Assembly: GCF_010093305.1 (NCBI RefSeq)
Contig: NZ_PDWS01000004.1
Location: 124,001 to 188,000 of the forward strand
Reading direction: 5' to 3'
Source of the DNA: Pseudoxanthomonas sacheonensis
GTDB taxonomy: Bacteria > Pseudomonadota > Gammaproteobacteria > Xanthomonadales > Xanthomonadaceae
Length of the DNA stretch: 64,000 nt
Numbering within the stretch: position 1 is the stretch's first letter; each line of letters starts with the position of its first letter. Positions 1 through 64,000 of the stretch are shown here, piece after piece. The position numbers were made by a program, and so were the translations under genes. Below the pieces are notes generated by a model that searched no databases, was not told the DNA's origin, and saw only the letters and a list, made by a program, of their open reading frames with translations.

Positions 1-333
1 TGATGCCGTCCTCATGATCGCGGAGCAGTCTCGCAATCTTTAGGGAAGACATCGATTTCATGGGCTTGGCTCCCGCGTGGGGATATGAGAGTAGCCCTAG
101 CTGTGGTTCGCGGGGCCCAGTCAGGCGTAGACGCTGACCAATGCAGCATCCCTGTTACGCATCTCGACCACGACCGCGGTTGTCACGCCAGCAGCATCGT
201 GGCGGGCGCCGGCCATCACCTCAGCGGCTTCCAGGGCGTCATCCCGCCTGGCGAACCTGGTAGAGGTCCCAGCCATGCATGGCCGGCATGATCACGAAGA
301 ACTCAGCTTCCATGGCTTCACACAATTCCTAGG
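1..333. other. Left-edge stretch without a recognisable gene
   Basis: No open frame in this stretch looks like a protein of a known type. The single 68-codon frame on the + strand reads as low-complexity GC-rich noise and has no Shine-Dalgarno sequence. I see no RNA gene or repeat here. Confidence 0.4.
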
Positions 334-534
334 CTAGTCCACCGCCCAGTCATTTTTTGCGCGATCAAAAACCCGAGTCGTCTTTGCTGTCGCCCTAACC
401 AGGTTGATGCCATTCACAGCGTCTGCACGGTTCTTATAACCTTCCGCCGAGTCAGCGACAATGTCCTTGTGATTTGCTGCTACCAATTGCCAACGCCACT
501 CGCCTTTCACATCTTTGTAAAGATTGAAGTACAT
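334..534 (-). CDS. DUF1508 (YegP-like) small protein
   Basis: The 66-residue product carries one DUF1508/YegP module: an N-terminal MYFNLYKD strand, a GEWRWQLVAANHK core and an ADSAEGYKNRADAVNGI segment, which is the usual order in this family. Proteins of this type are small, cytosolic and of unknown biochemical role. An in-frame ATG lies 40 codons upstream at 654, but the extra residues do not resemble the family, and stand-alone DUF1508 proteins begin right at MYF, so I start the gene at 534. No strong Shine-Dalgarno sequence is visible at either start. It is isolated, with no neighbouring gene in the same orientation within 600 bases, and it sits in an accessory region. The family call is fairly sure; the start and any role are not. 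Confidence 0.65.
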   Translation of the reverse strand: MYFNLYKDVKGEWRWQLVAANHKDIVADSAEGYKNRADAVNGINLVRATAKTTRVFDRAKNDWAVD

Positions 535-654
535 GAGGTTCACCAAGTTAGTAAGCAAAGGATCAGACTGAGATCGAAAAGCTACCCCCGGCCCAGCTAA
601 CCGCTTGCTCAAGGCGGGACCATTTTCCTTCTGCAGAGCGACAATTCTTGTCAA

Positions 655-1173
655 CGCAGGGGCATGCTTCCGGGGGCAGAGATAGGGTGCCGTAACGGCT
701 ACGTCACCACAGTCAGTGGATAGCGCCAGAAGAGGTAGGAATTCCCTTACTCCTAACCGAATGGACTGCGGCGTTCACCGTTCATCTATTCTGCGTACCT
801 GAATCTGCAAATCACAACGTAAATAATTCACAGTGAGCGCGGCTTAGACATCGAGTTGCGATGTAGCGCGCCGCAGGGGGCGCCGGAAGGATTGGTGGAA
901 GGAGAGGCGGCGAGAAAGGCCTTATTTCAATCTCAGTGGTTAGGATTCTTTTTGAGAGAGAGGCGTGGGCGCAGTCTCTGGTTGGGCCCAGCCATCGTCC
1001 CAAGAACAGTAACTGAGAATATCCGCTTCTGGCCGGAAGCCGACACAGGCTGATCGATAGCAGGCCCGAACGGATGGGTCTACGTTCCCAAGGTGGCATT
1101 CGTTCGGAACTTGTCGATCCAACCATTGCTCCGGATTCATGCCACGAAGCATTTGATACAATGACAGGTTCCG
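655..1173. other. 519-bp stretch without a supported gene
   Basis: Several mutually overlapping frames of 65 to 104 codons exist on both strands, but none has a recognisable motif or ribosome binding site. The stretch contains one copy of GTAAATAATTCACA (819-832), a motif found again as a tandem pair near 4223-4261. I see nothing else. Confidence 0.4.
819..832 (+). repeat. Single copy of GTAAATAATTCACA motif
   Basis: The AT-rich 14-mer GTAAATAATTCACA is identical to the core of two tandem copies located 3.4 kb away (4223-4261), in the same orientation. In such GC-rich DNA a chance repeat is unlikely. It may be a leftover of an insertion-sequence end or a protein-binding repeat; no transposase gene is present to decide. 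Confidence 0.55.
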
Positions 1174-2637
1174 CTAGCCAGCGTGAGTGTTCACGGCCTG
1201 GCCCCGATCGGGAAGCAGGTTGAAGGTCGTGGAGCTATAGGGGTGGAACTCCGGCAGAATGCTCACGATCTTCCCATTCTCGAAGAAGTGATGTGCGACA
1301 CCAGGGAACATCCGCGGATCGACAGGATGCAATGCCCGCGGGTTGTGAAACATCGAGAGTCCTTCTGCCCAACTCTCGTGCGCTTCGCCTGGGGCGATCT
1401 CGATGCAGAATGGTTCTGGAAATGCCGCGTTGTCGTCATGCTTGTGCTTGTACCCGATGCGCAGCATACGCTGATCAGCGTGGCCGAAGCCGGCGAGGCG
1501 ACCCATGCGGTTGAACTTTGACATTGTGCCGGTTGCGGAAAAGAGCACGGCACTGATGTTTTCCGCATCCGGCTGGAAGAAGAAACCGGAAGGAATCTTC
1601 TTTCCTTCGTACTCATGAACCTCGAACTGCTCGGCAGAAATGATGAGCTGCCCGTTTTCATCCCGCCGGAAATCGTGCGAAAGGCCGTAGAGGTAGTTGA
1701 ACAGCCCGCTCGACGTCCATAGCATCGACTGCTTCTCGTGAAAGTCGGCGATCGCGAAGACCAAGGGATGCCCCTGTACGTCGGGCAGGGTCCAGTATGG
1801 CTTCTTGCGCTTGAGCTTGGACCAGAGCGCACTCCCATATTTGATGGGGATCTTGGTCTGGTTGAGCCGGTGGATTTCCTCCGGAAGCCGCTTGATCGGC
1901 AGGTCCGCGGGACGCAAAGGCGGTTCGCCGCCGGACGAATTGACGGTCACGGCCTCGATGAACACTTTCGCCAACCCATCGGACACCAGGAAGTCGGGTG
2001 CCGGCTCGGGCTTGCTGACGAAGAGTCCTAACTCCAGCAGTGCCGCGTAGAGGTAGAGTTCCCAGACCCGTGCGTCAAAACCGGCGGTCTGGAACTGCTC
2101 GACGAAGTTTCCGTCGACATCGACGACATGACGCATCATCTCGGTCATGATCGACCGTGCCGGAAGAAAATGGTCACTTTGGCGCACATGGTCGAACGAC
2201 GGGTGGAGCTTTCCTAGGGGCGCCGAGGGCGTGAACAGGTCAATCCCCGCGTTATCGCCGTCCTCATCATCCTGGGAGAACTGCACCGTGCCTTCATTAT
2301 GGTGGGCCTTGAGGCGCGCGAGCAGGGCCGCCCGGGCCACGCCGTGCGTCAGGCTGGCATTCGTTTCGATGGCCCGAAAGCGCTGCTTCTCGTCCCGACC
2401 GAGAATGACGTAGCCGAAGTCCCCATCCGTGACGTCTCGGACGACGACTCCGAGCACGCGCTCGTCCAAGTCTGAAAAGTACTCCACTTCCTTCCCGACG
2501 AACGCGACGATTGGCGAACGAGCCCATGCCACGAACGCATTGAACCGCTCTTGTGAGAGCGGCTTGACATGGTGTACCGCTAGCACGGTCGCGACGCGCT
2601 CCTCGCGCGTCCTCCCTTTTATCCTGGCCTGACCCAT
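1174..2637 (-). CDS. Hypothetical protein with possible PD-(D/E)XK-like core
   Basis: The 487-residue product belongs to no family I can name with confidence. There is no signal peptide or membrane segment, so it is probably cytosolic. Residues 190-230 read as a helix with WELYLYAALLELG, followed by PEPAPDF (210-216) and then VFIEAVTV (225-232). A helix with Glu, a P-D pair and a later strand with Glu is the layout of restriction-endonuclease-like (PD-(D/E)XK) folds, but the usual Lys after the second Glu is replaced (E-A-V), so catalysis is uncertain. The C-terminal half (about 270-470) contains regular beta-rich sequence with no motif I recognise. The ATG at 2637 is preceded by AAGGAATGG. 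It stands alone, divergent from the next gene, between accessory genes. The nuclease link is inference only. Confidence 0.6.
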   Translation of the reverse strand: MGQARIKGRTREERVATVLAVHHVKPLSQERFNAFVAWARSPIVAFVGKEVEYFSDLDERVLGVVVRDVTDGDFGYVILGRDEKQRFRAIETNASLTHGVARAALLARLKAHHNEGTVQFSQDDEDGDNAGIDLFTPSAPLGKLHPSFDHVRQSDHFLPARSIMTEMMRHVVDVDGNFVEQFQTAGFDARVWELYLYAALLELGLFVSKPEPAPDFLVSDGLAKVFIEAVTVNSSGGEPPLRPADLPIKRLPEEIHRLNQTKIPIKYGSALWSKLKRKKPYWTLPDVQGHPLVFAIADFHEKQSMLWTSSGLFNYLYGLSHDFRRDENGQLIISAEQFEVHEYEGKKIPSGFFFQPDAENISAVLFSATGTMSKFNRMGRLAGFGHADQRMLRIGYKHKHDDNAAFPEPFCIEIAPGEAHESWAEGLSMFHNPRALHPVDPRMFPGVAHHFFENGKIVSILPEFHPYSSTTFNLLPDRGQAVNTHAG

Positions 2638-2999
2638 TGGATGTCCATTCCTTATCTACTGTCCACAAAATCGCACGATACTTGAACTACCGAGCCCTCT
2701 GCCAACCGTGCGGTTTCTGGCCGCTCGGGAATTGGTAACCGGGGAATCGGAGCCGAACGTTATGCTCCACTGACATTTGTACCCTGGAACTCGTGTCGCT
2801 TGGTTGAATCCAAGGCATGGAGCGGACCACGGTGGTTGGAATCGACTGCCACTGGGGATAGACTGGTCGCGGCGCCCGCCCTGCTTGCACACGAGCAAAA
2901 ACAGGCCTGATCCCTAAATCGATTCGACTTCTGGCCCGGCTGCCGGGGATTTAAACGTGTGCGCCTGACCCGGATCGGCTTGGCCATCGAGGACGAGTC
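2638..2999. other. Divergent intergenic region, 362 bp
   Basis: This gap separates two divergently transcribed genes and should hold both promoters. I see no clear -35/-10 pair, repeat or RNA gene in it. The overlapping short frames on the minus strand show no coding signature. Confidence 0.35.
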
Positions 3000-4118
3000 A
3001 TGACCATCAAAGAACAAGCCTACCGTACGCACGCGTTCCTCCAGGCACGCGGCGTCACGTCACTCAAGCGCAGCCATGTCCACGAGCTGCTCGCCGCCGC
3101 GGTGAGCTATCCCACCCACGCCGCGTTCCAGCACGACGCGACCTGGTGCGATGTGCCTTTTAGCCTCACGGGTATTGATCCCGACCCAGGCGCCATACGG
3201 ATCCGCTGCCGAGAGCTCGGTCTTTCTGCGGACGAGGGTGAACGAGTCGTAGAAGGACTGCCCCTTCTTCTGCACGACGCCGGCTATGCACCGGTGCGGT
3301 TCGAAGCGCTGATCGCGGCGGTCGAAGGTCATCAAGATGACCCCGACTGGCACGAGTGGGTATGGATACACGTAGTCGAGCCCACACACGGGGCCTCGGG
3401 CCTCAACTTCGAACACCAGCGATTGCTGCTGGGAAGCTTAGAGGCGGCGGCCCAGCGCGGGGTGCCGGCGGCGCACTTGGCCATTGCGAAGCTGCTCGAG
3501 TCCGAGGCGATGCTGTTTGGCGACGAAGAGGAACGAGTGAGGAGGCAAGTAAAACGCGAGGGTATGTGGACGAGCCCGTTCGTGAGCTTCGTAGATATCG
3601 AGTCCAACGGACTGCGCATGGAAGAAAAGCACCGCCATCACCTGCTGGCCGCGGCTCGGGGCGGCGACATTCGTGCACTAATGGAAACGGCCGAACGCTA
3701 CGGCGACCCCGCAGTTCTCGAACGAGCGCCGTCGGATGAAATGGATCCGATGAGCATGGTCGAGATCGCTGGTGAGCACGGGGATGGAGAGAAGGTACGC
3801 TACTGGCTAACGGTCGCCGCGCAGGAAGGCCACATCGGCGCAATGCGCGAGTTGATCCTCGACCATGACGAGCCAAACGGGAAGGCATGGGTGTGGATGC
3901 ACCTGTCCCGCCTACTGCAGCGCGACCTGAGCCAGGACCGGTACGAAGCTATCAACGAGGATGGCACACCTTACGACGATGACGCAGGAGGACCTGCCTA
4001 TGTCGGCGGCGACGAGGGCATCGACTTGAACCCGCTTTCGAGCGGTGCCGATGCCGTTGCGCGCCAGACGGCCGAGCAGCTATTCGCCCGCATCAATGCC
4101 CAAAGTGATCGCATTTGA
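3000..4118 (+). CDS. Sel1-like repeat protein
   Basis: The 372-residue product has an N-terminal region with SLKRSHVHELLAAAVSYPTHAAF (about 21-44), a motif found at the N-terminus of several plasmid- and island-borne proteins. It is followed by helical hairpins that look like Sel1/TPR-type repeats, for example HHLLAAARGGDIRALMETAERYG (about 214-237) and YWLTVAAQEGHIGAMREL (about 264-282). Such solenoids normally mediate protein contacts; no catalytic motif is visible. There is no signal peptide. The ATG at 3000 has a good ribosome binding site (GAGGACGAG, a few bases upstream). The gene stands alone, divergent from the hypothetical gene before it. The repeat assignment is by eye and the repeats are degenerate; the partner is unknown. 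Confidence 0.65.
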   Translation: MTIKEQAYRTHAFLQARGVTSLKRSHVHELLAAAVSYPTHAAFQHDATWCDVPFSLTGIDPDPGAIRIRCRELGLSADEGERVVEGLPLLLHDAGYAPVRFEALIAAVEGHQDDPDWHEWVWIHVVEPTHGASGLNFEHQRLLLGSLEAAAQRGVPAAHLAIAKLLESEAMLFGDEEERVRRQVKREGMWTSPFVSFVDIESNGLRMEEKHRHHLLAAARGGDIRALMETAERYGDPAVLERAPSDEMDPMSMVEIAGEHGDGEKVRYWLTVAAQEGHIGAMRELILDHDEPNGKAWVWMHLSRLLQRDLSQDRYEAINEDGTPYDDDAGGPAYVGGDEGIDLNPLSSGADAVARQTAEQLFARINAQSDRI

Positions 4119-4511
4119 CGCCGGCTCCACTCAAAACGCTAGGAACGCTGGTGAATACCAGCGTTCCGCTGGCCTTTGTGATCGGCCCCATGGAGGTTGT
4201 CCTGCTCACTTTTGCGACATATGTAAATAATTCACACCATGACTGTAAATAATTCACACCAGGCTCAATACCTAGAAACTTCATGCGGATACTGCCAGAT
4301 CTCACATTTCCGCCGTGGTTGCACGGCTAATAAGGCAGACCGATACTAAGCGTGCTCTTCACTGGTAAGCCCAGTGGGGAAGAAGAACTGCGACACCGGT
4401 GGGGACCGGCAGCTCAACGCCAGACACTAAGGGAATTGCAGAATTGATTTAGCCAATGCGCGTCGATTCCGCGGTTGTGGCTGCGTAGCGATGCGGGAAG
4501 GGAGTTCCGCT
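4119..4511. other. 393-bp gap upstream of the RHS gene with tandem repeats
   Basis: The gap carries two tandem copies of a 17-bp AT-rich repeat (4223-4239 and 4245-4261). The rest contains no convincing gene and no obvious hairpin terminator. The promoter of the large RHS gene is expected here, but I cannot point to it. Confidence 0.4.
4223..4261 (+). repeat. Two tandem 17-bp direct repeats, period 22
   Basis: TGTAAATAATTCACACC occurs at 4223-4239 and again, identical, at 4245-4261. A shorter identical core lies at 819-832 in the same orientation. Each unit has weak dyad symmetry (TGT...ACA). Tandem identical units near an edge are typical of IS-element ends or operator arrays. No transposase is nearby, so an IS remnant or a regulator array are both open. 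Confidence 0.7.
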
Positions 4512-7500
4512 ATGCCCGATACATCCTCTTCGCGGATTTCCTATTCTGCCGCCGCCCTTTTCCTGCTGGTTATAGCGATTCTGATTGCACCTGTCGGCGC
4601 ACTGGTCACCGATGTCCTCGCTCAGTCAACAGGTGGCAGCCCGCCCCAGTTACTGGTGGCAGCTGATCCACTTTCCGACGCGGTCTCCGCTACGGCCGCT
4701 GAGTTTCGGGTGGATGAGTCGGGTGCGGCAGCGTATTCGATCCCCCTCTATGCCGTGCCGGGCACCGCCGGGGTGGTGCCGCAGCTGACCTTGAGCTATT
4801 CCAGTCAAAATGGTGATGGCCCAGTGGGTAAAGGGTGGGCCATCGGCGGGTTGTCCTCGATTTCCCGATGCCGCGCGACGCGGGAAGCGGGTGACTTCAT
4901 CGGCGCGTCCACACCGGATGGCAATCCGACTCCGATCAACTTTTCGGCCAGCGACCGCTTCTGTCTGGATGGCCAGCGACTCATTCCTTCCAGTGCCACC
5001 TGCCCCGCCGCCAGCGGCATGACGGCCGCCGCCTTGGCGACCGAGGTCGATTCGTTTGCACGTGTGTGCGCTTATACAGCGGGCAGTGCCACGGGTGGAC
5101 CCAGCTTTTTTACCGTCGAGCGCAAGGATGGTTCGACCAGCTGGTATGGCGACCGGGACAACAACAATGCCTCCAATCGCCCCGACGGCTACTTCGAGAC
5201 CAATTCGACCCTCAATCCCGCCGCGGCCCTCACCTGGGCACAGACCCGGTTCCAGGATTCTACCGGCAACTACATTGACTACTTTTATTTGGAGAACCCG
5301 GCCGGTGCCGGCACGGGCGAGCACCTGATTAGCGAAGTCCGCTACACCGGTAAGACGGTGCTCAGCGGCCAGTCGGGTAGCGCTGCGGCGCCTTACGCCA
5401 AGGTGGTGTTCAACTATGTGGCTCGGCCTGCCGCAAAGTGGAGCAAGGGCTATGCCTCCGGCGGCACTTTCACCCAAAGCCGCAGCCTCTCAAGCATCAC
5501 TTCGTGCGCCACTTTGAGCTGCACCGTCCAAGAGCAAGTGCGGCATTACTTGCTCACCTATGCAGTCAGTGTTTCTGGCAGCAACTTCGATACGCTGATT
5601 GGCCTGCAGGAGTGCAGGGACAACACGGCCGCAGTGTGTGCATCGCCTACGTCCTTTGTCTGGAGCCAGGGCAAATACGAGTTCGCCACCCAAGAGACGC
5701 CAGCCAATCTGCCTCTGGACGTTTCTAGCTTCGCTGGTTTCAAATATGGGGATCTGGACGGGGATGGGCGTTCGGATCTAGTGTACCTGCGGGGCGGCTC
5801 AAGCAACTGCGCCACCAACTTCATCGTCACGGCCCTGAGCGTGCTCGATAGCGCGAACCGACCCGCTTTCGCGGGCGGCAGCACGCTGTGTTTACCCGCT
5901 TTCATTACCAACCGTGGGGAAGGTGCCTGGCACCTGTTCGACTACAACGGCGACGGCAGGGACGACTTGTTTGTGGCCGGCCCCGAATGGCAGGGCTGGC
6001 GGTTGTTTCCTTCCAATGGGTCCGGATTCGATAGCAGTCAGAACCTGATTGCCGGCCTGTCGTCGATCATTCCCTCTTACCCTGACAAGAACGACCAGGT
6101 TCAGCTGGCCGACCTCAACGGCGATGGGTTGACCGATGTGGTCTACCCGAACGGCGGCACGCTGCGCGCTCGCATCATGGAACGGCAGGGGGCTGGTTTC
6201 GGCTGGGGTATCGAGAAAACTATCGCCATCGATCAAGCCTCGCTGGACGGATGTGCCCAGCAAGATCCCGGCGACGATTGTTCCTACGCCGTTGCCGGCG
6301 CCCCCACTCCGAAGACGAATTTCGCCCAGTTGACGGACTTCAATGGTGATGCCACTTCGGACCTGCTGATCCAAGTCACCACGACGATCACCCAATACAA
6401 CTACGGCACACCTGGTTGTCCGATTGAGCCAATAGCGCCTCCGCAGGCTCAATCCACGGATCAGCCATCGTTGGCTGTATTGCCCTACGTTATACAAGAA
6501 GATTCTTCGACGGCCGCAGCGGAAAGCGTCGCGGCTGACTCTTGCGTCGTAACTACGATTACCAACAGGTTGCACGCACTATCGGTCCAGTCGTTAGGCG
6601 TCAACGGTGTGGCTTTGAAGTCGTATGGCGTAGTGTCGCCCGGCAATCCAGAGACCATTACGTTTGCAGATGCCAATGGCGACGGTCTATCGGACGTGTT
6701 CTATCGCGCTACCACCAACAGCGATTGGGTTTACCAGCTCAACAGGGGTACCGGCTTTATCTCCGGTGGAACATTGACTCAGACCGATTACCGGGAGCAG
6801 ACCCGCTTCCAAGATATCAATGGTGACGGTCGAGCCGACGCGCTGATGCTTACAGACAGCGGTGGCAACAAAGTCTACGCGGTGCGCTATGCCCTCAGTA
6901 CAGGAGGCTACGCAGCAACGACAACGCCAATTCTGGGAGGCAATGCCCGTCTTTGTACGGGAAGTTGCAATGAAGATCTATACGTGCCGATCTTCTCCGA
7001 CTTCGATGCGGATGGAAATCTTGATCTGATGTCGATCAGGATGGAAAACAATCCGGCGCTTTACGTCTCCCGCTCCAACAGTCGATTCGAGCCGCGCGAT
7101 ACGCTGGTAAAAGTGGTCAACGGCCTGGGTTCGGAAACCGACATCACTTATGCACCGCTGACCAACAAAGACCTTTATCGTCGTGACACCGGCTCGCGCA
7201 ATGGCTTGAACTGGGGCCGTGGTGCTCCCGTACTGGACCTGCTGGCGCCCAGCTATGCCGTGGCCCGTGTCTCCAGTAGTTCACCGCAGCTTGGAGCGCC
7301 TAGCGCCAAGGCGACCTTGCACTACCGTTACGCTGGCGCGCGCGTGCAGGCGGGTGGCCGGGGCTTTCTGGGCTTCCGCGAAATGATCACTATCGATCCC
7401 AATCAATCGGGTGGCCATGTTGTTACCACGACCACTTATGCCCAGAACTTCCCATTCGTGGGCGTGCCTACTCAAACCATCAAAGCTGCGGTTTTGAATC

Positions 7501-10500
7501 AGGCCTACCTGGTGCCAACCTGCCTCAGCAGCGCCATCACCAATGCCTGCTATGCGACCCCGGGACAAGGCTTCCCGAGCCTGGGTGGCAGTGTCTTCTC
7601 AAACGGTGTCCAAATTTGGGAGGTCGCTCCCGCCAGTTTAGCGACACAGACACCCTTGAACGTGCGCACCCTTGGCACGGAAGAATCGTTACGCGATCCC
7701 TTCACTGGATCTCAGACCAGCAAGGTCAGCACCGCTTTCACTTATGGCAGTTATGGCAATGTCAGCCAGACCAGGGTCGACACCTTCAACGGTACCGAAA
7801 GTGCTGCAGCTGTTACGGTCATCACCGCCAATACTTACACCGACGATGTGGCCAAATGGCGCCTGGGTCGCCTGACTGCGAGCACGATCACTCACCGTAG
7901 GCCTAGCCAACCTGATGTCGTGCGCACCACGGGCTTCAGCTACAGCATGGGCGGCGCAGCGACGGGATTGTTGTCGGAAGAGCGAACCCAGCCTGGTGGC
8001 AGTGCGGACCAGGCACTCACCAAGACTTACACACTCGATCAATATGGCAATCGCGTGCAGTCAGTGATCTGCGGTGCGCCGGCAACCTCCTGTAGCACCA
8101 CAGGCTTCCAGTTCCATCCCGCTGCATTGAACGCGGTGAAGCGTTACTCGCGCGTCGAGTACGACGCGCAAGGACGGTTCCCGGTAACCACGATAGAGCC
8201 GTTCTGGAATGGAACGGGCACGGTGGAACTTACGACCAGTCGCGTGGTGGAACGCAATATTTTCGGCGACGCGGTCAACGTCCTCGACGTCAACAACGTA
8301 CGCACCTTTGCGGTCAAGGGCCTGTTGGGGCGTGACTATTACGGGTGGGCGCAGACCAGTCCCAACGCTACCCCGGGCAACGGGGGCATGACATCGCTCA
8401 CCACCTATCGCTGGTGCGGCAGCCAGGTGAATTGCCCGCAAGGGGCGAAGGTCAGGCAGCAGGTCGTTACCTTGGGATCCCCTCGCCAATGGACTTACCT
8501 CGACGTCCTGGGGCGACCGGTGATGAAGGCGGTTGAGACTTTCAACACCAACGTCATCGGCAAGGACGTAGCCGCAACCTGCACGGCCTATGACGTTACC
8601 GGCAAGCCCATCAAAGCCTCCAATCCGTTCTTCCTGGCCGGCACGGGCGGAACCGATGGGCCCACCGGGTTGGATGCGGTCTGCACCTCAGCCTCCCGGC
8701 TCTGGACCACCACCACGTACGATTTGCTGGGACGCCCTACCCGGGTGGAAACACCGGACCCTAACGGCACCGCGGCGGTCACTAACGCCTATAGCAACCT
8801 GACGACAGGTGCCAGGGATCCCCGTGGAAATTTGACCAATAGTTTCCGCAACGGCAAAGGGGAATTGACCAAGGTCGTCGATGCCACCGGGCTGGCCACG
8901 TATTACAACTATTTTGCCGACGGCACGCTTGGCAGCGTCTTGCGCGATGCCGGGCGCGGAACGGTCGGCAACTATTTCGGCTATGACGTACTGGGCCGCA
9001 AGACTTCCCAGCAGGACCCTGACAGCGGCCTGAGCACTTTCCAGTACAACGCGCTGGGCGAAGTGATCGTGCAGATCGACGCCAAAGGACAACGTACCGA
9101 GAACGAGTACGACGCCCGCGGCCGGGTCTGGCGGCGAACGGTGAAGACCGCCGGCGGCACCATCGAGACCCAGTCCACTTTCACTTTCGACACCGCTACC
9201 AATGGTGCTGGCCAGCTGGCCAGTGAAAGCATCACCGGCACGTATGCCGCATGGAGCGGACAAAGCGCCTTGGCCTTGGGCTACACCCGTAGTGCTACCT
9301 ACGACGCGATGGGTCGTGGCCTGACCACCGCCACCACGATCGATGGGGTTGCCTACGCCACCTTCACGCATTACGACGAGTTGGGCCGCGCCTATCGCGG
9401 CCAGGACGCAAGTGGACGCTGGGTCAAGACCGAGTACGACGCTCGCGGTTTCGTACGCGCGGTTTGCAACAGCATAGAGACCGACACCGCACCCACGTGT
9501 CCTGCGGATGCCAACACTTACGTCGCCACGTTGACCACGGACGAGTGGGGCCATGTCACCAAGGAACGGCGCGGCAACAGCGCGGCGCTGGAGGTCAACC
9601 GAACTTACTACGCCCAGAATGGCAAGGTGGCCGAGATTTGCGGCGGTACCAGCGCGGGCTGCAACTTGGTGAAGGAAGGGTACGGATGGGATCTGGCGGG
9701 CAATCTCAGTACGCATAGCAAGGAAACGCGCTATGTCGAGACCTTTACCTACGACAGTCTGAATCGGCTGCGCACTACCTATCTGGCACAGCAGGACGGT
9801 GTGCCCGTCAATCAGCTGATGCAGAATTATGAGTACGACCAGTTGGGCAACATCTGCCATCGCGACACTCATGGCTGGGCCAGCCGCGACTACACCTATG
9901 CTGGTCGCGCCGGTTGCGGATTGGGCGGGGCCAACAGTACGCAAGGCTCCGGCGGCACGGGGACCTTGGGTCCGGGTCAGGTTACGGCGCTGGTGGACGC
10001 CACGACCCTCAACCAGTACTACGATGCCAATGGCAACATGATCCAGCGCGACGGGCCGGTGGCGGGCAACGATTGGGTGCTCAAGTACACCGCGGCCAAC
10101 CAGGCCCACGAGATCACCAAAGACACCGGCGAGCGCATGCGGTTCTGGTACGGCGCGGACGGGGCGCGCTACAAGAGCGAGGACGGAGCGAAGAAGACGC
10201 TATACCTGGGCAATGTGGAGATCGTTACCGATGGCGCTGTCGTGACGACACGGCGCACCATCGCCGGCGTCATGCTGCAGACGGTGGTGGGAACCACGGC
10301 CACCAACTATTACCTGTTCCATGACCAGCTGGGCAGCCTGGTGCGTATCGCCAATGCCGCCGGTGCCGTGGTGAGCAGCATGGATTTCCTGGCATTCGGC
10401 GGGCGTCGGAACACCGATACCCAAGCCGCCAACGGTACGCCGCCCAGCCTGACGCCGCGCGGGTTCACCGGACACGAGATGCTCGACAGCGTGGGCCTGA

Positions 10501-11684
10501 TCCACATGAACGGGCGCATCTACGATCAGTACCTGGGCAGATTCCTGCAGCCCGATCCGGTGATTCAGACACCGGATAACGCGCAGAGTTGGAATGCCTA
10601 CACCTATTGCTTCAACAATCCATTGGCGTATACCGACCCCAGCGGGAATATCAGTCTCAGGCAGGGATTGGCGCTCGTCATTGGGGCAGTTGCTGCAATA
10701 TTCGGCCAGTACTACATCACCCAGGGCATGTACGCGGCCGCGTTCGGGGTGGCGATTGCTGGTGGATTTGCGGCTGGGTATGTGGGCACCGGGACGCTGA
10801 AAGGCGGGGTGCAAGGGGCCTTTGCGGCAGGGCTAACAATGGGTGTCGGAGTTGCTTTTCAAGGTGCGAACATCTATGCACAGATGTTTGCGCAAGGACT
10901 GAGTGGCGGCATCGTAGAAGGCATGAATGGCGGCGACTTCGGCAATGGGTTTCTGTCCGCCGGATTGACGACGGCCTTCATGCCGCAGGTGGGCTTCATT
11001 AATAATGACTATGCTCGGACTGCGGTAGGAGCCATCGTCGGCGGGTCGATTTCAAAGGCCACGGGCGGGAAGTTTGCTAACGGAGCGATCAGCGGAGCTA
11101 TCCAAGGAGCGATGTCGAAAACCAATCGCGCAGAAGAACTAAATGCCTCAGGCAATAATGAATTTGGCTCATATGAAACAGAAGCCCCAGAAGGATTTAA
11201 CCTGCTTCGCGAGAAGTACCCAGAAATTGACGCTCGTATGGACTCATACTGGGATAGTTCTTTCAAAGGAAATTCAAGGAGAGAATACGGATTCCTCGGT
11301 GTTGAGAACCTTGAAGCGACGCAGATGCGTTTTTTGCAGCTGGAAGCAAAATGGTCATGGAACCCAATGTCATTTGGTTACAAGTCGATCGCAATGGATC
11401 CGAGTACGCTAAAAGGGAAGTTTTTTGCAGCAGGATTGAATCCTGCGGAATGGAACATCAGGGTTGTCTATCACACACACCCGTTTGATTTCTGCAATGC
11501 TTTCTGTGGCCCCGGCTCTTCGGGGCTCGGACCTTCCTCAGGAGATCAAAGCCTCGCAAACAATAGATACTGGTCGAAGAGCTATTTCGTGGTTCGTCAA
11601 ATGCAGGGCATGACTGCACAAGGTATTCCAACCTACCAAGACCTTTATTACGGACCTAGCGCAATGAATCCAAATAGCAAGTAA
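4512..11684 (+). CDS. SpvB/TcdB/RHS-repeat polymorphic toxin with JAB-like C-terminal tip
   Basis: This 2,390-residue protein starts with a basic N-terminus and a hydrophobic segment (about 8-34) suiting a signal peptide or membrane anchor. An SpvB-type domain follows (about 50-110, including GWAIGGLSSISRC). Next are at least six FG-GAP/VCBS-like DxNGDGxxD repeats (5750-7030), then a TcdB middle/N-terminal segment (near 7110, VVNGLGSETDITYAPL). Many YDxxGRxxR RHS/YD repeats follow (8700-10300). The RHS core ends with YLGRFLQPDP and NPLAYTDPSGN (to about 10650). The last 344 residues are a variable tip: a glycine-rich hydrophobic stretch, then H-T-H-P (H2321, H2323) and S-S-G-D (D2345), the layout of JAB/MPN-type (DUF4329-like) metallopeptidases with a Cys-containing insert. 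The shell should enclose the tip; target and export route are unknown. I chose the ATG at 4512 because AAGGGAG lies 7 bases before it; an ATG at 4491 has no such site. Base composition falls in the tip. Confidence 0.9.
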   Translation: MPDTSSSRISYSAAALFLLVIAILIAPVGALVTDVLAQSTGGSPPQLLVAADPLSDAVSATAAEFRVDESGAAAYSIPLYAVPGTAGVVPQLTLSYSSQNGDGPVGKGWAIGGLSSISRCRATREAGDFIGASTPDGNPTPINFSASDRFCLDGQRLIPSSATCPAASGMTAAALATEVDSFARVCAYTAGSATGGPSFFTVERKDGSTSWYGDRDNNNASNRPDGYFETNSTLNPAAALTWAQTRFQDSTGNYIDYFYLENPAGAGTGEHLISEVRYTGKTVLSGQSGSAAAPYAKVVFNYVARPAAKWSKGYASGGTFTQSRSLSSITSCATLSCTVQEQVRHYLLTYAVSVSGSNFDTLIGLQECRDNTAAVCASPTSFVWSQGKYEFATQETPANLPLDVSSFAGFKYGDLDGDGRSDLVYLRGGSSNCATNFIVTALSVLDSANRPAFAGGSTLCLPAFITNRGEGAWHLFDYNGDGRDDLFVAGPEWQGWRLFPSNGSGFDSSQNLIAGLSSIIPSYPDKNDQVQLADLNGDGLTDVVYPNGGTLRARIMERQGAGFGWGIEKTIAIDQASLDGCAQQDPGDDCSYAVAGAPTPKTNFAQLTDFNGDATSDLLIQVTTTITQYNYGTPGCPIEPIAPPQAQSTDQPSLAVLPYVIQEDSSTAAAESVAADSCVVTTITNRLHALSVQSLGVNGVALKSYGVVSPGNPETITFADANGDGLSDVFYRATTNSDWVYQLNRGTGFISGGTLTQTDYREQTRFQDINGDGRADALMLTDSGGNKVYAVRYALSTGGYAATTTPILGGNARLCTGSCNEDLYVPIFSDFDADGNLDLMSIRMENNPALYVSRSNSRFEPRDTLVKVVNGLGSETDITYAPLTNKDLYRRDTGSRNGLNWGRGAPVLDLLAPSYAVARVSSSSPQLGAPSAKATLHYRYAGARVQAGGRGFLGFREMITIDPNQSGGHVVTTTTYAQNFPFVGVPTQTIKAAVLNQAYLVPTCLSSAITNACYATPGQGFPSLGGSVFSNGVQIWEVAPASLATQTPLNVRTLGTEESLRDPFTGSQTSKVSTAFTYGSYGNVSQTRVDTFNGTESAAAVTVITANTYTDDVAKWRLGRLTASTITHRRPSQPDVVRTTGFSYSMGGAATGLLSEERTQPGGSADQALTKTYTLDQYGNRVQSVICGAPATSCSTTGFQFHPAALNAVKRYSRVEYDAQGRFPVTTIEPFWNGTGTVELTTSRVVERNIFGDAVNVLDVNNVRTFAVKGLLGRDYYGWAQTSPNATPGNGGMTSLTTYRWCGSQVNCPQGAKVRQQVVTLGSPRQWTYLDVLGRPVMKAVETFNTNVIGKDVAATCTAYDVTGKPIKASNPFFLAGTGGTDGPTGLDAVCTSASRLWTTTTYDLLGRPTRVETPDPNGTAAVTNAYSNLTTGARDPRGNLTNSFRNGKGELTKVVDATGLATYYNYFADGTLGSVLRDAGRGTVGNYFGYDVLGRKTSQQDPDSGLSTFQYNALGEVIVQIDAKGQRTENEYDARGRVWRRTVKTAGGTIETQSTFTFDTATNGAGQLASESITGTYAAWSGQSALALGYTRSATYDAMGRGLTTATTIDGVAYATFTHYDELGRAYRGQDASGRWVKTEYDARGFVRAVCNSIETDTAPTCPADANTYVATLTTDEWGHVTKERRGNSAALEVNRTYYAQNGKVAEICGGTSAGCNLVKEGYGWDLAGNLSTHSKETRYVETFTYDSLNRLRTTYLAQQDGVPVNQLMQNYEYDQLGNICHRDTHGWASRDYTYAGRAGCGLGGANSTQGSGGTGTLGPGQVTALVDATTLNQYYDANGNMIQRDGPVAGNDWVLKYTAANQAHEITKDTGERMRFWYGADGARYKSEDGAKKTLYLGNVEIVTDGAVVTTRRTIAGVMLQTVVGTTATNYYLFHDQLGSLVRIANAAGAVVSSMDFLAFGGRRNTDTQAANGTPPSLTPRGFTGHEMLDSVGLIHMNGRIYDQYLGRFLQPDPVIQTPDNAQSWNAYTYCFNNPLAYTDPSGNISLRQGLALVIGAVAAIFGQYYITQGMYAAAFGVAIAGGFAAGYVGTGTLKGGVQGAFAAGLTMGVGVAFQGANIYAQMFAQGLSGGIVEGMNGGDFGNGFLSAGLTTAFMPQVGFINNDYARTAVGAIVGGSISKATGGKFANGAISGAIQGAMSKTNRAEELNASGNNEFGSYETEAPEGFNLLREKYPEIDARMDSYWDSSFKGNSRREYGFLGVENLEATQMRFLQLEAKWSWNPMSFGYKSIAMDPSTLKGKFFAAGLNPAEWNIRVVYHTHPFDFCNAFCGPGSSGLGPSSGDQSLANNRYWSKSYFVVRQMQGMTAQGIPTYQDLYYGPSAMNPNSK

Positions 11685-11708
11685 ATTGAAAATTCTTTGA
11701 GGTGATCA

Positions 11709-12155
11709 ATGCAGACGAATTTACTCAAACCAAAATCGACCACCAAAAAGTGGCTGGCGGCATTGGCTCTTGTCGGAAACTTGGCGATACTGGCGAGATA
11801 TTTCTTGGCCTCGGCCGTCGTTCTGTTAGGCCTTAGAGGAGAAGCCTTGACTGGACAAAGCTATGACTGGCCTATGCGTGTAGTCATAGTAAGCGCGATC
11901 GTTTTTGTGCTCACAGCATCGCTTCTGATTGCCATGCTCCCTCTATGGAGAGATAAATGGAAGGCGCGATTGGTTGTCTGCATTTGTATATTCGGAATCG
12001 CATCTATCGAAATAATTGAGTCAATCCTGGTCTACATTACTTACAGACCATTCCATCTCTACGAGTGGAACTATTATCTATACGGCCCGCTAATGATTGC
12101 TTGGGGTGTGGTCAATCTTTTCGTTCTAAAGTTTGAGAACCGCAGACCAGGTTAG
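11709..12155 (+). CDS. Four-helix membrane protein, candidate immunity protein
   Basis: The 148-residue product has four hydrophobic segments (roughly 15-40, 56-76, 84-108 and 121-140) with basic loops, so it is probably an inner-membrane protein. It begins 24 bases after the RHS toxin stop with GAGGTGATCA directly before the ATG, a good ribosome binding site, and is very likely co-transcribed with the toxin. In polymorphic toxin loci the gene right after the toxin tip usually encodes the cognate immunity protein, which makes this the first candidate; that is inference from position only. Its base composition is clearly lower in GC than that of the RHS shell and matches the toxin tip. I recognise no family. 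Confidence 0.7.
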   Translation: MQTNLLKPKSTTKKWLAALALVGNLAILARYFLASAVVLLGLRGEALTGQSYDWPMRVVIVSAIVFVLTASLLIAMLPLWRDKWKARLVVCICIFGIASIEIIESILVYITYRPFHLYEWNYYLYGPLMIAWGVVNLFVLKFENRRPG

Positions 12156-12188
12156 CTGCATCAGCCTTTCTCATTAGTGGGATGCGCA

Positions 12189-12272
12189 ATGCATAGGAAA
12201 GTCAATCGGTGGCTTGTAGTTGCAGCCACCCCTTTTTGGGCTGTCGTAGCATTTGAGTTATTCGCGCGGTAG
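12189..12272 (+). CDS. Possible 27-residue single-span mini-protein
   Basis: A short frame encodes a basic N-terminus (MHRKVNRW) followed by one hydrophobic stretch (LVVAATPFWAVVAF) and a final ELFAR. The layout fits a tiny membrane peptide, but it could also be the end of a decayed gene. No convincing ribosome binding site precedes it. It sits between the candidate immunity gene and a secreted-protein gene in the low-GC cassette. Weakly supported. Confidence 0.2.
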   Translation: MHRKVNRWLVVAATPFWAVVAFELFAR

Positions 12273-12374
12273 GTCATCTCGTGCCGGGGAAAGTAAGCGA
12301 CATAACCCGAGCCCACATTGCGGCCTCGTCCAACCTGGGCTGCACCGGGTCCGTCTATTAGGTAGTTAGCCCAC

Positions 12375-13001
12375 ATGAGATACGTACTCGCAATCCTCGC
12401 CGTCTCTGGACTTCTATCGGCTCCTCTTGCCAGGGCGGAAGACCACCTCGCTCCGTGCGGCGATTTCCTGAAGGGGTACGAGAATCGAGTTGATGTAATA
12501 GCACACGGAGCAATGCCTGGGAAAGTCGATTTCTGGGTGACGGTCATTCCTTCGTTTGAGCCAGAGTGGAGCATTGGTGTTTCCACAAACGGAAATAAAC
12601 ATTTTTTGACCTATGTGGTTTTTGATCGGTCTCTGTGGCATGGCGGCTGGGTTTCATCAGGGCCAAATACCATGAGGCACGATTCCTCCAGCGGCTATGC
12701 CAAACCCAAAGCAAGGACTGTTCCTATTAATCAGTCCCTGTACCAGTCGCTTCAATCGGAGTGGGATAGATCCATCAGGAGTTCCCGTCCATCCGAGATC
12801 CTTGGTCTTGACGGCGTCAGCTACAATTTCAAGCTGCCTGATCAGTGCGCTAGCGCATGGTCGCCAGAGCCCAATACTCGCAACAGCAAGCTTGTTGCGC
12901 TTGTTGAATCGTTGCGGATTCTCGCCAGAGGAGAGGCGAAATTTTCCACAACAAGTGAGGATTCAGTGCTTGCGACGCTTCAAGAGCTGTCTCGGCCTTA
13001 G
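12375..13001 (+). CDS. Hypothetical exported protein
   Basis: The 208-residue product starts with a classical signal peptide (basic MR, hydrophobic core, cleavage after LARA at about residue 21), so the mature protein should be periplasmic or secreted. Two Cys residues (about 28 and 156) could form a disulfide. I recognise no family or catalytic motif. It lies in the lower-GC cassette behind the RHS toxin, in the same orientation, 220 bases after the membrane protein gene. Such cassettes often hold displaced immunity or accessory genes, so a role in neutralising a toxin in the periplasm is possible, but nothing in the sequence proves it. The ribosome binding site is weak. Confidence 0.55.
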   Translation: MRYVLAILAVSGLLSAPLARAEDHLAPCGDFLKGYENRVDVIAHGAMPGKVDFWVTVIPSFEPEWSIGVSTNGNKHFLTYVVFDRSLWHGGWVSSGPNTMRHDSSSGYAKPKARTVPINQSLYQSLQSEWDRSIRSSRPSEILGLDGVSYNFKLPDQCASAWSPEPNTRNSKLVALVESLRILARGEAKFSTTSEDSVLATLQELSRP

Positions 13002-13079
13002 CCCACATACCTCCGGGCTAACAATTCACTCAGGTCGAACCCACCTCGCGGGTCGGCCTAATTCAGGGGCTTGGCGATC

Positions 13080-13745
13080 ATGGTGAATGTACGGCGCACC
13101 CTCATTTTTGGCGGAGTTATGTCGCTAGCGCTCGGGATCGCATTGATTGTGCCATTGTGGGAAATGCCAAGCCCCAGACCAAAGCTCATCTCTTGTAATG
13201 AAATGAGTTACGAAGAACGTTTGAATCGCGATGAAATCAAGCATCGTGCCAGTCCAAATGTGGGCGGCATGGGGATGTATCACTACGTGGTCACCTATCA
13301 GCCATTGCCTGGATCAAAGCCACGCACCGAGTTGGTTCATGCAACTGTCGCGCTCTGGACCGATCATGGACGATTGCTGGGATCGGATCGTGGTGAGTTT
13401 GGTGGAGAACTTGTGCTCGCCGACAAAGAGAACCCGGAAGCTAAGCCAACGGTTTTATACCGCGATAATATTGAAGACCTGTTCTTAATGAAGTATGGGG
13501 TTCTTGCAACGACAGGCTACTTTCATCTTGATCAAGATATCGGTTCTATCCTTTTGATCAAATTCTCTGATAGCGGAAAACCCAGCGTGCGCGAGATTTT
13601 CAAGCTGCCCGGAGGGGTGCGTAGTTCTTGGGTGACAACGGACGACAAGTTGCTGGTCAATACAAGAGGGGGTTCGTTTGCCATATCATCGCCCACTAGC
13701 ATCGAGCAAGTCCGATGCCGCAAGCACTGGTGGCAGATCGTCTAA
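13080..13745 (+). CDS. Hypothetical protein with N-terminal membrane anchor
   Basis: The 221-residue product begins with VRR and one hydrophobic helix (about 8-27), followed by a region rich in predicted beta strands (for example GRLLGSDRGEFGGELVLAD, VLATTGYFHLDQDIGSILLI, VTTDDKLLVNTRGGSFAI). Regularly spaced strands of this kind suggest part of a beta-propeller or beta-sandwich facing the periplasm. I chose the ATG at 13080 (a TTG nine bases upstream is the alternative), with AGGGGC ten or so bases before it. It ends the low-GC cassette behind the RHS gene. Family and function are unknown; it could be another immunity or accessory gene. Confidence 0.55.
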   Translation: MVNVRRTLIFGGVMSLALGIALIVPLWEMPSPRPKLISCNEMSYEERLNRDEIKHRASPNVGGMGMYHYVVTYQPLPGSKPRTELVHATVALWTDHGRLLGSDRGEFGGELVLADKENPEAKPTVLYRDNIEDLFLMKYGVLATTGYFHLDQDIGSILLIKFSDSGKPSVREIFKLPGGVRSSWVTTDDKLLVNTRGGSFAISSPTSIEQVRCRKHWWQIV

Positions 13746-13936
13746 GAATTCATTCAAGCGGAATCTAGCTCGGAGTCGGCTAGTCAGACCGGGGTGCATC
13801 AGCTGTCCTATCTTCGATGATCATGTCGCCGATGCGCGTCGGTCGGAACAGTGATGACTGCCTCTGACCAAAGAGGACCCGCAGGTTGGCTGTTGAGTCT
13901 CACCAATTGACACCCGGGGCCGGCAATAATGTGGGG

Positions 13937-14410
13937 ATGAACCCCGCCTCTCGCGATAGTGGGCTGAGTGCCCCCGCCTACGGTCTGCTGCTCGGCCATA
14001 CGCGCTGCCACTACTGCTACTCCCAGACGCCCACGGCCGCGCTGTGGGTGTCTTCGTTTGTCGAGACGGACAAAGAGGACGTGGTGGACCTAGGCGACGG
14101 AGCGCTATTGCACTACATCGAATACCTGGATGAGGGCGCGGCTGCGTTCGTGCGCGGACACGCCCCCTGGCTGCGCCCGGCTAGCACGCGTACGTCCGGT
14201 CAGACCTACCTTGCTCACCATTGCACCACGTGCGGTGCAATCCAGGGCGATCACTTCGTGTTTTCTCCAGACGGCCCCTATTGGCCGCAGGACAATGGCG
14301 ACCTGTCACGCCTGCGCTTCATTGAGGGGCCGGGTGCGCTGATAGCCCGGGCTTCGGCTGGGCAGAGTGCATGGATGGATCGGGTGACGCATGTCTGCAG
14401 CCGGGAGTGA
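13937..14410 (+). CDS. Hypothetical protein with two CxxC pairs, first gene of the CoiA-like/HEPN operon
   Basis: The 157-residue product contains a CHYC pair (about residues 24-27) and a second CTTC pair about 70 residues later (HHCTTCGAIQGDHF), the usual spacing for a zinc-binding ribbon split by an insertion. No signal peptide or membrane span is seen, so it is probably cytosolic. The start is uncertain: ATG at 13937 fits the region where motifs begin, but GTG at 13931 and TTG at 13886 are also open, and none has a clear Shine-Dalgarno sequence. Its end overlaps the start of the CoiA-like gene by 20 bases, which implies translational coupling and a shared role. I do not recognise a named family. 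Confidence 0.6.
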   Translation: MNPASRDSGLSAPAYGLLLGHTRCHYCYSQTPTAALWVSSFVETDKEDVVDLGDGALLHYIEYLDEGAAAFVRGHAPWLRPASTRTSGQTYLAHHCTTCGAIQGDHFVFSPDGPYWPQDNGDLSRLRFIEGPGALIARASAGQSAWMDRVTHVCSRE

Positions 14411-15899
14411 GAGGCGGGCCGTCCCGGCTGAGGATCGCCAATACGACCAGGTCTGGGACAAAGATGCGGGCGATTATGTGTCCCTGACCGAGTTCCTGGG
14501 CGATGGCACGTATGGCGAGATCATCGCCGACAGGCGGGTAGCGCTGGAGAACGACCTGGTCGAGGGCAAGGAGCGGTTCGTGTGCCCGGATTGCGAGAAG
14601 GCGATGGTGCTGCGATCCATCCCCACACGGGACAGGACTGAAGACCGCTTTTATTTCCGCCACCGCATCGACGATGGCACTTGCTCCGGCCGGAAGGGCT
14701 TATCGCCCGCGGCAATCTGCGCGCGCAAGTATGACCACGCCAAAGAAGGAGTCCGGCACAAGTTGTTCAAGCAGCTGATTGCCGAGAGCATCGCTGCTGA
14801 TCCGCGATTCACCGACACCCGCGTGGAGGCCCGCTGGAAGGATGCTGATGGTGTCCGCTGGCGCCAGCCTGACGTGCAAAGTGTGTGGCAAGGCCGCCGC
14901 GTGGCCTTTGAGGTCCAGCTGTCCACGACCTTTCTGCATGTCATCGCCGAGCGCATGACCTTCTACCGCCACAACGACGGCGCATTGCTCTGGCTTTTCC
15001 GGGACTTGAACCCCGACGAGTTCAAGCTCGCCGAGGACGACATTTTTTATTCGAACAATCGCAACGCGTTTCGGGTGGGCGTGGATACGGTGGAGCGCTC
15101 CCGGGAACTGGGGCGCTTCATGCTCGGATGCGTTTGGCACGAACCACACCTGGACGAACGCGGCATTCTGGAAGATAGGGTTCAGCGGAGAATAGTGGGC
15201 TTCGACGAGCTCACCTTCGATGTGAGCGCCGGCGGCGTGCCCCGTGCTTTCTACTCCGACTACGACAATAAGCTGGCTGCTTGCCAGCAGAAGCAAGAGC
15301 AGGAACGTCAGGCGAAGAGGGAAGCACGCGACCAGGTGCTGCGTGACGCGTTGGAAGCAGCGGTGCTCAACTTCTCCATGGCCGATGAAGGTAACGACGA
15401 TTGGTTGGAAATTCGCCAACGATTCCTGGGGCGGGGCTTCGATCTACCCCCGCGGCTTTATTACGACGAGGGTCCGTTTTACCTGCTCCAAGCCGCATAC
15501 TCGGCCAAGCACGGCAAGCCCGTGGCCTGTGGCATCAAGAACCTGATGGGCTTGGCCAACAGCTTGTTCAATCTCCACAAGGACGCCTTGTGGGTGTTCT
15601 CGGTCATGCTCAGGCACTTCGATCGCGGCCACGACCTCACGGCCAACGGAAACGTGGACGGATGGAAGAAGAAGCGGGACGAATATCGGGAAGGGTGGTT
15701 CCTTGGGGATCCCACGTTCGAACCGAACCGCCGCTATGACAACTTGCTGGCGTTTCTTTTTCCGGACGCGGCCCACGCACTTCGGCAGTCTCCATCGCTG
15801 GTAGAAACCCTGCGGCGCCGGCGCCAACCGGCCAATCGCAGTCAGGAGGCCGCTGCCGCAGGGGAGTCCAAGAGAATAGGGGGTGCTCATGGCCGTTGA
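14391..15899 (+). CDS. CoiA-like (DUF6035-type) PD-(D/E)XK nuclease family protein
   Basis: The 502-residue product has an N-terminal Cys motif (CPDC, 65-68) followed by FYFRHR (87-92), the layout of the zinc-finger-like region that precedes the nuclease in competence protein CoiA. The nuclease core follows: a conserved helix EGVRHKLFKQLIAE (119-132), RQPDV (158-162) and AFEVQLST (172-179), giving PD...E-x-Q, the CoiA-type version of the PD-(D/E)XK signature. A coiled, charged stretch (about 300-320) separates it from a C-terminal region of unknown fold. The protein should act on DNA in the cytosol. It overlaps the upstream CxxC gene by 20 bases and the downstream 58-residue gene by 11 bases, so the set is one operon. 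A role in DNA uptake is less likely than defence or mobile-element biology, given the neighbours; this is inference. Confidence 0.7.
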   Translation: MSAAGSERRAVPAEDRQYDQVWDKDAGDYVSLTEFLGDGTYGEIIADRRVALENDLVEGKERFVCPDCEKAMVLRSIPTRDRTEDRFYFRHRIDDGTCSGRKGLSPAAICARKYDHAKEGVRHKLFKQLIAESIAADPRFTDTRVEARWKDADGVRWRQPDVQSVWQGRRVAFEVQLSTTFLHVIAERMTFYRHNDGALLWLFRDLNPDEFKLAEDDIFYSNNRNAFRVGVDTVERSRELGRFMLGCVWHEPHLDERGILEDRVQRRIVGFDELTFDVSAGGVPRAFYSDYDNKLAACQQKQEQERQAKREARDQVLRDALEAAVLNFSMADEGNDDWLEIRQRFLGRGFDLPPRLYYDEGPFYLLQAAYSAKHGKPVACGIKNLMGLANSLFNLHKDALWVFSVMLRHFDRGHDLTANGNVDGWKKKRDEYREGWFLGDPTFEPNRRYDNLLAFLFPDAAHALRQSPSLVETLRRRRQPANRSQEAAAAGESKRIGGAHGR

Positions 15900-16065
15900 A
15901 TTCGATGGGTCCAGCGTTCCATTGGCGCAGACGCCTTGGCGTAGTCACGTCATTCCCGACACTTTGCGCATCCTCACGCGTGCACCGTCGGTCGAAACTC
16001 GCGCGCTCATCAAGCGGTTGCAGGTGCGCTTCCAGCAAGTTCCAACGAAGGCAGAACAGCCATGA
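15889..16065 (+). CDS. 58-residue coupled small protein
   Basis: The ATG at 15889 has a strong ribosome binding site (AGGGGG at 15878-15883, five bases away) inside the end of the CoiA-like gene, and the stop codon overlaps the start of the next gene as ATGA (16062-16065). These two overlaps and the site make it a real gene despite its size. The product is soluble, with a basic C-terminal half (TRALIKRLQVRFQQV) that may form an amphipathic helix. No family is recognised. Its position between a nuclease-like gene and a HEPN gene suggests a linker, regulator or antitoxin-like role; that is inference from layout. Confidence 0.65.
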   Translation: MAVEFDGSSVPLAQTPWRSHVIPDTLRILTRAPSVETRALIKRLQVRFQQVPTKAEQP

Positions 16066-16820
16066 AATCGGAAGAATTGAAGCAGCGTGTCGACCAGGTT
16101 GAAGGGTTCATCCGGGCCCTGACGCAGGAATGCCACATCCTGGATGAGCGCAGACACATCCTCGCGCCCCTGCTCCAAAATTCCGAGATCCAACAGGCCT
16201 TGAAAAAGAAGCTGGACAAGACACCAGGGGTGGGCGCTTGGAACCATTTGGCTCCACTACTCGGCCAGGATCTCTTACGCGACCAGGCGCGGCTCTTCCT
16301 CGACGACGACAGCCGATCGGGAAGTTTGACCAACCTCTGGCGCAAACTCCGCGTCGACCCGGCGATCAAGGATCACTTTCGTGAAGTCTATGGCCGAATG
16401 TTCGACGACTTGCGCACCGACACGATAGAAGGCCTTTCTCCAGAGAGCTCAGCAGCCATCATGGAGCAATTCGCACAGCAAGATCGGGACAAGAACTACG
16501 CGCGGTTCGACGAAGATTGGGAACGGGTGGAAGCCGAGATGGCCGTCCTCGGCAGTAATCCAGTGGCAGCAAAAATAAAGACGTTCCGCAATAAGCGCCA
16601 CGCCCATTTCGAAATGCAGAAGTTGGACGAAGAGCCAAAGCCGTTCGATGCGGATTCCATTGGGCTGACCTTCGATGAGGTGTTGGCGTTCGGTGACCTC
16701 GGTCAGGCCCTCGTGGCCAAACTTGGCCTATTGCTGACGGGGACAAGTTGGGATCCGCAGGAGTTTGCGCAGGCGCACGCCAAACAAGGCACTGACATGT
16801 GGAAGACGCTTGCCAATTAA
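16062..16820 (+). CDS. AbiU2-like HEPN-domain protein
   Basis: The 252-residue product is mostly helical. Residues 176-182 read RNKRHAH, preceded by a helix (VAAKIKTF), which matches the R-x4-6-H signature of HEPN ribonucleases and the fRnk..AH motif of the AbiU2-type group (abortive infection). An upstream LTNLWRKLRVDP stretch (about 89-100) also fits that group. HEPN proteins of this type are commonly RNases or toxins; here the residues needed for activity (Arg and terminal His) are present. It is the last gene of the overlapping operon, coupled through ATGA to the 58-residue gene. A role in phage defence is inferred from the family and the nuclease-like partner. I am moderately sure of the HEPN call and less sure of the AbiU2 subgroup. 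Confidence 0.6.
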   Translation: MKSEELKQRVDQVEGFIRALTQECHILDERRHILAPLLQNSEIQQALKKKLDKTPGVGAWNHLAPLLGQDLLRDQARLFLDDDSRSGSLTNLWRKLRVDPAIKDHFREVYGRMFDDLRTDTIEGLSPESSAAIMEQFAQQDRDKNYARFDEDWERVEAEMAVLGSNPVAAKIKTFRNKRHAHFEMQKLDEEPKPFDADSIGLTFDEVLAFGDLGQALVAKLGLLLTGTSWDPQEFAQAHAKQGTDMWKTLAN

Positions 16821-16944
16821 GGCGCTTGAGAATCGCCGAGACGGGTTTGATGTGCCGAGCGGCAAGCCACGACCATGGCCTACGCTAAAGGAAAATCTGA
16901 ACTAGCCTAGGCCTTTCTGTCTCCGCAGATCTATGAAGTGAGCC

Positions 16945-16977
16945 CGGCACCCGGTTCGATTCCGACCAGGGCACCCC
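16945..16977 (+). other. tRNA 3'-end-like fragment
   Basis: The stretch contains GGTTCGATTCCGA (16953-16965), a perfect T-arm-like sequence, followed by GGGCACC (16969-16975), which resembles the acceptor end of tRNA-Phe-type genes. No matching D-arm, anticodon arm or 5' acceptor strand precedes it, so it is not a functional tRNA. Such fragments mark the edge of islands that integrate into tRNA genes, which fits the accessory genes to its left. Confidence 0.45.
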
Positions 16978-17000
16978 TACGATGTATAGCTTGACGAGGC

Positions 17001-17366
17001 TTAGCCGGTCGCCCCTGCGGCCAGGTTAGTGATGTAGCTGCGGATCACCTTAGCCTTGCCGCTGGCCACATAGTGCTCGGCGGTTTCGCCGCCCAGTTCG
17101 GTCAATGGCACGTTGCGGAACCAGTAGATCGCACGCTCGGCGTCACCGCCGTTGAAATCCAGAAGCATGGCGATCACGCTGATCGAGTTCCGCATGTAGT
17201 CCTGCACCTTCTCCGACTCCGGAGCATGCAGGAGGGCCGTGTGGTGCACGTGCGCAAGGTCAGCCAAGCGTTGCATGCTGATGTGCAGGCGTTCGACGTA
17301 GGCCTTTGGGGAAATGATCGCGTCTTCGCGTAAGCCCACAGCGAAGCTGGTCGAGTCCTCACGCAT
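17001..17366 (-). CDS. MbcA/ParS/Xre-type (DUF2384-like) antitoxin domain protein
   Basis: The C-terminal 40 residues of this 121-residue protein (AIYWFRNVPLTELGGETAEH, then YVASGKAKVIRSYITNLAAG) match the DUF2384/MbcA-ParS antitoxin domain: Trp, a P-L-x-x-LGG-xT turn, a Gly-Lys segment and a final helix ending in Gly. The N-terminal part (SPKAYVERLHISMQRLADLAHVHHTAL) reads as a helix-turn-helix. Such proteins usually pair with a RES-domain toxin encoded just downstream, but none is present here, so it is an orphan or acts as a stand-alone regulator. The start at 17366 is chosen because GGGGAAGAG lies about nine bases upstream; GTG at 17405 is the longer alternative. It sits near the island edge. 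Confidence 0.7.
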   Translation of the reverse strand: MREDSTSFAVGLREDAIISPKAYVERLHISMQRLADLAHVHHTALLHAPESEKVQDYMRNSISVIAMLLDFNGGDAERAIYWFRNVPLTELGGETAEHYVASGKAKVIRSYITNLAAGATG

Positions 17367-17493
17367 TACGGCACTCTTCCCCTGCATGTGGAGCCGGACG
17401 ACCACTGCAAGCCATCGTATAAGGCTGCAAGGCGGACCTCCAAGACGGTAGGACGGACGGTAGCGTAGAGATGCGGAATTCTTAGGCTTGTCC

Positions 17494-17874
17494 TCAGCGC
17501 AACTGACCTTTCACGGCGAACACTTTCGGATTGCTTCGATCGATCTGCAATCCTTTGGTCGCTAAATGTCGATCCACCCGCTGCCGGCCAGCCTCAACTA
17601 AGGCGGCTTCATTGCCTAAATGATTCTTGGGATCCAAGCGCCTGATCTCAGCTTGCAAACTATCGAGCTGTTCGGCTAGCACATTGCGTTGGTACTGAGC
17701 GGCATAGCTTTCGGCCTGTGCTTGCGCCAAGCGCTGTTCGAGATCAGCTGCATAGCGCTGCCAGGAGGCTAGTGCGTCATTGGCGTCGCGCTGCTCCCTG
17801 CCACGCTGCCACTGTTGCGCGTAGCGCTCGGACAGCACGCCTTGCTGAAAGCCTTCTCCTACCGGCAGCACCAT
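17494..17874 (-). CDS. Hypothetical coiled-coil protein
   Basis: The 126-residue product is mainly a coiled coil (about 25-85, rich in Gln, Arg and Glu with Leu/Ala at heptad spacing), followed by a short basic region (DRHLATKGLQIDRSNPKVF). A strong site GGAAGGGG lies about seven bases before the ATG at 17874; longer in-frame extensions lack this. Similar small coiled-coil proteins accompany XRE regulators on plasmids and integrative elements, but I cannot name the family. It is transcribed divergently from the XRE gene across a palindromic spacer and is probably controlled by it. Confidence 0.6.
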   Translation of the reverse strand: MVLPVGEGFQQGVLSERYAQQWQRGREQRDANDALASWQRYAADLEQRLAQAQAESYAAQYQRNVLAEQLDSLQAEIRRLDPKNHLGNEAALVEAGRQRVDRHLATKGLQIDRSNPKVFAVKGQLR

Positions 17875-17903
17875 GGCTTGACCCCCTTCCCGGCTATATA
17901 GGA

Positions 17904-17921
17904 TTTTCTTATATAAGAAAA
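17904..17921. promoter_or_regulatory. Perfect 18-bp palindrome, candidate operator
   Basis: TTTTCTTATATAAGAAAA is a perfect inverted repeat in the 87-bp spacer between the divergent coiled-coil and XRE genes, 40 bases before the XRE start. Its position and symmetry fit the operator of the adjacent XRE regulator acting on both promoters. AT-rich TATATA (17895-17900) beside it may be part of a -10 box. Confidence 0.65.
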
Positions 17922-17961
17922 GCGTATTTAGCGTCAAGGCCGCCCAAAGCTCGGCGGCCCC

Positions 17962-18255
17962 ATGCCCAAACCTATTCATCGTCCGGAATACGCCGTCGTT
18001 CGCCGTCTATTGACGGATATCCGGCATGAGGCACAGCTCACGCAGGAAGCAGTAGCAGAGGCGCTAGGTCAGCCTCAGCCGTACATGAGCACCATCGAGG
18101 CCGGCCAGCGGAGAATCGACATCATCGAGCTGCGAGACCTGTGTCGAGCACTCGGTGTCAGCTTGGACGACTTTGTAAGAAGGCTTGAGGCGGCACTCGC
18201 CGCGCCCACGAAGAGCAGTCCCGTCAAGCGGCGCCGAGTAGATCGGAGGACGTGA
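17962..18255 (+). CDS. XRE-family helix-turn-helix regulator
   Basis: The 97-residue product has a lambda-repressor-type (HTH_3) domain at about 13-66: LRQ-like first helix, LTQEAVAEALGQPQPYMSTI (recognition helix region) and ELRDLCRALGVSLDDFV. It is followed by a short basic tail (KSSPVKRRRVDRR). It should bind DNA as a dimer. The gene is divergent from the coiled-coil gene, with a perfect 18-bp palindrome between them that is the likely autoregulatory operator. The start ATG at 17962 aligns with the family's usual N-terminus. No toxin partner in the HigA style is adjacent. Confidence 0.85.
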   Translation: MPKPIHRPEYAVVRRLLTDIRHEAQLTQEAVAEALGQPQPYMSTIEAGQRRIDIIELRDLCRALGVSLDDFVRRLEAALAAPTKSSPVKRRRVDRRT

Positions 18256-18725
18256 GACGGATCTAGTCATTCTTAAGTCGCTAGCCAATCACCTGGAGAT
18301 CGCCAAAAGGGTTGACCAGTGCCGTCCGCGTACCGCGCAGGTCTCTCATTGGTCCTTGGCCAACTTCGTCGCTTCGGCATCGCATGCGACTTATGGGCGC
18401 CATCCGCGTTTAGATGTTGATCGTCCGTCGCTTAGCTCACCACTTTGGTCGCCGATGGCGACCATTAGACTCCCATTCGCCGACATTTGATAAAGAATTG
18501 AGCCAGCTCTGCGTCAGATCGCCTACACGGAAATACTCGCTTTATGGCTTTAGCGTTCTCACCTTTTGACCCCCCCAGTACCTGCCATATCCCTAAATCT
18601 ACAGTGGCGAAAACACCGCCCGGGCAGCCTTTCGCAGCCACTCGTCAACTTTCAAAGCATCCATGCGGTTGACAGCCTTGCTTCCGGTTTTCAGACTGCC
18701 CGGACTTTAACGCCGCGAGGCCCCG
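18256..18725. other. 470-bp gap between the accessory region and the biotin operon
   Basis: This gap marks the change from accessory to core genes. No coding frame, RNA gene or clear terminator is seen. It must hold the bio operon promoter, but I see no inverted repeat clear enough to call a BirA-type operator. Confidence 0.4.
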
Positions 18726-19793
18726 ATGTCCGCACAAGCTCCGATCACCGCCAGTCCGGCTTCCACGGGCGCGATCCGCCACGACTGGCAGCAGTCCGAA
18801 TTGCTGGCCCTGTTCGAACTGCCGTTCACCGAACTCCTGCACCGGGCCGCCAGCGTGCACCGTCAGCATTTCGATCCGGCCGAAGTCCAGGTTTCCACTC
18901 TTTTGTCGGTCAAGACCGGCGGCTGCCCCGAGGACTGCGCCTACTGCCCGCAGGCCCAGCGCTACCACACCGGCGTGGACGCGCAGAAATTGATGAGCAC
19001 CGAGGCGGTGCTGGAAAAGGCCAGGCAGGCCAAGGCCGCCGGCGCCTCGCGCTTCTGCATGGGCGCGGCCTGGCGCTCGCCCAAGGACCGCGATATCCCC
19101 AAGGTCGCGGCCATGATCCGCGAAGTGAAGGCGCTGGGGCTGGAAACCTGCGCCACCCTGGGCATGCTCAGCGCGCCGCAGGCCGATGCCTTGAAGTCGG
19201 CCGGCCTGGACTACTACAACCACAACCTGGACACCGCACCGGATTTCTACGGCCAGATCATCCATACCCGCGAATACCAGGACCGCCTGGACACGCTGGA
19301 ACACGTGCGCGACGCCGGCATGAAGACCTGCTGCGGCGGCATCGTCGGCTTGGGCGAGTCGCGCGCCCAGCGCGCCGGCCTGCTGCTGGCGCTGGCCAAC
19401 CTGCCGGCGCATCCGGATTCGGTGCCGATCAACCGCCTGGTGCAGGTGGAAGGCACCCCGCTGCACGGCACCGCCGAACTGGATCCGTTCGAATTCGTGC
19501 GCACCATCGCAATCGCGCGGATCACCATGCCTCACTCTATGGTCAGATTGTCGGCTGGCCGCGAATCCATGAGCGACGAGCTGCAGGCGCTGTGCTTCGC
19601 CGCTGGCGCCAATTCGATCTTCTACGGGGAAAAACTGTTGACCACCGGCAACCCGGACGTGGAACGCGACCAGGCGCTGTTCGCGCGCCTGGGCCTGCGG
19701 CCCATGCCGGTGGAGCCAGCCATGCCAGCGCCAGGGGGAACCGTGCATGCCGACATCGTCGAACACAACCACGCCTGCGGACGCGCCGCCTAA
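18726..19793 (+). CDS. bioB: Biotin synthase
   Basis: BioB is the radical-SAM enzyme that inserts sulfur into dethiobiotin, the last step of biotin synthesis. The 355-residue product has the CxxxCxxC iron-sulfur motif (C67, C71, C74) in [12 protein letters not shown], the family-specific YYNHNLDT (about 160-167), [13 protein letters not shown] (about 199-211) and SAGRE near 277. Length and order are normal for the family. The ATG has GAGG five bases upstream. It leads a four-gene operon bioB-bioF-bioH-bioC; bioF starts 47 bases before bioB ends, so translation is coupled. Confidence 0.97.
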
Positions 19794-20994
19794 AGCCATG
19801 CGGCCCGATCTGCACGAACGCGTCCACGCGCTGCGCAAACTGCGCATCGCCCAGGGCCGCGTGCGCGTGCGCCGCACCATCACCCGCCGCGACGGCGTGT
19901 GCGTGGAAGTCGACGGCCGCTGGCTGACCGAATTCTGCAGCAACGATTACCTGGGCCTGTCGCAGCAATTCGAAGTGGTCAGCGCGCTGCAGGACGGCGC
20001 CGCGCGCGACGGCGTCGGCGCGGGCGCTTCGCATCTGGTCAGCGGCCACCACGCCGCCCACGAAGCCCTGGAGCGCGAAATCGCGCAGTGGCTGGGTTAT
20101 TCGCGCGGGCTGCTGTTCGGCAGCGGATTCACGGCCAATCTGGCCGTGCAACAGGCTTTGCTGCAGGAAGACGACGATGTCTGCGTGCAGGACCGCCTCA
20201 ACCACGCCAGTCTGCTGGATGCATCGCTGCTTGCGGGTTGCAGGCTGCGGCGTTATCCGCATGCCGACGCCGAAGGCGCGCTGCGGCAACTCAAGCATGC
20301 GCCGGAAGGCGCGGCGATGCTGGCCACCGATGGCGTCTTCAGCATGGACGGCGACGTGGCGCCGCTGCGCGCGCTGACTCTGGTCGCGCGCATGCAGCGG
20401 GCATTGCTGTACGTGGACGACGCGCATGGCGTCGGCGTGCGCGGGCCGGAAGGGCGCGGAAGCGTGGCCGAAGCGAACCTGGGCATGGTCGAAGTGCCGC
20501 TGCAACTGGTTACCCTGGGCAAGGCGCTGGGCGGTTATGGCGCGGTGGTGGTCGGCGACGACGCCCTGATCCAGCACCTGCACGAAACCGCGCGTCCCTA
20601 CATCTACACCACGGCGCTGCCGCCGGCGCAGGCAGCGGCGGCGCTGGCCGCGGTCAAGCATGCGCGCCGCGATCATTGGCGGCGGGAAAAGCTGCAGGGA
20701 CTGATCGGCCGCTTCCGCACCGGTGCGCAACGCCATGGACTGGAACTGTTGCCTTCCGATTCGCCCATCCAGCCGGTGATGTGCGGCGACGACGCCAGCG
20801 CGGTGGCTCTGTCCTCGGCGCTGGAAAACGCCGGCTATCTGGTCACCGCCATCCGCCCGCCCACCGTGCCCGAAGGCAAGGCGCGCCTGCGGGTGACTTT
20901 GTCCGCTTTGCACATGGCGGCCGAGGTGGATGCCATGGTCGAAGTCCTGGCGCGCTCGCGCGATGCGGTGCAACGCGTACGCGGCGCTGCCTGA
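19747..20994 (+). CDS. bioF: 8-amino-7-oxononanoate synthase
   Basis: BioF is a PLP enzyme joining pimeloyl-ACP and alanine. The product shows FCSNDYLGL (63-71), DDAHGVGV (224-231) and the Schiff-base lysine K259 in TLGKALGG. I start it at ATG 19747 because AGGGGGAA ends six bases before it, although that puts 47 bases inside bioB; ATG 19798, four bases after the bioB stop, gives an N-terminus closer to relatives but has no ribosome binding site. With the first start the protein has 415 residues, the second 398. It belongs to the bio operon and is followed after 4 bases by bioH. Confidence 0.96.
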
Positions 20995-20998
20995 TTCG

Positions 20999-21772
20999 AT
21001 GGCGTTGCATATCGAAACCGTGGGCGATGGCCCACCCTTGGTATTGATTCATGGTTGGGGATTACACGGCGGAGTGTTCGCGCCGCTGGTCGATCGTTTG
21101 TCCGATCGTTTCCGCATGCATCTGGTCGATCTACCCGGCCACGGCTACAGCCGCGAAGACGCCACGCCGCTGACGCTGCAAGCCACCGTCGCCGAAATCC
21201 TTGCGCGCACGCCGCCTGCTGCCTGGCTGGCGTGGTCGCTGGGTGGCCTGTTCGCCTTGCATGCCGCTTCGGTCTCCACGCAGGTACGCGCACTGGCGCT
21301 GGTCGCGGTCACGCCGCGCTTCGTGCGTGGCGGGGATTGGCCGCATGCGGTGGAAGTCTCGATGTTCGAGCAGTTCGGCAAGGACCTGCAGCAGGATTAT
21401 CGCGGCACGCTGGAGCGTTTCCTGGCGCTGGATACCATCGGTTCCGAGCATGCGCGCGCCGAACTGCGCACGTTGAAGGGAAAGCTCTACGCGCGCGGTG
21501 AACCTTCTCCGCAAGCTTTGCAACAGGGCCTCGTTTTACTGGAGCAAAGCGATCTGCGCGGATCGTTGCCGGCGGTGTCGGTCCCCAGCCTGTGGATCTC
21601 CGGACATCGCGACCGCCTGGTCTCTCCCGCCGCCATGCAGGCCGCCGCGGCGATGGCGCCGGGCAGCCGCTACCTGGACATTGCAGGCGGCGGACACGCC
21701 CCTTTCCTCGGCCATGCCGACCAGGTTGCCGACGAAGTACGCAACTTCATGGCATCCGTTCCCCCGCCGTAG
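20999..21772 (+). CDS. bioH: Pimeloyl-ACP methyl ester carboxylesterase
   Basis: BioH cleaves the methyl ester from pimeloyl-ACP, releasing the substrate for BioF. The 257-residue alpha/beta hydrolase has the nucleophile S80 in AWSLGG, the acid D205 in SGHRDRL and the histidine H233 in GGGHAPF, all correctly ordered, and an oxyanion loop HGWGLHGG (18-25). The ATG lies four bases after the bioF stop. The stop codon TAG (21770-21772) lies inside the left arm of an inverted repeat pair, so the extreme C-terminus (PPP) reaches the repeat. Part of the bio operon. Confidence 0.93.
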   Translation: MALHIETVGDGPPLVLIHGWGLHGGVFAPLVDRLSDRFRMHLVDLPGHGYSREDATPLTLQATVAEILARTPPAAWLAWSLGGLFALHAASVSTQVRALALVAVTPRFVRGGDWPHAVEVSMFEQFGKDLQQDYRGTLERFLALDTIGSEHARAELRTLKGKLYARGEPSPQALQQGLVLLEQSDLRGSLPAVSVPSLWISGHRDRLVSPAAMQAAAAMAPGSRYLDIAGGGHAPFLGHADQVADEVRNFMASVPPP

Positions 21773-21839
21773 GAGCGACGTAAGTCGCGAATGGACGCTG
21801 TTCGCACGAGCTTGCCTTCGCGACTTGCGTCGCTCCTAC
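21769..21839. repeat. Inverted REP pair, family A (GTAGGAGCGACG)
   Basis: GTAGGAGCGACGTAAGTCGCGA at one end is mirrored by TCGCGACTTGCGTCGCTCCTAC at the other. It lies between bioH and bioC and includes the bioH stop codon. Another copy flanks mnmG (28230-28325). Confidence 0.9.
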
Positions 21840-21884
21840 GGTTTCATGAGATCGCATCAGAGATTTGCAGCAGAATCATCCTCA

Positions 21885-22766
21885 ATGAACGCCCCTTTCG
21901 ACCACCGCCAGATCCGCCGCGCTTTTTCGCGTTCCGCCTCCAGTTACGATGCGGCCGCCGCCCTGCAGCACGAAGTCGAGAAGCGCCTGCTCGAATCGCT
22001 GGACTATCTGGGCGAGCGCACGCCGCAAGTAGCGTTGGATGTCGGCAGCGGCCCGGCGCACGCGGCCGCTGCGATGCGCAAGCGTTGGCCGCGTGCGCAG
22101 GTGGTGGCGCTGGACATGGCCCTGCCGATGCTGCGCGAGGCGAAGAAGCATGCGGGCTGGTGGAAGCCGTTCGCGCGCGTGTGCGCCGATGCGCGCGCGT
22201 TGCCCTTCGCCGACGGCAGCGTGGATGTGTTGTTCAGCAATCTTTGCCTGCAATGGGTGGAGGATTTGCCGGCGGTATTCGCCGGATTCAGGCGCGTGCT
22301 CAAGCCGGGCGGACTGTTGCTGTGCTCCACCTTCGGCCCGGAAACGCTGATCGAATTGCGCGACGCCTTCGCACAGGCCGATGCGACGCCGCATGTCAGC
22401 CGGTTCCCGCCCATCGCGCAATTCGGCGATGCCTTGCTGATGTCGGGGTTTCGCGATCCGGTGGTCGATCGCGACCGCTTCACCCTGACCTACGACGACT
22501 TGCCCGCATTGATGCGCGAACTACGGGCGATGGGCGCGACCAATGCCTTGCAGGCGCGCCGGCATACGTTGACCGGGCGTTCGCGCTTCGCGGCGGCTAC
22601 CGCCGCCTACGAAACCTTCCGTCGCGACGATGGCAAGCTGCCCAGCACCTGGGAAGTCATCTACGCGCATGCCTGGGCGCCGCCACCGGGCGCACCGATC
22701 CGCGGACAGGGCGAGGAAGTGGCCTCGGTGCCGATATCGGCGATACCGATCCGTCGACGCGAATGA
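21885..22766 (+). CDS. bioC: Malonyl-ACP O-methyltransferase
   Basis: BioC methylates malonyl-ACP to start pimelate synthesis by the fatty-acid machinery. The 293-residue product has the SAM-binding LDVGSGPA (51-58), an acidic VVALDM end of strand 2, ADARALPFADGSVD (about 100-113), FSNLCLQWVED (about 117-127) and RVLKPGGLLL, the class I methyltransferase order. The ATG at 21885 gives the family's typical NAPFDHRQIRRAFSRSASSYD N-terminus. It is last in the bio operon, separated from bioH by a REP pair, and followed by further repeats. Confidence 0.93.
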   Translation: MNAPFDHRQIRRAFSRSASSYDAAAALQHEVEKRLLESLDYLGERTPQVALDVGSGPAHAAAAMRKRWPRAQVVALDMALPMLREAKKHAGWWKPFARVCADARALPFADGSVDVLFSNLCLQWVEDLPAVFAGFRRVLKPGGLLLCSTFGPETLIELRDAFAQADATPHVSRFPPIAQFGDALLMSGFRDPVVDRDRFTLTYDDLPALMRELRAMGATNALQARRHTLTGRSRFAAATAAYETFRRDDGKLPSTWEVIYAHAWAPPPGAPIRGQGEEVASVPISAIPIRRRE

Positions 22767-23062
22767 TTAATCCCTCTCCCTTGATGGGAGAGGGTGGCCG
22801 AAGGCCGGGAGAGGGTGCGCCGGAGCCCGTAATGGTGAACAATCTGTTGTGGGTCGAGTGAAGCGGAGCCAAAGCACGCATCGCTACGCTCGCGCACTCC
22901 TCTCCTGCCCCCGTATCAAGTACGGGGCAGGCTCTCCGGGCATCCTCTCAGCTTTGCACATCCTCGGGCACTACAAGGGGAGAGGAGGAGCGAAACCATC
23001 TTCACCAACGTATCCAACTAGCTCTGAACCCGCGACTCGCGCGTCGGGGGCGTAGCCCCGAC
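22767..23062. other. Repeat-filled gap after bioC, 296 bp
   Basis: The gap holds a family H hairpin, a second hairpin around CCCGTATCAAGTACGGGG (22912-22929) within a longer CTCTCC...GGAGAG arrangement, and a family B repeat. No gene is seen. Confidence 0.6.
22771..22818. repeat. Family H repeat (CCCTCTCCC/GGGAGAGGG)
   Basis: CCCTCTCCCTTGATGGGAGAGGG is a near-perfect hairpin, followed at once by GGCCGAAGGCCGGGAGAGGGT. It lies right after bioC and could end its transcript. Related repeats occur near 39323, 41820 and 53638. Confidence 0.75.
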
Positions 23063-23067
23063 CTACG
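23041..23067. repeat. Family B repeat (TCGGGGGCGTAGCCCCGA)
   Basis: GTCGGGGGCGTAGCCCCGAC followed by CTACG is a compact hairpin that overlaps the last bases of the SnoaL-like gene. Copies occur at 45925-45952 and, as an inverted pair, at 50447-50518. Confidence 0.85.
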
Positions 23068-23491
23068 CTGAAACCTGCGTGATCCAGTCCTGCAGGTTGT
23101 AGTAGTTGCTGACCCGCGCGATGCGGTCTTCGCGGATATCGAAGAACGCGCCGCCGGGCAACACGTATTTCTGGCCGCGGGCCGGCGGCAGGCCTTCGTC
23201 GGTGGCGTGGTATTGGCCGTGCACCACGTACTCGGCCGCTGCGCGGTCGCCGTCGATGGTGGCCAGCACGACGATGTCGCGCAATTGTTCGCGGTAGCTG
23301 GCCTGCATGCGCGCCAGGAAAGCCGCGAACGCTTCGCGACCGATTTCGCGGCCGCCCTGGTTGAGGTCGTGGGCCACATCCTCGGTCAACAGCGCCAGCA
23401 TGCCGTCCCAGTCGCCGCGGTTGAAGGCGGAGTAATAGGTCAGCACCAGTTCGGTGGCGCGGTCCTGCTTGCGGTTGCCATCGATCTTCAT
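23063..23491 (-). CDS. SnoaL-like / ketosteroid-isomerase-related protein
   Basis: The 142-residue product has the NTF2-like fold pattern: an N-terminal helix ELVLTYYSAFNRGDWDGML (about 13-31), LTEDVAHDLNQGG, a strand with VHGQYHAT (about 92-99) and the C-terminal FFDIREDRIARVSNYYNLQDW (about 114-134). Such enzymes are usually cytosolic isomerases or hydrolases acting on small molecules; the exact substrate cannot be read. ATG at 23491 has AGGGAA about eight bases upstream; longer frames lack a site. It stands alone, convergent with bioC. The stop lies at the edge of a family B repeat. Confidence 0.85.
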   Translation of the reverse strand: MKIDGNRKQDRATELVLTYYSAFNRGDWDGMLALLTEDVAHDLNQGGREIGREAFAAFLARMQASYREQLRDIVVLATIDGDRAAAEYVVHGQYHATDEGLPPARGQKYVLPGGAFFDIREDRIARVSNYYNLQDWITQVSA

Positions 23492-23585
23492 GGACGGATT
23501 CCCTGCCTGATTCAGCATTTCATCATAGCGCCGACGGCATCCACCCGTTCCCGGCGCGGCCATAGGCTGCGGTTATCGGCTGCAA

Positions 23586-24197
23586 TCATCTGGTTTTCAC
23601 GAACAGGTCGCGATGGAAGAAATACACCTCCTGCAACAGGAAGCGCTTGCGCGTCTCGAAGCTGCGGAAGCGGCTGGTGGGCGTGGACGATCCCAGCGCG
23701 TCGATGCCCGCCTCCCGCGCCAGCCGCAGCGCCCGCGCCATGTGCAGGGGATCGCTGACGATGATCGCGCGCTTGAACCCGTGCGCCTTCATCAGCGCCG
23801 CCGCCTGCTGCAGGTTCTGGTGGGTGGTGCGCGACCGGGTTTCGATCAGGATCGCCTGCCGCGGTACGCCGTGTTTCAGCGCATAGCGCTGGGCCACCTG
23901 CGATTCGGAGAACCGCGCGCCGTTGCCGAAACCGCCGGTGAAGATGAGGTGCTTGGCCAGGCCACGCTGGTAAAGGTCGATGCCGTGGCGGATTCGTTCG
24001 GCGAACACCGGCGAAGGACGGGCGTCGTAGGCGGCGGCGCCCAGCACGATGATCACATCGGCGGGCGCGGCCTGGTCGCGCTCGCCGACCCAGACGATGT
24101 AGGACGCCACACCCGCCAGCCACAGCGCCAGCAACAGCAGCAGGCGCCAGGCCCAGCCCAGCACGCCGCGTCGCTTGCGTTGCCCGCGCGCGCTCAT
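23586..24197 (-). CDS. DUF218 (YdcF/SanA-like) membrane-anchored protein
   Basis: The 203-residue product has an N-terminal basic stretch, one membrane helix (about 13-35), and the DUF218 domain: ADVIIVLGAAAYD (46-58), RIRHGIDLYQRGLAKHLIFTGG with break near 70-89, ETRSRTTHQN (119-128) and AIIVSDPLHMARAL (144-157). YdcF/SanA-type proteins are envelope proteins linked to barrier function and peptidoglycan precursors; the reaction is not known. Its ATG overlaps the dehydratase stop as ATGA, so the two genes are coupled. Confidence 0.9.
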   Translation of the reverse strand: MSARGQRKRRGVLGWAWRLLLLLALWLAGVASYIVWVGERDQAAPADVIIVLGAAAYDARPSPVFAERIRHGIDLYQRGLAKHLIFTGGFGNGARFSESQVAQRYALKHGVPRQAILIETRSRTTHQNLQQAAALMKAHGFKRAIIVSDPLHMARALRLAREAGIDALGSSTPTSRFRSFETRKRFLLQEVYFFHRDLFVKTR

Positions 24198-25153
24198 CGC
24201 GCGCTCCAGGGCAGGGCGTCCAGGTCGACGTTGCCGCCGGACAACAGCAGGCCGACGCGCCGCCCGGCGAAGCGCGCGGAGTGTTGCAGCACCGCCGCCA
24301 GGGCGATGGCCGAAGAAGGCTCCACCAACTGCTTGGTGGTCTGCCAGAGCAGGCGCATGGCTTGCAGGGTGTCGGCGTCGCGCACCGTCAGCACTTCCAC
24401 CGCGTATCGCCGCAGCAGTTCGAAATTCGGTTGTCCCAGGGTGCCGCGCAGGCCATCGCAGACGGTGTCGGGAACGAAATCGACGAGACGCTCGCCAGCG
24501 GCCAGCGAACGCGCGGTATCGGCGGCGCCCTCCGGTTCGGCCAGCACCACCCGGCAATCCGGCAGCAGGGCCGCCGCGGCGATCGCCGTGCCCGCGGCCA
24601 GGCCGCCGCCGCCCACCGGCACCACCAGCACTTCCAACTCCTCCACGGCATTGAGCAATTCCAGCGCCGCGGTGCCCTGGCCCGCGATCACGCGCGGATC
24701 GGTGTAGGGATGGACCAGAACCGCTCCGGTTTCGCGCTGCACCTGCAGGCATTTCTCCTCGCGCGCGGCGATGCTGGGTGCGCAGGGGTGCAGGGTCGCG
24801 CCGTAGCGCTGGATCGATGCCAGTTTGGCGGCCACCGCACCCTCGGGCACCACCACATGGCAGGCGATGCCCCGGGTCTGGGCGGCCAGCGCCAGCGCCG
24901 CGCCATGGTTGCCGGAGGAATGGGTGACCACGCTCGCGCGTGCTTGCGCCTCGGAAAGCGCCCAGACCGCATTGCACGCGCCGCGGAACTTGAATGCGCC
25001 CACCCGTTGCAGATGCTCGGCCTTGAAGTGCAGCTGCGCCGACGCCAGCGTGTCCAGCGTGCGCGAACGGAGTACCGGAGTGACGTAGGCATGGGGCGAA
25101 ATACGTGCGGCGGCGGCCAGGATGTCGTCGAAGCAAGGCAGGGAGTCGGGCAT
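24194..25153 (-). CDS. Threonine/serine dehydratase-type PLP enzyme
   Basis: The 319-residue product is a fold-type II PLP enzyme: K55 in FKFRGA binds the cofactor, SSGNHG (80-85) binds the substrate carboxylate, and VGGGGLAAG (about 180-188) holds the phosphate. There is no C-terminal ACT regulatory domain, so it resembles the catabolic (unregulated) threonine dehydratases and serine racemases rather than biosynthetic IlvA. It probably deaminates threonine or serine to 2-oxo acids; racemase activity cannot be excluded. ATG 25153 is chosen over TTG 25159. Overlaps the DUF218 gene by four bases, forming a two-gene operon. Confidence 0.88.
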   Translation of the reverse strand: MPDSLPCFDDILAAAARISPHAYVTPVLRSRTLDTLASAQLHFKAEHLQRVGAFKFRGACNAVWALSEAQARASVVTHSSGNHGAALALAAQTRGIACHVVVPEGAVAAKLASIQRYGATLHPCAPSIAAREEKCLQVQRETGAVLVHPYTDPRVIAGQGTAALELLNAVEELEVLVVPVGGGGLAAGTAIAAAALLPDCRVVLAEPEGAADTARSLAAGERLVDFVPDTVCDGLRGTLGQPNFELLRRYAVEVLTVRDADTLQAMRLLWQTTKQLVEPSSAIALAAVLQHSARFAGRRVGLLLSGGNVDLDALPWSAR

Positions 25154-25324
25154 GCCCAAAGATTAGCGTATCCCTCGCCGGTCCCGGACCCACCGAAGCC
25201 AACCGGCATCGGCACATAGGCCGAGCACATGAACGGAACCCGCCGTGTCCGAAGCCAGCCGGTGGAATTAAGCACCGATTCAATGCGGCAGGCAGATTCT
25301 GGCCGTACGAATCAGGGGTGTCTT

Positions 25325-25930
25325 ATGAAAATGCGTCTGTTGACCGCACTCTTCGCCGCCGCCGCACTCAGCGGCTGCGCGACGTACGACTATGCCGGCG
25401 GCAGCGCACCCGGTGGCTATTACTACGGTCGGCCTTCGGTGGAGTACTACGGACCTTATGGCGGAGGCTACGGGTACGGCTCGTACGGTTACGGCGGCTA
25501 TGGGTATGGTGGCGGCTACGGCTACGCCCCCTACGGCTATTACGGCGGCTATTACCCTTACTACTACTACCCCTACCGTCCGTATCGCCCGCACCACCCG
25601 CGTCCGGATCACGACGACGACCGGCCGCCGAGCCAGGGCGGCCGTCCGCCCCCCTGGCGCCGTCCCGACGGCCGCTACCAGGATTCGGGCCAGGTGATGA
25701 TTCCGCCCCGCAACGGCATTCCCCAGGTTCCCAGCCAACCGCAGGTCCGCCAGGAAGGCGGCCGCTATCCGGGCATGCGGGTCAGGCCCGAGGGCGGCAA
25801 CCAGCCCCCGCGGATGTCGGTTCCTTCCCAACCCCAGCCCCGCCAGATGGAAAGGCCGCGTCCGGTGGAACGTGCGCAACCGGCCCCGCGCGCAGCAAAC
25901 CGCGAGCGGATAAGAACCGAAGAACCCTGA
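25325..25930 (+). CDS. Tyr/Gly-rich lipoprotein
   Basis: The 201-residue product has a lipoprotein signal (MKMRLLTALFAAAALSGC, lipobox LSGC with the acylated Cys at 18). The next 70 residues are dominated by Gly-Tyr units (YGGYGYGGGYGYAPYGYYGGY), then a His/Pro/Asp-rich stretch and a Pro/Gln/Arg-rich C-terminus. Such low-complexity sequence is likely disordered and surface-exposed; similar proteins occur widely in this family without known role. There is no catalytic motif. It stands alone, divergent from the dehydratase gene. Confidence 0.8.
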   Translation: MKMRLLTALFAAAALSGCATYDYAGGSAPGGYYYGRPSVEYYGPYGGGYGYGSYGYGGYGYGGGYGYAPYGYYGGYYPYYYYPYRPYRPHHPRPDHDDDRPPSQGGRPPPWRRPDGRYQDSGQVMIPPRNGIPQVPSQPQVRQEGGRYPGMRVRPEGGNQPPRMSVPSQPQPRQMERPRPVERAQPAPRAANRERIRTEEP

Positions 25931-26338
25931 CCCTCAACGCGTGCGTCCGGACGCCGCAGGGCTTGTCATGGGCAGTTGACCGGTTGCGTCGCTTATTGAC
26001 GTGATTGGAATGACAAGCCTCTATGTCGACGTCCGGTGGGGAAATCTGGATCCCCCCTGTTCCGGCCCTGCCGGGCGTCGGCGCTCATGCAAAAGCCCGG
26101 CCATGCCGGGCTTTTTGTTGGATTGGCCGCGCGTTGCAAATAAAATGGGGCCGGCAGTCCCCCGACTACCGGCCCCGCGCTCCCCCGCAGTGCACATGGC
26201 TGGCCCCTGTTCCAATTACCAGCCTGCGCCCCTGGTCGCTTGCCACGACGGGTGCAATGGGGATATCGCAGAAACCGTGCCAACTTTTCTGCATGCCCCG
26301 GTTAGCTCCTCCTCTCCTGCAATGCGAAACTGATCGCC
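25931..26338. other. 408-bp gap upstream of mnmG with terminator and hairpin
   Basis: A strong intrinsic terminator lies at 26091-26119. A second inverted repeat (GGGGCCGG at 26147-26154 and CCGGCCCC at 26169-26176) follows an AATAAAAT box that may be the mnmG -10 region. A weak TTGACG...TCTATG pair (25996-26025) could drive a short RNA ending at the terminator. No gene is seen. Confidence 0.45.
26091..26119 (+). terminator. Rho-independent terminator upstream of mnmG
   Basis: AAAAGCCCGGC, loop CAT, GCCGGGCTTTTTG: a seven-to-eight-base GC stem followed by five T residues. It would end a + strand transcript coming from the lipoprotein gene, 160 bases upstream, or from a small RNA promoter in the gap. 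Confidence 0.85.
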
Positions 26339-28228
26339 ATGAACGCCTCTTTCCACCACTACGACGTCATCGTCATAGGCGGCGGCCACGCCGGTACCGA
26401 AGCGGCGCTGGCCTCCGCGCGCGCCGGTGCGCGCACGCTGCTGCTCACCCACAACGTGGAAACCGTGGGCGCGATGAGCTGCAACCCGGCCATCGGCGGC
26501 ATCGGCAAGGGCCACCTGGTCAAGGAAATCGACGCGCTGGGCGGGGTCATGGCGCACGCGGCCGACCTGGCCGGCATCCAATGGCGCACGCTCAACGCAT
26601 CCAAAGGTCCGGCGGTACGCGCCACGCGCTGCCAGGCCGACCGTTCGCTGTATCGCAGCGCCATCCGCCGCATCGTCGAGGCACAGCCCAACTTGACGAT
26701 CTTCCAGGCTGCCGTCGACGATCTGGTGATCGAAAACAATACCGTGCGCGGCGCCATCACCCAGACCGGCCTGCGTTTCGATGCGCCCTGCGTGGTGCTG
26801 ACTGCGGGCACCTTCCTGGCCGGCAAGATCCATGTTGGCGAAACCCAGTACGCCGCCGGCCGCGCCGGCGATCCGCCCGCCACTGCGCTGGCGCACAAAC
26901 TGCGCGAAGGTTTGTTCGTGGTCGATCGTCTGAAGACCGGCACGCCGCCGCGCATCGATGGACGTTCGCTGGACTATTCGGTGATGGAGGAACAGCCCGG
27001 CGACGATCCGCTGCCGGTGATGTCCTTCGTCGGCGACGCCTCGCAGCATCCGCGCCAGGTCTCGTGCTGGATCACCCACACCAGCGAGCGCACGCACGAA
27101 ATCATCCGCAACGCGCTGCATCGCTCGCCGCTGTACAGCGGCCAGATCGAAGGCATCGGCCCGCGCTACTGCCCGTCCATCGAAGACAAAGTGGTGCGCT
27201 TCGCCGAAAAAGCCTCGCATCAGATCTTCGTCGAACCGGAAGGGCTCGACGTCGCCGAAATCTATCCCAACGGCATTTCCACCTCGCTGCCGTTCGACGT
27301 GCAGTTGGAGCTGGTGCGCAGCATCCGCGGCATGGAACAGGCGCACATCACCCGGCCGGGTTACGCCATCGAATACGATTTCTTCGATCCGCGCGGATTG
27401 AAATCCTCGCTGGAAACCAAGGCGGTAGCCGGCCTGTTCTTCGCCGGACAGATCAACGGCACCACCGGTTACGAGGAAGCCGCAGCGCAGGGATTGATCG
27501 CCGGCCTCAACGCCGCGCGGCAGGTGCAGCAGAAAGAAGCGTGGTCGCCGCGTCGCGACGAAGCCTATATCGGCGTCCTCATCGACGATCTGATCACCCA
27601 CGGCACCAAGGAGCCGTACCGCATGTTCACTTCGCGCGCGGAATACCGCCTGCAGCTGCGCGAAGACAATGCGGATCTGCGCCTGACCGAAACCGGCCGG
27701 GCGATGGGGCTGGTCGACGATGCGCGCTGGTCGAAGTTCGCCGCCAAGCGCGATGCGATCGCCAGCGAAACCGAGCGCCTGCGTGCGGTCTGGGTGTCGC
27801 CCGGCAATGCGCTGGGCCGCGAGGTGGAAGCCGTTCTGGGTATCGCGGTCAGCCGCGAGACCACCGTGCTGGACATGATCAAGCGCCCGGAACTGGATTA
27901 CGCCAAGCTGGCGTCGGTGCCTTCGATCGGACCCGGAGTGGAAGACGCCAAAGTCGCCGAACAGGTGGAGATCGGCGTGAAGTATTCCGGTTACCTGGAC
28001 CGCCAGCGCGAAGAGATCGAGCGCCAGCAGCGCAACGAGGACACGACCATTCCGTCGGGCTTCGATTACGCCGGCGTGCGCGGCCTGTCCTTCGAGGTGC
28101 TGCAGAAGCTGGAACGCGTGCAGCCGCAGACCGTCGGCCAGGCGCAGCGCATTCCCGGCATGACGCCCGCGGCGATTTCGTTGCTGCTGGTGCATCTGAC
28201 GCGCGCGCGCCGTAGCCGAGTCGCCTGA
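26339..28228 (+). CDS. mnmG: tRNA U34 carboxymethylaminomethyl modification enzyme, FAD subunit
   Basis: MnmG (GidA) works with MnmE to install the cmnm5 group on U34 of several tRNAs. The 629-residue product has VIGGGHAG (12-19) for FAD binding, [18 protein letters not shown] (about 48-65), [15 protein letters not shown] (about 278-288), [16 protein letters not shown] (about 373-388) and the C-terminal HhH-like region ([12 protein letters not shown]). Normal length. No rsmG follows; the next gene is convergent tex. A REP pair starts directly after the stop codon. Confidence 0.97.
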
Positions 28229-28229
28229 C

Positions 28230-28325
28230 GTAGGAGCGACGTAAGTCGCGACGGAAAAAAGCGGGGTCTTGGTGGTCGGCCTCGAAAATACAACGCGCCT
28301 AGTCGCGACTTACGTCGCTCCTACG
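28230..28325. repeat. Inverted REP pair, family A
   Basis: GTAGGAGCGACGTAAGTCGCGA (28230-28251) is mirrored by TCGCGACTTACGTCGCTCCTAC (28303-28324) across a 50-bp spacer. It fills the space between convergent mnmG and tex and could serve as a bidirectional terminator. Confidence 0.9.
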
Positions 28326-28340
28326 CACCTACCGATTCGA

Positions 28341-30692
28341 TCAGGCGCCGCTCTTTGCTCGTGCAAACGCTGCTGCCAACGCATTATTCGCGGGTTGCGA
28401 ATTAGTCGGCTGCGTTGCAGGTTTGCCTTGCCGGCTCGGTGTTCGGCCGCGTGATGGATCCGCATCGCGCCGGTGGCTGTCCTGCGCCGGCTTGGCCACC
28501 GGCACGTCCTCCAACCGCCGTGTCAACGCGATGCGCTTGCGCGGAATGTCCACCTCCAGCACCCGCACCTTGACGATGTCGCCGGCCTTGACCACATCGC
28601 GCGGGTCCTTCACGTAGGTGTCGGACAGCGCCGAGATGTGGACCAGGCCGTCCTGGTGCACGCCGATATCGACGAAGGCGCCGAAGGCAGCCACATTGGT
28701 GACCACGCCTTCCAGGATCATGCCGACCTTGAGGTGTTTGATCTCCTCGACGCCTTCGGCGAAACGCGCGGCCTTGAACTCGGGACGCGGATCGCGGCCT
28801 GGCTTCTCCAGTTCCTTGAGGATGTCGCGCACCGTCGGCACGCCGAACTTCTCGTCGGTGAAGGATTCCGGTTTCAACCCGCGCAGGTAGCCGCTGTCGC
28901 CGATCAGCTGCTTCACCGCACGGCCGCTGTCCTTCACGATGCGTTCGACCACCGGATACGCCTCCGGATGCACCGAGGACGCATCCAGCGGCTCGTCGCC
29001 GTCGGCGATGCGCAGGAAGCCGGCGCATTGCTCGAAAGTCTTCTCGCCCAGGCGCGGCACCTTCAGCAATTCGCGGCGGCGCTTGAACGGGCCGTTCTGG
29101 TCGCGATGCAGGACGATGTTCTCCGCCACCGAGGCGGACAATCCGGACACCCGCGAAAGCAGCGCGGCCGAGGCGGTGTTCACGTGCACGCCGACCGCGT
29201 TCACGCAGTCCTCCACGCGCGCATCCAGAGCGCGCGCCATGCGGTAGGGATCCACGTCGTGCTGGTACTGCCCCACGCCTATCGCCTTGGGTTCTATCTT
29301 CACCAGTTCGGCCAGCGGGTCCTGCAGCCGGCGCGCGATCGACACCGCGCCGCGCAGGCTCACGTCCAGCTCCGGGAATTCCTTCGCCGCCAGTTCCGAG
29401 GCCGAATACACCGAAGCGCCGGCTTCGCTGACCACGATCTTCTGCAGCTTCAACTCCGGGTGCTTGTTGATCACTTCGCCGGCCAGCTTGTCGGTCTCGC
29501 GCGAGGCGGTGCCGTTGCCGATGGCGATCAGCTCCACGTTGTGCTGAACGCACAGCTTGCCCAACGCATGCAGCGACTGGTCCCACTGCTTGCGCGGCTC
29601 GTGGGGGTAGATCGTATCGGTCGCCACCAGTTTGCCGGTGCGGTCGACCACCGCCACTTTCACGCCGGTGCGGATGCCCGGATCCAGACCCATTACCGTG
29701 CGTGCGCCAGCCGGAGCGGCCAGCAGCAGATCCTTCAAATTGTCGCCGAAGATGGCGATGGCTTCGGCTTCCGCCTTCTCGCGCGCCTGGCTGAAGAGAT
29801 CGAGCAGCAAATGCAGGTGCAGCTTCGCACGCCAGGTCATCCGGCAACTGTCCAGCAGCCAGCGGTCGGCGGCGCGGCCCTGGTCGCTGACGCCGGCATG
29901 CAGCGCCACGCGGCCGTCGCCGTACAGGTGGCCGGCTTCCGCATCCTTGCCCGGATCCAGGTCGAGATACAGGATTTCTTCCTTGCGCGCGCGGAACAAG
30001 GCCAGCAAACGGTGCGAAGGGATCTTCGCCAGCGCTTCGCTGTGTTCGAAGTAATCGCGGTACTTGGCGCCGGCCTCTTCCTTGCCTTCGGCCACGCGGG
30101 CGCGGATCACACCCACTTCGCCCAGCCAGTGGCGCAGTTCGCCGACCAGCGCAGGGTCTTCGCCCCAGCGCTCCATCAGGATCGCGCGCGCGCCGTCGAG
30201 CGCGGCCTTGGCGTCGGCCACGCCCTTGCCGGCATCCACGAAAGCGGCGGCGAAGATCTCCGGCGACTGAGTGGGATCGGCCAGCAATCCGTCAGCCAGC
30301 GGTTCCAGTCCGGCCTCACGGGCGATCTGCGCGCGGGTGCGGCGCTTGGGCTTGTACGGCAGGTACAGATCTTCCAGCCGCGCCTTGCTGTCGGCGGCCT
30401 CGATCTCGGCGCGCAATTCGACGGTCAGCTTGCCTTGTTCCTCGATGCTGGCCAGCACGGTGGCGCGGCGGTCTTCCAGTTCGCGCAGATAGGCCAGGCG
30501 CGTTTCCAGGTTGCGCAGCTGGGTGTCGTCCAGCCCGCCGGTGATTTCCTTGCGGTAGCGGGCGATGAAGGGAACGCTGGCGCCTTCGTCCAGCAACGCG
30601 ATGGCAGCCAGGGCCTGCGCGGTCTGGGCGCCGATCTCCGCGGCGATGGTGTGGGCGATGTGCTGGGCGAGTTGCTTTGGGGTGTCCTTCAT
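28341..30692 (-). CDS. tex: Tex-family transcription accessory protein
   Basis: Tex is a cytosolic nucleic-acid-binding protein tied to transcription and translation. The 783-residue product has the N-terminal helical region ([17 protein letters not shown], about 38-54), the YqgF/RNase H-like domain ([18 protein letters not shown], about 330-347), helix-hairpin-helix elements ([20 protein letters not shown], about 505-524) and a C-terminal S1 domain ([20 protein letters not shown], about 648-667). A Lys/Arg/Gln-rich tail follows. ATG 30692 gives the family's usual N-terminus. It is monocistronic. Confidence 0.95.
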
Positions 30693-30814
30693 TGCGTTTG
30701 TTCGAATTCGTGATTGGCAGGCCCCGATTGTGGCGGTCGCGGCGCGTGGGGGGAACCCGTTGACAGGAAGGCGGTTGCTGGTTTCGCAATCGCACATTCA
30801 CGGTGTGAGAGCAT

Positions 30815-30894
30815 TGTGGGAGCGGCGTCCCGCCCGAGCTTTTTCCATGACTGCCGGATTGCTTGAAGAGCTCGCGGCGGGATGCCGCTTCCAC
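30815..30894. repeat. Inverted REP pair, family E (GTGGGAGCGGCGTCCCGCC)
   Basis: GTGGGAGCGGCGTCCCGCC is mirrored by GGCGGGATGCCGCTTCCAC with spacer sequence CGAGCT/AGAGCTCG. It lies between divergent tex and the sialidase-like gene. Copies occur at 57325-57396 and 60337-60427. Confidence 0.85.
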
Positions 30895-30932
30895 GGGCTT
30901 TCCGGTCGTGCGGTAGAAGAGTAGGCGGCGGC

Positions 30933-32216
30933 ATGAAGCGTTATGCTTCATGCATGCGCCACTACTTCGTATTCCTGCTTTTCCTCCTGTCTGCCTGCGA
31001 TGGCGACCCTGTCGAATCGGTACCGGTGCCGCCGACGGTGGGCACGCATGTTTCCTACGATCTGTCGGAGTGGGAATTGCCCGTGCACGGAAGGGCCGCA
31101 CAGCCCGATCTGGTGGTCGGCCCGGACGGACACGTGCTGCTGTCCTGGATCGAAGCCGAAAACGGTAACGCGCATACGCTGATGTCCGCGGCATTCGACG
31201 GCGATGCATGGAGCCCGCCACGGAAAATCGCGCGCGGCGACGACTGGTTCGTCAACTGGGCCGACACCCCGCACCTGGCGGCCACCGCCGATGGCGCGTT
31301 GTGGGCGCACTGGCTGCGCCAATCGGCGAAGGCGGCCTATGCCTACGATGTGGTGCTGTCGCGTTCGGCAGATGGAGGAAACACCTGGTCTGCGCCGATC
31401 AAGGTCAACGATGATGGGACGCCGACCGAACACGGCTTCGTTTCCCTCTGGCCGCAATCGCGCGACTCCATCGGCATCGCCTGGCTGGATGGCCGCAATA
31501 CTGTGGGCGGTGGGCATGGCGGCCATGAAGCGCACGGGGGCGCGATGACCTTGCGCGTGGCCGACATCGGCGCGGACCTGGGAAAATCTTCGGAAAGCGA
31601 ACTCGACTCCCGCACCTGCGACTGCTGCCAGACCGATGCGGCGATGACCGCGCGCGGGCTGCTGCTGGTCTATCGCGACCGCGACGGAGGCGAGATCCGC
31701 GATATCGTGACGGCGCGTTTCGACGATGGTGCGTGGACCTTGCCGCGCAAGGTCCACGACGACCGCTGGAAGATGCCGGCGTGCCCGGTCAACGGTCCAG
31801 CGATCACGGCAAAGGGTACGCAGGCATGGGTCGCGTGGTACACGGCCGCCGGCGACCTGCCCAAGGTGCGCGTGGCCCGCTCGCAGGATGCCGGGGACAG
31901 TTTCTCCGCTCCTGTCGATCTGGACAGCGGACTGGAAGTGCAGGGCCGCGTCGGCGTAGCGGCCGATGGCGATGCGGTGTGGGTGAGCTGGTCGCGAGAA
32001 GACGCCAACGGGCAATCGATCTGGCTGGCGCGTTACGACGCCGGCTTGGGCAAGGAGCTGCAGCGTATCCAGGTAGCCAAGCTGCAAGGCCGGGGCCGCG
32101 CTACCGGCTTCGCACAACTGGTCGCGCGCGAGGGGGCGGCGTATCTGGTCTGGACCGACGTGGTGGACGGAAAACCCGCGCTGCATGGTGCGAGGCTGAC
32201 TGCGAAAGGGATCTGA
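30933..32216 (+). CDS. Sialidase-like beta-propeller lipoprotein with CxCC motif
   Basis: The 427-residue product has a lipoprotein signal (RHYFVFLLFLLSAC, lipobox LSAC) and then a domain with repeated Asp-box-like motifs (SADGGNTWSAPIKV about 146-159, SQDAGDSFSAPVDL about 316-329), the hallmark of exo-alpha-sialidase-type propellers. The segment TCDCCQTD (about 228-235) adds a Cys cluster not needed for sialidase action, and a GGGHGGHEAHGG stretch precedes it, so metal binding is possible. No clear sialidase catalytic Tyr/Glu set is visible; I would not assume sugar cleavage. Start: ATG 30933 with AGGCGG just upstream, or ATG 30954 at the signal peptide itself. The first ATG is within a small hairpin (30933-30951). 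Confidence 0.75.
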   Translation: MKRYASCMRHYFVFLLFLLSACDGDPVESVPVPPTVGTHVSYDLSEWELPVHGRAAQPDLVVGPDGHVLLSWIEAENGNAHTLMSAAFDGDAWSPPRKIARGDDWFVNWADTPHLAATADGALWAHWLRQSAKAAYAYDVVLSRSADGGNTWSAPIKVNDDGTPTEHGFVSLWPQSRDSIGIAWLDGRNTVGGGHGGHEAHGGAMTLRVADIGADLGKSSESELDSRTCDCCQTDAAMTARGLLLVYRDRDGGEIRDIVTARFDDGAWTLPRKVHDDRWKMPACPVNGPAITAKGTQAWVAWYTAAGDLPKVRVARSQDAGDSFSAPVDLDSGLEVQGRVGVAADGDAVWVSWSREDANGQSIWLARYDAGLGKELQRIQVAKLQGRGRATGFAQLVAREGAAYLVWTDVVDGKPALHGARLTAKGI

Positions 32217-32260
32217 GCAAGTTCTCGGAAGCGAGAAACCAAACGGAGATAGGGTTTGGT

Positions 32261-32330
32261 GTAGGGCGGGCATTGCCCGCCGCGTTTCCGCTTCGTGAAG
32301 ACAGAGCCGGCGGGCAATGCCCGCCCTACG
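32261..32330. repeat. Inverted REP pair, family C (GTAGGGCGGGCATTGCCCGCC)
   Basis: The arms GTAGGGCGGGCATTGCCCGC and GCGGGCAATGCCCGCCCTAC are exact mirror copies, each with its own internal dyad. It lies between two convergent genes; GCTTTTT follows the right arm, so it may terminate transcription. Confidence 0.9.
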
Positions 32331-32336
32331 GCTTTT

Positions 32337-33440
32337 TCAATGTTGTTTTTCCAACAGCTTCAACTGCACCGGCAAACCGATGAAATCGCCGTAGCGGCGC
32401 GCGGCCTCGTCTAGCGATTTCTGTTCTTTCCTGAGCAAGACGCGGAACGGACTCAGCTCCACGGTCAGGCCGGCCTTGTCGATGTTTCGCTTCCAGGTGC
32501 CCACGATGCGGCCATCGATCACCAGACTGGCGTTGAACAGGCCGTTGATGCCGATGACCCGTTGGCTGAAGCGCGCTTCCACCGCCTCGCTGCGGTCCTT
32601 GTAGGCGACCAGGTATTCGTCGAACGAGGGCAGCAAGTGCGGATCGCCGGCAACATCCTCTTCCGATTCAGACTCTTCGCCCGAATGCAGATAAAGCCGG
32701 CCGTCGATGACTTCCTGGGCCAGGTCGGCTGCGGCCAGTTCGATGGCCAGTTGCACATCCTTGACCGTCAGCCCCGACCACCATGCGAAATCCTGCACCG
32801 TGGCCGGCCCATGGCTGTGGAAGTAACGGCGCGCCAGTTCGGCCAGCGCCTGCTCGCGCGGCATCGTGCGGCTGTCGGGAATCCATTCGTCCAGCAGCAC
32901 GAAGGTCGGCTGTTTGTCCGCGCGTGGACCCAGGCACAGCAGGCCTTCCTGGGCCAGACGCCCGGTGATGTGGATGCCGCGCTGCTTGGCGGTGGAGATG
33001 CCGGCCTCTTCGAGCTTCGCGTACGCATCGCTCCGCGTCAGCCGCTGACCGTCACGCAAAGCTTTCACCAGCACCTTCCTGCAGCGGGCCAGCACGGCAT
33101 CGTCCAGGTCGAACTCGCGCTGCAGTCGCGACTTGTTGTTGGCGATGACGCGCGGCGCCATCAACGCCGACATCCAGCGCACGTCTTCGGCGGCCAGGAA
33201 ATGCAGCGTGCCACGCATCGGCCAGGTGCGGACGATGCGGCGTTCGGCGATGGCCTGCTCCACCTGCGCCAGGGTCGCGTCCCGCGTACGCAAGCCGATC
33301 GCCCACAGCGCGGCTGCGTAGTCCTGTGCCTGCATCGCGCCGAGCCAGGAAACGACTTGCGCGGGCGATTCGAATTTCCCGCCAACGATACGTTGCCTTT
33401 GCAGACGCAGCCTTGCGATCCGGGAAACCTTCGTCGCCAT
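32337..33440 (-). CDS. Winged-helix (AlkZ/YcaQ-like) protein
   Basis: The 367-residue product matches the HTH_42 (DUF1006) group: a conserved AMQAQDYAAALWAIGLR (35-51), MRGTLHFLAAEDVRWM (about 75-90) and the C-terminal FDEYLVAYKDR (about 274-284). AlkZ/YcaQ enzymes are DNA glycosylases that unhook crosslinked or bulky bases, and use a QxQ or QxD motif; here Q37 and Q39 form QxQ. A DNA repair role is therefore likely but not shown. The gene lies 15 bases after tamB in the same direction and may be co-transcribed. Confidence 0.8.
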   Translation of the reverse strand: MATKVSRIARLRLQRQRIVGGKFESPAQVVSWLGAMQAQDYAAALWAIGLRTRDATLAQVEQAIAERRIVRTWPMRGTLHFLAAEDVRWMSALMAPRVIANNKSRLQREFDLDDAVLARCRKVLVKALRDGQRLTRSDAYAKLEEAGISTAKQRGIHITGRLAQEGLLCLGPRADKQPTFVLLDEWIPDSRTMPREQALAELARRYFHSHGPATVQDFAWWSGLTVKDVQLAIELAAADLAQEVIDGRLYLHSGEESESEEDVAGDPHLLPSFDEYLVAYKDRSEAVEARFSQRVIGINGLFNASLVIDGRIVGTWKRNIDKAGLTVELSPFRVLLRKEQKSLDEAARRYGDFIGLPVQLKLLEKQH

Positions 33441-33455
33441 AATCCCCGCGCTTGC

Positions 33456-36400
33456 CTACTTTTCCTTGCGCCAGTTCAGCGAGCCGCGCGTTTCCACCGT
33501 GCTCGATTCTATTTCCACATCGAAGCCCTTGCGCAACAGGTACTTCAGCGTGATCGCCGAACCGCCGCCCACCATCGACACGCCATAGCTCACGTAGAGT
33601 TTGGGCGACAGGTACTTGCCCACCCCGAACACCGAGCCGCCCAGCGTGCGCGATTCCAGCACGCCCGCATCGTCCAGGCCGATCTTGGCGCCCAGCTGCG
33701 AGGCCAGCAGGCCGGCGCCGGCGCTGAGCGCGGTGGAGGCGGCGTTGATCTTCCGGGTTTCGTCGGTGCTGGCGGTATTCAACGAACGTCCCAGCACCAG
33801 ATAGGCCAGCGCCGCCGATTCGTCCATGGCCGGATTCGACCAGATGGTCGCCTTGGGGCTGCCCGCGCGGCCGGTGACGTCGATGCCGGCGGTGACTCCG
33901 GCGCTGACCACTTCGCGCTCGGCGCGGATGTTGATGCGCGGGTCGGAGACGGCGTTGTTGCTCCACACCAGTTCGCCGCGGGTGATGTTCAATTTCTGTC
34001 CGTAGGCGGTGTAGCGCCCGTCCACATCCAGGCGCCCGGTGGCGACCATTTCGCGGCCGATGCGCGAGCGCACGTTCATGGTGCCGGCCAGGGTGCCGTC
34101 CAGTCCGTAGCCTTTCAGTTTCACCGCATCGCCCAGGGTGATGGCCATGTCCAGATCCAGGCGCGAACTGGGCGTACGTTCGGGATCGGCCGGGTCCAGC
34201 ACCACCACGTCTTCGGATACCGAAACGCCGTCGTCGAGTTTCTCCACGTCGATGCTGGCCGAAGGCACCGCCACCTTGCCGCGCACCTGGATGGTGTTGT
34301 TGGCGAAGCCCACCTGCAGGTCCGGCGAAGCGACCGCCTGCAGTTCGGTGGTGTCGGAAACCAGGAAATCCTTGCCGCGGATGTTGAACTGCAGCGGCGA
34401 GCCTTCCACCTTCCAGTCCAGGGTGCCGTCCACGCTCAAGGTGCCGCCGTTGACCGTGCCGCCGGTGGAGGACACCGATTTCAGCGTGCCGTCGATACGT
34501 GCGCTGCCGTCGGCTTGCGCGTCCAGATTGGCTATGCCGTCGGTCAGGGTGATGCCCAGCGAAGGCAACTCGCCCTTGAACTCGGTGAGATGGGCGTCGC
34601 CGCTCAGCGCCGGCGTGCCGCGCGTACCCGCCAGCCCGACATGCCCCTGCAGCTTGCCGGTGGGACGCACCAGGTCGGGCGAGAACAGCTCCATCCAGAA
34701 CAGGCGCGAGTTGTGGAAATAGATGTCGCCTTTCAGCGGCGCGAATTCGTCCCAGCCGGTGGCGATTGTCGCATCGACGAAACCGTCGCCCTTGAAACCG
34801 GTGCCAAGCCGGCCCTTGATGGTCTGCGGATTGAAATCGACGTCCAGGGTGAAGTTGTCGTAGCGCACGATCTCGCCGCGCGCGTTGTTGCCCAGCTTCA
34901 GGCCGCCGTCGAGCGAGCTCAGATGCAGTTCGCCCACCCAGGCGTTGCCGGCCGGTTTCACCGACCCTTTCAGCTTGATCTCGCCGCGCAGGGTGAGCGG
35001 CCGGCCATTGTTCGGCGGCAGCCACGGCTGCACCAGGGTCAGCGGCAGGGCGTCGGCATGCACCTGTATTCCTTGCTTCGGCCAGTTGGCCTGCGCGCAC
35101 AGCGCGCCGCCGCCGCTGGCGGCCAGGCATGCGGGGGAAAGCGTGAACGCGGAACCGTTCTGCGCATAACGCGCGGCTTGCTGCAGGCGCCAACTGCTGC
35201 CCTTGGAGGGCGTCAGCTGCAAAGCGTCCAGGCTGCCTTGCCAATTGGCGCCGCGCTTCAACGCGGTGCCGGCCAGCGACACCGAGCCCATGGAATTGTT
35301 GGCGCCGCCATCGAAACGCAAGTTCTCCACTGCGCCATGCGCATCCAGGCGCACGCTGTCCAGAACCATGCCGACGTCGACCGCCGAACCGCGCACTGCC
35401 AGTTCGCCACCGCTACCGGCCCACGGCAGGCGTCCGCGCACACTGAGCGCATCGGCGCTGTAGCCGCTCCACTTCAGACCGCTGCCGGTGAGATCGGCAT
35501 CCACGTTGGGCGCGTTGCGCGCGCCGGTCAGCTTCAGCGTGCCGGCGATGCTGCCGCTGGCGTCCGGCAGCAGATCGTCCAGGTGCAGGGGTTGCAGTTT
35601 CGCATCGACATCCAGACGGTCGCCGACTTTGCCCTTGGCATTGACGCGGCTGTTGCCGAGAGAAAGCGCCAGTTCGCCTTCGCCCTGGTCGCCGTGCAGC
35701 GCGAACTTGCCGCGGCCGTCCAGCTTGCGTCCGCGCAGACTGCCGCCCAGCTTGGGCACGTCCAGCGTGGCATCGAAGCCGCCGGTCTCTCGCGCCTGGC
35801 CTTTGCTGGCCAGATCTCCGGACACGTTGCCTTTCCAATCGGCCAGGAAATAACCCGGATCGAAACCGGCCAGCTTCGCGCCCAGATCCCAGCGCAGCGC
35901 CGGTTCCCAGCCCACGGTGCCGGTAGCGTCCAGCGTGCCGGTGGGCATCTTCGCCTGCAGTTTTTTCAGCACCAGCTGTTCGCCGTCGCCACGGCCGTCG
36001 AAATCGACCGTGGCCTTTTGTTTCTCCCGCACCAGCGTGGCCTTGCCGATCGCCGCCCATGCCTTCATTTGGCCGGCGATGCCCAGATCGGCGTCGGCGC
36101 CGATTTGCGTCTGCGCATCCTGGCCCCAGCGCAGGCCGCGCGCATTGGCCGAGAATTTGAACACCGGATTTTCCGGATCCTTGAAATCGGCGCGCCCGCG
36201 CAGCGTGGTCAGTCCGTCGAAGGCGCGCACCGCCAGCGGTTCCACGGTCAGCACTTCATCGGCGATGCGGATCTTCGAAGGTTCGATCACGGCGACGAAA
36301 TCGCCTTGCGCGATGCGGCCCTGCAGGGCGGCGGCGCCGCCGGCGCCTTTCGCTTCCAGGTCGAAGGCCAGCGGCATGCTGTCTTCGACCATTCCCAGCA

Positions 36401-37283
36401 GCGCCAGATCCAGCGACTCGGTCTTGCCGCTGAAGCTCCAGGTGGGGTTGTCTTCGCCGCGCACGCCAAGCGTCACCCGCACCGGTGCCGGCGCGTTGCC
36501 GGCCAGGCCCATGTCCATGCTCTTGCGGTTGCCGCGCGCCACCAGCCCAAGCCTTGCGGGCGTGCGGCCCAGCGATGCCGGGAACACCGCCGTGGCCACC
36601 ACGTCGGTGGCGTAGCCGTCGCGTGGTTCGTAGCTGCCATGGATGCCGATGCGTCCGCGATCGCTGTCGATCGCCAGCCTTTCCGCTTTGAAGTAGCCGT
36701 CGCCGATATCGATGCCGCCGTGCGCGCGCCGGATGTCGATCAGCGGCTGCGTGTTTTGGGTAATGCGCAAGCCATCGATCGCCATGGCGTCCGCCTGGAT
36801 CGCGATCGGCATCTCGATCTGCGGCAGCAGTTCGGGCCAGGTCGGCAGTTCGAACGGCTCGTCGCTCTTGGGGATCTCCAGCGTCGCGCTGGTCACCTGC
36901 AGGGCATCCAGGCGCAGGCGCTTGCCCAGCAGCGGGCGCAGATCCGGGTCCAGGTATACGCGTTCGGCGGTGAAATGGATCTTTTCGTAGCGGAAATCCA
37001 CCCCATACAACGTCAGCGGACCGGCCAGAGGCCCTTCCGCTTTTTTCCAGGTGAACGAAGAACCGGCCGGCAGACGCGTAATGATCTGGTTCAACAGCAC
37101 ATCGCGCCCAGCAACGGTTTGCAACAGCCAGTACAGCGCCACTATCAGCAACAGCGCCAGGGCCAGCGAAACGAGCGTGCTGCGCAGAGCCAGCGTACGC
37201 ATGCGCGCACGGCGGCGCGCGCGCAGTTCGGCGATGCGGGCATCGCGCTCCTGCGGACTCATGTCGTCAGGGCGATGGTTCAA
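33456..37283 (-). CDS. tamB: Translocation and assembly module inner-membrane protein TamB
   Basis: TamB spans the envelope from the inner membrane to TamA and takes part in outer-membrane assembly and phospholipid transport. The 1,275-residue product has an N-terminal basic stretch and a membrane helix (about 35-56), a very long beta-rich AsmA-like body with repeated GxLxxxG-type strands, and the C-terminal DUF490 domain (YLVLGRSLN about 1157, ending RGSLNWRKEK). Its start overlaps the tamA stop as ATGA (37280-37283), so the two are coupled. Length is normal for the family. Confidence 0.95.
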   Translation of the reverse strand: MNHRPDDMSPQERDARIAELRARRRARMRTLALRSTLVSLALALLLIVALYWLLQTVAGRDVLLNQIITRLPAGSSFTWKKAEGPLAGPLTLYGVDFRYEKIHFTAERVYLDPDLRPLLGKRLRLDALQVTSATLEIPKSDEPFELPTWPELLPQIEMPIAIQADAMAIDGLRITQNTQPLIDIRRAHGGIDIGDGYFKAERLAIDSDRGRIGIHGSYEPRDGYATDVVATAVFPASLGRTPARLGLVARGNRKSMDMGLAGNAPAPVRVTLGVRGEDNPTWSFSGKTESLDLALLGMVEDSMPLAFDLEAKGAGGAAALQGRIAQGDFVAVIEPSKIRIADEVLTVEPLAVRAFDGLTTLRGRADFKDPENPVFKFSANARGLRWGQDAQTQIGADADLGIAGQMKAWAAIGKATLVREKQKATVDFDGRGDGEQLVLKKLQAKMPTGTLDATGTVGWEPALRWDLGAKLAGFDPGYFLADWKGNVSGDLASKGQARETGGFDATLDVPKLGGSLRGRKLDGRGKFALHGDQGEGELALSLGNSRVNAKGKVGDRLDVDAKLQPLHLDDLLPDASGSIAGTLKLTGARNAPNVDADLTGSGLKWSGYSADALSVRGRLPWAGSGGELAVRGSAVDVGMVLDSVRLDAHGAVENLRFDGGANNSMGSVSLAGTALKRGANWQGSLDALQLTPSKGSSWRLQQAARYAQNGSAFTLSPACLAASGGGALCAQANWPKQGIQVHADALPLTLVQPWLPPNNGRPLTLRGEIKLKGSVKPAGNAWVGELHLSSLDGGLKLGNNARGEIVRYDNFTLDVDFNPQTIKGRLGTGFKGDGFVDATIATGWDEFAPLKGDIYFHNSRLFWMELFSPDLVRPTGKLQGHVGLAGTRGTPALSGDAHLTEFKGELPSLGITLTDGIANLDAQADGSARIDGTLKSVSSTGGTVNGGTLSVDGTLDWKVEGSPLQFNIRGKDFLVSDTTELQAVASPDLQVGFANNTIQVRGKVAVPSASIDVEKLDDGVSVSEDVVVLDPADPERTPSSRLDLDMAITLGDAVKLKGYGLDGTLAGTMNVRSRIGREMVATGRLDVDGRYTAYGQKLNITRGELVWSNNAVSDPRINIRAEREVVSAGVTAGIDVTGRAGSPKATIWSNPAMDESAALAYLVLGRSLNTASTDETRKINAASTALSAGAGLLASQLGAKIGLDDAGVLESRTLGGSVFGVGKYLSPKLYVSYGVSMVGGGSAITLKYLLRKGFDVEIESSTVETRGSLNWRKEK

Positions 37284-39064
37284 AGGTCCGCTCCGATGTT
37301 GAGATAGAGCTGGAAGCTGGAATCAGGATCGTTCAGGCCATGCGCGATATCCACGCGGACCGGCCCCACCGGCGACCGCCAGCGCAGGCCGACGCCAACA
37401 CCGGTCTTCAGGTCGGGCGTGTCGTCGAAGGCGCTGCCGGTATCGACGAACACCGCGCCGCCCCAGGCGCTGCCCGGCAGGTAGTGCTCGTATTCGACGC
37501 TGCCGGTGACGATGTGCTTGGCGCCCAGCGCGTAGTCGTTGGGCAGGCGCGGGCCGACTTCGCGATAGGCGTAGCCGCGCACGCTGCGGTCGCCGCCGGC
37601 ATAGAAGCGCAGACTGGGCGGCATGGCCACCAGCGCATTGGTGTAGGTGGTGCCGAATTCGCCGCGCACCAGCAGGCGGTTGTTCTCGCCCATGCCGCGA
37701 TACCAGCGCGCGACGGAATGCAGTTGCACGAAACTGGCGTCGGAGCCGACGCCTTCCACGCCGCCGCGCAAGGCGATGCTGCCGCTGATGCCTTTGCGCG
37801 GGAAGGTGCGGTTGTCCACGCTTGCGTATTGCCCGCTGATTTCAGGATAGGTCAGCGTGGAATACTGGTAGTCCGGGGTCACGCCCGGCACCGTTTCGCC
37901 GTAGCTCCAGCGTTCGCGCAGCGCGTGCACCGAAGCGAGCAGGGTCCAGCGGTCGTTGAGTTCGCCGCTGCGGCTGCCCACCAGTTCCAGGCGGCGCGTA
38001 TCGATGTAGTCGGTCTGCTCGTCGTAGGCCTGCAGGGCCACCGCGTACCAGCCGTCCAGCCATTTGAACGCCGGGATGCGGTACTGGGTGATGAAGTTCT
38101 TGCGCTTCTGCGCGTAGTCCAGCTGCGTGGACAATTTATGGCCGCGCGAATTCACGTAACGCCGCTCCAGCCCGAAGCGCACGCCGGGACCGCTCTCGGT
38201 GCCGTAGCTCACGCCCGTGGTGTAGACGTCGCGCTTGGCCAGGGTGAGGTTGACGTCGATCGGCACGCGGCCGTCCACGGCGTTCTCGGGCTTGGCCTGG
38301 ATGTCGATGTTGCCGAAGTAATCCAGCCCCACCAGCGATTCGCGCAGGCGGTCCAGTTTGCCCTGGTGGAAGTAGCTGCCTTCTTCCCAGTACACCAGCT
38401 TGTCCAGCAGGCCGGGGCGGAATTTGGTCTGGTGGAAGGTGGTGGGCCCCATGTCGTAGCGGATGCCGCTGGCCCAGGTCAGGTCGATATCGGCGGCGCG
38501 TTCGGCGCGCGTCACTTCCACCCGGCGGTGGATGAAGTCCGCATCGAAGTAGCCGCGGTCGGCCAGCCGGCGCACGATCTGGGTCTTGCTGGTTTCGTAG
38601 GTGGTGTGGTCGAAGATGTCGCCGACCTGCGGGCGGAACGCGGCCAGGTCTTCCTTGAGGTAGCGGTCGCTGCCGCCGGCGCCTTCGATGCTCAGGTCCG
38701 AGTGCCGCACGCGCACCGGTTCGCCTTTGTCGACGGTGACGACCACGGTGATGTGCTCGTCCTCGCCGCCCGGGCGTGCGGCGTCCACGCTGATCTCGGG
38801 CGAGTAGTAGCCGAAAGGCTCCAGCGCCTCGCGCGCTTCGGCCTTGGCTTCGGTCATCAGGTATTCCAGCCGCGATTCGCCCTGGCGGCGGCCGATGATG
38901 TCGTTCAGCGACAGGGCCACGTTGATGTTTTCGATCATCAACGCTTCGGTTTCGTTGTCCGGGTTCAGGCCGCGGACTTCGACCTTGTCGATGGTGGAAG
39001 CTGCCTGCGCCTGGCCGACGACGGTGAACAGAACGGCGGCGGCGAGCAGGGGGGATGAGCGCAT
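37280..39064 (-). CDS. tamA: Outer-membrane autotransporter assembly protein TamA
   Basis: TamA is an Omp85-family barrel that works with TamB. The 594-residue product has a signal peptide (cleaved after QAQA, residue 21), POTRA domains (VEVRGLNPDNETEALM from about 27; YYSPEISVDAARP; VRVRHSDLSIEGAG; AGLADRGYFDADF) and a C-terminal 16-strand barrel (surface antigen domain: RFYAGGDRSVRGYAYREVGP near 515-534, and final FQLYLNIGADL). The terminal residue is Leu, not Phe. ATG 39064 is chosen because it starts the signal peptide. First gene of tamA-tamB. Confidence 0.95.
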   Translation of the reverse strand: MRSSPLLAAAVLFTVVGQAQAASTIDKVEVRGLNPDNETEALMIENINVALSLNDIIGRRQGESRLEYLMTEAKAEAREALEPFGYYSPEISVDAARPGGEDEHITVVVTVDKGEPVRVRHSDLSIEGAGGSDRYLKEDLAAFRPQVGDIFDHTTYETSKTQIVRRLADRGYFDADFIHRRVEVTRAERAADIDLTWASGIRYDMGPTTFHQTKFRPGLLDKLVYWEEGSYFHQGKLDRLRESLVGLDYFGNIDIQAKPENAVDGRVPIDVNLTLAKRDVYTTGVSYGTESGPGVRFGLERRYVNSRGHKLSTQLDYAQKRKNFITQYRIPAFKWLDGWYAVALQAYDEQTDYIDTRRLELVGSRSGELNDRWTLLASVHALRERWSYGETVPGVTPDYQYSTLTYPEISGQYASVDNRTFPRKGISGSIALRGGVEGVGSDASFVQLHSVARWYRGMGENNRLLVRGEFGTTYTNALVAMPPSLRFYAGGDRSVRGYAYREVGPRLPNDYALGAKHIVTGSVEYEHYLPGSAWGGAVFVDTGSAFDDTPDLKTGVGVGLRWRSPVGPVRVDIAHGLNDPDSSFQLYLNIGADL

Positions 39065-39564
39065 GCGGCACAGGATACCGGGCGGGCGCGCAATCGGGTT
39101 AACCGAGGGTGAGGCGGATGGCACATTTGTGCGGGCCGCGAGGGACGAGTTGTGTGAGTCGCGGAATGCTCAGGACCCAAGGATCGTCATCCCAGCGGCT
39201 CTCAACAGCGAAGCTGGTCAAGCTGGGATCCATTTTGATCTTCGCGCAGAGCCAACAGCACTCGCTATGCTCGCTCCCCTCACACCCCAAGGGTGCTTGC
39301 TTCGCAGCGTCCGCCCTACGGGCACCTTCTCCCACAAGGGGAGAAGGGGGAATCAACGAATAATATCGAGCAGGCCACAATTACCACCTCTCCCCTCGTG
39401 GGAGAGGTCGACGCGCTTGCGCGGCGGGAGAGGGCAGGCGAAGAGGCATCGTCGCAGATTGTGAATTCAGCGGCCGTGTTCGCGGATCGCTTCTGCCTTT
39501 GCAATGGCATCTGCGGGTTATTGCTCTCTTTCTCGTTCTCGTAGCGCAAGGCAAAAGGACGTAG
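39065..39564. other. 500-bp repeat-rich gap
   Basis: The gap holds family H hairpins (39323-39350, ACCTTCTCCC/GGGAGAAGG type; 39386-39409, ACCTCTCCC/GGGAGAGGT) and short GC-rich inverted repeats. No gene is recognised; frames here contain peptide patterns typical of repeat sequence. Confidence 0.55.
39323..39448. repeat. Two family H repeats
   Basis: Two hairpins in tandem, ACCTTCTCCCACAAGGGGAGA and ACCTCTCCCCTCGTGGGAGAG, with a GGGAGAGGGCAGGCG tail. Same type as near bioC and glyS. Confidence 0.7.
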
Positions 39565-41778
39565 TTAGCTGGATAGATGCTCGATTGCAGCAACAGCGCG
39601 AAAACGGTCGGCCAAGCGCTTTAGCAGAGCCAGGCGGTTGGCGCGCACTGTGGGGTCGTCAACATTCACCATCACGCCATCGAAGAACGCATCCACCTGC
39701 GGACGCAGCAGCGCCAAACGGCTGAGCACGCGGATGTAGTCGTGGTGGTGCAAAGCTTCGTCGGTGTCGCCCAGGGCCGCTTCCACCGCTTCGGCCAGCG
39801 CGCTTTCGGCCGGGTCGTTGAGCAGGCTGCGGTCTATGGCGTGCGGGATTTCGATGTCGGCTTTCTTCAGGATGTTGTTGATGCGCTTGTTGGCGGCAGC
39901 TAGGGCTTCGGCCTCCGGCAGCGTAGCGAACTGGCCGATAGCGTCCAGTCGGGTGTCGAAGTCGTAAAGGGACTGCGGGCGGAGCTCGGCAATGGCATTG
40001 AAGTGCTGAATTGGAACATCTTTGTCGGAGTAGTAGCCACGCAAACGGTCGAGGATGAAGTCGTAAAGTTCATTGCCAAGCTTGGAAAGATAACTTCTCA
40101 ATCCATCCTCAGTATTAATCTCTTCAACCGCACGGGTGATGTCAGCCAGGATATTTGGCAGTCCAACTAAGGTGCCGCGCTTTTCTTTTTCACGTTCTGC
40201 ATTCAACTCTTCGATTCGCTGAGCTCGGGCGGCTTCACGAACCTGTTCAAGCGCATATCCGACGTTACTGGGAAGATGTAATTCATACCCGCTTTCGATA
40301 ATGGTTCGGGCTAAGCCCAGACCGTTGCGCCGCAATGCAAACGGATCCTTGTTGCCGGTAGGCCTCAAACCAGCCGCAAAACCACCCGCAAGCGTGCTCA
40401 GTCGTTCTGCAATCGCCAACACCTTGCCCGCTGGCGACAATGCAATGTCGTCACCAGCAAAGCGCGGCTGGTAAGACTCGTCAATGGCCAGTGCGATTGC
40501 TCTGGGCTCATCTGCCGCTGCCGCATAGTGGCGGCCCGCGATTCCCTGCAGTTCAGGAAACTCGTTGACCATGCGCGACTGCAAATCGTTCTTCGACAGC
40601 TCCGCCGCGCGGCGCGCCAGCGCCGGATCGGCGCCGACTTCCTTCGCAATCGTCTCGGCCAACGCAGCCACGCGCGCCACCTTGTCCGCGACCGAACCCA
40701 GCTTGGCCTGATAGGTCACGGTCTTCAGCCCGTCGCCCATCGCCACCAATCCCTGCTTCAAATCCTCATCGAAAAAGAACTTCGCATCAGAGAAGCGTGG
40801 ACGTATCACCCGCTCATAGCCCTTGCTGACCTCGCGCACATCCTGCGATTCGATATTGGCGATGCCGATGAAGCGTTCGGTCAGCTTGCCGCCGTGGTCC
40901 AGCACCGGGAAGAACTTCTGGTTGGCCTCCATCGTCGCGATCAACGCTTCCTGCGGCACCGCAAGGAACTCCGATTCGAAACCGCACAGCACCGCCGACG
41001 GCCATTCCACCAGACAGTTCACCTGCTCCAGGTTGTCCTCGGTGATGCGCGCATCGCCGCCGGCCTTGGCAGCCGCTTCCCGCACCTGTTGGGCGATGCG
41101 CGTGCGGCGCTCGTCCGCGTCCACCAGCACATGCGCGCCGCGCAGCGCATCCACGTAGTCGCCCGGCTGGTTGATCCACACCGGCTTATCGTGTTCGAAA
41201 CGATGGCCGCGGCTCATGCGGTCGCTGCGCACGCCCAGCACTTCGGCATCCACCACGTCCTTGCCCAACAGCATCACCAGCCAGTGCACCGGCCGCGCGA
41301 ACGCATAGTCGTGGTCGCCCCAGCGCATCGGCTTGGGAATGGGCATGGCCGCCAGCGACTCGCGCACGATGTCGGCCAGCAGGTCGGCGGTCTTCGCACC
41401 CGGCTTGTTGGAGCGATGCACGAAACGCTCGCCCTTGCCGTCGGTGGTGCGTTCCAGCTGCGACCAGTCGATGCCGGCCTTGGCCGCGAAACCCTGCAGG
41501 GCCTTGGTCGGCTGGCCTTCGGCATCGAGTGCGATGTTGAGGTACGGGCCCAGCACTTCCGAGCTCTGTTCCGGCTGCTCCACCGAAACCGCAGGCAGTA
41601 ACACGGCCAGGCGGCGCGGCGTGTACAGCGGCTTGGCGTCGGTACGGTCGAAGTCGATGCCGCGCTTCTGCAGCGCTTCGATCACGCCGTCGAAGAATGC
41701 CTGCGCCAGTCCAGGCAGCGCCTTGACCGGGAGTTCTTCGGTGCCTAGTTCGATCAGTAGGGGTTTCATTTCGGCCAT
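39565..41778 (-). CDS. glyS: Glycine-tRNA ligase beta subunit
   Basis: GlyS forms the alpha2-beta2 glycyl-tRNA synthetase with GlyQ. The 737-residue product starts with [16 protein letters not shown] (family signature, about 5-20), contains [13 protein letters not shown] (about 155-167), [16 protein letters not shown] (about 253-268), [23 protein letters not shown] with break (about 466-488) and a C-terminal anticodon-binding region with [18 protein letters not shown]. Length is normal. ATG 41778 is used; ATG 41769 is three codons on. The genes between it and glyQ overlap each other, so all five are probably one transcript. A part of the gene (about 40,000-40,350) is lower in GC than its surroundings. 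Confidence 0.95.
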
Positions 41779-41819
41779 CTCAAAAAAACCTTAGTAGTGG
41801 TTCCCTTCTTCCATCGGGA

Positions 41820-41950
41820 GAAGAGCCTGCCCCGTACTTGATACGGGGTGCCCGTAGGGCGGATGAGGGTACGGCGAAGTCCAGATGCTTGTAAGACATG
41901 GACTCCGCCGTACCCTCACCCCAACCCCTCTCCCGCAGGGAGAGGGGCTC
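41820..41950. repeat. Repeat cluster before glyS
   Basis: Three nested or adjacent inverted repeats: CCCCGTACTTGATACGGGG (41830-41848), TACGGCG...CGCCGTA across 41871-41912, and CCCCTCTCCCGCAGGGAGAGGGG (41925-41947, family H). The last one encodes the C-terminal residues of the cupin gene. Confidence 0.75.
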
Positions 41951-42278
41951 TGGATTCGCCGCCTTCGGGGCCGTAGAAGATCACCCAGGTGGTGAAGTCG
42001 TCGCTGAAATTCTCGAAACGGTGCTCGACGCCGGCCGGTACGAACAGCAGTTCGCCAGGTTCGAATGGTCTGCGCTGGCCGCCGTTGATGAACTCGCCCA
42101 CGCCCGACACCACCACGTAGACCTCGTCGCGCGTATGCGGCGTCTGCAGGTCCTGGCCCACCGGCTGGTAGATCTCCACCGACAGTGTGCCGTGCCGAAA
42201 CAATTCCACGAACGGCAGCTTGTCTTCGCTGCGGGCCAGTGCAGCCAATGCATGATGGGGCGTCAGGCGTTCCTTCAT
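41916..42278 (-). CDS. Cupin-domain protein
   Basis: The 120-residue product is a single cupin barrel: TPHTRDEVYVVVSGVGEF (about 46-63, motif 1) and PGELLFVPAGVEHRFENF (about 73-90, motif 2), with His47 area, Glu and the second His available for metal binding. Substrate unknown. Its ATG overlaps the GST stop as ATGA. The last ten or so residues (APLPAGEGLG) are translated from a family H repeat and look like an extension of the real domain. Confidence 0.88.
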   Translation of the reverse strand: MKERLTPHHALAALARSEDKLPFVELFRHGTLSVEIYQPVGQDLQTPHTRDEVYVVVSGVGEFINGGQRRPFEPGELLFVPAGVEHRFENFSDDFTTWVIFYGPEGGESRAPLPAGEGLG

Positions 42279-42916
42279 GGCGGCGGAGCGGGAGTGGGCG
42301 CATCGAAGGGAACGTGGAAGCGCTCGAACACCGGCAGCGCCTCGCAACGGTCCACGTGGGCTTCGACGTGAGGGTAGGGGGAAAGATCCAGCGGCACCGC
42401 TTCGCGCAGGTAGGTCCCGTTGCAGCCCAGGGTGATGTCGGCCAGCGTCATCGCGTCGCCCACCAGCCATTGTCCGTTGCGTTGGGCGCAGTGCTTTTCC
42501 AGCTCGGCCAGCGCGCCTTCCGCTTGCGCGCGGCAACGGTCGGTCCACGGCGCATGGCGTTTTTCTTCAGGGCGGAACACGCGCTCCATCACCATGGTGA
42601 TGCCCTTGTCGACCGCACCGGTGGCCAGGCCGATCAGACGCAGCGACTGGCGCCGCGCGCCGCCTTCGGTGGGCAGCAATGCGCGTTGCGGGCCGGCCAG
42701 GCTGTCCAGGTAATCCAGGATCAACGCCGATTCGGCCAGCACTTCGCCCGAATCCAGCACCAGCGCGGGCACGCGGCCGATCGGGCTGTAGTCGCGGATG
42801 CGGTCGAAGTCCTTGCCCACCGACCAGTTGCGGTGCTCGAACTCCAGCCCGAGCAAAGTCATGGCGATGGCGACGCGCCGCACGTAGGGCGAATCGAACA
42901 TGCCGATGAGGATCAT
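42275..42916 (-). CDS. Glutathione S-transferase family protein
   Basis: The 213-residue product has a thioredoxin-like N-terminal domain (FDSPYVRRVAIAMTLLGL, 7-24; the Ser8-Pro-Tyr region is the likely active site; VPALVLDSGEVLAESALIL, about 49-67 with the conserved E-S) and a helical C-terminal domain (WLVGDAMTLADITLG, about 150-164). It should use glutathione to detoxify or isomerise small molecules. ATGA overlaps join it to the small membrane gene before and the cupin gene after. Confidence 0.92.
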   Translation of the reverse strand: MILIGMFDSPYVRRVAIAMTLLGLEFEHRNWSVGKDFDRIRDYSPIGRVPALVLDSGEVLAESALILDYLDSLAGPQRALLPTEGGARRQSLRLIGLATGAVDKGITMVMERVFRPEEKRHAPWTDRCRAQAEGALAELEKHCAQRNGQWLVGDAMTLADITLGCNGTYLREAVPLDLSPYPHVEAHVDRCEALPVFERFHVPFDAPTPAPPP

Positions 42917-43155
42917 AGGACGTCCTTGCGCGTGGCAATCAGATCGGCCCGGCCGGGATCCTCAAGTCTGGGCGGAATCTGATTCTGCTTGCTGTTCTTC
43001 CATAGCAGTACCAGTCCGGCGACGGGTGGCAGCACGAAGCCGAACAGGAACCAAAGCAGTGTATTGCGGCCCGTGTTCTGGGCCCAATGCGCCACGAAGA
43101 TCGCGAACAGGAACGCGACCGATGCCGTGGTAGCGGCGGAAGACGTTGCGGTCAC
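42913..43155 (-). CDS. Small membrane protein between glyQ and GST genes
   Basis: The 80-residue product has two hydrophobic segments (about 12-26 and 33-52: [20 protein letters not shown]) and a charged C-terminus, so it is likely a two-span inner-membrane protein. It starts with GTG overlapping the glyQ stop (GTGA, 43152-43155) and ends in an ATGA overlap with the GST gene. These overlaps support it as a real gene. I recognise no family. Confidence 0.75.
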
Positions 43156-44054
43156 GCAGCGTCCTTTGTCTTGAGGCCCGGGAAGCCCAGCTTCTCGCGC
43201 TGCGCGTAGTAGGCCTCGGCCACCGCCTGCGCCAGCTTGCGCACGCGCAGGATGTAGCGCTGGCGTTCGGTGACGGAGATCGCGCGGCGCGCATCGAGCA
43301 GGTTGAAGCAGTGGCTGGCCTTGCACACCTGTTCGTAGGCGGGCAGCGGCAGACCGGCTTCCACCAGCTTCTGCGACTCGGCCTCGCAGGCGTCGAAACG
43401 GTGGAACAGCTCGGCCACGTCGGCCACTTCGAAGTTGTAGGTGCTCTGCTCGACTTCGTTCTGGTGGTAGACGTCGCCGTAAGTGACCACGCCCTGCGGG
43501 CCTTCGGTCCAGACCAGGTCGTAGACGTTGTCCACGTTCTGCAGGTACATGCACAGGCGTTCCAGCCCGTAGGTGATTTCGCCCAGCACCGGCCGGCATT
43601 CCAGGCCGCCGGCCTGCTGGAAATAGGTGAACTGGGTGACTTCCATGCCGTTCAACCAGACTTCCCAGCCCAGGCCCCAGGCGCCCAGGGTGGGCGATTC
43701 CCAGTTGTCCTCGACGAAGCGCAGGTCGTGCACGCGCGGGTCGATGCCCAGCGCCTTCAACGAGTCCAGGTACAGCTCCTGGATGTTGTCGGGGTTGGGC
43801 TTCATCGCCACCTGGTACTGGTAGTAATGCTGCAGGCGGTTGGGGTTTTCGCCGTAGCGGCCGTCGGTGGGGCGGCGGCAGGGCTGCACGTAGGCGGCGC
43901 TCCACGGCTCCGGGCCCAGGGCGCGCAGGAAGGTGGCGGGGTGGAAGGTGCCGGCGCCGACCTCGATGTCCAGCGGCTGGATCAGCACGCAGCCCTGGGC
44001 CGCCCAGTAGCTGTTGAGGGTCTGGATCAAGCCCTGGAACGTGGGTCCTGTCAT
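43152..44054 (-). CDS. glyQ: Glycine-tRNA ligase alpha subunit
   Basis: GlyQ is the catalytic alpha chain. The 300-residue product has [18 protein letters not shown] (5-22), the class II motifs [19 protein letters not shown] with break (32-50), [19 protein letters not shown] (about 55-73) and [22 protein letters not shown] with break (about 160-181). Normal length. It is the first gene of a coupled set glyQ - small membrane protein - GST - cupin - glyS; in many bacteria glyQ and glyS are adjacent. Confidence 0.97.
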
Positions 44055-44127
44055 GGCCTTTTTATTGCACTGCGGAAAAGCGGGCTAGTATAAGCGCGCA
44101 AGCTCCTGACCGGCCTTGTTTTTGCCC

Positions 44128-44865
44128 GTGAACACCACGCACAAAGCTCCATTTCTGATCGTCGAAACCGGACAGCCCGCCACCCGGCTGCGCCGCTACG
44201 GCCGCTTCCCGCACTGGATCCGCGTGGCCGCCGGCCTGGAAGCCAGCGAGGCGGTGGTGGTGAATGTGGAACAGGGCGGCATCTTGCCGCGGCGCGAAGG
44301 TTTCGCCGGCGTCATCGTCACCGGTTCGGCGGCCATGGTCACCGACCGTGCCGACTGGAGCGAGCGCAGCGCCGACTGGCTGCGCGATGCGGCCCACGAC
44401 GGCATGTCGCTGCTGGGCATCTGCTACGGACACCAGTTGCTGGCGCATGCGCTGGGCGGCGAGGTGGCCGACAACCCGGCCGGGCGCGAATCGGGCACGG
44501 TGCGCATCGATCTGCATCCGCCGGCCCAGGACGATCCGCTGTTCTCGGGCCTGCCGCTCACCTTTCCTGCGCATGCCACCCATGTGCAAACGGTGTTGCG
44601 CCCGCCGGAAGAAGCCACGGTGCTGGCCCGTTCCGAGCAGGACGATTGCCATGCCTTCCGCTGGCGCGACCGGGCCTGGGGCGTGCAGTTCCATCCCGAA
44701 TTCGCCACCCACCACATGCGCGGCTACGTGGCATTCCGCGGCGAAGAGTTGAAGAAAGCCGGCCGCTGCCCCACCACCATCGCCCGCGACGTGACGGCAG
44801 CGCCGCAGGCGCGCAAACTATTGCGGCGCTTCGTCAAGCACGCGCGCGGTTTGCACGCACGCTGA
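44128..44865 (+). CDS. GMP-synthase-like class I glutamine amidotransferase
   Basis: The 245-residue product is a stand-alone class I glutamine amidotransferase: nucleophile C99 in LLGICYGHQLL, H189 and E191 in VQFHPEF, all in the right order. Proteins of this size act on small substrates such as gamma-glutamyl amides or donate ammonia to an unknown partner; the GuaA synthetase domain is absent. The start is uncertain: GTG 44128 gives the best N-terminus, TTG 44116 is longer, and neither has a clear ribosome binding site. It is divergent from glyQ. Confidence 0.85.
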   Translation: MNTTHKAPFLIVETGQPATRLRRYGRFPHWIRVAAGLEASEAVVVNVEQGGILPRREGFAGVIVTGSAAMVTDRADWSERSADWLRDAAHDGMSLLGICYGHQLLAHALGGEVADNPAGRESGTVRIDLHPPAQDDPLFSGLPLTFPAHATHVQTVLRPPEEATVLARSEQDDCHAFRWRDRAWGVQFHPEFATHHMRGYVAFRGEELKKAGRCPTTIARDVTAAPQARKLLRRFVKHARGLHAR

Positions 44866-44916
44866 GCCCACCACGACCGCACAAATCCCCCCACAAGGCC
44901 ATCGGAAAAACCCTGG

Positions 44917-45795
44917 ATGTCGAATATCAACAAAGTGCCGGCCAGTGCCGGTGCGGAATGGCTGCTGGGCGCGTTCGCGCTGATCCGCAAGGCGCCGCTG
45001 TCGCTGGGGTTGCTGGGCGTTATCTGGGGCCTGCTGTCGACGTTGGCGGTGCAGGCTATGGTGTTGAACGTGACCTTCGGATTGTTCATGCAGCTCGTAC
45101 TGGCATTGCTGGGGCCGCTGTTGTTCGCAGGCATGCTGTGGGCCGTGCGCGAAGTCGATGAAGGCCGCGCAGCGCAGCCCTCGCACCTGTTCCATTCCTT
45201 GCGCAGCGACTACGCGCCCAGCCTGTTGGCGACGCTGTTGCCGCAACTGGCTGCGGCGTTGGTGCTGGGCGTTCTGCTGGTGGTGATGATCGGTCCCGCC
45301 GAGCTGCAGCACTTGGCCGAGGTCGTGGCCAAATTGCAGGAAACGGCGCAGACCGGCGGCCAGCCTGATCCGGCGCTGGTGCAGGCGCTGCCGGTCGGCA
45401 GGCTGTTCCTGTGGATGCTGATGCTGTTCGCGGCGGTCATCCTGATGAGCCTGCTCACCTTCGTGGCGGTGCCGGACATCGTGTTCGGCGGCAACGGCGG
45501 AATAACCGCAATGCGCAACAGTTTCCGCGCCTGCGTGCAGAATCTGCTGGCGATGCTGGTGTTCTACGTGCTGTTGTTCATCGCGCTGTTCGCACTCAGC
45601 ATCGGTATCCAGATGTTGGCCATGGTGGTGCAGTTGGTGGCCGGGCCGACCGTTGGAATGTGGGTTTCCAATCTGCTGCTGATGGCGGTGGTGATGCCGC
45701 TGATGGCCGGAGCCGTGTTCTACGCCTGGCGGCAGATGCTGGGCGGCGGCGCGGAATCCACGACATCGGCTGCGCAAGCGCATCTGGAAGCCTGA
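44917..45795 (+). CDS. BPSS1780-family membrane protein
   Basis: The 292-residue product has about six hydrophobic spans: VPASAGAEWLLGAFALIRKA, then a helix near 30-50, LLFAGMLWAVREVDEG (about 68-83), a long span near 100-125, FLWMLMLFAAVILMSLLTF (about 165-183), and two more at about 205-260. The N-terminal GAEWLLGAFALIRKAPLSLG and GGxxAMRNSFRAC segments match the BPSS1780 membrane family, whose role is unknown. It follows the amidotransferase gene by 51 bases in the same direction. A REP pair follows directly. Confidence 0.85.
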   Translation: MSNINKVPASAGAEWLLGAFALIRKAPLSLGLLGVIWGLLSTLAVQAMVLNVTFGLFMQLVLALLGPLLFAGMLWAVREVDEGRAAQPSHLFHSLRSDYAPSLLATLLPQLAAALVLGVLLVVMIGPAELQHLAEVVAKLQETAQTGGQPDPALVQALPVGRLFLWMLMLFAAVILMSLLTFVAVPDIVFGGNGGITAMRNSFRACVQNLLAMLVFYVLLFIALFALSIGIQMLAMVVQLVAGPTVGMWVSNLLLMAVVMPLMAGAVFYAWRQMLGGGAESTTSAAQAHLEA

Positions 45796-45798
45796 TCT

Positions 45799-45875
45799 GT
45801 AGGAGCGGGCCCTGCCCGCGATGCTCTTGCTTGATTTGCCTGACGAAAAGCGTCGCGGGCAGGGCCCGCTCCTAC
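45799..45875. repeat. Inverted REP pair, family D (GTAGGAGCGGGCCCTGCCCGCGA)
   Basis: The left arm TAGGAGCGGGCCCTGCCCGC and the right arm GCGGGCAGGGCCCGCTCCTA are mirror copies across about 30 bases. It sits just after the BPSS1780-family gene, before convergent tatC. Confidence 0.9.
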
Positions 45876-45924
45876 AGGATCATCTGGCCGACGCTGTACG
45901 GACTCGGGCGCTAGGTCCATCAGG

Positions 45925-45952
45925 CGCGTCGGGGGCGTAGCCCCGACCTACG
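45925..45952. repeat. Family B repeat at the tatC end
   Basis: GTCGGGGGCGTAGCCCCGAC with CTACG tail, the same unit as at 23041 and 50447. It abuts and includes the tatC stop codon, so it may end the tat transcript. Confidence 0.85.
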
Positions 45953-46697
45953 ATTCCTTCGCTTCGCGCGGGGTGATCCATTTCGAGGCGATGATCCCGG
46001 TTTCGTACAGCAGGTACATCGGGATGGCCAGCAGCAATTGCGATACGACATCCGGCGGAGTGATGACCGCCGCCAGCACGAAGATGCCGACCAGCGCGTA
46101 GCCGCGCGCTTCCTTCAATTGCTCCGGCGTCACCCAACCCAGCAGCACCAGGATCACCAGCGCCACCGGCAGCTCGAAGCTGGCGCCGAAGGCCAGGAAG
46201 ATCACCAGCACGAAATCCAGATACGCGCTGGCGTCGGGGGTGACCGAAATGACCTCCGGCGTGAAGTTGATGACGAACTTGAACAGCGACGGCAGCACCA
46301 GGAAGTAGGCGAAGGCGCAGCCCGCATAGAACAGGACCACCGCCGAGCCCAACAAGGGAACGGCCAAGCGTTTCTCGCGCTGGTACAGGCCCGGCGCCAC
46401 GAACGCCCACGCCTGGTACAGCAGCCAGGGCGCGGCGACGAACAACGCCACGAAGAACGCCAGCTTCACCGGCGCGATGAAACCGCCGGCCGGATCGGTG
46501 GCGATCATCGACTGACCCGCCGGCAGGCGCGCGATCAGCGGTTCGGCGATCCAGTTGTAGAGCTTGCTGGTGAAGGGAAGCAAGCCCAGCAGCACCACGA
46601 AGACCCCGGCCAGCCCGCGCATCAGCCGCGTGCGCAGCTCGATCAGATGGCTGAGCAGGCTGGATTCGGAATCGGATTCAGGCGTTGCGCGGTTCAT
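45948..46697 (-). CDS. tatC: Sec-independent protein translocase TatC
   Basis: TatC recognises twin-arginine signal peptides. The 249-residue product has LLSHLIELRTRLMRG (about 13-27), the conserved N-terminal signature, and six membrane helices with FVAPGLYQREKRLAVPLL (about 95-112) and FGASFELPVALVILVLLGW with break (about 160-178). ATG 46697 gives the family's usual N-terminus. It overlaps tatB by 20 bases. Gene order tatA-tatB-tatC as in most gamma-proteobacteria. Confidence 0.97.
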   Translation of the reverse strand: MNRATPESDSESSLLSHLIELRTRLMRGLAGVFVVLLGLLPFTSKLYNWIAEPLIARLPAGQSMIATDPAGGFIAPVKLAFFVALFVAAPWLLYQAWAFVAPGLYQREKRLAVPLLGSAVVLFYAGCAFAYFLVLPSLFKFVINFTPEVISVTPDASAYLDFVLVIFLAFGASFELPVALVILVLLGWVTPEQLKEARGYALVGIFVLAAVITPPDVVSQLLLAIPMYLLYETGIIASKWITPREAKES

Positions 46698-47082
46698 CGC
46701 CCTGCCCTTCCTGCGGTTTCGACGGGGATGCCGGCTCATCGGAAGCAGCCTCATCGGAAGTTGGCGCGGATGCATCGGCCGAAGCGTCCGGTTCCCGCAC
46801 CGAAGCCCGCATCTGCTCGAACTCGCGCCGCGCTTCGGCGCCGCTGTCGCGGATCCGCTGCTCGGTATCCTGCAAGGCCGATTTCGCGTCGTGCAGGCTG
46901 CGCTTGAGTTCCTCGGCGGCCAGTTCGCGTTCCAATTCGTCCTTCACCGAATCCCATTGGTTGCGCGCGCGGCGCACCCACATGCCGGCCATGCGCGCGA
47001 CCTTCGGCAGCCGCTCGGGGCCGAGCACGATCAAGGCGATGATGGCGATGAAGAACAGCTCGCCGCCGCTGATGCCGAACAT
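46678..47082 (-). CDS. tatB: Sec-independent protein translocase TatB
   Basis: TatB binds the signal-peptide-TatC complex. The 134-residue product begins MFGISGGELFFIAIIALIVLG, a short membrane helix with the conserved GP-ERLP hinge (21-26), followed by an amphipathic helix and a charged, disordered tail with many Glu, Ala and Ser residues. The order and size fit TatB rather than TatA. Start at 47082, 36 bases after tatA. Confidence 0.95.
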   Translation of the reverse strand: MFGISGGELFFIAIIALIVLGPERLPKVARMAGMWVRRARNQWDSVKDELERELAAEELKRSLHDAKSALQDTEQRIRDSGAEARREFEQMRASVREPDASADASAPTSDEAASDEPASPSKPQEGQGDEPRNA

Positions 47083-47117
47083 GACCGGGTTAAGCCTATA
47101 GGCCTGCGTCCGCGGAA

Positions 47118-47354
47118 TCAGCGCGCGTCGCGGTCGCGTTCCTTCGACTCGCTGGCGTCTTTGGACCGCGTGCCCTCGTCGCGGGATTCGTCGCCCAACT
47201 GGCCGTTGGGCTTGTCCTCGTCCTTCATGCCCTTCTTGAAACCCTTGACCGCTTCGCCCAGGTCCTGCCCGGCGTTGCGCAGGCGCTTGGTGCCGAAAAC
47301 CAGCAACACCACCACCAGCACGATGATCCAATGCCAGATGCTCAAACCGCCCAT
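47118..47354 (-). CDS. tatA: Sec-independent protein translocase TatA
   Basis: TatA oligomerises to form the translocation site. The 78-residue product has a membrane helix ([17 protein letters not shown], 5-21), the [10 protein letters not shown] hinge (20-28) and an amphipathic helix [16 protein letters not shown] (about 31-46), followed by a charged tail. First gene of the tat operon. Confidence 0.96.
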
Positions 47355-47435
47355 GGTGCGCTCGCCGAAAAAATGAGGGACATCAGGATAACGCAGCTTG
47401 CGGGCCGGGGACTGCCAAGCCGGCCCGCAATCGCG

Positions 47436-48332
47436 TCATGGCGTGGTCGGCAGCGGTTCGCTGCGGATCTCGCCCTCGGCCACGGGCTGGAAACCCTGCG
47501 TTTGGGCTTCGGTGGTGGCGGGCTGCGGCTGGGAGACTTCCGGCTGGGAAGCCGACGAGCCGGTGACGGTGACCGGCGCGGCCATCGGGGCCGCCGGCTC
47601 GGAGGGCTCGTCGCGGCGCGCGGCGCGGGCGATGGCGGTGGCTTCCTCCAGCTGGTCGCGGAAACCGACCACGGCGTCGGAAGGAATGCCGGCGCGGCTT
47701 TCGAAGATAGCGCGCGGGGTGGCGGCGCTGCCGTACACCGCCACGTTGGCGTCGTCGTCGATCTGCAGCACCGCGCCGTCCAGGGCCACACCGGCGAACA
47801 GTCCGCGCGCGCGCGACCACGACCAGATTTCCGCCTTCAGCTGGCCGTCGGTGGACGCCGAGGCGTTGCGGCCGACCGGGCCGGCGGCCACGCCGGCATC
47901 GGCGCCCAGGGTGATCTTGCCGTTGACGATGTTTTCCAGGTTGCGGTCGTTGCGGAACACCAGCACCACGTCGGAAGACTGCACGCCGGCCTGGAAGCCG
48001 ATGCTGCCGCCGGTGAGCTTGACGAACACCGGCTGCGACCAGCTGCCATCGGCGGTTTTCACCGACATCAGGCCGTGGCCGCGGCGTCCGCCGATGACCA
48101 GGCCGACCTTGAGCGTGTCGGGAATCACCACCACCGCGCGGCCTTCGTCCAGCAACTTGTCGGGAATGCCTTGCTCGGGGATCTTCTGGATCTCGCTGAG
48201 CACGCGCACCGCATCGTTGGCGCGCTTGTCTTCTTCGGTCCCGGCCAGCGCCTGACCGGCGAATACGCCGATTGCCAGCAGCAGGGCCAGACGCGGAAGA
48301 CGCGATCCTCGGAGGGGGCGAAGGACGGACAT
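47436..48332 (-). CDS. SYLF/YSC84-type lipid-binding domain protein, exported
   Basis: The 298-residue product has a signal peptide (cleaved near AGQALA, about residue 30). The SYLF domain follows: VLSEIQKIPEQGIPDKLL (about 43-60), AVVVIPDTLKVGLVIGGRRGHG (break near 66-87), GSIGFQAGVQSSDVVLVFRN with break and GADAGVAAGPVGRNA. A Pro/Gln/Ser-rich C-terminal tail (from about 230) looks disordered. SYLF proteins bind membranes or lipids; here the domain should face the periplasm. ATG 48332 has GGGAG six bases upstream. It lies 82 bases upstream of tatA in the same direction, but its role need not be linked. Confidence 0.88.
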   Translation of the reverse strand: MSVLRPLRGSRLPRLALLLAIGVFAGQALAGTEEDKRANDAVRVLSEIQKIPEQGIPDKLLDEGRAVVVIPDTLKVGLVIGGRRGHGLMSVKTADGSWSQPVFVKLTGGSIGFQAGVQSSDVVLVFRNDRNLENIVNGKITLGADAGVAAGPVGRNASASTDGQLKAEIWSWSRARGLFAGVALDGAVLQIDDDANVAVYGSAATPRAIFESRAGIPSDAVVGFRDQLEEATAIARAARRDEPSEPAAPMAAPVTVTGSSASQPEVSQPQPATTEAQTQGFQPVAEGEIRSEPLPTTP

Positions 48333-48460
48333 GGTTGACTCCCGAAATGGATTCATTGGCGATGTGGCGCAACAGGAACGCGCGCTAAAGCCTTGATAGT
48401 GCAGCCTGGAACACCGAGCCTAGACGCGGCAGCGTGAATCGTCGATGAGTTTTTTGCTTT

Positions 48461-48527
48461 TGTAGAGCCGAGCTTGCTCGGCTGCTTTTGCTTCTGCGCA
48501 AAGAGCAGCCGGGCAAGCTCGGCTTGA
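48461..48527. repeat. Inverted REP pair, family F (TGTAGAGCCGAGCTTGCTCGGCT)
   Basis: GAGCCGAGCTTGCTCGGCTGC is mirrored by GCAGCCGGGCAAGCTCGGCT. It is followed directly by a family C pair. Another copy lies at 51365-51461. Confidence 0.85.
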
Positions 48528-48528
48528 A

Positions 48529-48591
48529 GTAGGGCGGGCATTGCCCGCCGCCGTTCGCGTGCGATTCATGGCGGGCAGTGCCCGCCCTACG
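48529..48591. repeat. Inverted REP pair, family C
   Basis: GTAGGGCGGGCATTGCCCGCC is mirrored by GGCGGGCAGTGCCCGCCCTAC. Between the SYLF gene and hemH. Confidence 0.9.
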
Positions 48592-48636
48592 GCACGCGCC
48601 CATGGCTCCCGCAAACCCATCTGTCATCATGTGCCG

Positions 48637-49605
48637 ATGCCCGAAACCCCCGAAAGCCCATCCAGGATCGCCCTGGTGGTCGCCAATCTAGGCACTCCGG
48701 ACGCACCCACCGCCAAGGCGGTGCGGCGATATCTGGCCGAATTCCTCCACGACCCTCGCGTGGTCCAGCTGACCCGCTGGATCTGGTGCCCCTTGCTGCA
48801 CTTCGTGATCCTGCCCCTGCGTGGCCCGAAAGCGGCGGCCAAGTACGCCAAGATCTGGCTGCCGGAAGGCTCGCCGTTGGCCGTTCACACGCAGCGCCTG
48901 GCCGCGGCGATGCAGGCGCGGCTTCCGGAGTGGCATGTCGCAGCAGCGATGCGCTACGGCAAGCCCGCGCTGAAGGGCCTGCTGCCCGACCTGCGCGCGC
49001 AGGGATTCGGAAAAATCGTGGTGCTGCCGCTGTACCCGCAGTACTCCAGCACCACCACCGCTTCGATAGAAGACGTGGTGAAGCGGGAAGCGGCAGGCAT
49101 GCCGGTCGCGTTCATCGACGACTACTCGTCCGATCCGCATTGGGTCGCCGCGGTGGCCGACTCCATCGCCCGCTGGCGGCAACAGCACGGTCGTGGCGAG
49201 CATCTGCTGTTTTCCTTCCACGGCCTGCCGCAACGCATCGCCGACCTGGGCGATCCCTATCCGCAGCGCTGCGCCGCCAGCGTGCAGGCGATCGCCGCTG
49301 CGCTGGGGCTGTCGCCAGCCGAGTGGACGCTGACCTACCAGTCGCGCTTCGGCAAGGAGCGCTGGTTGTCGCCGGCCACCGACAGGACTTTGGAGGAAAT
49401 GGCCGCGCGCGGCGTGCGCCGGGTCGACGTGGTCTGCCCTGGCTTCGCGGTCGATTGCCTGGAAACGCTGGAAGAAGTGGCGATGCAGTACGCCGAAGGT
49501 TTCGCCGAAAAGGGCGGCGAGCTTCGCTACATCCCTTGCCTCAACGACTCGGCCGCGCATGCCGATGCCCTGGTGGAGCTGGCGCGGCGCGCGGTGAACG
49601 GATGA
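48637..49605 (+). CDS. hemH: Ferrochelatase
   Basis: HemH inserts iron into protoporphyrin IX, the last step of heme synthesis. The 322-residue product has [20 protein letters not shown] (break near 14-33), [17 protein letters not shown] (about 125-141), the catalytic [11 protein letters not shown] (about 190-200) with the key His, [15 protein letters not shown] (about 230-244) and [18 protein letters not shown] (about 260-277) with the second conserved Glu. Start ATG 48637. It overlaps the next gene as ATGA. Confidence 0.96.
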
Positions 49606-50450
49606 CCGCGCGGGAGATCGCATTCGACGTTCCGCTGGGGTGCATTACCGGCCTGCGCAGCGGTACCCCGAACGGAACCAAAGTGCTGGCCTTGCATGGC
49701 TGGCTCGACAACGCCGCCAGTTTCCTGCCTTTGGCCACGCAACTTCCGCAGCTGGACCTGGTGATGCTGGATCTGCCGGGCCATGGCCGCAGCGCGCATC
49801 TGCCGCCCGGCGCGGACTACAACCTGCTGGCGACGATGAACGCGGTTCTGGATGTGGCCGACAGCCTGGGCTGGGAACGCTTCGCGCTGTTGGGGCATTC
49901 CATGGGCGCGGGTATCGGCAGCATTCTGGCCGCGTCGCTGCCGCAGCGGATCGAGCGACTGGTCGCCATCGAAGCGTTGGGAGCGCTGGCCGAAGCGCCC
50001 GAGCGTACCGTGCAGCGCTTGCGCGACGGCGTGGCCGCGGCGCGCGCGCTGCCGTCGAAGAAGCTGCGCGTCTTCCCCGACCTGGCCGCGCCGGTGCGTG
50101 CGCGCATGCAGGCCAACCAGCTGAGCGAAGCGAGTGCGCGATTGCTGGTGGAACGCGGCGTGGCGCCGGTGGAAGGCGGTTTCGTCTGGAGCAGCGATCC
50201 GCGCCTCACCCTGCCCGCGTTGCAGCGCATGACCGAAGCGCAGGTGCGGCAATTGATCGCCGGCATCGAATGCCCGGTACGGGTGATTTTCGCCGATCCG
50301 CCCCAGACCTACCTGCCCGAACCCTTGCGCAGCGACCGTGCCGCATTGTTGCCGCACGGCGAGTTGGTCGTGTTGCCGGGGATACACCATCTGCACATGG
50401 AAGCGCCGATGGAAGTGGCACGTGCCATCGGCGGATTCTTCGGCCCGTAG
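49602..50450 (+). CDS. Alpha/beta hydrolase coupled to hemH
   Basis: The 282-residue product is an alpha/beta hydrolase: oxyanion loop LHGWLDNA (31-38), nucleophile S100 in LLGHSMGAG, an acid in IFADPP region and a late His in [10 protein letters not shown]. It resembles BioH-like esterases but bioH is already encoded in the bio operon, so the substrate is unknown. It starts with ATG overlapping the hemH stop by four bases, and its stop codon is in the left arm of a REP pair. Confidence 0.85.
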
Positions 50451-50518
50451 GTCGGGGCTACGCCCCCGACGCGCGCAGACAGGGTTTCCGTGCGTCGGGG
50501 GCGTAGCCCCGACCTACG
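50447..50518. repeat. Inverted REP pair, family B
   Basis: GTAGGTCGGGGCTACGCCCCCGACG and CGTCGGGGGCGTAGCCCCGA...ACCTAC form mirror arms. The hydrolase stop codon (50448-50450) is inside the left arm and the stop of the metallopeptidase gene lies at the right arm, so two convergent genes end in the repeat. Confidence 0.9.
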
Positions 50519-51314
50519 TGGAAACCAGCGCGCGCAGGCTCGCTTTCAGCTGACGGCCTTGGGCATGGAAGTATTCGCGTTCGTCGCGCCAGGCCGGGAA
50601 GCGGGATTCCACTTCATGCCAGAACCTGGGCGAATGATCGGCGTGGATCAAGTGGCAGAGTTCGTGCACCAGCACGTATTCGAACGCCGAAGGCCGCCCC
50701 AGCACCAGCGACAGATCCATCGCCAGCGAACCGTCCGGACTCAGCGAGCCCCATTGCGAGGACATGACCTTCAGGCGCAGGCGGGCCGGCGCACGTGGCA
50801 GACCGGGCAGGTATTTCGGCAGCCAGCGGCCCATGTCGGTCCGCGCCTCTGCTTCGTAGAACTCGCGCAGCGTGCGCCGCAAGGCGTCGTCGCCGGTCCT
50901 GGCGGAGGCGTCCTTGGCAGGAGCATGGAAATGCAGGCCGTCGGGCTCGCGCGTGAGCCGCGTGTAGCGTCCTTCGCGCCAATGCAACGGCACCTGTTCT
51001 CCACGCAGGGGCAGGCGGTCGGTAATGCCGCGTACCAGCGCGGGCGCTGCGTCGTTGCTGGAGTACTTCTCCAGCTGCGCCGACAACCAGTGGCGGTGTT
51101 CTTGCAGGAAGCGTTCGCCGGACACCAGGCTCGCGCGCGCAGGCAGCGTCAGCCGCGCGCCGCGCTCGTCCACGCTCAGCTTGATGCGCTTGGCGCGCGG
51201 ATCGCGCACGCGCTGGACCAGGACGGCATCGCCCGCGGGCAAGGTCAGCGAAACTTCGTCGCGTTCGACCGTGCGGGGTTTGGGGGCTATCAGGCGGTGG
51301 AGCATGCCGGGCAT
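50514..51314 (-). CDS. YgjP-like (M48/DUF45) metallopeptidase-type protein
   Basis: The 266-residue product has the zinc motif HELCHLIH (217-224), followed by HSPRFW (227-232), the DUF45/YgjP pattern, and an upstream SSQWGSLSPDG (185-195) segment that is also typical. No signal peptide, so it is cytosolic. The natural substrate of YgjP proteins is not settled. ATG 51314 is used; ATG 51305 is an alternative. Stand-alone, convergent with the hydrolase gene. Confidence 0.88.
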   Translation of the reverse strand: MPGMLHRLIAPKPRTVERDEVSLTLPAGDAVLVQRVRDPRAKRIKLSVDERGARLTLPARASLVSGERFLQEHRHWLSAQLEKYSSNDAAPALVRGITDRLPLRGEQVPLHWREGRYTRLTREPDGLHFHAPAKDASARTGDDALRRTLREFYEAEARTDMGRWLPKYLPGLPRAPARLRLKVMSSQWGSLSPDGSLAMDLSLVLGRPSAFEYVLVHELCHLIHADHSPRFWHEVESRFPAWRDEREYFHAQGRQLKASLRALVST

Positions 51315-51364
51315 GGGAGAAGCATGTGGGAATTTCCCTGTCAGTCAAGCAGCGAGCCGTGTTC

Positions 51365-51461
51365 TTGTAGAGCCGAGCTTGCTCGGCTGCTCTTGATCTT
51401 CGCTAAAAGCATCCGAGCGAGCTCGGATCTACAAAGCATCAGGCGAACCCGGATCTACAAA
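51365..51461. repeat. Family F repeats before rdgC end
   Basis: TGTAGAGCCGAGCTTGCTCG, then GAGCGAGCTCGGATCTACA and a third partial unit CGAACCCGGATCTACA. Three units rather than two, the last degenerate. They follow the rdgC stop on its downstream side. Confidence 0.8.
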
Positions 51462-51484
51462 GCTGCGGCAGGGGCCGTCGCGCT

Positions 51485-52390
51485 TCAGGCCTCGGCCTTG
51501 CTCAATTTCAAGGCCGACTCCAGCACCGCGAACAGGCGCCTCACTTCGCCGCTCATCAGCGCGAAACGCGCATCCAGTTCGGCGCGCAGGTCCTCGCGTT
51601 CGGTGTTCTCCAACTGGTCCACCGCGCCGTCCAGGAACTTGAGCTTGCGGATGATCAGGTCCTCGCCGAGCACGAAGGACAGATGGTCGTCCAGAGTCAG
51701 GGCCAGCTTGGTGACTTGTTTGCCCGCTTCCAGGTGCTTGGCTATCTCGTCGCTCTGCAGGTCCTGGTTCTGGCACTTGACCACCGCGCCGCCGTCCATC
51801 GCGTCCTTCATCTCGCATTCTTCGCCCAGGGCCAGGCCTTCGGGCAGCGGTTCGCCGGCGATCCAGCCGGTCAGGATGGAGCGCGGCGCCACTTCCGCAT
51901 TCAACGGCAGTGCGGGGAAGCTGCCCATCGCATGACGGATCTCCGAGACCACGTTCTCGGCGCTCTTGCGCGAGGAACTGTCCACGGCCACGAAGCCATG
52001 CTCCAGGTCCAGCAGCGCGTCGGTGCGCGAGGGCCGTACGAAGGCGCGCGGAAGCAGCTCGTGCACCAGGTCTTCCTTGATGCGCTTGCGGGTGCGTCCG
52101 CCGGGTTTGCGGCCTTCCTTCTGCTCGATCTCGGCCAGCTTCTTGCCCAGCAGGTCGTTGACCACGGCGGCGGGCAGCAGCCGGTCTTCGCCGCCCACGG
52201 TCAGCCAGATGGAATTGCCGATGCGGTGCGAGAGCTCTTCCGAATCGCGGCCGAACGGCGAGACGAAACCGCGGGAAGAGAGTTCAAGGGCTCCAACGGG
52301 TTTGAGCGGGACTTCGGCGAGCAGGCTGTCGAGTTGGGAGAAATCGAGAGTGGTGGGGAAGCGGAACAGGGTCAGGTTGCGAAAGAACAT
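51485..52390 (-). CDS. rdgC: Recombination-associated protein RdgC
   Basis: RdgC is a ring-shaped DNA-binding protein that restrains RecA. The 301-residue product starts MFFRNLTLFRFP, contains GALELSSRGFVSPFGR (about 34-49), a Lys/Arg-rich stretch GRKPGGRTRKRIKEDL (about 96-111), LLPRAFVRPSRTDALLDL (break near 114-131) and VDSSSRKSAENVVSEIR (about 136-152), all in the family order. Normal length. Stand-alone. Confidence 0.95.
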   Translation of the reverse strand: MFFRNLTLFRFPTTLDFSQLDSLLAEVPLKPVGALELSSRGFVSPFGRDSEELSHRIGNSIWLTVGGEDRLLPAAVVNDLLGKKLAEIEQKEGRKPGGRTRKRIKEDLVHELLPRAFVRPSRTDALLDLEHGFVAVDSSSRKSAENVVSEIRHAMGSFPALPLNAEVAPRSILTGWIAGEPLPEGLALGEECEMKDAMDGGAVVKCQNQDLQSDEIAKHLEAGKQVTKLALTLDDHLSFVLGEDLIIRKLKFLDGAVDQLENTEREDLRAELDARFALMSGEVRRLFAVLESALKLSKAEA

Positions 52391-52444
52391 CAGGTATCCG
52401 GTAAGAAGAAATCAGCAAGAAAAGTAAAGAATGATTTTTCAAGG

Positions 52445-52519
52445 TCGTCATCCCGGCGAATGCCGGGACCCGACTATGCGTGCGGTGATGCTTGGGTCCC
52501 GGCATTCGCCGGGATGACG
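52445..52519. repeat. Inverted REP pair, family G (GTCATCCCGGCGAATGCCGGGACCC)
   Basis: GTCATCCCGGCGAATGCCGG and CCGGCATTCGCCGGGATGAC are exact mirror arms. The right arm lies within the ttcA coding end (52474 onward), so it is translated. Confidence 0.9.
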
Positions 52520-53358
52520 GGTTCATTTTTTTGAGCGGTCAGGCCCAGGAAGTCGAACAAGTCGGGGTCAGCCAACTGGGAAGGCTCCACCCGCGCCAGC
52601 GCACGCGCGATCTGATCGATGCGCCCGGGCGTTTCGGCTTCCCATGCCGCCATCATCTTCTGCACCTGCTTGCGCTGCAGATTGTCCTGCGAACCGCACA
52701 GGTCGCAGGGGATGATCGGAAAAGCCATCGCTTCGGCATGCGCCGCGATCTCCGCTTCGCTGACATAGGCCAGCGGACGGATCACCACATGCCGGCCGTC
52801 GTCGCTGAGCAGCTTGGGCGGCATGGCGCTGAGTTTGGCGTGGAAGAAGAGGTTGAGGAAGAACGTGGCCACCATGTCGTCGCGGTGATGGCCCAGTGCG
52901 ATCTTGGTGAAGCCATGCGCATCGGCATGCGCATACAGCGCGCCGCGCCGCAGCCGCGAACACAACGAACACATCGTCCGCCCTTCCGGAATCACCCGGC
53001 TGACCACCGAATAGGTGTCCTGTTCGATGATCTGGAAAGGCACGCCGACGCGCTTCAGGTAGCCGGGCAGCACGGCAGCGTCGTATCCGGGCTGCTTCTG
53101 GTCCAGGTGCACGGCGACCAGTTCGAATTCCACCGGCGCCTTCTTCCGCAATTGCAGCAGCACATCCAGCAGCGTGTAGCTGTCCTTGCCGCCCGACAGG
53201 CAGACCATGACCTTGTCGCCGGCTTCGACCATGCCGTAGTCGGCGATGGCCTGGCCGACCTGCCGGCGCAGGCGCAGCGCGCGCTTGCCGCCGGCCCCTG
53301 CCGCAAGGCGGGGAGCGGGATCGCGCAGCGGGGAAGGAAGGGGGCTTGCGGCGGTCAT
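52474..53358 (-). CDS. ttcA: tRNA 2-thiocytidine(32) synthetase TtcA
   Basis: TtcA adds sulfur to C32 of certain tRNAs. The 294-residue product has the PP-loop SGGKDS (55-60) for ATP binding and two CxxC motifs that hold the Fe-S cluster: C130/C133 (CSLCS) and C218/C221 (CDLCG). The start at ATG 53358 is supported by GGAG six bases upstream. The last 17 residues (278-294, with [10 protein letters not shown]) are translated from the family G REP element, an extension beyond the normal domain end near FLGLTAQ; it is probably tolerated. Confidence 0.95.
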
Positions 53359-53425
53359 CGAGTGCTCCATTGTACCGGCCGCGTCCGCGGTGACGGGCGC
53401 CGGGCCTGCGGTGTACGCTGGCCGC

Positions 53426-53632
53426 GTGGAACCCCTGAGCCTTTCCGAAATCACCCGCCGCGTGTCCGAGCTCAAGCTCGAGCACCGCAGCCTCGACGCC
53501 GAAATCGATCGCCTGATCGCCGATATCCAGGCCGACGAGATCACCATCAAACGCCTGAAGAAGCGCAAGTTGTGGCTGAAGGACTGCATCTCCCGGCTGG
53601 AAAGCGCGCTGATCCCGGACGAGCCGGCCTAG
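53426..53632 (+). CDS. YdcH-family (DUF465) small protein
   Basis: The 68-residue product is a coiled coil with the DUF465 pattern: [16 protein letters not shown] (about 14-29), [20 protein letters not shown] (about 36-55) and a short acidic end. Such proteins are small cytosolic coiled coils of unknown role, frequent in proteobacteria. It starts with GTG 53426; no ATG is available in frame. Divergent from ttcA. Confidence 0.85.
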
Positions 53633-53637
53633 TGCTC

Positions 53638-53670
53638 CGCCCCCTCCCCTGCTTCGCAAGGGAGGGGCTT
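53638..53670. repeat. Short family H-like hairpin
   Basis: GCCCCCTCCCCTGCTTCGCAAGGGAGGGGC has an eight-base GC stem. It lies just after the YdcH gene and may act as a terminator. Confidence 0.6.
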
Positions 53671-53834
53671 GTTACTGACGCATCGCGTCACTCCGTCTCT
53701 TTGCCAGGCATGACCTGTCGCCGATAACCGGCCAGGGAAGCAAGATGCACGGCCAAAACGCGCTGTTCAGGGTTGGCCCGATGTTTGCGTAACTGTGAAC
53801 AGAAGCTCGTTTTCTTCTGTTTCCAGGATTTGCG

Positions 53835-54566
53835 GTGAACGACAACCTTGTACCTATCCCCGCGCTGACCGGCGGCTACGATCTGGCGGGCCGTGAGCCG
53901 CCGCGCGTGCCCAGGCCGTCGCGGGGCGAACCCTTGCGGGTACGGCGCATCCAGCCGGGAGAGCCGCTGGGGGATGTGCAGAGGCTGCGCCGCGAGGTGT
54001 ATTTCCAAGAGCAGGGGAGCAACGACAAGCAGCACAGCCGGCGCGTCTCGGACGGATTGGACGCCAGCGGCACCATCGTGGTCGTCGAGGAAGGCCGGAA
54101 AGCCGTTGCCACCTTGCGTCTGCACGACTTCGGCTCGCCCGCGGTGCAGGTCGAATACGGCAGCCTGTTCCAGATCGACCGATTCGCGCGCAGCTGGCCG
54201 CTGGAACGGGTGGCGGTATGCACGCGTTTCGCGGTGCAGGCCGAGCGGCGCGCCAAGGACGTGGTCGATGCGCTGGTGGAGGAAACCTACCGTCACGCCC
54301 ACGAACACGGCATCCAGTTCGGCCTCATCGCCTGCGAGCCCTTCCTGTACAGCGTGTTCGAGCACTACGGTTTCCGCGAATACTTGCCGCCGGCCGTATT
54401 GCCCTCCGGCCTGGCCCTGTTGCGGATGGGACTGGTGGTCGACGATGCGACGATACTGCGCGAGTGCGAGTCGCCTTTGCTGCCGCTGGTACGCAATCCG
54501 GTCGCAGGCAGCTCCGCGCATGGATGGCTGATGCGCACCTTCCCGGAAAAGAGTTCCGCGATTTAG
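53835..54566 (+). CDS. GNAT-fold acyltransferase (autoinducer-synthase/exosortase-type group)
   Basis: The 243-residue product has a GNAT-like pattern: VQRLRREVYFQEQG (about 48-61), AVATLRLHDF (about 90-99), VAVCTRFAVQAERRAKDV with break (about 126-143) with the acyl-CoA/ACP-binding turn, and a C-terminal VFEHYGFREYLPPAVLPSG (about 173-191). The REVYFQEQ opening and R-F/A pattern recall the autoinducer-synthase-like GNAT group, including the exosortase-associated acyltransferases. No exosortase genes lie nearby, so the substrate is unknown. The start is GTG 53835. Stand-alone. Confidence 0.7.
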   Translation: MNDNLVPIPALTGGYDLAGREPPRVPRPSRGEPLRVRRIQPGEPLGDVQRLRREVYFQEQGSNDKQHSRRVSDGLDASGTIVVVEEGRKAVATLRLHDFGSPAVQVEYGSLFQIDRFARSWPLERVAVCTRFAVQAERRAKDVVDALVEETYRHAHEHGIQFGLIACEPFLYSVFEHYGFREYLPPAVLPSGLALLRMGLVVDDATILRECESPLLPLVRNPVAGSSAHGWLMRTFPEKSSAI

Positions 54567-54638
54567 GAAGCGGACGTGACGCTTTGGCTCTGACCCCCCC
54601 TGCACTGCGCGCAAGCGGGAGAAAGAGCCAGGTCGCGC

Positions 54639-57269
54639 TCAATCCTGCACCGCGACCTCGGCTTCTGGTTTGGCCGCTTCAGGACTCACCCGCTCGATGG
54701 TGTGGCGCAGCTCGCGGCCGAGAATGACCTTGGCGTCCTTGGCCCAGGCGTCCAGGCGTTCGTCGAACACCAGCTTGCTGTTCTCGTCGGGCCATACCAG
54801 CTTCAGTTCGCGCAGTTTCTGGATGAAGCCGCGGAACAGGGCCTTGTCGAAGAACTCCGGCGCCGCCGGGGCGTACAGCAGGCTCAGGCGCTGCGCGGAT
54901 TGCTGGCACAGGCTTTCCAGTTCCGCCGCGCCCAGCACGCCGGGCCCGTTCTTCACCAGCACGCTGATGGCGATGTAATAGCGCTCGAACGCCTGCTGCA
55001 GCGAGTGGCCGATGGCGCGCAGGCGGAACACTTCGTCGGTCTGGCCGGCGTTGCGCTGCAGGATGCCTCCGTCGTCTTCGTTCACCAGTTGCAGCAGGCC
55101 TTCGCGCACGAATACGTCGATGGTGCTGTCCAGGCGCTCGGCGAATTCGTCCTCGCTCCAGGGCAGGAACAATTCCGCCTGCAGGAACGGGTACAGCGAG
55201 CGGCCCAGCTTGATCACCCGCTGCCGCACCATGCGCCGGTTGGTCTGGAAACAGCAGGCGATCCACGCGGCGGCGGTGAACAGGTGCAGCACGTTGTTGC
55301 GGTAGTAGCTCATCAGCACCGCGGTGTCTTCGCTGACCACGTCCAGCACGTCGCCCAGCGGGTGCTTGATGCGTTGCAGGACGTTGATGTCCAGGCCGTG
55401 GGCGATGATGCGTTCGGGCGTGTGCGGGGTGACGGTGACGCGGTCCGAATACGGCATCTCGGCCAGCAGCGTCTTGCACAGTTCGATCTGCGCGATGAGG
55501 TCGGCTTCGCCCATCGCGTGCTTGGGGGTGGACAGCAGGGCCAGCGCCAGCAGGTTGATCGGGTTGACGTCGGCGGCGGCGTTGATGCGCACGTTGATCT
55601 GATCGGCCAGCGCGTCGATGGTGTCCGACAGCCATGCGGGCTTGTCTTCCTCGCCGAGCGCTTCGCCGTTCCACTCGGGCGCATGCTTGGCCAGCACTTC
55701 GCTGAGCGGGATGGCTTCGCCGAAATTCACCACCACCTGGCCGTAGTTCTGCCGCAGTACCTTGGGGATGCCCCACAGCAGGGCCCAGATCGATTCCTTC
55801 TCTTTCGGCCTGCCGCTGAGTTCGTCCAGGTAGCTGTTGCCTTCCAGCAGCTTCTCGTAGCCGATGTACACCGGCTGGAACAGCACCGGCTTCTTCGGTT
55901 GGCGCAGGAACGCCCGCACCGTCATCGAGATCATGCCGCCCTTGGGCTGCAGCAGCCGCCCGGTGCGCGAGCGTCCGCCTTCGATGAAGTATTCCAGCGA
56001 ATAGCCGCCGGACACCAGCTGCGCCACGTACTCGGTGAACACCGCCGAATAAAGCGGATTGCCGCGGAAACTGCGGCGCATGAAGAACGCGCCGCCCTTG
56101 CGCAGAATGGTGCCGATCACCGGCAGGTTGAGATTGATGCCGGCGGCGATGTGCGGCGGCACGATGCCGCGTTCGTACAGCAGGTACGACAGCAGCAGGT
56201 AATCCATGTGGCTGCGGTGGCAGGGCACGTAGACCACTTCATGGCCGGGGGCGGCCGCCTTGAATTTGTCCAGATGGTGGACCAGTACGCCGTCGTAGAT
56301 GCGGTTCCAGACATGGGTCAGCAGGAAGCTGGCCGAACGCACCACGGGGTTGGAATAGTCGGCGGCTACTTCCCAGGCATAGGCATGGGCTTTCTTCCAC
56401 GCATCCTCGGGCTTGATGTTGTCGCGCTTGGCCTGGGTGGCGATGGCTTCGCGCACCGGTTCGGCGGCCAGCACCTGGTCCACCAGCAGGCGGCGGGTGG
56501 ACAGGTCCGGGCCGATCACCGCTTCGCGGATGCGGTGGAAGTGGGTGCGCAGCACGCGAGAGAGTTTGCGCACGGTGCGTTCGGGCGGCAGATCCTCGGC
56601 GATGCTTTCGCGGATCGAAACCGGCGCGGCGAAACGCACGATGGTGTCGCGGCCGTTCAACAGGATCGCCAGCAGGCGGCGGAAGCGGCCGACGATGGCC
56701 CAGTTTTCCGAGAACAGCACCGAGAACCAGCCGCTGGCCTTGTCCGGCGAGCGGCCGACGAAGATCGACACCGGCACCAGCTGCACGTCAAGTTCCGGGT
56801 TGGCGCGGTGCGCCTGCAGCAGGCGGGCGAGCGAGCCGGAGTGGGTCTTGGTGCTGCCCGGTTCAGGAATCAGGGCACCGGCGTTGCGCCGCGAAAGGGC
56901 CACATAGGCCCGCTTGCGGCCCAGCGGATCGCCGGGCAGCGGGGACAGCGGCGAGGGCATGCCGGCATCGCGGCAGGCGCGGTCCAGGATCAGGGCGTTG
57001 GACAGGCCGTAGTCCTCCAGCACGTAGCAGATCGGGCGGGCGTCCACGTACTGGCGCGGGTCTTCGGGCTCGATGCTGGGGGTCAGCCAGGGATCGGCCA
57101 GCTTGCTCATCAGGTTGGCCCAGAGCGGGCGTTTGGCCGGGCGCGCGGTAGGGCGCGGGCCCGCAGAGAAGGGCTCCAGCGGCGGTTTGGGCTCTGGCGC
57201 AGCAGGGTCGGACGGTGGAGGCGGCGCGTCCGGGAACGGCAGGGAGTTCTGTTCAGGCATCGGCGACAT
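54639..57269 (-). CDS. plsB: Glycerol-3-phosphate 1-O-acyltransferase
   Basis: PlsB makes lysophosphatidic acid from glycerol-3-phosphate at the inner membrane. The 876-residue product has the HX4D catalytic motif HRSHMD (351-356), a downstream GGAFFMRRSF (about 389-398), FIEGGRSRTGRL (about 430-441) and VLFQPVYIGYEKLLEG (about 459-474), in the order of motifs I to IV. A Pro-rich N-terminal region (about 10-50) is unusual but common in this family. Length is close to the typical 800 to 850. ATG 57269 is used; ATG 57260 is an alternative. Confidence 0.95.
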   Translation of the reverse strand: MSPMPEQNSLPFPDAPPPPSDPAAPEPKPPLEPFSAGPRPTARPAKRPLWANLMSKLADPWLTPSIEPEDPRQYVDARPICYVLEDYGLSNALILDRACRDAGMPSPLSPLPGDPLGRKRAYVALSRRNAGALIPEPGSTKTHSGSLARLLQAHRANPELDVQLVPVSIFVGRSPDKASGWFSVLFSENWAIVGRFRRLLAILLNGRDTIVRFAAPVSIRESIAEDLPPERTVRKLSRVLRTHFHRIREAVIGPDLSTRRLLVDQVLAAEPVREAIATQAKRDNIKPEDAWKKAHAYAWEVAADYSNPVVRSASFLLTHVWNRIYDGVLVHHLDKFKAAAPGHEVVYVPCHRSHMDYLLLSYLLYERGIVPPHIAAGINLNLPVIGTILRKGGAFFMRRSFRGNPLYSAVFTEYVAQLVSGGYSLEYFIEGGRSRTGRLLQPKGGMISMTVRAFLRQPKKPVLFQPVYIGYEKLLEGNSYLDELSGRPKEKESIWALLWGIPKVLRQNYGQVVVNFGEAIPLSEVLAKHAPEWNGEALGEEDKPAWLSDTIDALADQINVRINAAADVNPINLLALALLSTPKHAMGEADLIAQIELCKTLLAEMPYSDRVTVTPHTPERIIAHGLDINVLQRIKHPLGDVLDVVSEDTAVLMSYYRNNVLHLFTAAAWIACCFQTNRRMVRQRVIKLGRSLYPFLQAELFLPWSEDEFAERLDSTIDVFVREGLLQLVNEDDGGILQRNAGQTDEVFRLRAIGHSLQQAFERYYIAISVLVKNGPGVLGAAELESLCQQSAQRLSLLYAPAAPEFFDKALFRGFIQKLRELKLVWPDENSKLVFDERLDAWAKDAKVILGRELRHTIERVSPEAAKPEAEVAVQD

Positions 57270-57324
57270 TATGGCCTAGCGACCCGACAACGCCATCGCG
57301 TCCGCACAGGAGGAGTAGTGACAG

Positions 57325-57396
57325 GTGGGAGCGGCGTCCCGCCGCGAGCTTTTAGTGGATCCGCGCGAAGAGCTCGCGGCGGGACGCCGCTCCCAC
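57325..57396. repeat. Inverted REP pair, family E
   Basis: GTGGGAGCGGCGTCCCGCCG is mirrored by CGGCGGGACGCCGCTCCCAC, with GCGAGCTTTT/AGAGCTCGC inner arms. Between plsB and a lipoprotein gene in the same direction. Confidence 0.9.
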
Positions 57397-57399
57397 GGG

Positions 57400-58332
57400 T
57401 CAGGATGCTGGAGGCGGTGCCTGGGTGTCGGGACCGATCTGCGATTCGGGGGCTTCTTCTTCCGCCGGTATGGCCAGCGCCTGCTCCGCATGGCGCAGGT
57501 AGTCGGTCAGGTACCAGCGGCCCGCGCGGCGCTGCAGGCTGACCACGGTGTCGATTTCGCGGTCGCCCAGCGGATAGTGGACGCGCACGCGCGCCTGGTC
57601 GCCTTTCTGTTCCACCAGAACGGTACGCAGTTCCGAAAAGCTCCGGTCCAGCGACAGCCCGTAGCTGGCCAGCAGTGTTTTGGCCTGGGCGAAAAACGGC
57701 GACAAGCGCCGCAGGCTACCGGTCATGCCGGCTTCGCGGAAACTCTTTTCGTCGGTCAGGCCGGTCTTGCGCGCCGCGGCGACCAAAGGAGGAATCGCCG
57801 CCATGCCGCGCCGCGGATCGGACAACGGCGCGCGCTGGGCCCATTCGCTCAGGGCGGCGATCAACTGTGCGTAGTGCGCGCGTTCCTCGTCGGTGTACAC
57901 GCCCTCGCGCTTGACGTATTGCACGCCGAACAGCCCCAGCGAACGCGCCGCATCCTTCAGGTCCTTGTCCTGGTTGGCGAAGTTGCGCTTGAAACCCTGT
58001 TGCAGCGTGCGCTCCGAATCCGGCGCCGCCAGCGCGGACAGCAGGGCTTCCAGCTGGTCGTCCAGCGGCAGCTCGGTCAGCGGCCAGCGGCTGCGCCCTT
58101 CGCGCCAGGCGATTTCCAGCTGCGCGTATTCGGCGGGCGGCACGGCGGCCTGGGCGAAACCGACCAGGTCGTTGTCGCGCAGGCGATGGATCAGCTGCTG
58201 CACGGCGGCGGCCGGCCCGCTGGCCGATTCCGCCGGTTCAGCCGGCTGTTGCTTGCACGCAGCCAGCGCCAGCAAGCTGCATAAAGGCAAGGCGAGCAAG
58301 ATCCATCGGCATATGGGCAGGCGCGAAAGCAT
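57400..58332 (-). CDS. Hypothetical lipoprotein
   Basis: The 310-residue product has a lipoprotein signal with the lipobox LAAC (acylated Cys at about 26). The mature part starts with a short helix (AAAVQQLIHRLRDNDLVGFAQ) and contains two conserved-looking blocks (LGLFGVQYVKREGVYTDEERAHYAQ and LRTVLVEQKGDQARVRVHYPLGDREID with breaks), ending in a Pro/Ala-rich tail. I do not recognise a family. It likely sits on the inner or outer membrane facing the periplasm. It lies upstream of plsB in the same direction, with a REP pair between. Confidence 0.75.
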   Translation of the reverse strand: MLSRLPICRWILLALPLCSLLALAACKQQPAEPAESASGPAAAVQQLIHRLRDNDLVGFAQAAVPPAEYAQLEIAWREGRSRWPLTELPLDDQLEALLSALAAPDSERTLQQGFKRNFANQDKDLKDAARSLGLFGVQYVKREGVYTDEERAHYAQLIAALSEWAQRAPLSDPRRGMAAIPPLVAAARKTGLTDEKSFREAGMTGSLRRLSPFFAQAKTLLASYGLSLDRSFSELRTVLVEQKGDQARVRVHYPLGDREIDTVVSLQRRAGRWYLTDYLRHAEQALAIPAEEEAPESQIGPDTQAPPPAS

Positions 58333-58608
58333 GGAGTTGGATTCCCCGATCCTCCCTCATCTTGCTTCGCTCCCCCTGCCGCCAGCAAGCACGGGTTTCA
58401 CGTTGCTGGACATGCCTTCGCGCGCGCCATCGCATGCCTGCCCCGGCAGGCCATAAAAAAGAGGCCGTGCTTTCTTGCGAAAGCAGAGGGCCTCTGAAGC
58501 CGGCCGAAGCCGGTAGACAGTGTTGTGGCGCATTTCCGGCCGAAGCCGGACGCCGCCATGGTAAATGCCGTCAATAGTTAATGCAACGCTTCAATTAAAA
58601 GCATGTAA
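58333..58608. other. 276-bp gap between pyrF and the lipoprotein gene, with terminator
   Basis: The pyrF terminator lies at 58454-58497. Two CCGGCCGAAGCCGG units (58500-58513 and 58538-58551) form small palindromes; they may be another repeat type. No gene is seen. Confidence 0.55.
58454..58497 (-). terminator. Rho-independent terminator after pyrF
   Basis: On the minus strand AGAGGCC pairs with GGCCTCT around an inner hairpin GCTTTC/GAAAGC, followed by TTTTTT. It lies about 110 bases after the pyrF stop codon and should end the phosphatase-pyrF transcript. Confidence 0.85.
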
Positions 58609-59343
58609 CTAGTTGATTTTTATGAATTGCAAGGAAGCAATCTCGCCCTGGATGGCTTCGGCGGCGGCATATGGGTCGGCTGCGTGGCTGATGGGGCGCC
58701 CGACCACAATGGCGTCGGCACCGCGCTCGAAAGCTTCCGCCACGCCGACCGTGCGTTTCTGGTCGTCACCGGCCGGGCCGCCGGGGCGGATACCGGGGCA
58801 GACGATGGAGAAGCCGGGGCCGCAGGCGGCGCGGATCACGCCGGCTTCCTGCCCCGAAGCAATGACCCCATCGACCCCGGAGGCCTGCGCGGAAAGAGCG
58901 CGTTGAACGACGATATCAGCCGGTTCGCCGGAAATTCCCATTTGTTGCAGATCGTTCTTGTCCATGGAGGTCAGCACGGTGACGGCCAGCAGACGCAAAT
59001 CGCCGCTGCGGGCATCGGCCGCCGCCTGCATCATCCCGGCGTGCCAGCCGTGGATGGTGGCGAAGGTGACCGGCCAGCGCGACAGGCCGCGGATCACTCC
59101 GGCGACGGTGGCCGGGATATCGAAGAACTTCAGGTCGACGAAGATCTTCTTGTCCCGGCGCGCCAGCTCGTCCAGCACGGTGAAGTAGTCGCCGGAGGCC
59201 AGCAGCTCCATGCCGATCTTGTAGAAGCCGACCGAATCCCCCAGCCGGTCCACCCAGGCCAGCGCCTGTCCGCGGTCGGGCGCATCCAGCGCGAAGATCA
59301 AGCGTTCGTGTTGGCCAAGCTGCAGTTCGCCGCGCCCGCTCAC
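58609..59343 (-). CDS. pyrF: Orotidine 5'-phosphate decarboxylase
   Basis: PyrF makes UMP from OMP. The 244-residue product has LIFALDAP (15-22), FYKIGMELL (40-48), the catalytic [13 protein letters not shown] with D70, K72 and D75, GVIASGQEA (about 162-170) and CPGIRPGG (about 187-194). It begins with GTG overlapping the phosphatase stop as GTGA (59340-59343), so the two are coupled; no ATG is close to the domain start. A clear terminator follows. Confidence 0.95.
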
Positions 59344-60254
59344 GGCGCGTAGTCCAGTGCGTCGCGCTTGGCCTGGCGTCGCGCTTGCGTCGGCTGCGCC
59401 CATTCGTTGTTGAACAGGGCCGGCTCCCAGGAGCCGTAAGTGGGATTGGGCAGCATCCACCAGCGCTCGCCGAACCAGTCGTGGTACTCGGCATACAGCG
59501 CATCGCGGTCGCTGCGCGTGTTGGACACCACCTGCACGAAGTCGCCGATCTGGTCGCCGAATTGCATCAGCACCCGGTATTTCTGCCCGGCCAGCTTGCG
59601 GCGGCAGTTCTTCTCGCTGCCGTTCTGTTCGCAATCCTTGACGAAGGTGCCCAGGCCCAGGAACACGCTGTCGTCGGCCACCGGCAGGCCCACGGCCTTG
59701 AGGTTGGCCAGGGTGGCTTCCTTCAGATGCTCGGCGCGGTTGGAGATGTACAGGACGGTCACGCCCTTGGCATTGGCGGCCTTGGCGAAATCGACCACGC
59801 CCGGCACCGGCTTGGCCTTCTTTTCCGCCACCCACTGGGCCCAGGTGACCTCATCGTAGTCCGCACCGTCGCGGATCAACCGCGCCTGGTAGGGCGAGTT
59901 GTCCAGCACGGTCTCGTCCACATCCATCACTACCGCCGGCTTCAGACCGGTGGCGGCGTTGCCGCGCTCTTCCGGCACCAGCGCATCCCAGTTCTTTTCC
60001 TTCAATGCCTTGTCCAGGTGGTCGGCGGCGGCGCGGTAGGTCTGTTCGCTGAGCGCCTTGTACTCCACCGAGGTCTGCATCCAGGCCACGGCGTTGAGGT
60101 TGTCATGGGCGGGGTTGGAGACAGGGGGCGCCGTCGCGGGGCTGGACGATCCGGCCGCTGCCGGTGCAGCCGGCGCTGCGGCGGCTGGCGTCTCCACGCG
60201 CTTGCAGGCGGACAGGGTCAGGGCGGTACAGACGGCAAGGGCGAGCAGGCGCAT
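59340..60254 (-). CDS. HAD acid phosphatase lipoprotein, e(P4)/5'-nucleotidase type
   Basis: The 304-residue product has a lipoprotein signal (LSAC, acylated C17), an Ala/Pro linker, and a HAD phosphatase core: [11 protein letters not shown] (110-120, motif I), [17 protein letters not shown] (motif II region) and [11 protein letters not shown] (motif IV). This is the class of outer-membrane 5'-nucleotidases/acid phosphatases (e(P4)), which release phosphate and nucleosides outside the cell. ATG 60254 starts the signal peptide. Translationally coupled to pyrF, a plausible nucleotide-supply pairing. Confidence 0.9.
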
Positions 60255-60336
60255 GGAGTGCATTCGATCGGGTGGCAGTCCGTGAAGTTTACCGGTTGCC
60301 GATGACAGCCTGTTGTGGCTGCAGTCTGCGGCTGTC

Positions 60337-60427
60337 GTGGCAGCGGCCTCTGGCCGCGAGCTCCGGCTTCGAACTCCCAGCCTCTGGCGCAAAAAACAAG
60401 AGCTCGCGGCCGGAGGCCGCTCCCACG
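60337..60427. repeat. Inverted repeat, family E-like
   Basis: GTGGCAGCGGCCTCTGGCCGCGAGCTC is mirrored by GAGCTCGCGGCCGGAGGCCGCTCCCAC. The arms are a little different from the other E copies. Between the divergent phosphatase and yceH genes. Confidence 0.85.
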
Positions 60428-60463
60428 TGTACTCCGCTATCCTTGCGCGCTGTTCGAGGATGC

Positions 60464-61132
60464 ATGCATATGGTTATGACCGATGAAACTTCCGCCGTGG
60501 TGCTGACCACCTCCGAAGCGCGCGTACTGGGTTGCCTGATAGAAAAGGAAGCCACCACGCCCGACGCCTATCCGCTGACCGTCAACGCGACGCAAGTGGC
60601 GGCGAACCAGAAAACAGCGCGCGATCCGGTGATGGCGCTGAATACGGGCGATGTGAACCACGCGCTGCGCCAGTTGGAGCAGAAAGGACTGGCCAAACAG
60701 GTGTTCTCCTCGCGCGCCGAGCGCTACGAGCACCGCGCCGACAAAGCGCTGGACCTGTCCAGGCAGCAACTCACCCTGATCGGCCTGCTGTTGCTGCGCG
60801 GCCCGCAGACCGTGCACGAATTGCTGGCGCGCAGCGAACGGTTGGCCTCGTTCAACGATGCCGACGATGTGCGTCACCACCTGGATCGGCTGATCCAGCG
60901 CCAGCCGGCGCTGGTCCAGCAGATACCGCGCGGTCCTGGACAGCGCGAAGACCGCTACGTGCACTTGCTCAGCGGGCCGGTGGATGTGGCTGCGGTGACG
61001 GCGCGGATCGCTTCCAGTGCAAGCGCAGCCGATTCGTCCCCCGCCAACAACGCATTGGAAGCGCGCGTACAGGCGTTGGAGAGCGAAGTGGCCGAATTGC
61101 GCGCAGCGATTGCAGCGCTGGAACAGCGCTGA
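60464..61132 (+). CDS. yceH: YceH-family (DUF480) protein
   Basis: The 222-residue product has the DUF480 double winged-helix pattern: [25 protein letters not shown] with break (about 13-37), [12 protein letters not shown] (about 45-56), [13 protein letters not shown] (about 85-97), [19 protein letters not shown] with break (about 105-123) and [14 protein letters not shown] (about 156-169). A C-terminal coiled coil ([19 protein letters not shown]) ends it. Function unknown, cytosolic. Starts at ATG 60464 (GAGG four bases upstream), 60470 or 60476 are all possible; relatives begin at the last (MTD). Confidence 0.9.
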
Positions 61133-61136
61133 GTTT

Positions 61137-61523
61137 TCAGGCCGGACGCTTGCTGCTGCGGAGCAGTAACAAGCTGCCCAGCAGCGTTCCCAGCAGCGAG
61201 ACCGCCAGGCCGACGCCTGCAGCGATCAAAAGCTCCAGCCACCACAAATCATGCCTGCCCGGCGCCAGGATCGCTTCCAGCAGAATGCGCAGCGCTACAG
61301 CCCAAGGCACCGACACCGCTACCCACAGCCATACCTTCCAGAACCGCGCCACGCCGAATGCGCGCGCCATCATCGCCACCACGCCGACCGCGACCAACCC
61401 GGGACCGTACAGCGATTCGGGCAGCGACAGTTGCGGGTAATCGACCTGCCAGTAGCGGAAGCCGACGCCGATCAGAGCGATGAGAAAGGCGATGAACAAC
61501 CAGGCGGGACTGGACCGGGTCAT
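61137..61523 (-). CDS. Small four-span membrane protein
   Basis: The 128-residue product has four hydrophobic segments (about 6-24, 38-55, 65-82 and 95-118), with a short basic end. It is likely an inner-membrane protein; no family is recognised. ATG 61523 follows homology-free reasoning only: it begins directly before the first span. It is convergent with yceH and ends four bases from its stop. Confidence 0.7.
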   Translation of the reverse strand: MTRSSPAWLFIAFLIALIGVGFRYWQVDYPQLSLPESLYGPGLVAVGVVAMMARAFGVARFWKVWLWVAVSVPWAVALRILLEAILAPGRHDLWWLELLIAAGVGLAVSLLGTLLGSLLLLRSSKRPA

Positions 61524-61615
61524 GGCGGTTTGGCGGATTGAGAAAACGGGCCGCCAGCCTAACGCAGGATTCCCCGTGGCGCCTTGCCATCGCGCCTCCC
61601 TTGCTCGATGCCACC

Positions 61616-61683
61616 GTAGGGCGGGCACTGCCCGCCGCCTCTTTGCCGACTGAACTCAAGCAGGCGGGCACTGCCCGCCCTAC
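61616..61683. repeat. Inverted REP pair, family C
   Basis: GTAGGGCGGGCACTGCCCGCC is mirrored by GGCGGGCACTGCCCGCCCTAC. Between the rep stop and the small membrane protein start. Confidence 0.9.
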
Positions 61684-61706
61684 CTCATGCGGATTTGTGC
61701 CGAGGA

Positions 61707-63692
61707 TCAGTCGAACAACGCCTGGATCGCCGCCAGCCCCGCGCTGGCGCGTTCCTTCTTGCTCGCCGCGTCGGCCTCCGGATCGGCGCCGTCGCGTTGC
61801 AGCTCCGACTGCGGCAATTCGTCCAGGAAACGACTGGGTTTCAAACGCACTTTTTCGCGGAACCTGCGCGTCTCGCGGCTGTGGCTGAGGTACAGGCCTT
61901 GCTTGGCGCGGGTGATGCCCACGTACATCAGCCGGCGCTCCTCGGCCAGATTGCCTTCGTCCAGACTCATTTCGTGCGGTAGGGTGCCGTCCTCGCAGCC
62001 GACGATGAACACGTAGCGGAACTCCAGGCCCTTGGCCGCGTGCAGGCTCATCAGCCGCACCTGGTTGCCGCCGTCGTCTTTGTCGTTGCGCGAAAGCAGG
62101 GCGAGCTGCGCAGCCAGGTCGCCGGCACTGCCGCGGCCCTCGCTTCTATGGGTATGTTCGAACCAGTCCGCCAGTTCGTCCAGGTTGGCGCGGCGGCGTG
62201 CGAAGGAGGCATCGTCCTTGCATTGCGCACGGATCTCGGCCAGCAACCCGGAGCGTTCGCTCAGGCGCCGCACCAGCTCCGCCGCGGGCAGTTGCGCCGA
62301 ATGGGCGCGCAGGTCGCGCAGGATGTCGTTGAACGCGCTCAGCCCGTTGGCCGCGCGTGGCGGCAGGGCCTTCAGCGCGCCCATTGATTCGGCCGCGCGC
62401 GACATCGGCAGGTGCGCGTGCTGGGCCATCTCGGCCAGCTTGGCCAGCGAGGTCGCGCCGACTTCGCGCTTGGGCGATTGCACCGCGCGCAGGAAGGCCG
62501 CGTCGTCGTCCGGGTTGACCACCAGTCGCAGCCACGACAGCGCATCCTTCACTTCCTGGCGTTCCAGGAACGCCGTGCCGCCAGTCAGATGATAAGGAAT
62601 GCGCAGCAGTTGCATCGCCTTTTCCAGCGGACGCGACTGGTGATTGCCGCGGAACAGGATGCAGAAGTCGCTCCACGGCGCATCGCGCGCGGTGTGCAGG
62701 TAAGAGATCTCGGCGGCGACTTTCTCCGCCTCGTGCTCGTTGTCGCGGCACTCCCACACGCGAATGCGGTCGCCGTCCGGCTGGTCGCTCCACAGCTTCT
62801 TCGGATGCTCGTGCGGGTTGTTGGCGATCAAAGTATTGGCCGCGCGCAGCACCCGGTTGCTGCAGCGGTAGTTCTGTTCCAGCTTGATCACCTGCAGCGC
62901 GGGATAGTCGCGCGCCATCTGCATCAGGTTGTCCGGATTGGCGCCGCGCCAGGCGTAGATGCTCTGGTCGTCGTCGCCCACGCAGGTGAAGTCGCCGCGC
63001 GGACCGGCCAGCACTTTCAGCAGACGGTATTGCGCGTCGTTGGTGTCCTGGCATTCGTCCACCAGCAGGTAGCCGATGCGTTCGCGCCAGGCGGCGGCGA
63101 TCTCGGCATCGTTCTCCAGCACCTGCACGGGCAGGCGGATCAGGTCGTCGAAATCCACCGCGTTGAAAGTGGAAAGCCGCGCCTGGTAGCGCGCATAGAG
63201 CTTGGCCGCTTCCTGTTCGCGTGCGGTCTTCGATGCCGCCAGCGCCTGCTCGGGGGAGAGCCCGGCGTTCTTCGCGCGCGAAATCAGGTTCTTGGCCGCT
63301 TCCACCGCGTCGTTCTTGGCGCCGGGCATCAGATCCTTGATCTGCGCATTGCTGTCGTCGGCGTCGAAGATGGAGAACCCGCGCTTCAGTCCCACGGCGG
63401 CGTGCTCGATCTGCAGGAAGCGCAAACCCAGCGCGTGGAAAGTGCAGATCGTCAGCCCCTCGGCCGCATCGCCCTTCAGCCGCTTGCCCAGGCGCTCGCG
63501 CATTTCCTTGGCGGACTTGTTGGTGAAGGTGATCGCGGCGATGCGCTTGGCCGGCATGCGTCCGGAGGCGACCAGGTGGGCGATCTTCTCGATGATGACG
63601 CGGGTCTTGCCGCTGCCGGCGCCGGCCAGCACCAGCAGGGGGCCTTCGCAGTGCCTGACGGCGTCGCGTTGTGGTTGATTAAGGGAGTTCAT
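61707..63692 (-). CDS. rep: ATP-dependent DNA helicase Rep
   Basis: Rep is a 3'-5' superfamily 1 helicase that helps replication forks pass bound proteins. The 661-residue product has the Walker A LAGAGSGKT (22-30), AITFTNKSAKEM (about 53-64), DECQDTN (about 213-219), GDDDQSIYAWRGA (about 237-249), KLEQNYRCSNR (about 268-278) and the C-terminal VRLMSLHAAKGLEF with GITRAK. Length fits Rep rather than UvrD (about 720). Start ATG 63692; GTG 63704 is the alternative. Monocistronic. Confidence 0.95.
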   Translation of the reverse strand: MNSLNQPQRDAVRHCEGPLLVLAGAGSGKTRVIIEKIAHLVASGRMPAKRIAAITFTNKSAKEMRERLGKRLKGDAAEGLTICTFHALGLRFLQIEHAAVGLKRGFSIFDADDSNAQIKDLMPGAKNDAVEAAKNLISRAKNAGLSPEQALAASKTAREQEAAKLYARYQARLSTFNAVDFDDLIRLPVQVLENDAEIAAAWRERIGYLLVDECQDTNDAQYRLLKVLAGPRGDFTCVGDDDQSIYAWRGANPDNLMQMARDYPALQVIKLEQNYRCSNRVLRAANTLIANNPHEHPKKLWSDQPDGDRIRVWECRDNEHEAEKVAAEISYLHTARDAPWSDFCILFRGNHQSRPLEKAMQLLRIPYHLTGGTAFLERQEVKDALSWLRLVVNPDDDAAFLRAVQSPKREVGATSLAKLAEMAQHAHLPMSRAAESMGALKALPPRAANGLSAFNDILRDLRAHSAQLPAAELVRRLSERSGLLAEIRAQCKDDASFARRRANLDELADWFEHTHRSEGRGSAGDLAAQLALLSRNDKDDGGNQVRLMSLHAAKGLEFRYVFIVGCEDGTLPHEMSLDEGNLAEERRLMYVGITRAKQGLYLSHSRETRRFREKVRLKPSRFLDELPQSELQRDGADPEADAASKKERASAGLAAIQALFD

Positions 63693-63920
63693 GCGGAATG
63701 CCACTGTCTATGCCATCAGTTTACAGACAACCGCAGCAGGGCTGGCTAGCATGACGCATGTTCTCGGATCGCCAGCGGCGCAATATCCGACCAGCATGGA
63801 CACTGCGACAAGATTGGGGTATCCCGCGACGGACTTCTCCCTAGGTCCGTATTCAGTAACGATGCCGCGCTGGGCCAGTGCGACGACGTCCATTTTGAAC
63901 ACCGTATGAAAGGAATCGTT

Positions 63921-64000
63921 ATGAAGTTCTCGGCATTTGTACTGTTGGTTTCGCTGTCGCCTGCGCTTGCCGCGGCGCCGCCGGCCGATCTCCCGCACAA
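63921..64000 (+). CDS. Start of an exported protein, cut by the window end
   Basis: Only 26 codons lie in the window. They encode a classical signal peptide (MKFSAFVLLVSLSPALAAAP, cleavage after ALA-A near residue 18-19), then PPADLPH. AAAGGA lies about six bases upstream of the ATG, a good ribosome binding site. The mature protein is periplasmic or secreted, and its identity cannot be read. Confidence 0.7.
   Translation, partial: MKFSAFVLLVSLSPALAAAPPADLPH

Follow-up and report, generated by a model that had tools for sequence, protein, structure and literature searches.

The lactococcal abortive infection system AbiU consists of abiU1 and abiU2, and the growth of Escherichia coli is not inhibited by abiU2 alone (PMC3985639). 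AbiU2 is listed as a HEPN family, with 'Yes' in what is presumed to be the motif column, and is found in an operon with a Sel1-repeat gene and also within restriction–modification (R-M) operons (PMC3710099). A CoiA-domain protein is one of the E. coli defence systems found experimentally (PMC9519451), and DefensePredictor has newly implicated DUF6988 in defence (PMC13092281). In the literature searched, DUF6035 is named in a single paper, whose subject is a different one.

The cluster described here resembles AbiU in its last gene, which has both the HEPN_AbiU2 score and the R-x5-H motif, and differs from it in the former partner of that gene, a 305-aa nuclease that belongs to none of the Pfam families and is now a stump. 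DUF6988 (PADLOC candidate PDC-S52) is a neighbour of DUF6035 in relatives and is absent from this operon.

Organisation of the cluster

The window, the whole 64,000-nucleotide stretch analysed, belongs to one contig of a 44-contig draft assembly. The four open reading frames lie in frame on the + strand, each with an ATG start and a single terminal stop. They overlap successively by 20, 11 and 4 bases (the last as ATGA), as the first-pass annotation had reported, and the motifs that it named (two CxxC pairs, CPDC, FYFRH, PD...E-x-Q and RNKRHAH) are all present.

13937..14410, + strand: gene 1, 157-aa putative zinc-binding protein of no named family, island cargo (conserved Cys/His)
14391..15899, + strand: gene 2, 502-aa DUF7830 + DUF6035 PD-(D/E)XK-type nuclease, intact (Pfam, invariant residues, fold)
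15889..16065, + strand: gene 3, 58-aa remnant of a PD-(D/E)XK-type nuclease of ~305 aa, here called nuc305 (profile and DNA matches)
16062..16820, + strand: gene 4, intact 252-aa protein of the HEPN_AbiU2 family that has lost its cognate nuclease (Pfam, R-x5-H)

The frame of gene 1 is open further 5', from a TTG at 13886. The cluster is located in a variable region that lies beside bioB and has a large RHS-type gene; of the neighbours, six were scanned against Pfam and PADLOC and three in a further scan. No integrase was identified within the window; patchy occurrence and a break in synteny suggest that the locus is an island. The stretch 16953–16975, which on inspection resembles the 3' end of a tRNA, was rejected as an attachment site; with up to 2 mismatches allowed, it occurs only once in its own genome. 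None of the four proteins matched a model of PADLOC-DB 2.0.0 at E<=1.

Proteins of genes 1, 2 and 4

The CxxC pairs of gene 1 are C24/C27 and C96/C99, arranged as C24xxC27 ... H95-C96xxC99. C24, C27, W78, H95, C96, C99 and Q103-G104-D105 are invariant in all nine aligned sequences (9/9), and no family in Pfam, PADLOC, NCBIfam or PHROGs scored above cutoff. Relatives occur in 12/397 genomes of the order, its own genome counted, and in 5 plasmid records. The window protein is 68–74% identical to the copies upstream of an intact nuclease–HEPN pair (G228, L054, L057 and L058) and 39% identical to that of G195. The viral contigs searched contain no relatives of gene 1, gene 4 or nuc305.

Gene 2 matches Pfam DUF6035 (E=2.3e-12, 47.6 bits, cutoff 22.6) and DUF7830 (8.8e-8). 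Its motifs are CPDC (65–68), FYFRH (87–91) and P160-D161...E174-x-Q176; E119, D161, E174, Q176, C65, C68 and H91 are invariant in 15/15 sequences. The fold shows the alpha-beta-beta-beta-alpha-beta order and its matches are mostly PD-(D/E)XK nucleases, which is moderate evidence taken alone. A PD-(D/E)XK nuclease core in gene 2 is thus supported. The protein is like CoiA-like PD-(D/E)XK nucleases in catalytic residues and fold, but the score for CoiA_nuc itself (15.7 bits) is under the 20.3 cutoff; of the earlier label 'CoiA/DUF6035-like', the DUF6035 part and the nuclease core stand. The window protein is 41–45% identical to the four copies of the order that were compared. Viral contigs gave no match to the gene 2 sequence alone and three to its alignment, and phage records gave one partial match.

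Gene 4 matches Pfam HEPN_AbiU2 (PF18734) with E=1.1e-12 and 48.3 bits (cutoff 26.8), and R176 and H182 of the motif R176NKRHAH182 (R-x5-H) are invariant in 9/9 sequences, which confirms the earlier assignment. The match supports an AbiU2-type HEPN protein, a predicted RNase. Identity is 61–69% to the five HEPN proteins with an intact upstream nuclease (G228, L054, L056, L057, L058); the G195 protein is 52% identical. Phage records and plasmids contain no match to gene 4. Sequence searches of the PDB returned nothing credible, whether run with genes 2 and 4 or with profiles built from these two and from nuc305.

Selection on the HEPN gene was assessed by codon-position counts only. Private changes at codon positions 1, 2 and 3 amount to 11/127, 8/157 and 10/38 in the window and to 17/133, 16/165 and 14/42 in the Lysobacter enzymogenes copy, L056. 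The window gene has fewer than L056 but more than the four others, whose sisters in the set are closer. The counts give no clear sign of relaxation and would fit a recent deletion or a HEPN protein that is still useful.

Gene 3 is a deletion stump

Residues 4–31 of the 58-aa protein align to positions 3–30 of the nuc305 profile (23.4 bits) and residues 29–57 to positions 276–304 (38.7 bits), while the best of 1000 shuffled controls reached 4.7 bits. A profile search of its own genome returned two matches in the stump (E=6.1e-4 and 1.2e-8). At the DNA level, 6/7 nuc305 loci match 3' of the junction, from 15975 or 15994–15997 on, and 2/7 (L057 and L058) match 5' of it, up to 15976. The deletion is internal and in frame; it covers about 247 codons, with the junction near 15975, and has removed the catalytic core. 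Because both halves match opposite ends of nuc305 in register, in protein and in DNA, the 58-aa frame is a deletion stump with the two ends of nuc305 and no independent gene. The frame is open, and a ribosome-binding-like AGGGGG precedes it; the first-pass reading as a separate small gene does not hold.

The intact nuclease–HEPN pair in relatives

In 7/9 other HEPN places, an intact nuc305 gene lies upstream of the HEPN gene with the same 4-base overlap as in the window. The scan of genome contigs relied on two short peptide patterns, derived from four sequences, and is not exhaustive; a plasmid search with nuc305 gave 6 records. nuc305 is a nuclease of the PD-(D/E)XK type whose N-terminal half is more variable. 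D216/D219 and E232-x-K234, all inside the stretch deleted in the window, are invariant in 7/7 sequences. Its structure model (mean pLDDT 45.9, pTM 0.33) is too poor for use. The gene order in relatives is gene 1, DUF6573, nuc305, HEPN: DUF6573 is located between gene 1 and nuc305 in G228, L054 and L057, none was detectable in L058 and L056, and none was found in the window.

The two halves of the pair differ in how closely they are related. In G228 and L054 the HEPN proteins are 99.6% and the nucleases 70% identical, within a 5.6-kb stretch that is 92% identical, and in L057 and L058 the nucleases are 97% and the HEPN proteins 71% identical. Since these identities imply discordant histories between close islands, nuc305 and HEPN look exchangeable as judged from sequence comparison.

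Distant relatives of nuc305 lie between helicase/restriction and methyltransferase genes, as in type III-like R-M systems, in L115 (annotated) and, judged by visual inspection of the sequences, in L098, L099 and L100. In Stenotrophomonas and Lysobacter, nuc305 pairs with HEPN_AbiU2 instead, and no R-M gene was recognised adjacent to it in the ORF lists. The literature searched held no description of an intact nuclease–AbiU2 pair; the unit of a ~305-aa nuclease gene overlapping an AbiU2-type HEPN gene in these two genera is apparently undescribed.

Co-occurrence and mobility

The window arrangement of four genes recurs in 0/24 DUF6035 places and 0/9 HEPN places. Beyond the window, DUF6035 adjoins HEPN or nuc305 in 0/24 places, counted with a HEPN profile that reaches this AbiU2 subgroup, so that members of other HEPN families next to DUF6035 or nuc305 could escape; in 3/24 places it lies ~7–11 kb from HEPN. 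The plasmid search with gene 2 gave 33 records, of which 7 were looked at. Among the 396 further genomes sampled from the order, gene 1 is present in 3/3 of those with HEPN (p=1.6e-5) and DUF6035 in 2/3 (p=0.001), and of those with gene 1, 2/11 have DUF6035 (p=0.018). The linkage of gene 1, DUF6035 and HEPN at genome level is weaker but real, and it is not that of the window operon.

DUF6035 is 41% identical between the window and G228, against 71% for gene 1 and 69% for HEPN. With G195 this contrast is gone (gene 1 39%, DUF6035 42%, HEPN 52%). G228 and G195 share 83% identity in DUF6035 and 55% in HEPN. DUF6035 thus appears to move independently, and its putative separate origin in the window rests on G228. 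DUF6988 is a neighbour of DUF6035 in G228, G086 and G195.

Discussion

The stump, the DUF6035 gene at the position that DUF6573 has in three relatives and the intact pair elsewhere lead us to regard the window cluster, with good confidence, as a rearranged and partly decayed cargo block of the Stenotrophomonas/Lysobacter-family genomic-island kind. The homologies, the order of the genes, the occurrence and size of the deletion and the intact motifs of genes 2 and 4 are observed directly. The present-day order suggests that DUF6035 replaced DUF6573, rather than the reverse. The in-frame loss of ~247 codons has left a stump that retains only the overlap into HEPN. In the relatives, nuc305 may recognise or cut foreign DNA and so license the HEPN RNase, with abortive infection as the outcome. 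In the window, this pair would be unable to work as built; DUF6035 would be a solo DNase, probably directed against mobile elements, and HEPN an unlicensed orphan.

It is doubtful, though the best of the alternatives, that DUF6035 has functionally replaced nuc305, so that genes 2 and 4 work together as a hybrid pair with the stump as a mere translational bridge. The nuc305 core aligns with that of DUF6035 (hhalign E=2.5e-4, probability 43%) with a common E...D...E-x-K/Q, the 11- and 4-base overlaps preserve coupling into a HEPN gene whose motif is intact, and intact islands already show discordant histories. A 4-base overlap joins DUF6035 to a different gene, DUF6988, in G228 and in G086. However, the window is a single instance among the places examined, and DUF6988 was rejected as a hidden HEPN_AbiU2 as the two profiles do not match (probability 0.7%). 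An extension of the idea, about as doubtful, is a modular two-part nuclease–HEPN defence unit whose halves may be swapped by recombination near the gene boundary; the window would then be an extreme step, in which nuc305 was deprived of its core and DUF6035, from another PD-(D/E)XK family, became the new upstream partner coupled to that HEPN.

It is very improbable that the ends of the nuclease gave rise to a small protein with a function of its own, such as an antitoxin, in the 58-aa frame: the frame is open behind its AGGGGG and the overlap is conserved, but the nuclease gene is full-length in all 7 relatives that keep it, and in L060 the HEPN gene stands without a detectable nuclease, so that the small protein is not required there. 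The four-component defence system proposed at first is rejected as almost certainly wrong, in spite of the overlaps throughout and the co-occurrence above chance, because its third gene is a stump, its arrangement is absent from the places examined, its homologues lie mostly apart and its HEPN has another nuclease partner in 7/9 places.

Reading the cluster as a decayed cargo block corrects a system call that was plausible but wrong. A small ORF with clean overlaps was here a stump left by an in-frame deletion, and such ORFs could lead operon-based searches for defence systems astray. If partner exchange were true, the cluster would be a natural experiment on how the DNA-recognising and RNA-cutting parts of abortive infection are matched.

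The 58-aa ORF is a nuclease stump

The four ORFs lie on the plus strand with overlaps of 20, 11 and 4 bases, and these and their motifs were all confirmed as the first-pass annotation described them.

13937..14410, plus strand: gene 1, 157 aa, two CxxC pairs
14391..15899, plus strand: gene 2, 502-aa DUF6035 nuclease
15889..16065, plus strand: gene 3, 58 aa
16062..16820, plus strand: gene 4, 252-aa HEPN_AbiU2 protein (HEPN)

That annotation took the 58-aa protein for a separate component of a candidate defence system. Judged by sequence comparison, it is instead the stump of a ~305-aa PD-(D/E)XK-type nuclease (nuc305), both ends of which it matches. In sample genome G228, a 304-aa product is encoded directly upstream of the HEPN homologue, and its two ends are matched by the 58-aa protein. 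A profile (A3) built from seven such proteins scores 38.7 and 23.4 bits on the 58-aa protein (1000 shuffles, ≤4.7), and in a whole-genome search it matched the window in two separate pieces, positions 276-304 (E=1.2e-8) and 3-30 (E=6.1e-4); no further match at E≤1e-3 was reported in the same genome, with six of ten first-look candidates scored. On the 5' side, DNA of two of the seven nuc305 loci (L057 and L058) matches the window (15901-15974 at 73%, 15937-15976 at 85%); on the 3' side, six of seven match at 67-70% from 15975-15997 onward into the HEPN gene. The DNA similarity of genome G195 (locus L042) is confined to the interior of genes 1 and 4. The in-frame loss amounts to ~247 codons. 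D216/D219 and E232-x-K234 fall within the lost part; they are invariant in all seven nuc305 proteins and align with the DUF6035 core (hhalign E=2.5e-4, probability only 43%).

The intact unit in relatives

Scanning genome contigs with the HEPN alignment gave seven loci, which with G228 and G195 make nine distinct HEPN places outside the window (G023 and L060 counted as one). Full-length nuc305 overlaps HEPN by 4 bases in seven of the nine (G228, G195, L054-L058). L060 has HEPN without detectable nuc305, and in L059 HEPN lacks its first 60 residues, ~1.7 kb from the contig end. The orphan HEPN of L060 (6119-9303, S. geniculata) has a 413-aa gene on one side and, on the other, a 98-aa ORF repeating part of that gene, suggesting a duplication or insertion around it. 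The named relatives (L054-L056, L058-L060) are Stenotrophomonas and Lysobacter, from which we infer the Stenotrophomonas/Lysobacter family name. Gene 1 is found ≤2 kb upstream of HEPN in four places (G228, L054, L057, L058); in G195 it is on the other side of HEPN, 3.4 kb away. DUF6573 separates gene 1 from nuc305 in three (G228, by Pfam; L054 and L057, by similarity), and L055 retains its last 25 residues. It is not detectable in the window, where DUF6035 stands in its place.

Strongly discordant nuclease and HEPN divergence was seen in two pairs of closely related island loci.

L057 6078-7777 versus L058 6075-7765
L040 8801-10473 versus L054 6087-7762

Between G228 and L054, HEPN is 99.6% identical and nuc305 70% (59% over the N-terminal part and 84% over the C-terminal part), within 5.6 kb of DNA at 92% identity. 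Between L057 and L058, nuc305 is 97% and HEPN 71% identical, with flanking DNA matches of 86-90% and one further upstream of 74%. From these identities, the two halves seem to have been exchanged or diversified separately; an exchange of the nuclease in the window is thus imaginable, though this is one case.

Outside the family we considered 12 nuc305 relatives, six from the phylum sample (a 55-residue match in G529 excluded) and six from plasmid records. On the sequence stretch examined, HEPN of the window's AbiU2 subgroup was near none of them. In four (from annotation in L115; by eye in L098, L099 and L100), the nuc305 relative is flanked by a helicase/restriction gene and a methyltransferase gene of a type III-like restriction-modification operon, as an accessory nuclease for which Pfam has no family. 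L116 (NZ_CP110863.1), labelled a Lactiplantibacillus plantarum plasmid, carries high-GC genes of proteobacterial appearance (judged by eye); the record is possibly mislabelled or contaminated.

DUF6035 has other neighbours

DUF6035 appears to move INDEPENDENTLY. Its separate origin in the window would rest on the comparison with G228 (gene 1 71%, HEPN 69%, DUF6035 41% identical), since the identities to G195 lie close together (39%, 52% and 42%, respectively). Against L054, L057 and L058, gene 1 of the window is 68-74% and HEPN 61-69% identical; its DUF6035 is 41-45% identical to the four order copies compared. G228 and G195 share 83% identity in DUF6035 and 55% in HEPN.

The 24 DUF6035 places beyond the window comprise seven from the order sample, six from the phylum sample (four with flanks of only ~0.8-1.5 kb), seven of 33 plasmid records, three viral contigs and the partial L057 copy; a fragment in G031 is excluded. 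HEPN lies ~7-11 kb from DUF6035 in three (G228, L057, G195). DUF6035 is followed by DUF6988 (PADLOC PDC-S52) in L040 (3-1609), L013 (6844-8846) and L014 (6850-9814). The overlap is 4 bases in G228 and G086, where DUF6988 of G086 diverges after ~146 residues; in G195 a UDG-superfamily-like ORF separates the two. DUF6988, a neighbour of DUF6035 in G228, G086 and G195, was newly implicated in defence (PMC13092281), and DUF6035-DUF6988 is a separate candidate defence pair.

Linkage and genomic setting

Gene 1, DUF6035 and HEPN are associated pairwise at the level of genomes (p=1.6e-5 to 0.018), but DUF6035 adjoins HEPN or nuc305 in 0 of the 24 places. Among 396 other order-sample genomes, gene 1 occurs in all three HEPN-positive genomes (11 gene 1-positive, p=1.6e-5; on a different contig from HEPN in G023), DUF6035 in two of these three (8 DUF6035-positive, p=0.001) and in 2 of the 11 gene 1 genomes (p=0.018). 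We take the genes to be cargo that islands share, several kilobases from one another. The linkage nonetheless counts against our reading of the cluster as a rearranged, partly decayed cargo block, in that the association of the genes is not random. The relatives are taken to carry islands on the strength of patchy occurrence, a ParA-type gene (Pfam) and relaxase-like genes (by eye).

The cluster DNA is single-copy in its own genome (4.04-Mb draft, 44 contigs), with a GC per gene of 0.56-0.64 versus 0.657 in window 18.7-64 kb. DNA upstream of bioB was taken from seven of the ten other genus-sample genomes that have a strong bioB match. In all seven, similarity to the window begins only at 18598-18766, so compared with these genomes the region is variable; window 1-18.6 kb has no DNA match in their 3.8-14.6 kb of bioB-upstream sequence. 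No integrase was identified in the window. Further features nearby are as follows.

4491-11684, plus strand: 2397-aa protein; SpvB, TcdB middle/N-terminal and FG-GAP above cutoff, RHS repeat just below
up to 13745: small ORFs after the 2397-aa gene, in a low-GC stretch (0.51)
16953-16975: just downstream of the HEPN gene, by eye resembling a tRNA 3' end
17001-17405, minus strand: 134-aa protein, sub-threshold Xre/MbcA/ParS toxin-binding C-terminus (18.9 bits versus 24.5)

The stretch 4491-13745 has the look of a polymorphic-toxin region that carries genes of immunity type. The 16953-16975 sequence is single-copy in its genome, allowing up to 2 mismatches, and ARAGORN found no tRNA in the window.

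Proposed mechanism

Searches by name, in a library with no preprints and a minority of subscription papers, turned up no account of nuc305 paired with AbiU2 and none linking DUF6035 to defence. AbiU2 in restriction-modification operons is already known (PMC3710099), and experiments have found a CoiA-domain protein to be a component of defence (PMC9519451). In the intact unit, nuc305, with its variable N-terminal part and C-terminal PD-(D/E)XK, would recognise or cut invading DNA, and HEPN would cleave RNA once licensed. On its own, AbiU2 left E. coli growth uninhibited (PMC3985639), which fits a need for a licensing partner. The nuc305-HEPN pair is broken in the window, and DUF6035 is probably a solo DNase. 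HEPN there shows no clear relaxation of constraint, so either the deletion is recent or HEPN still serves.
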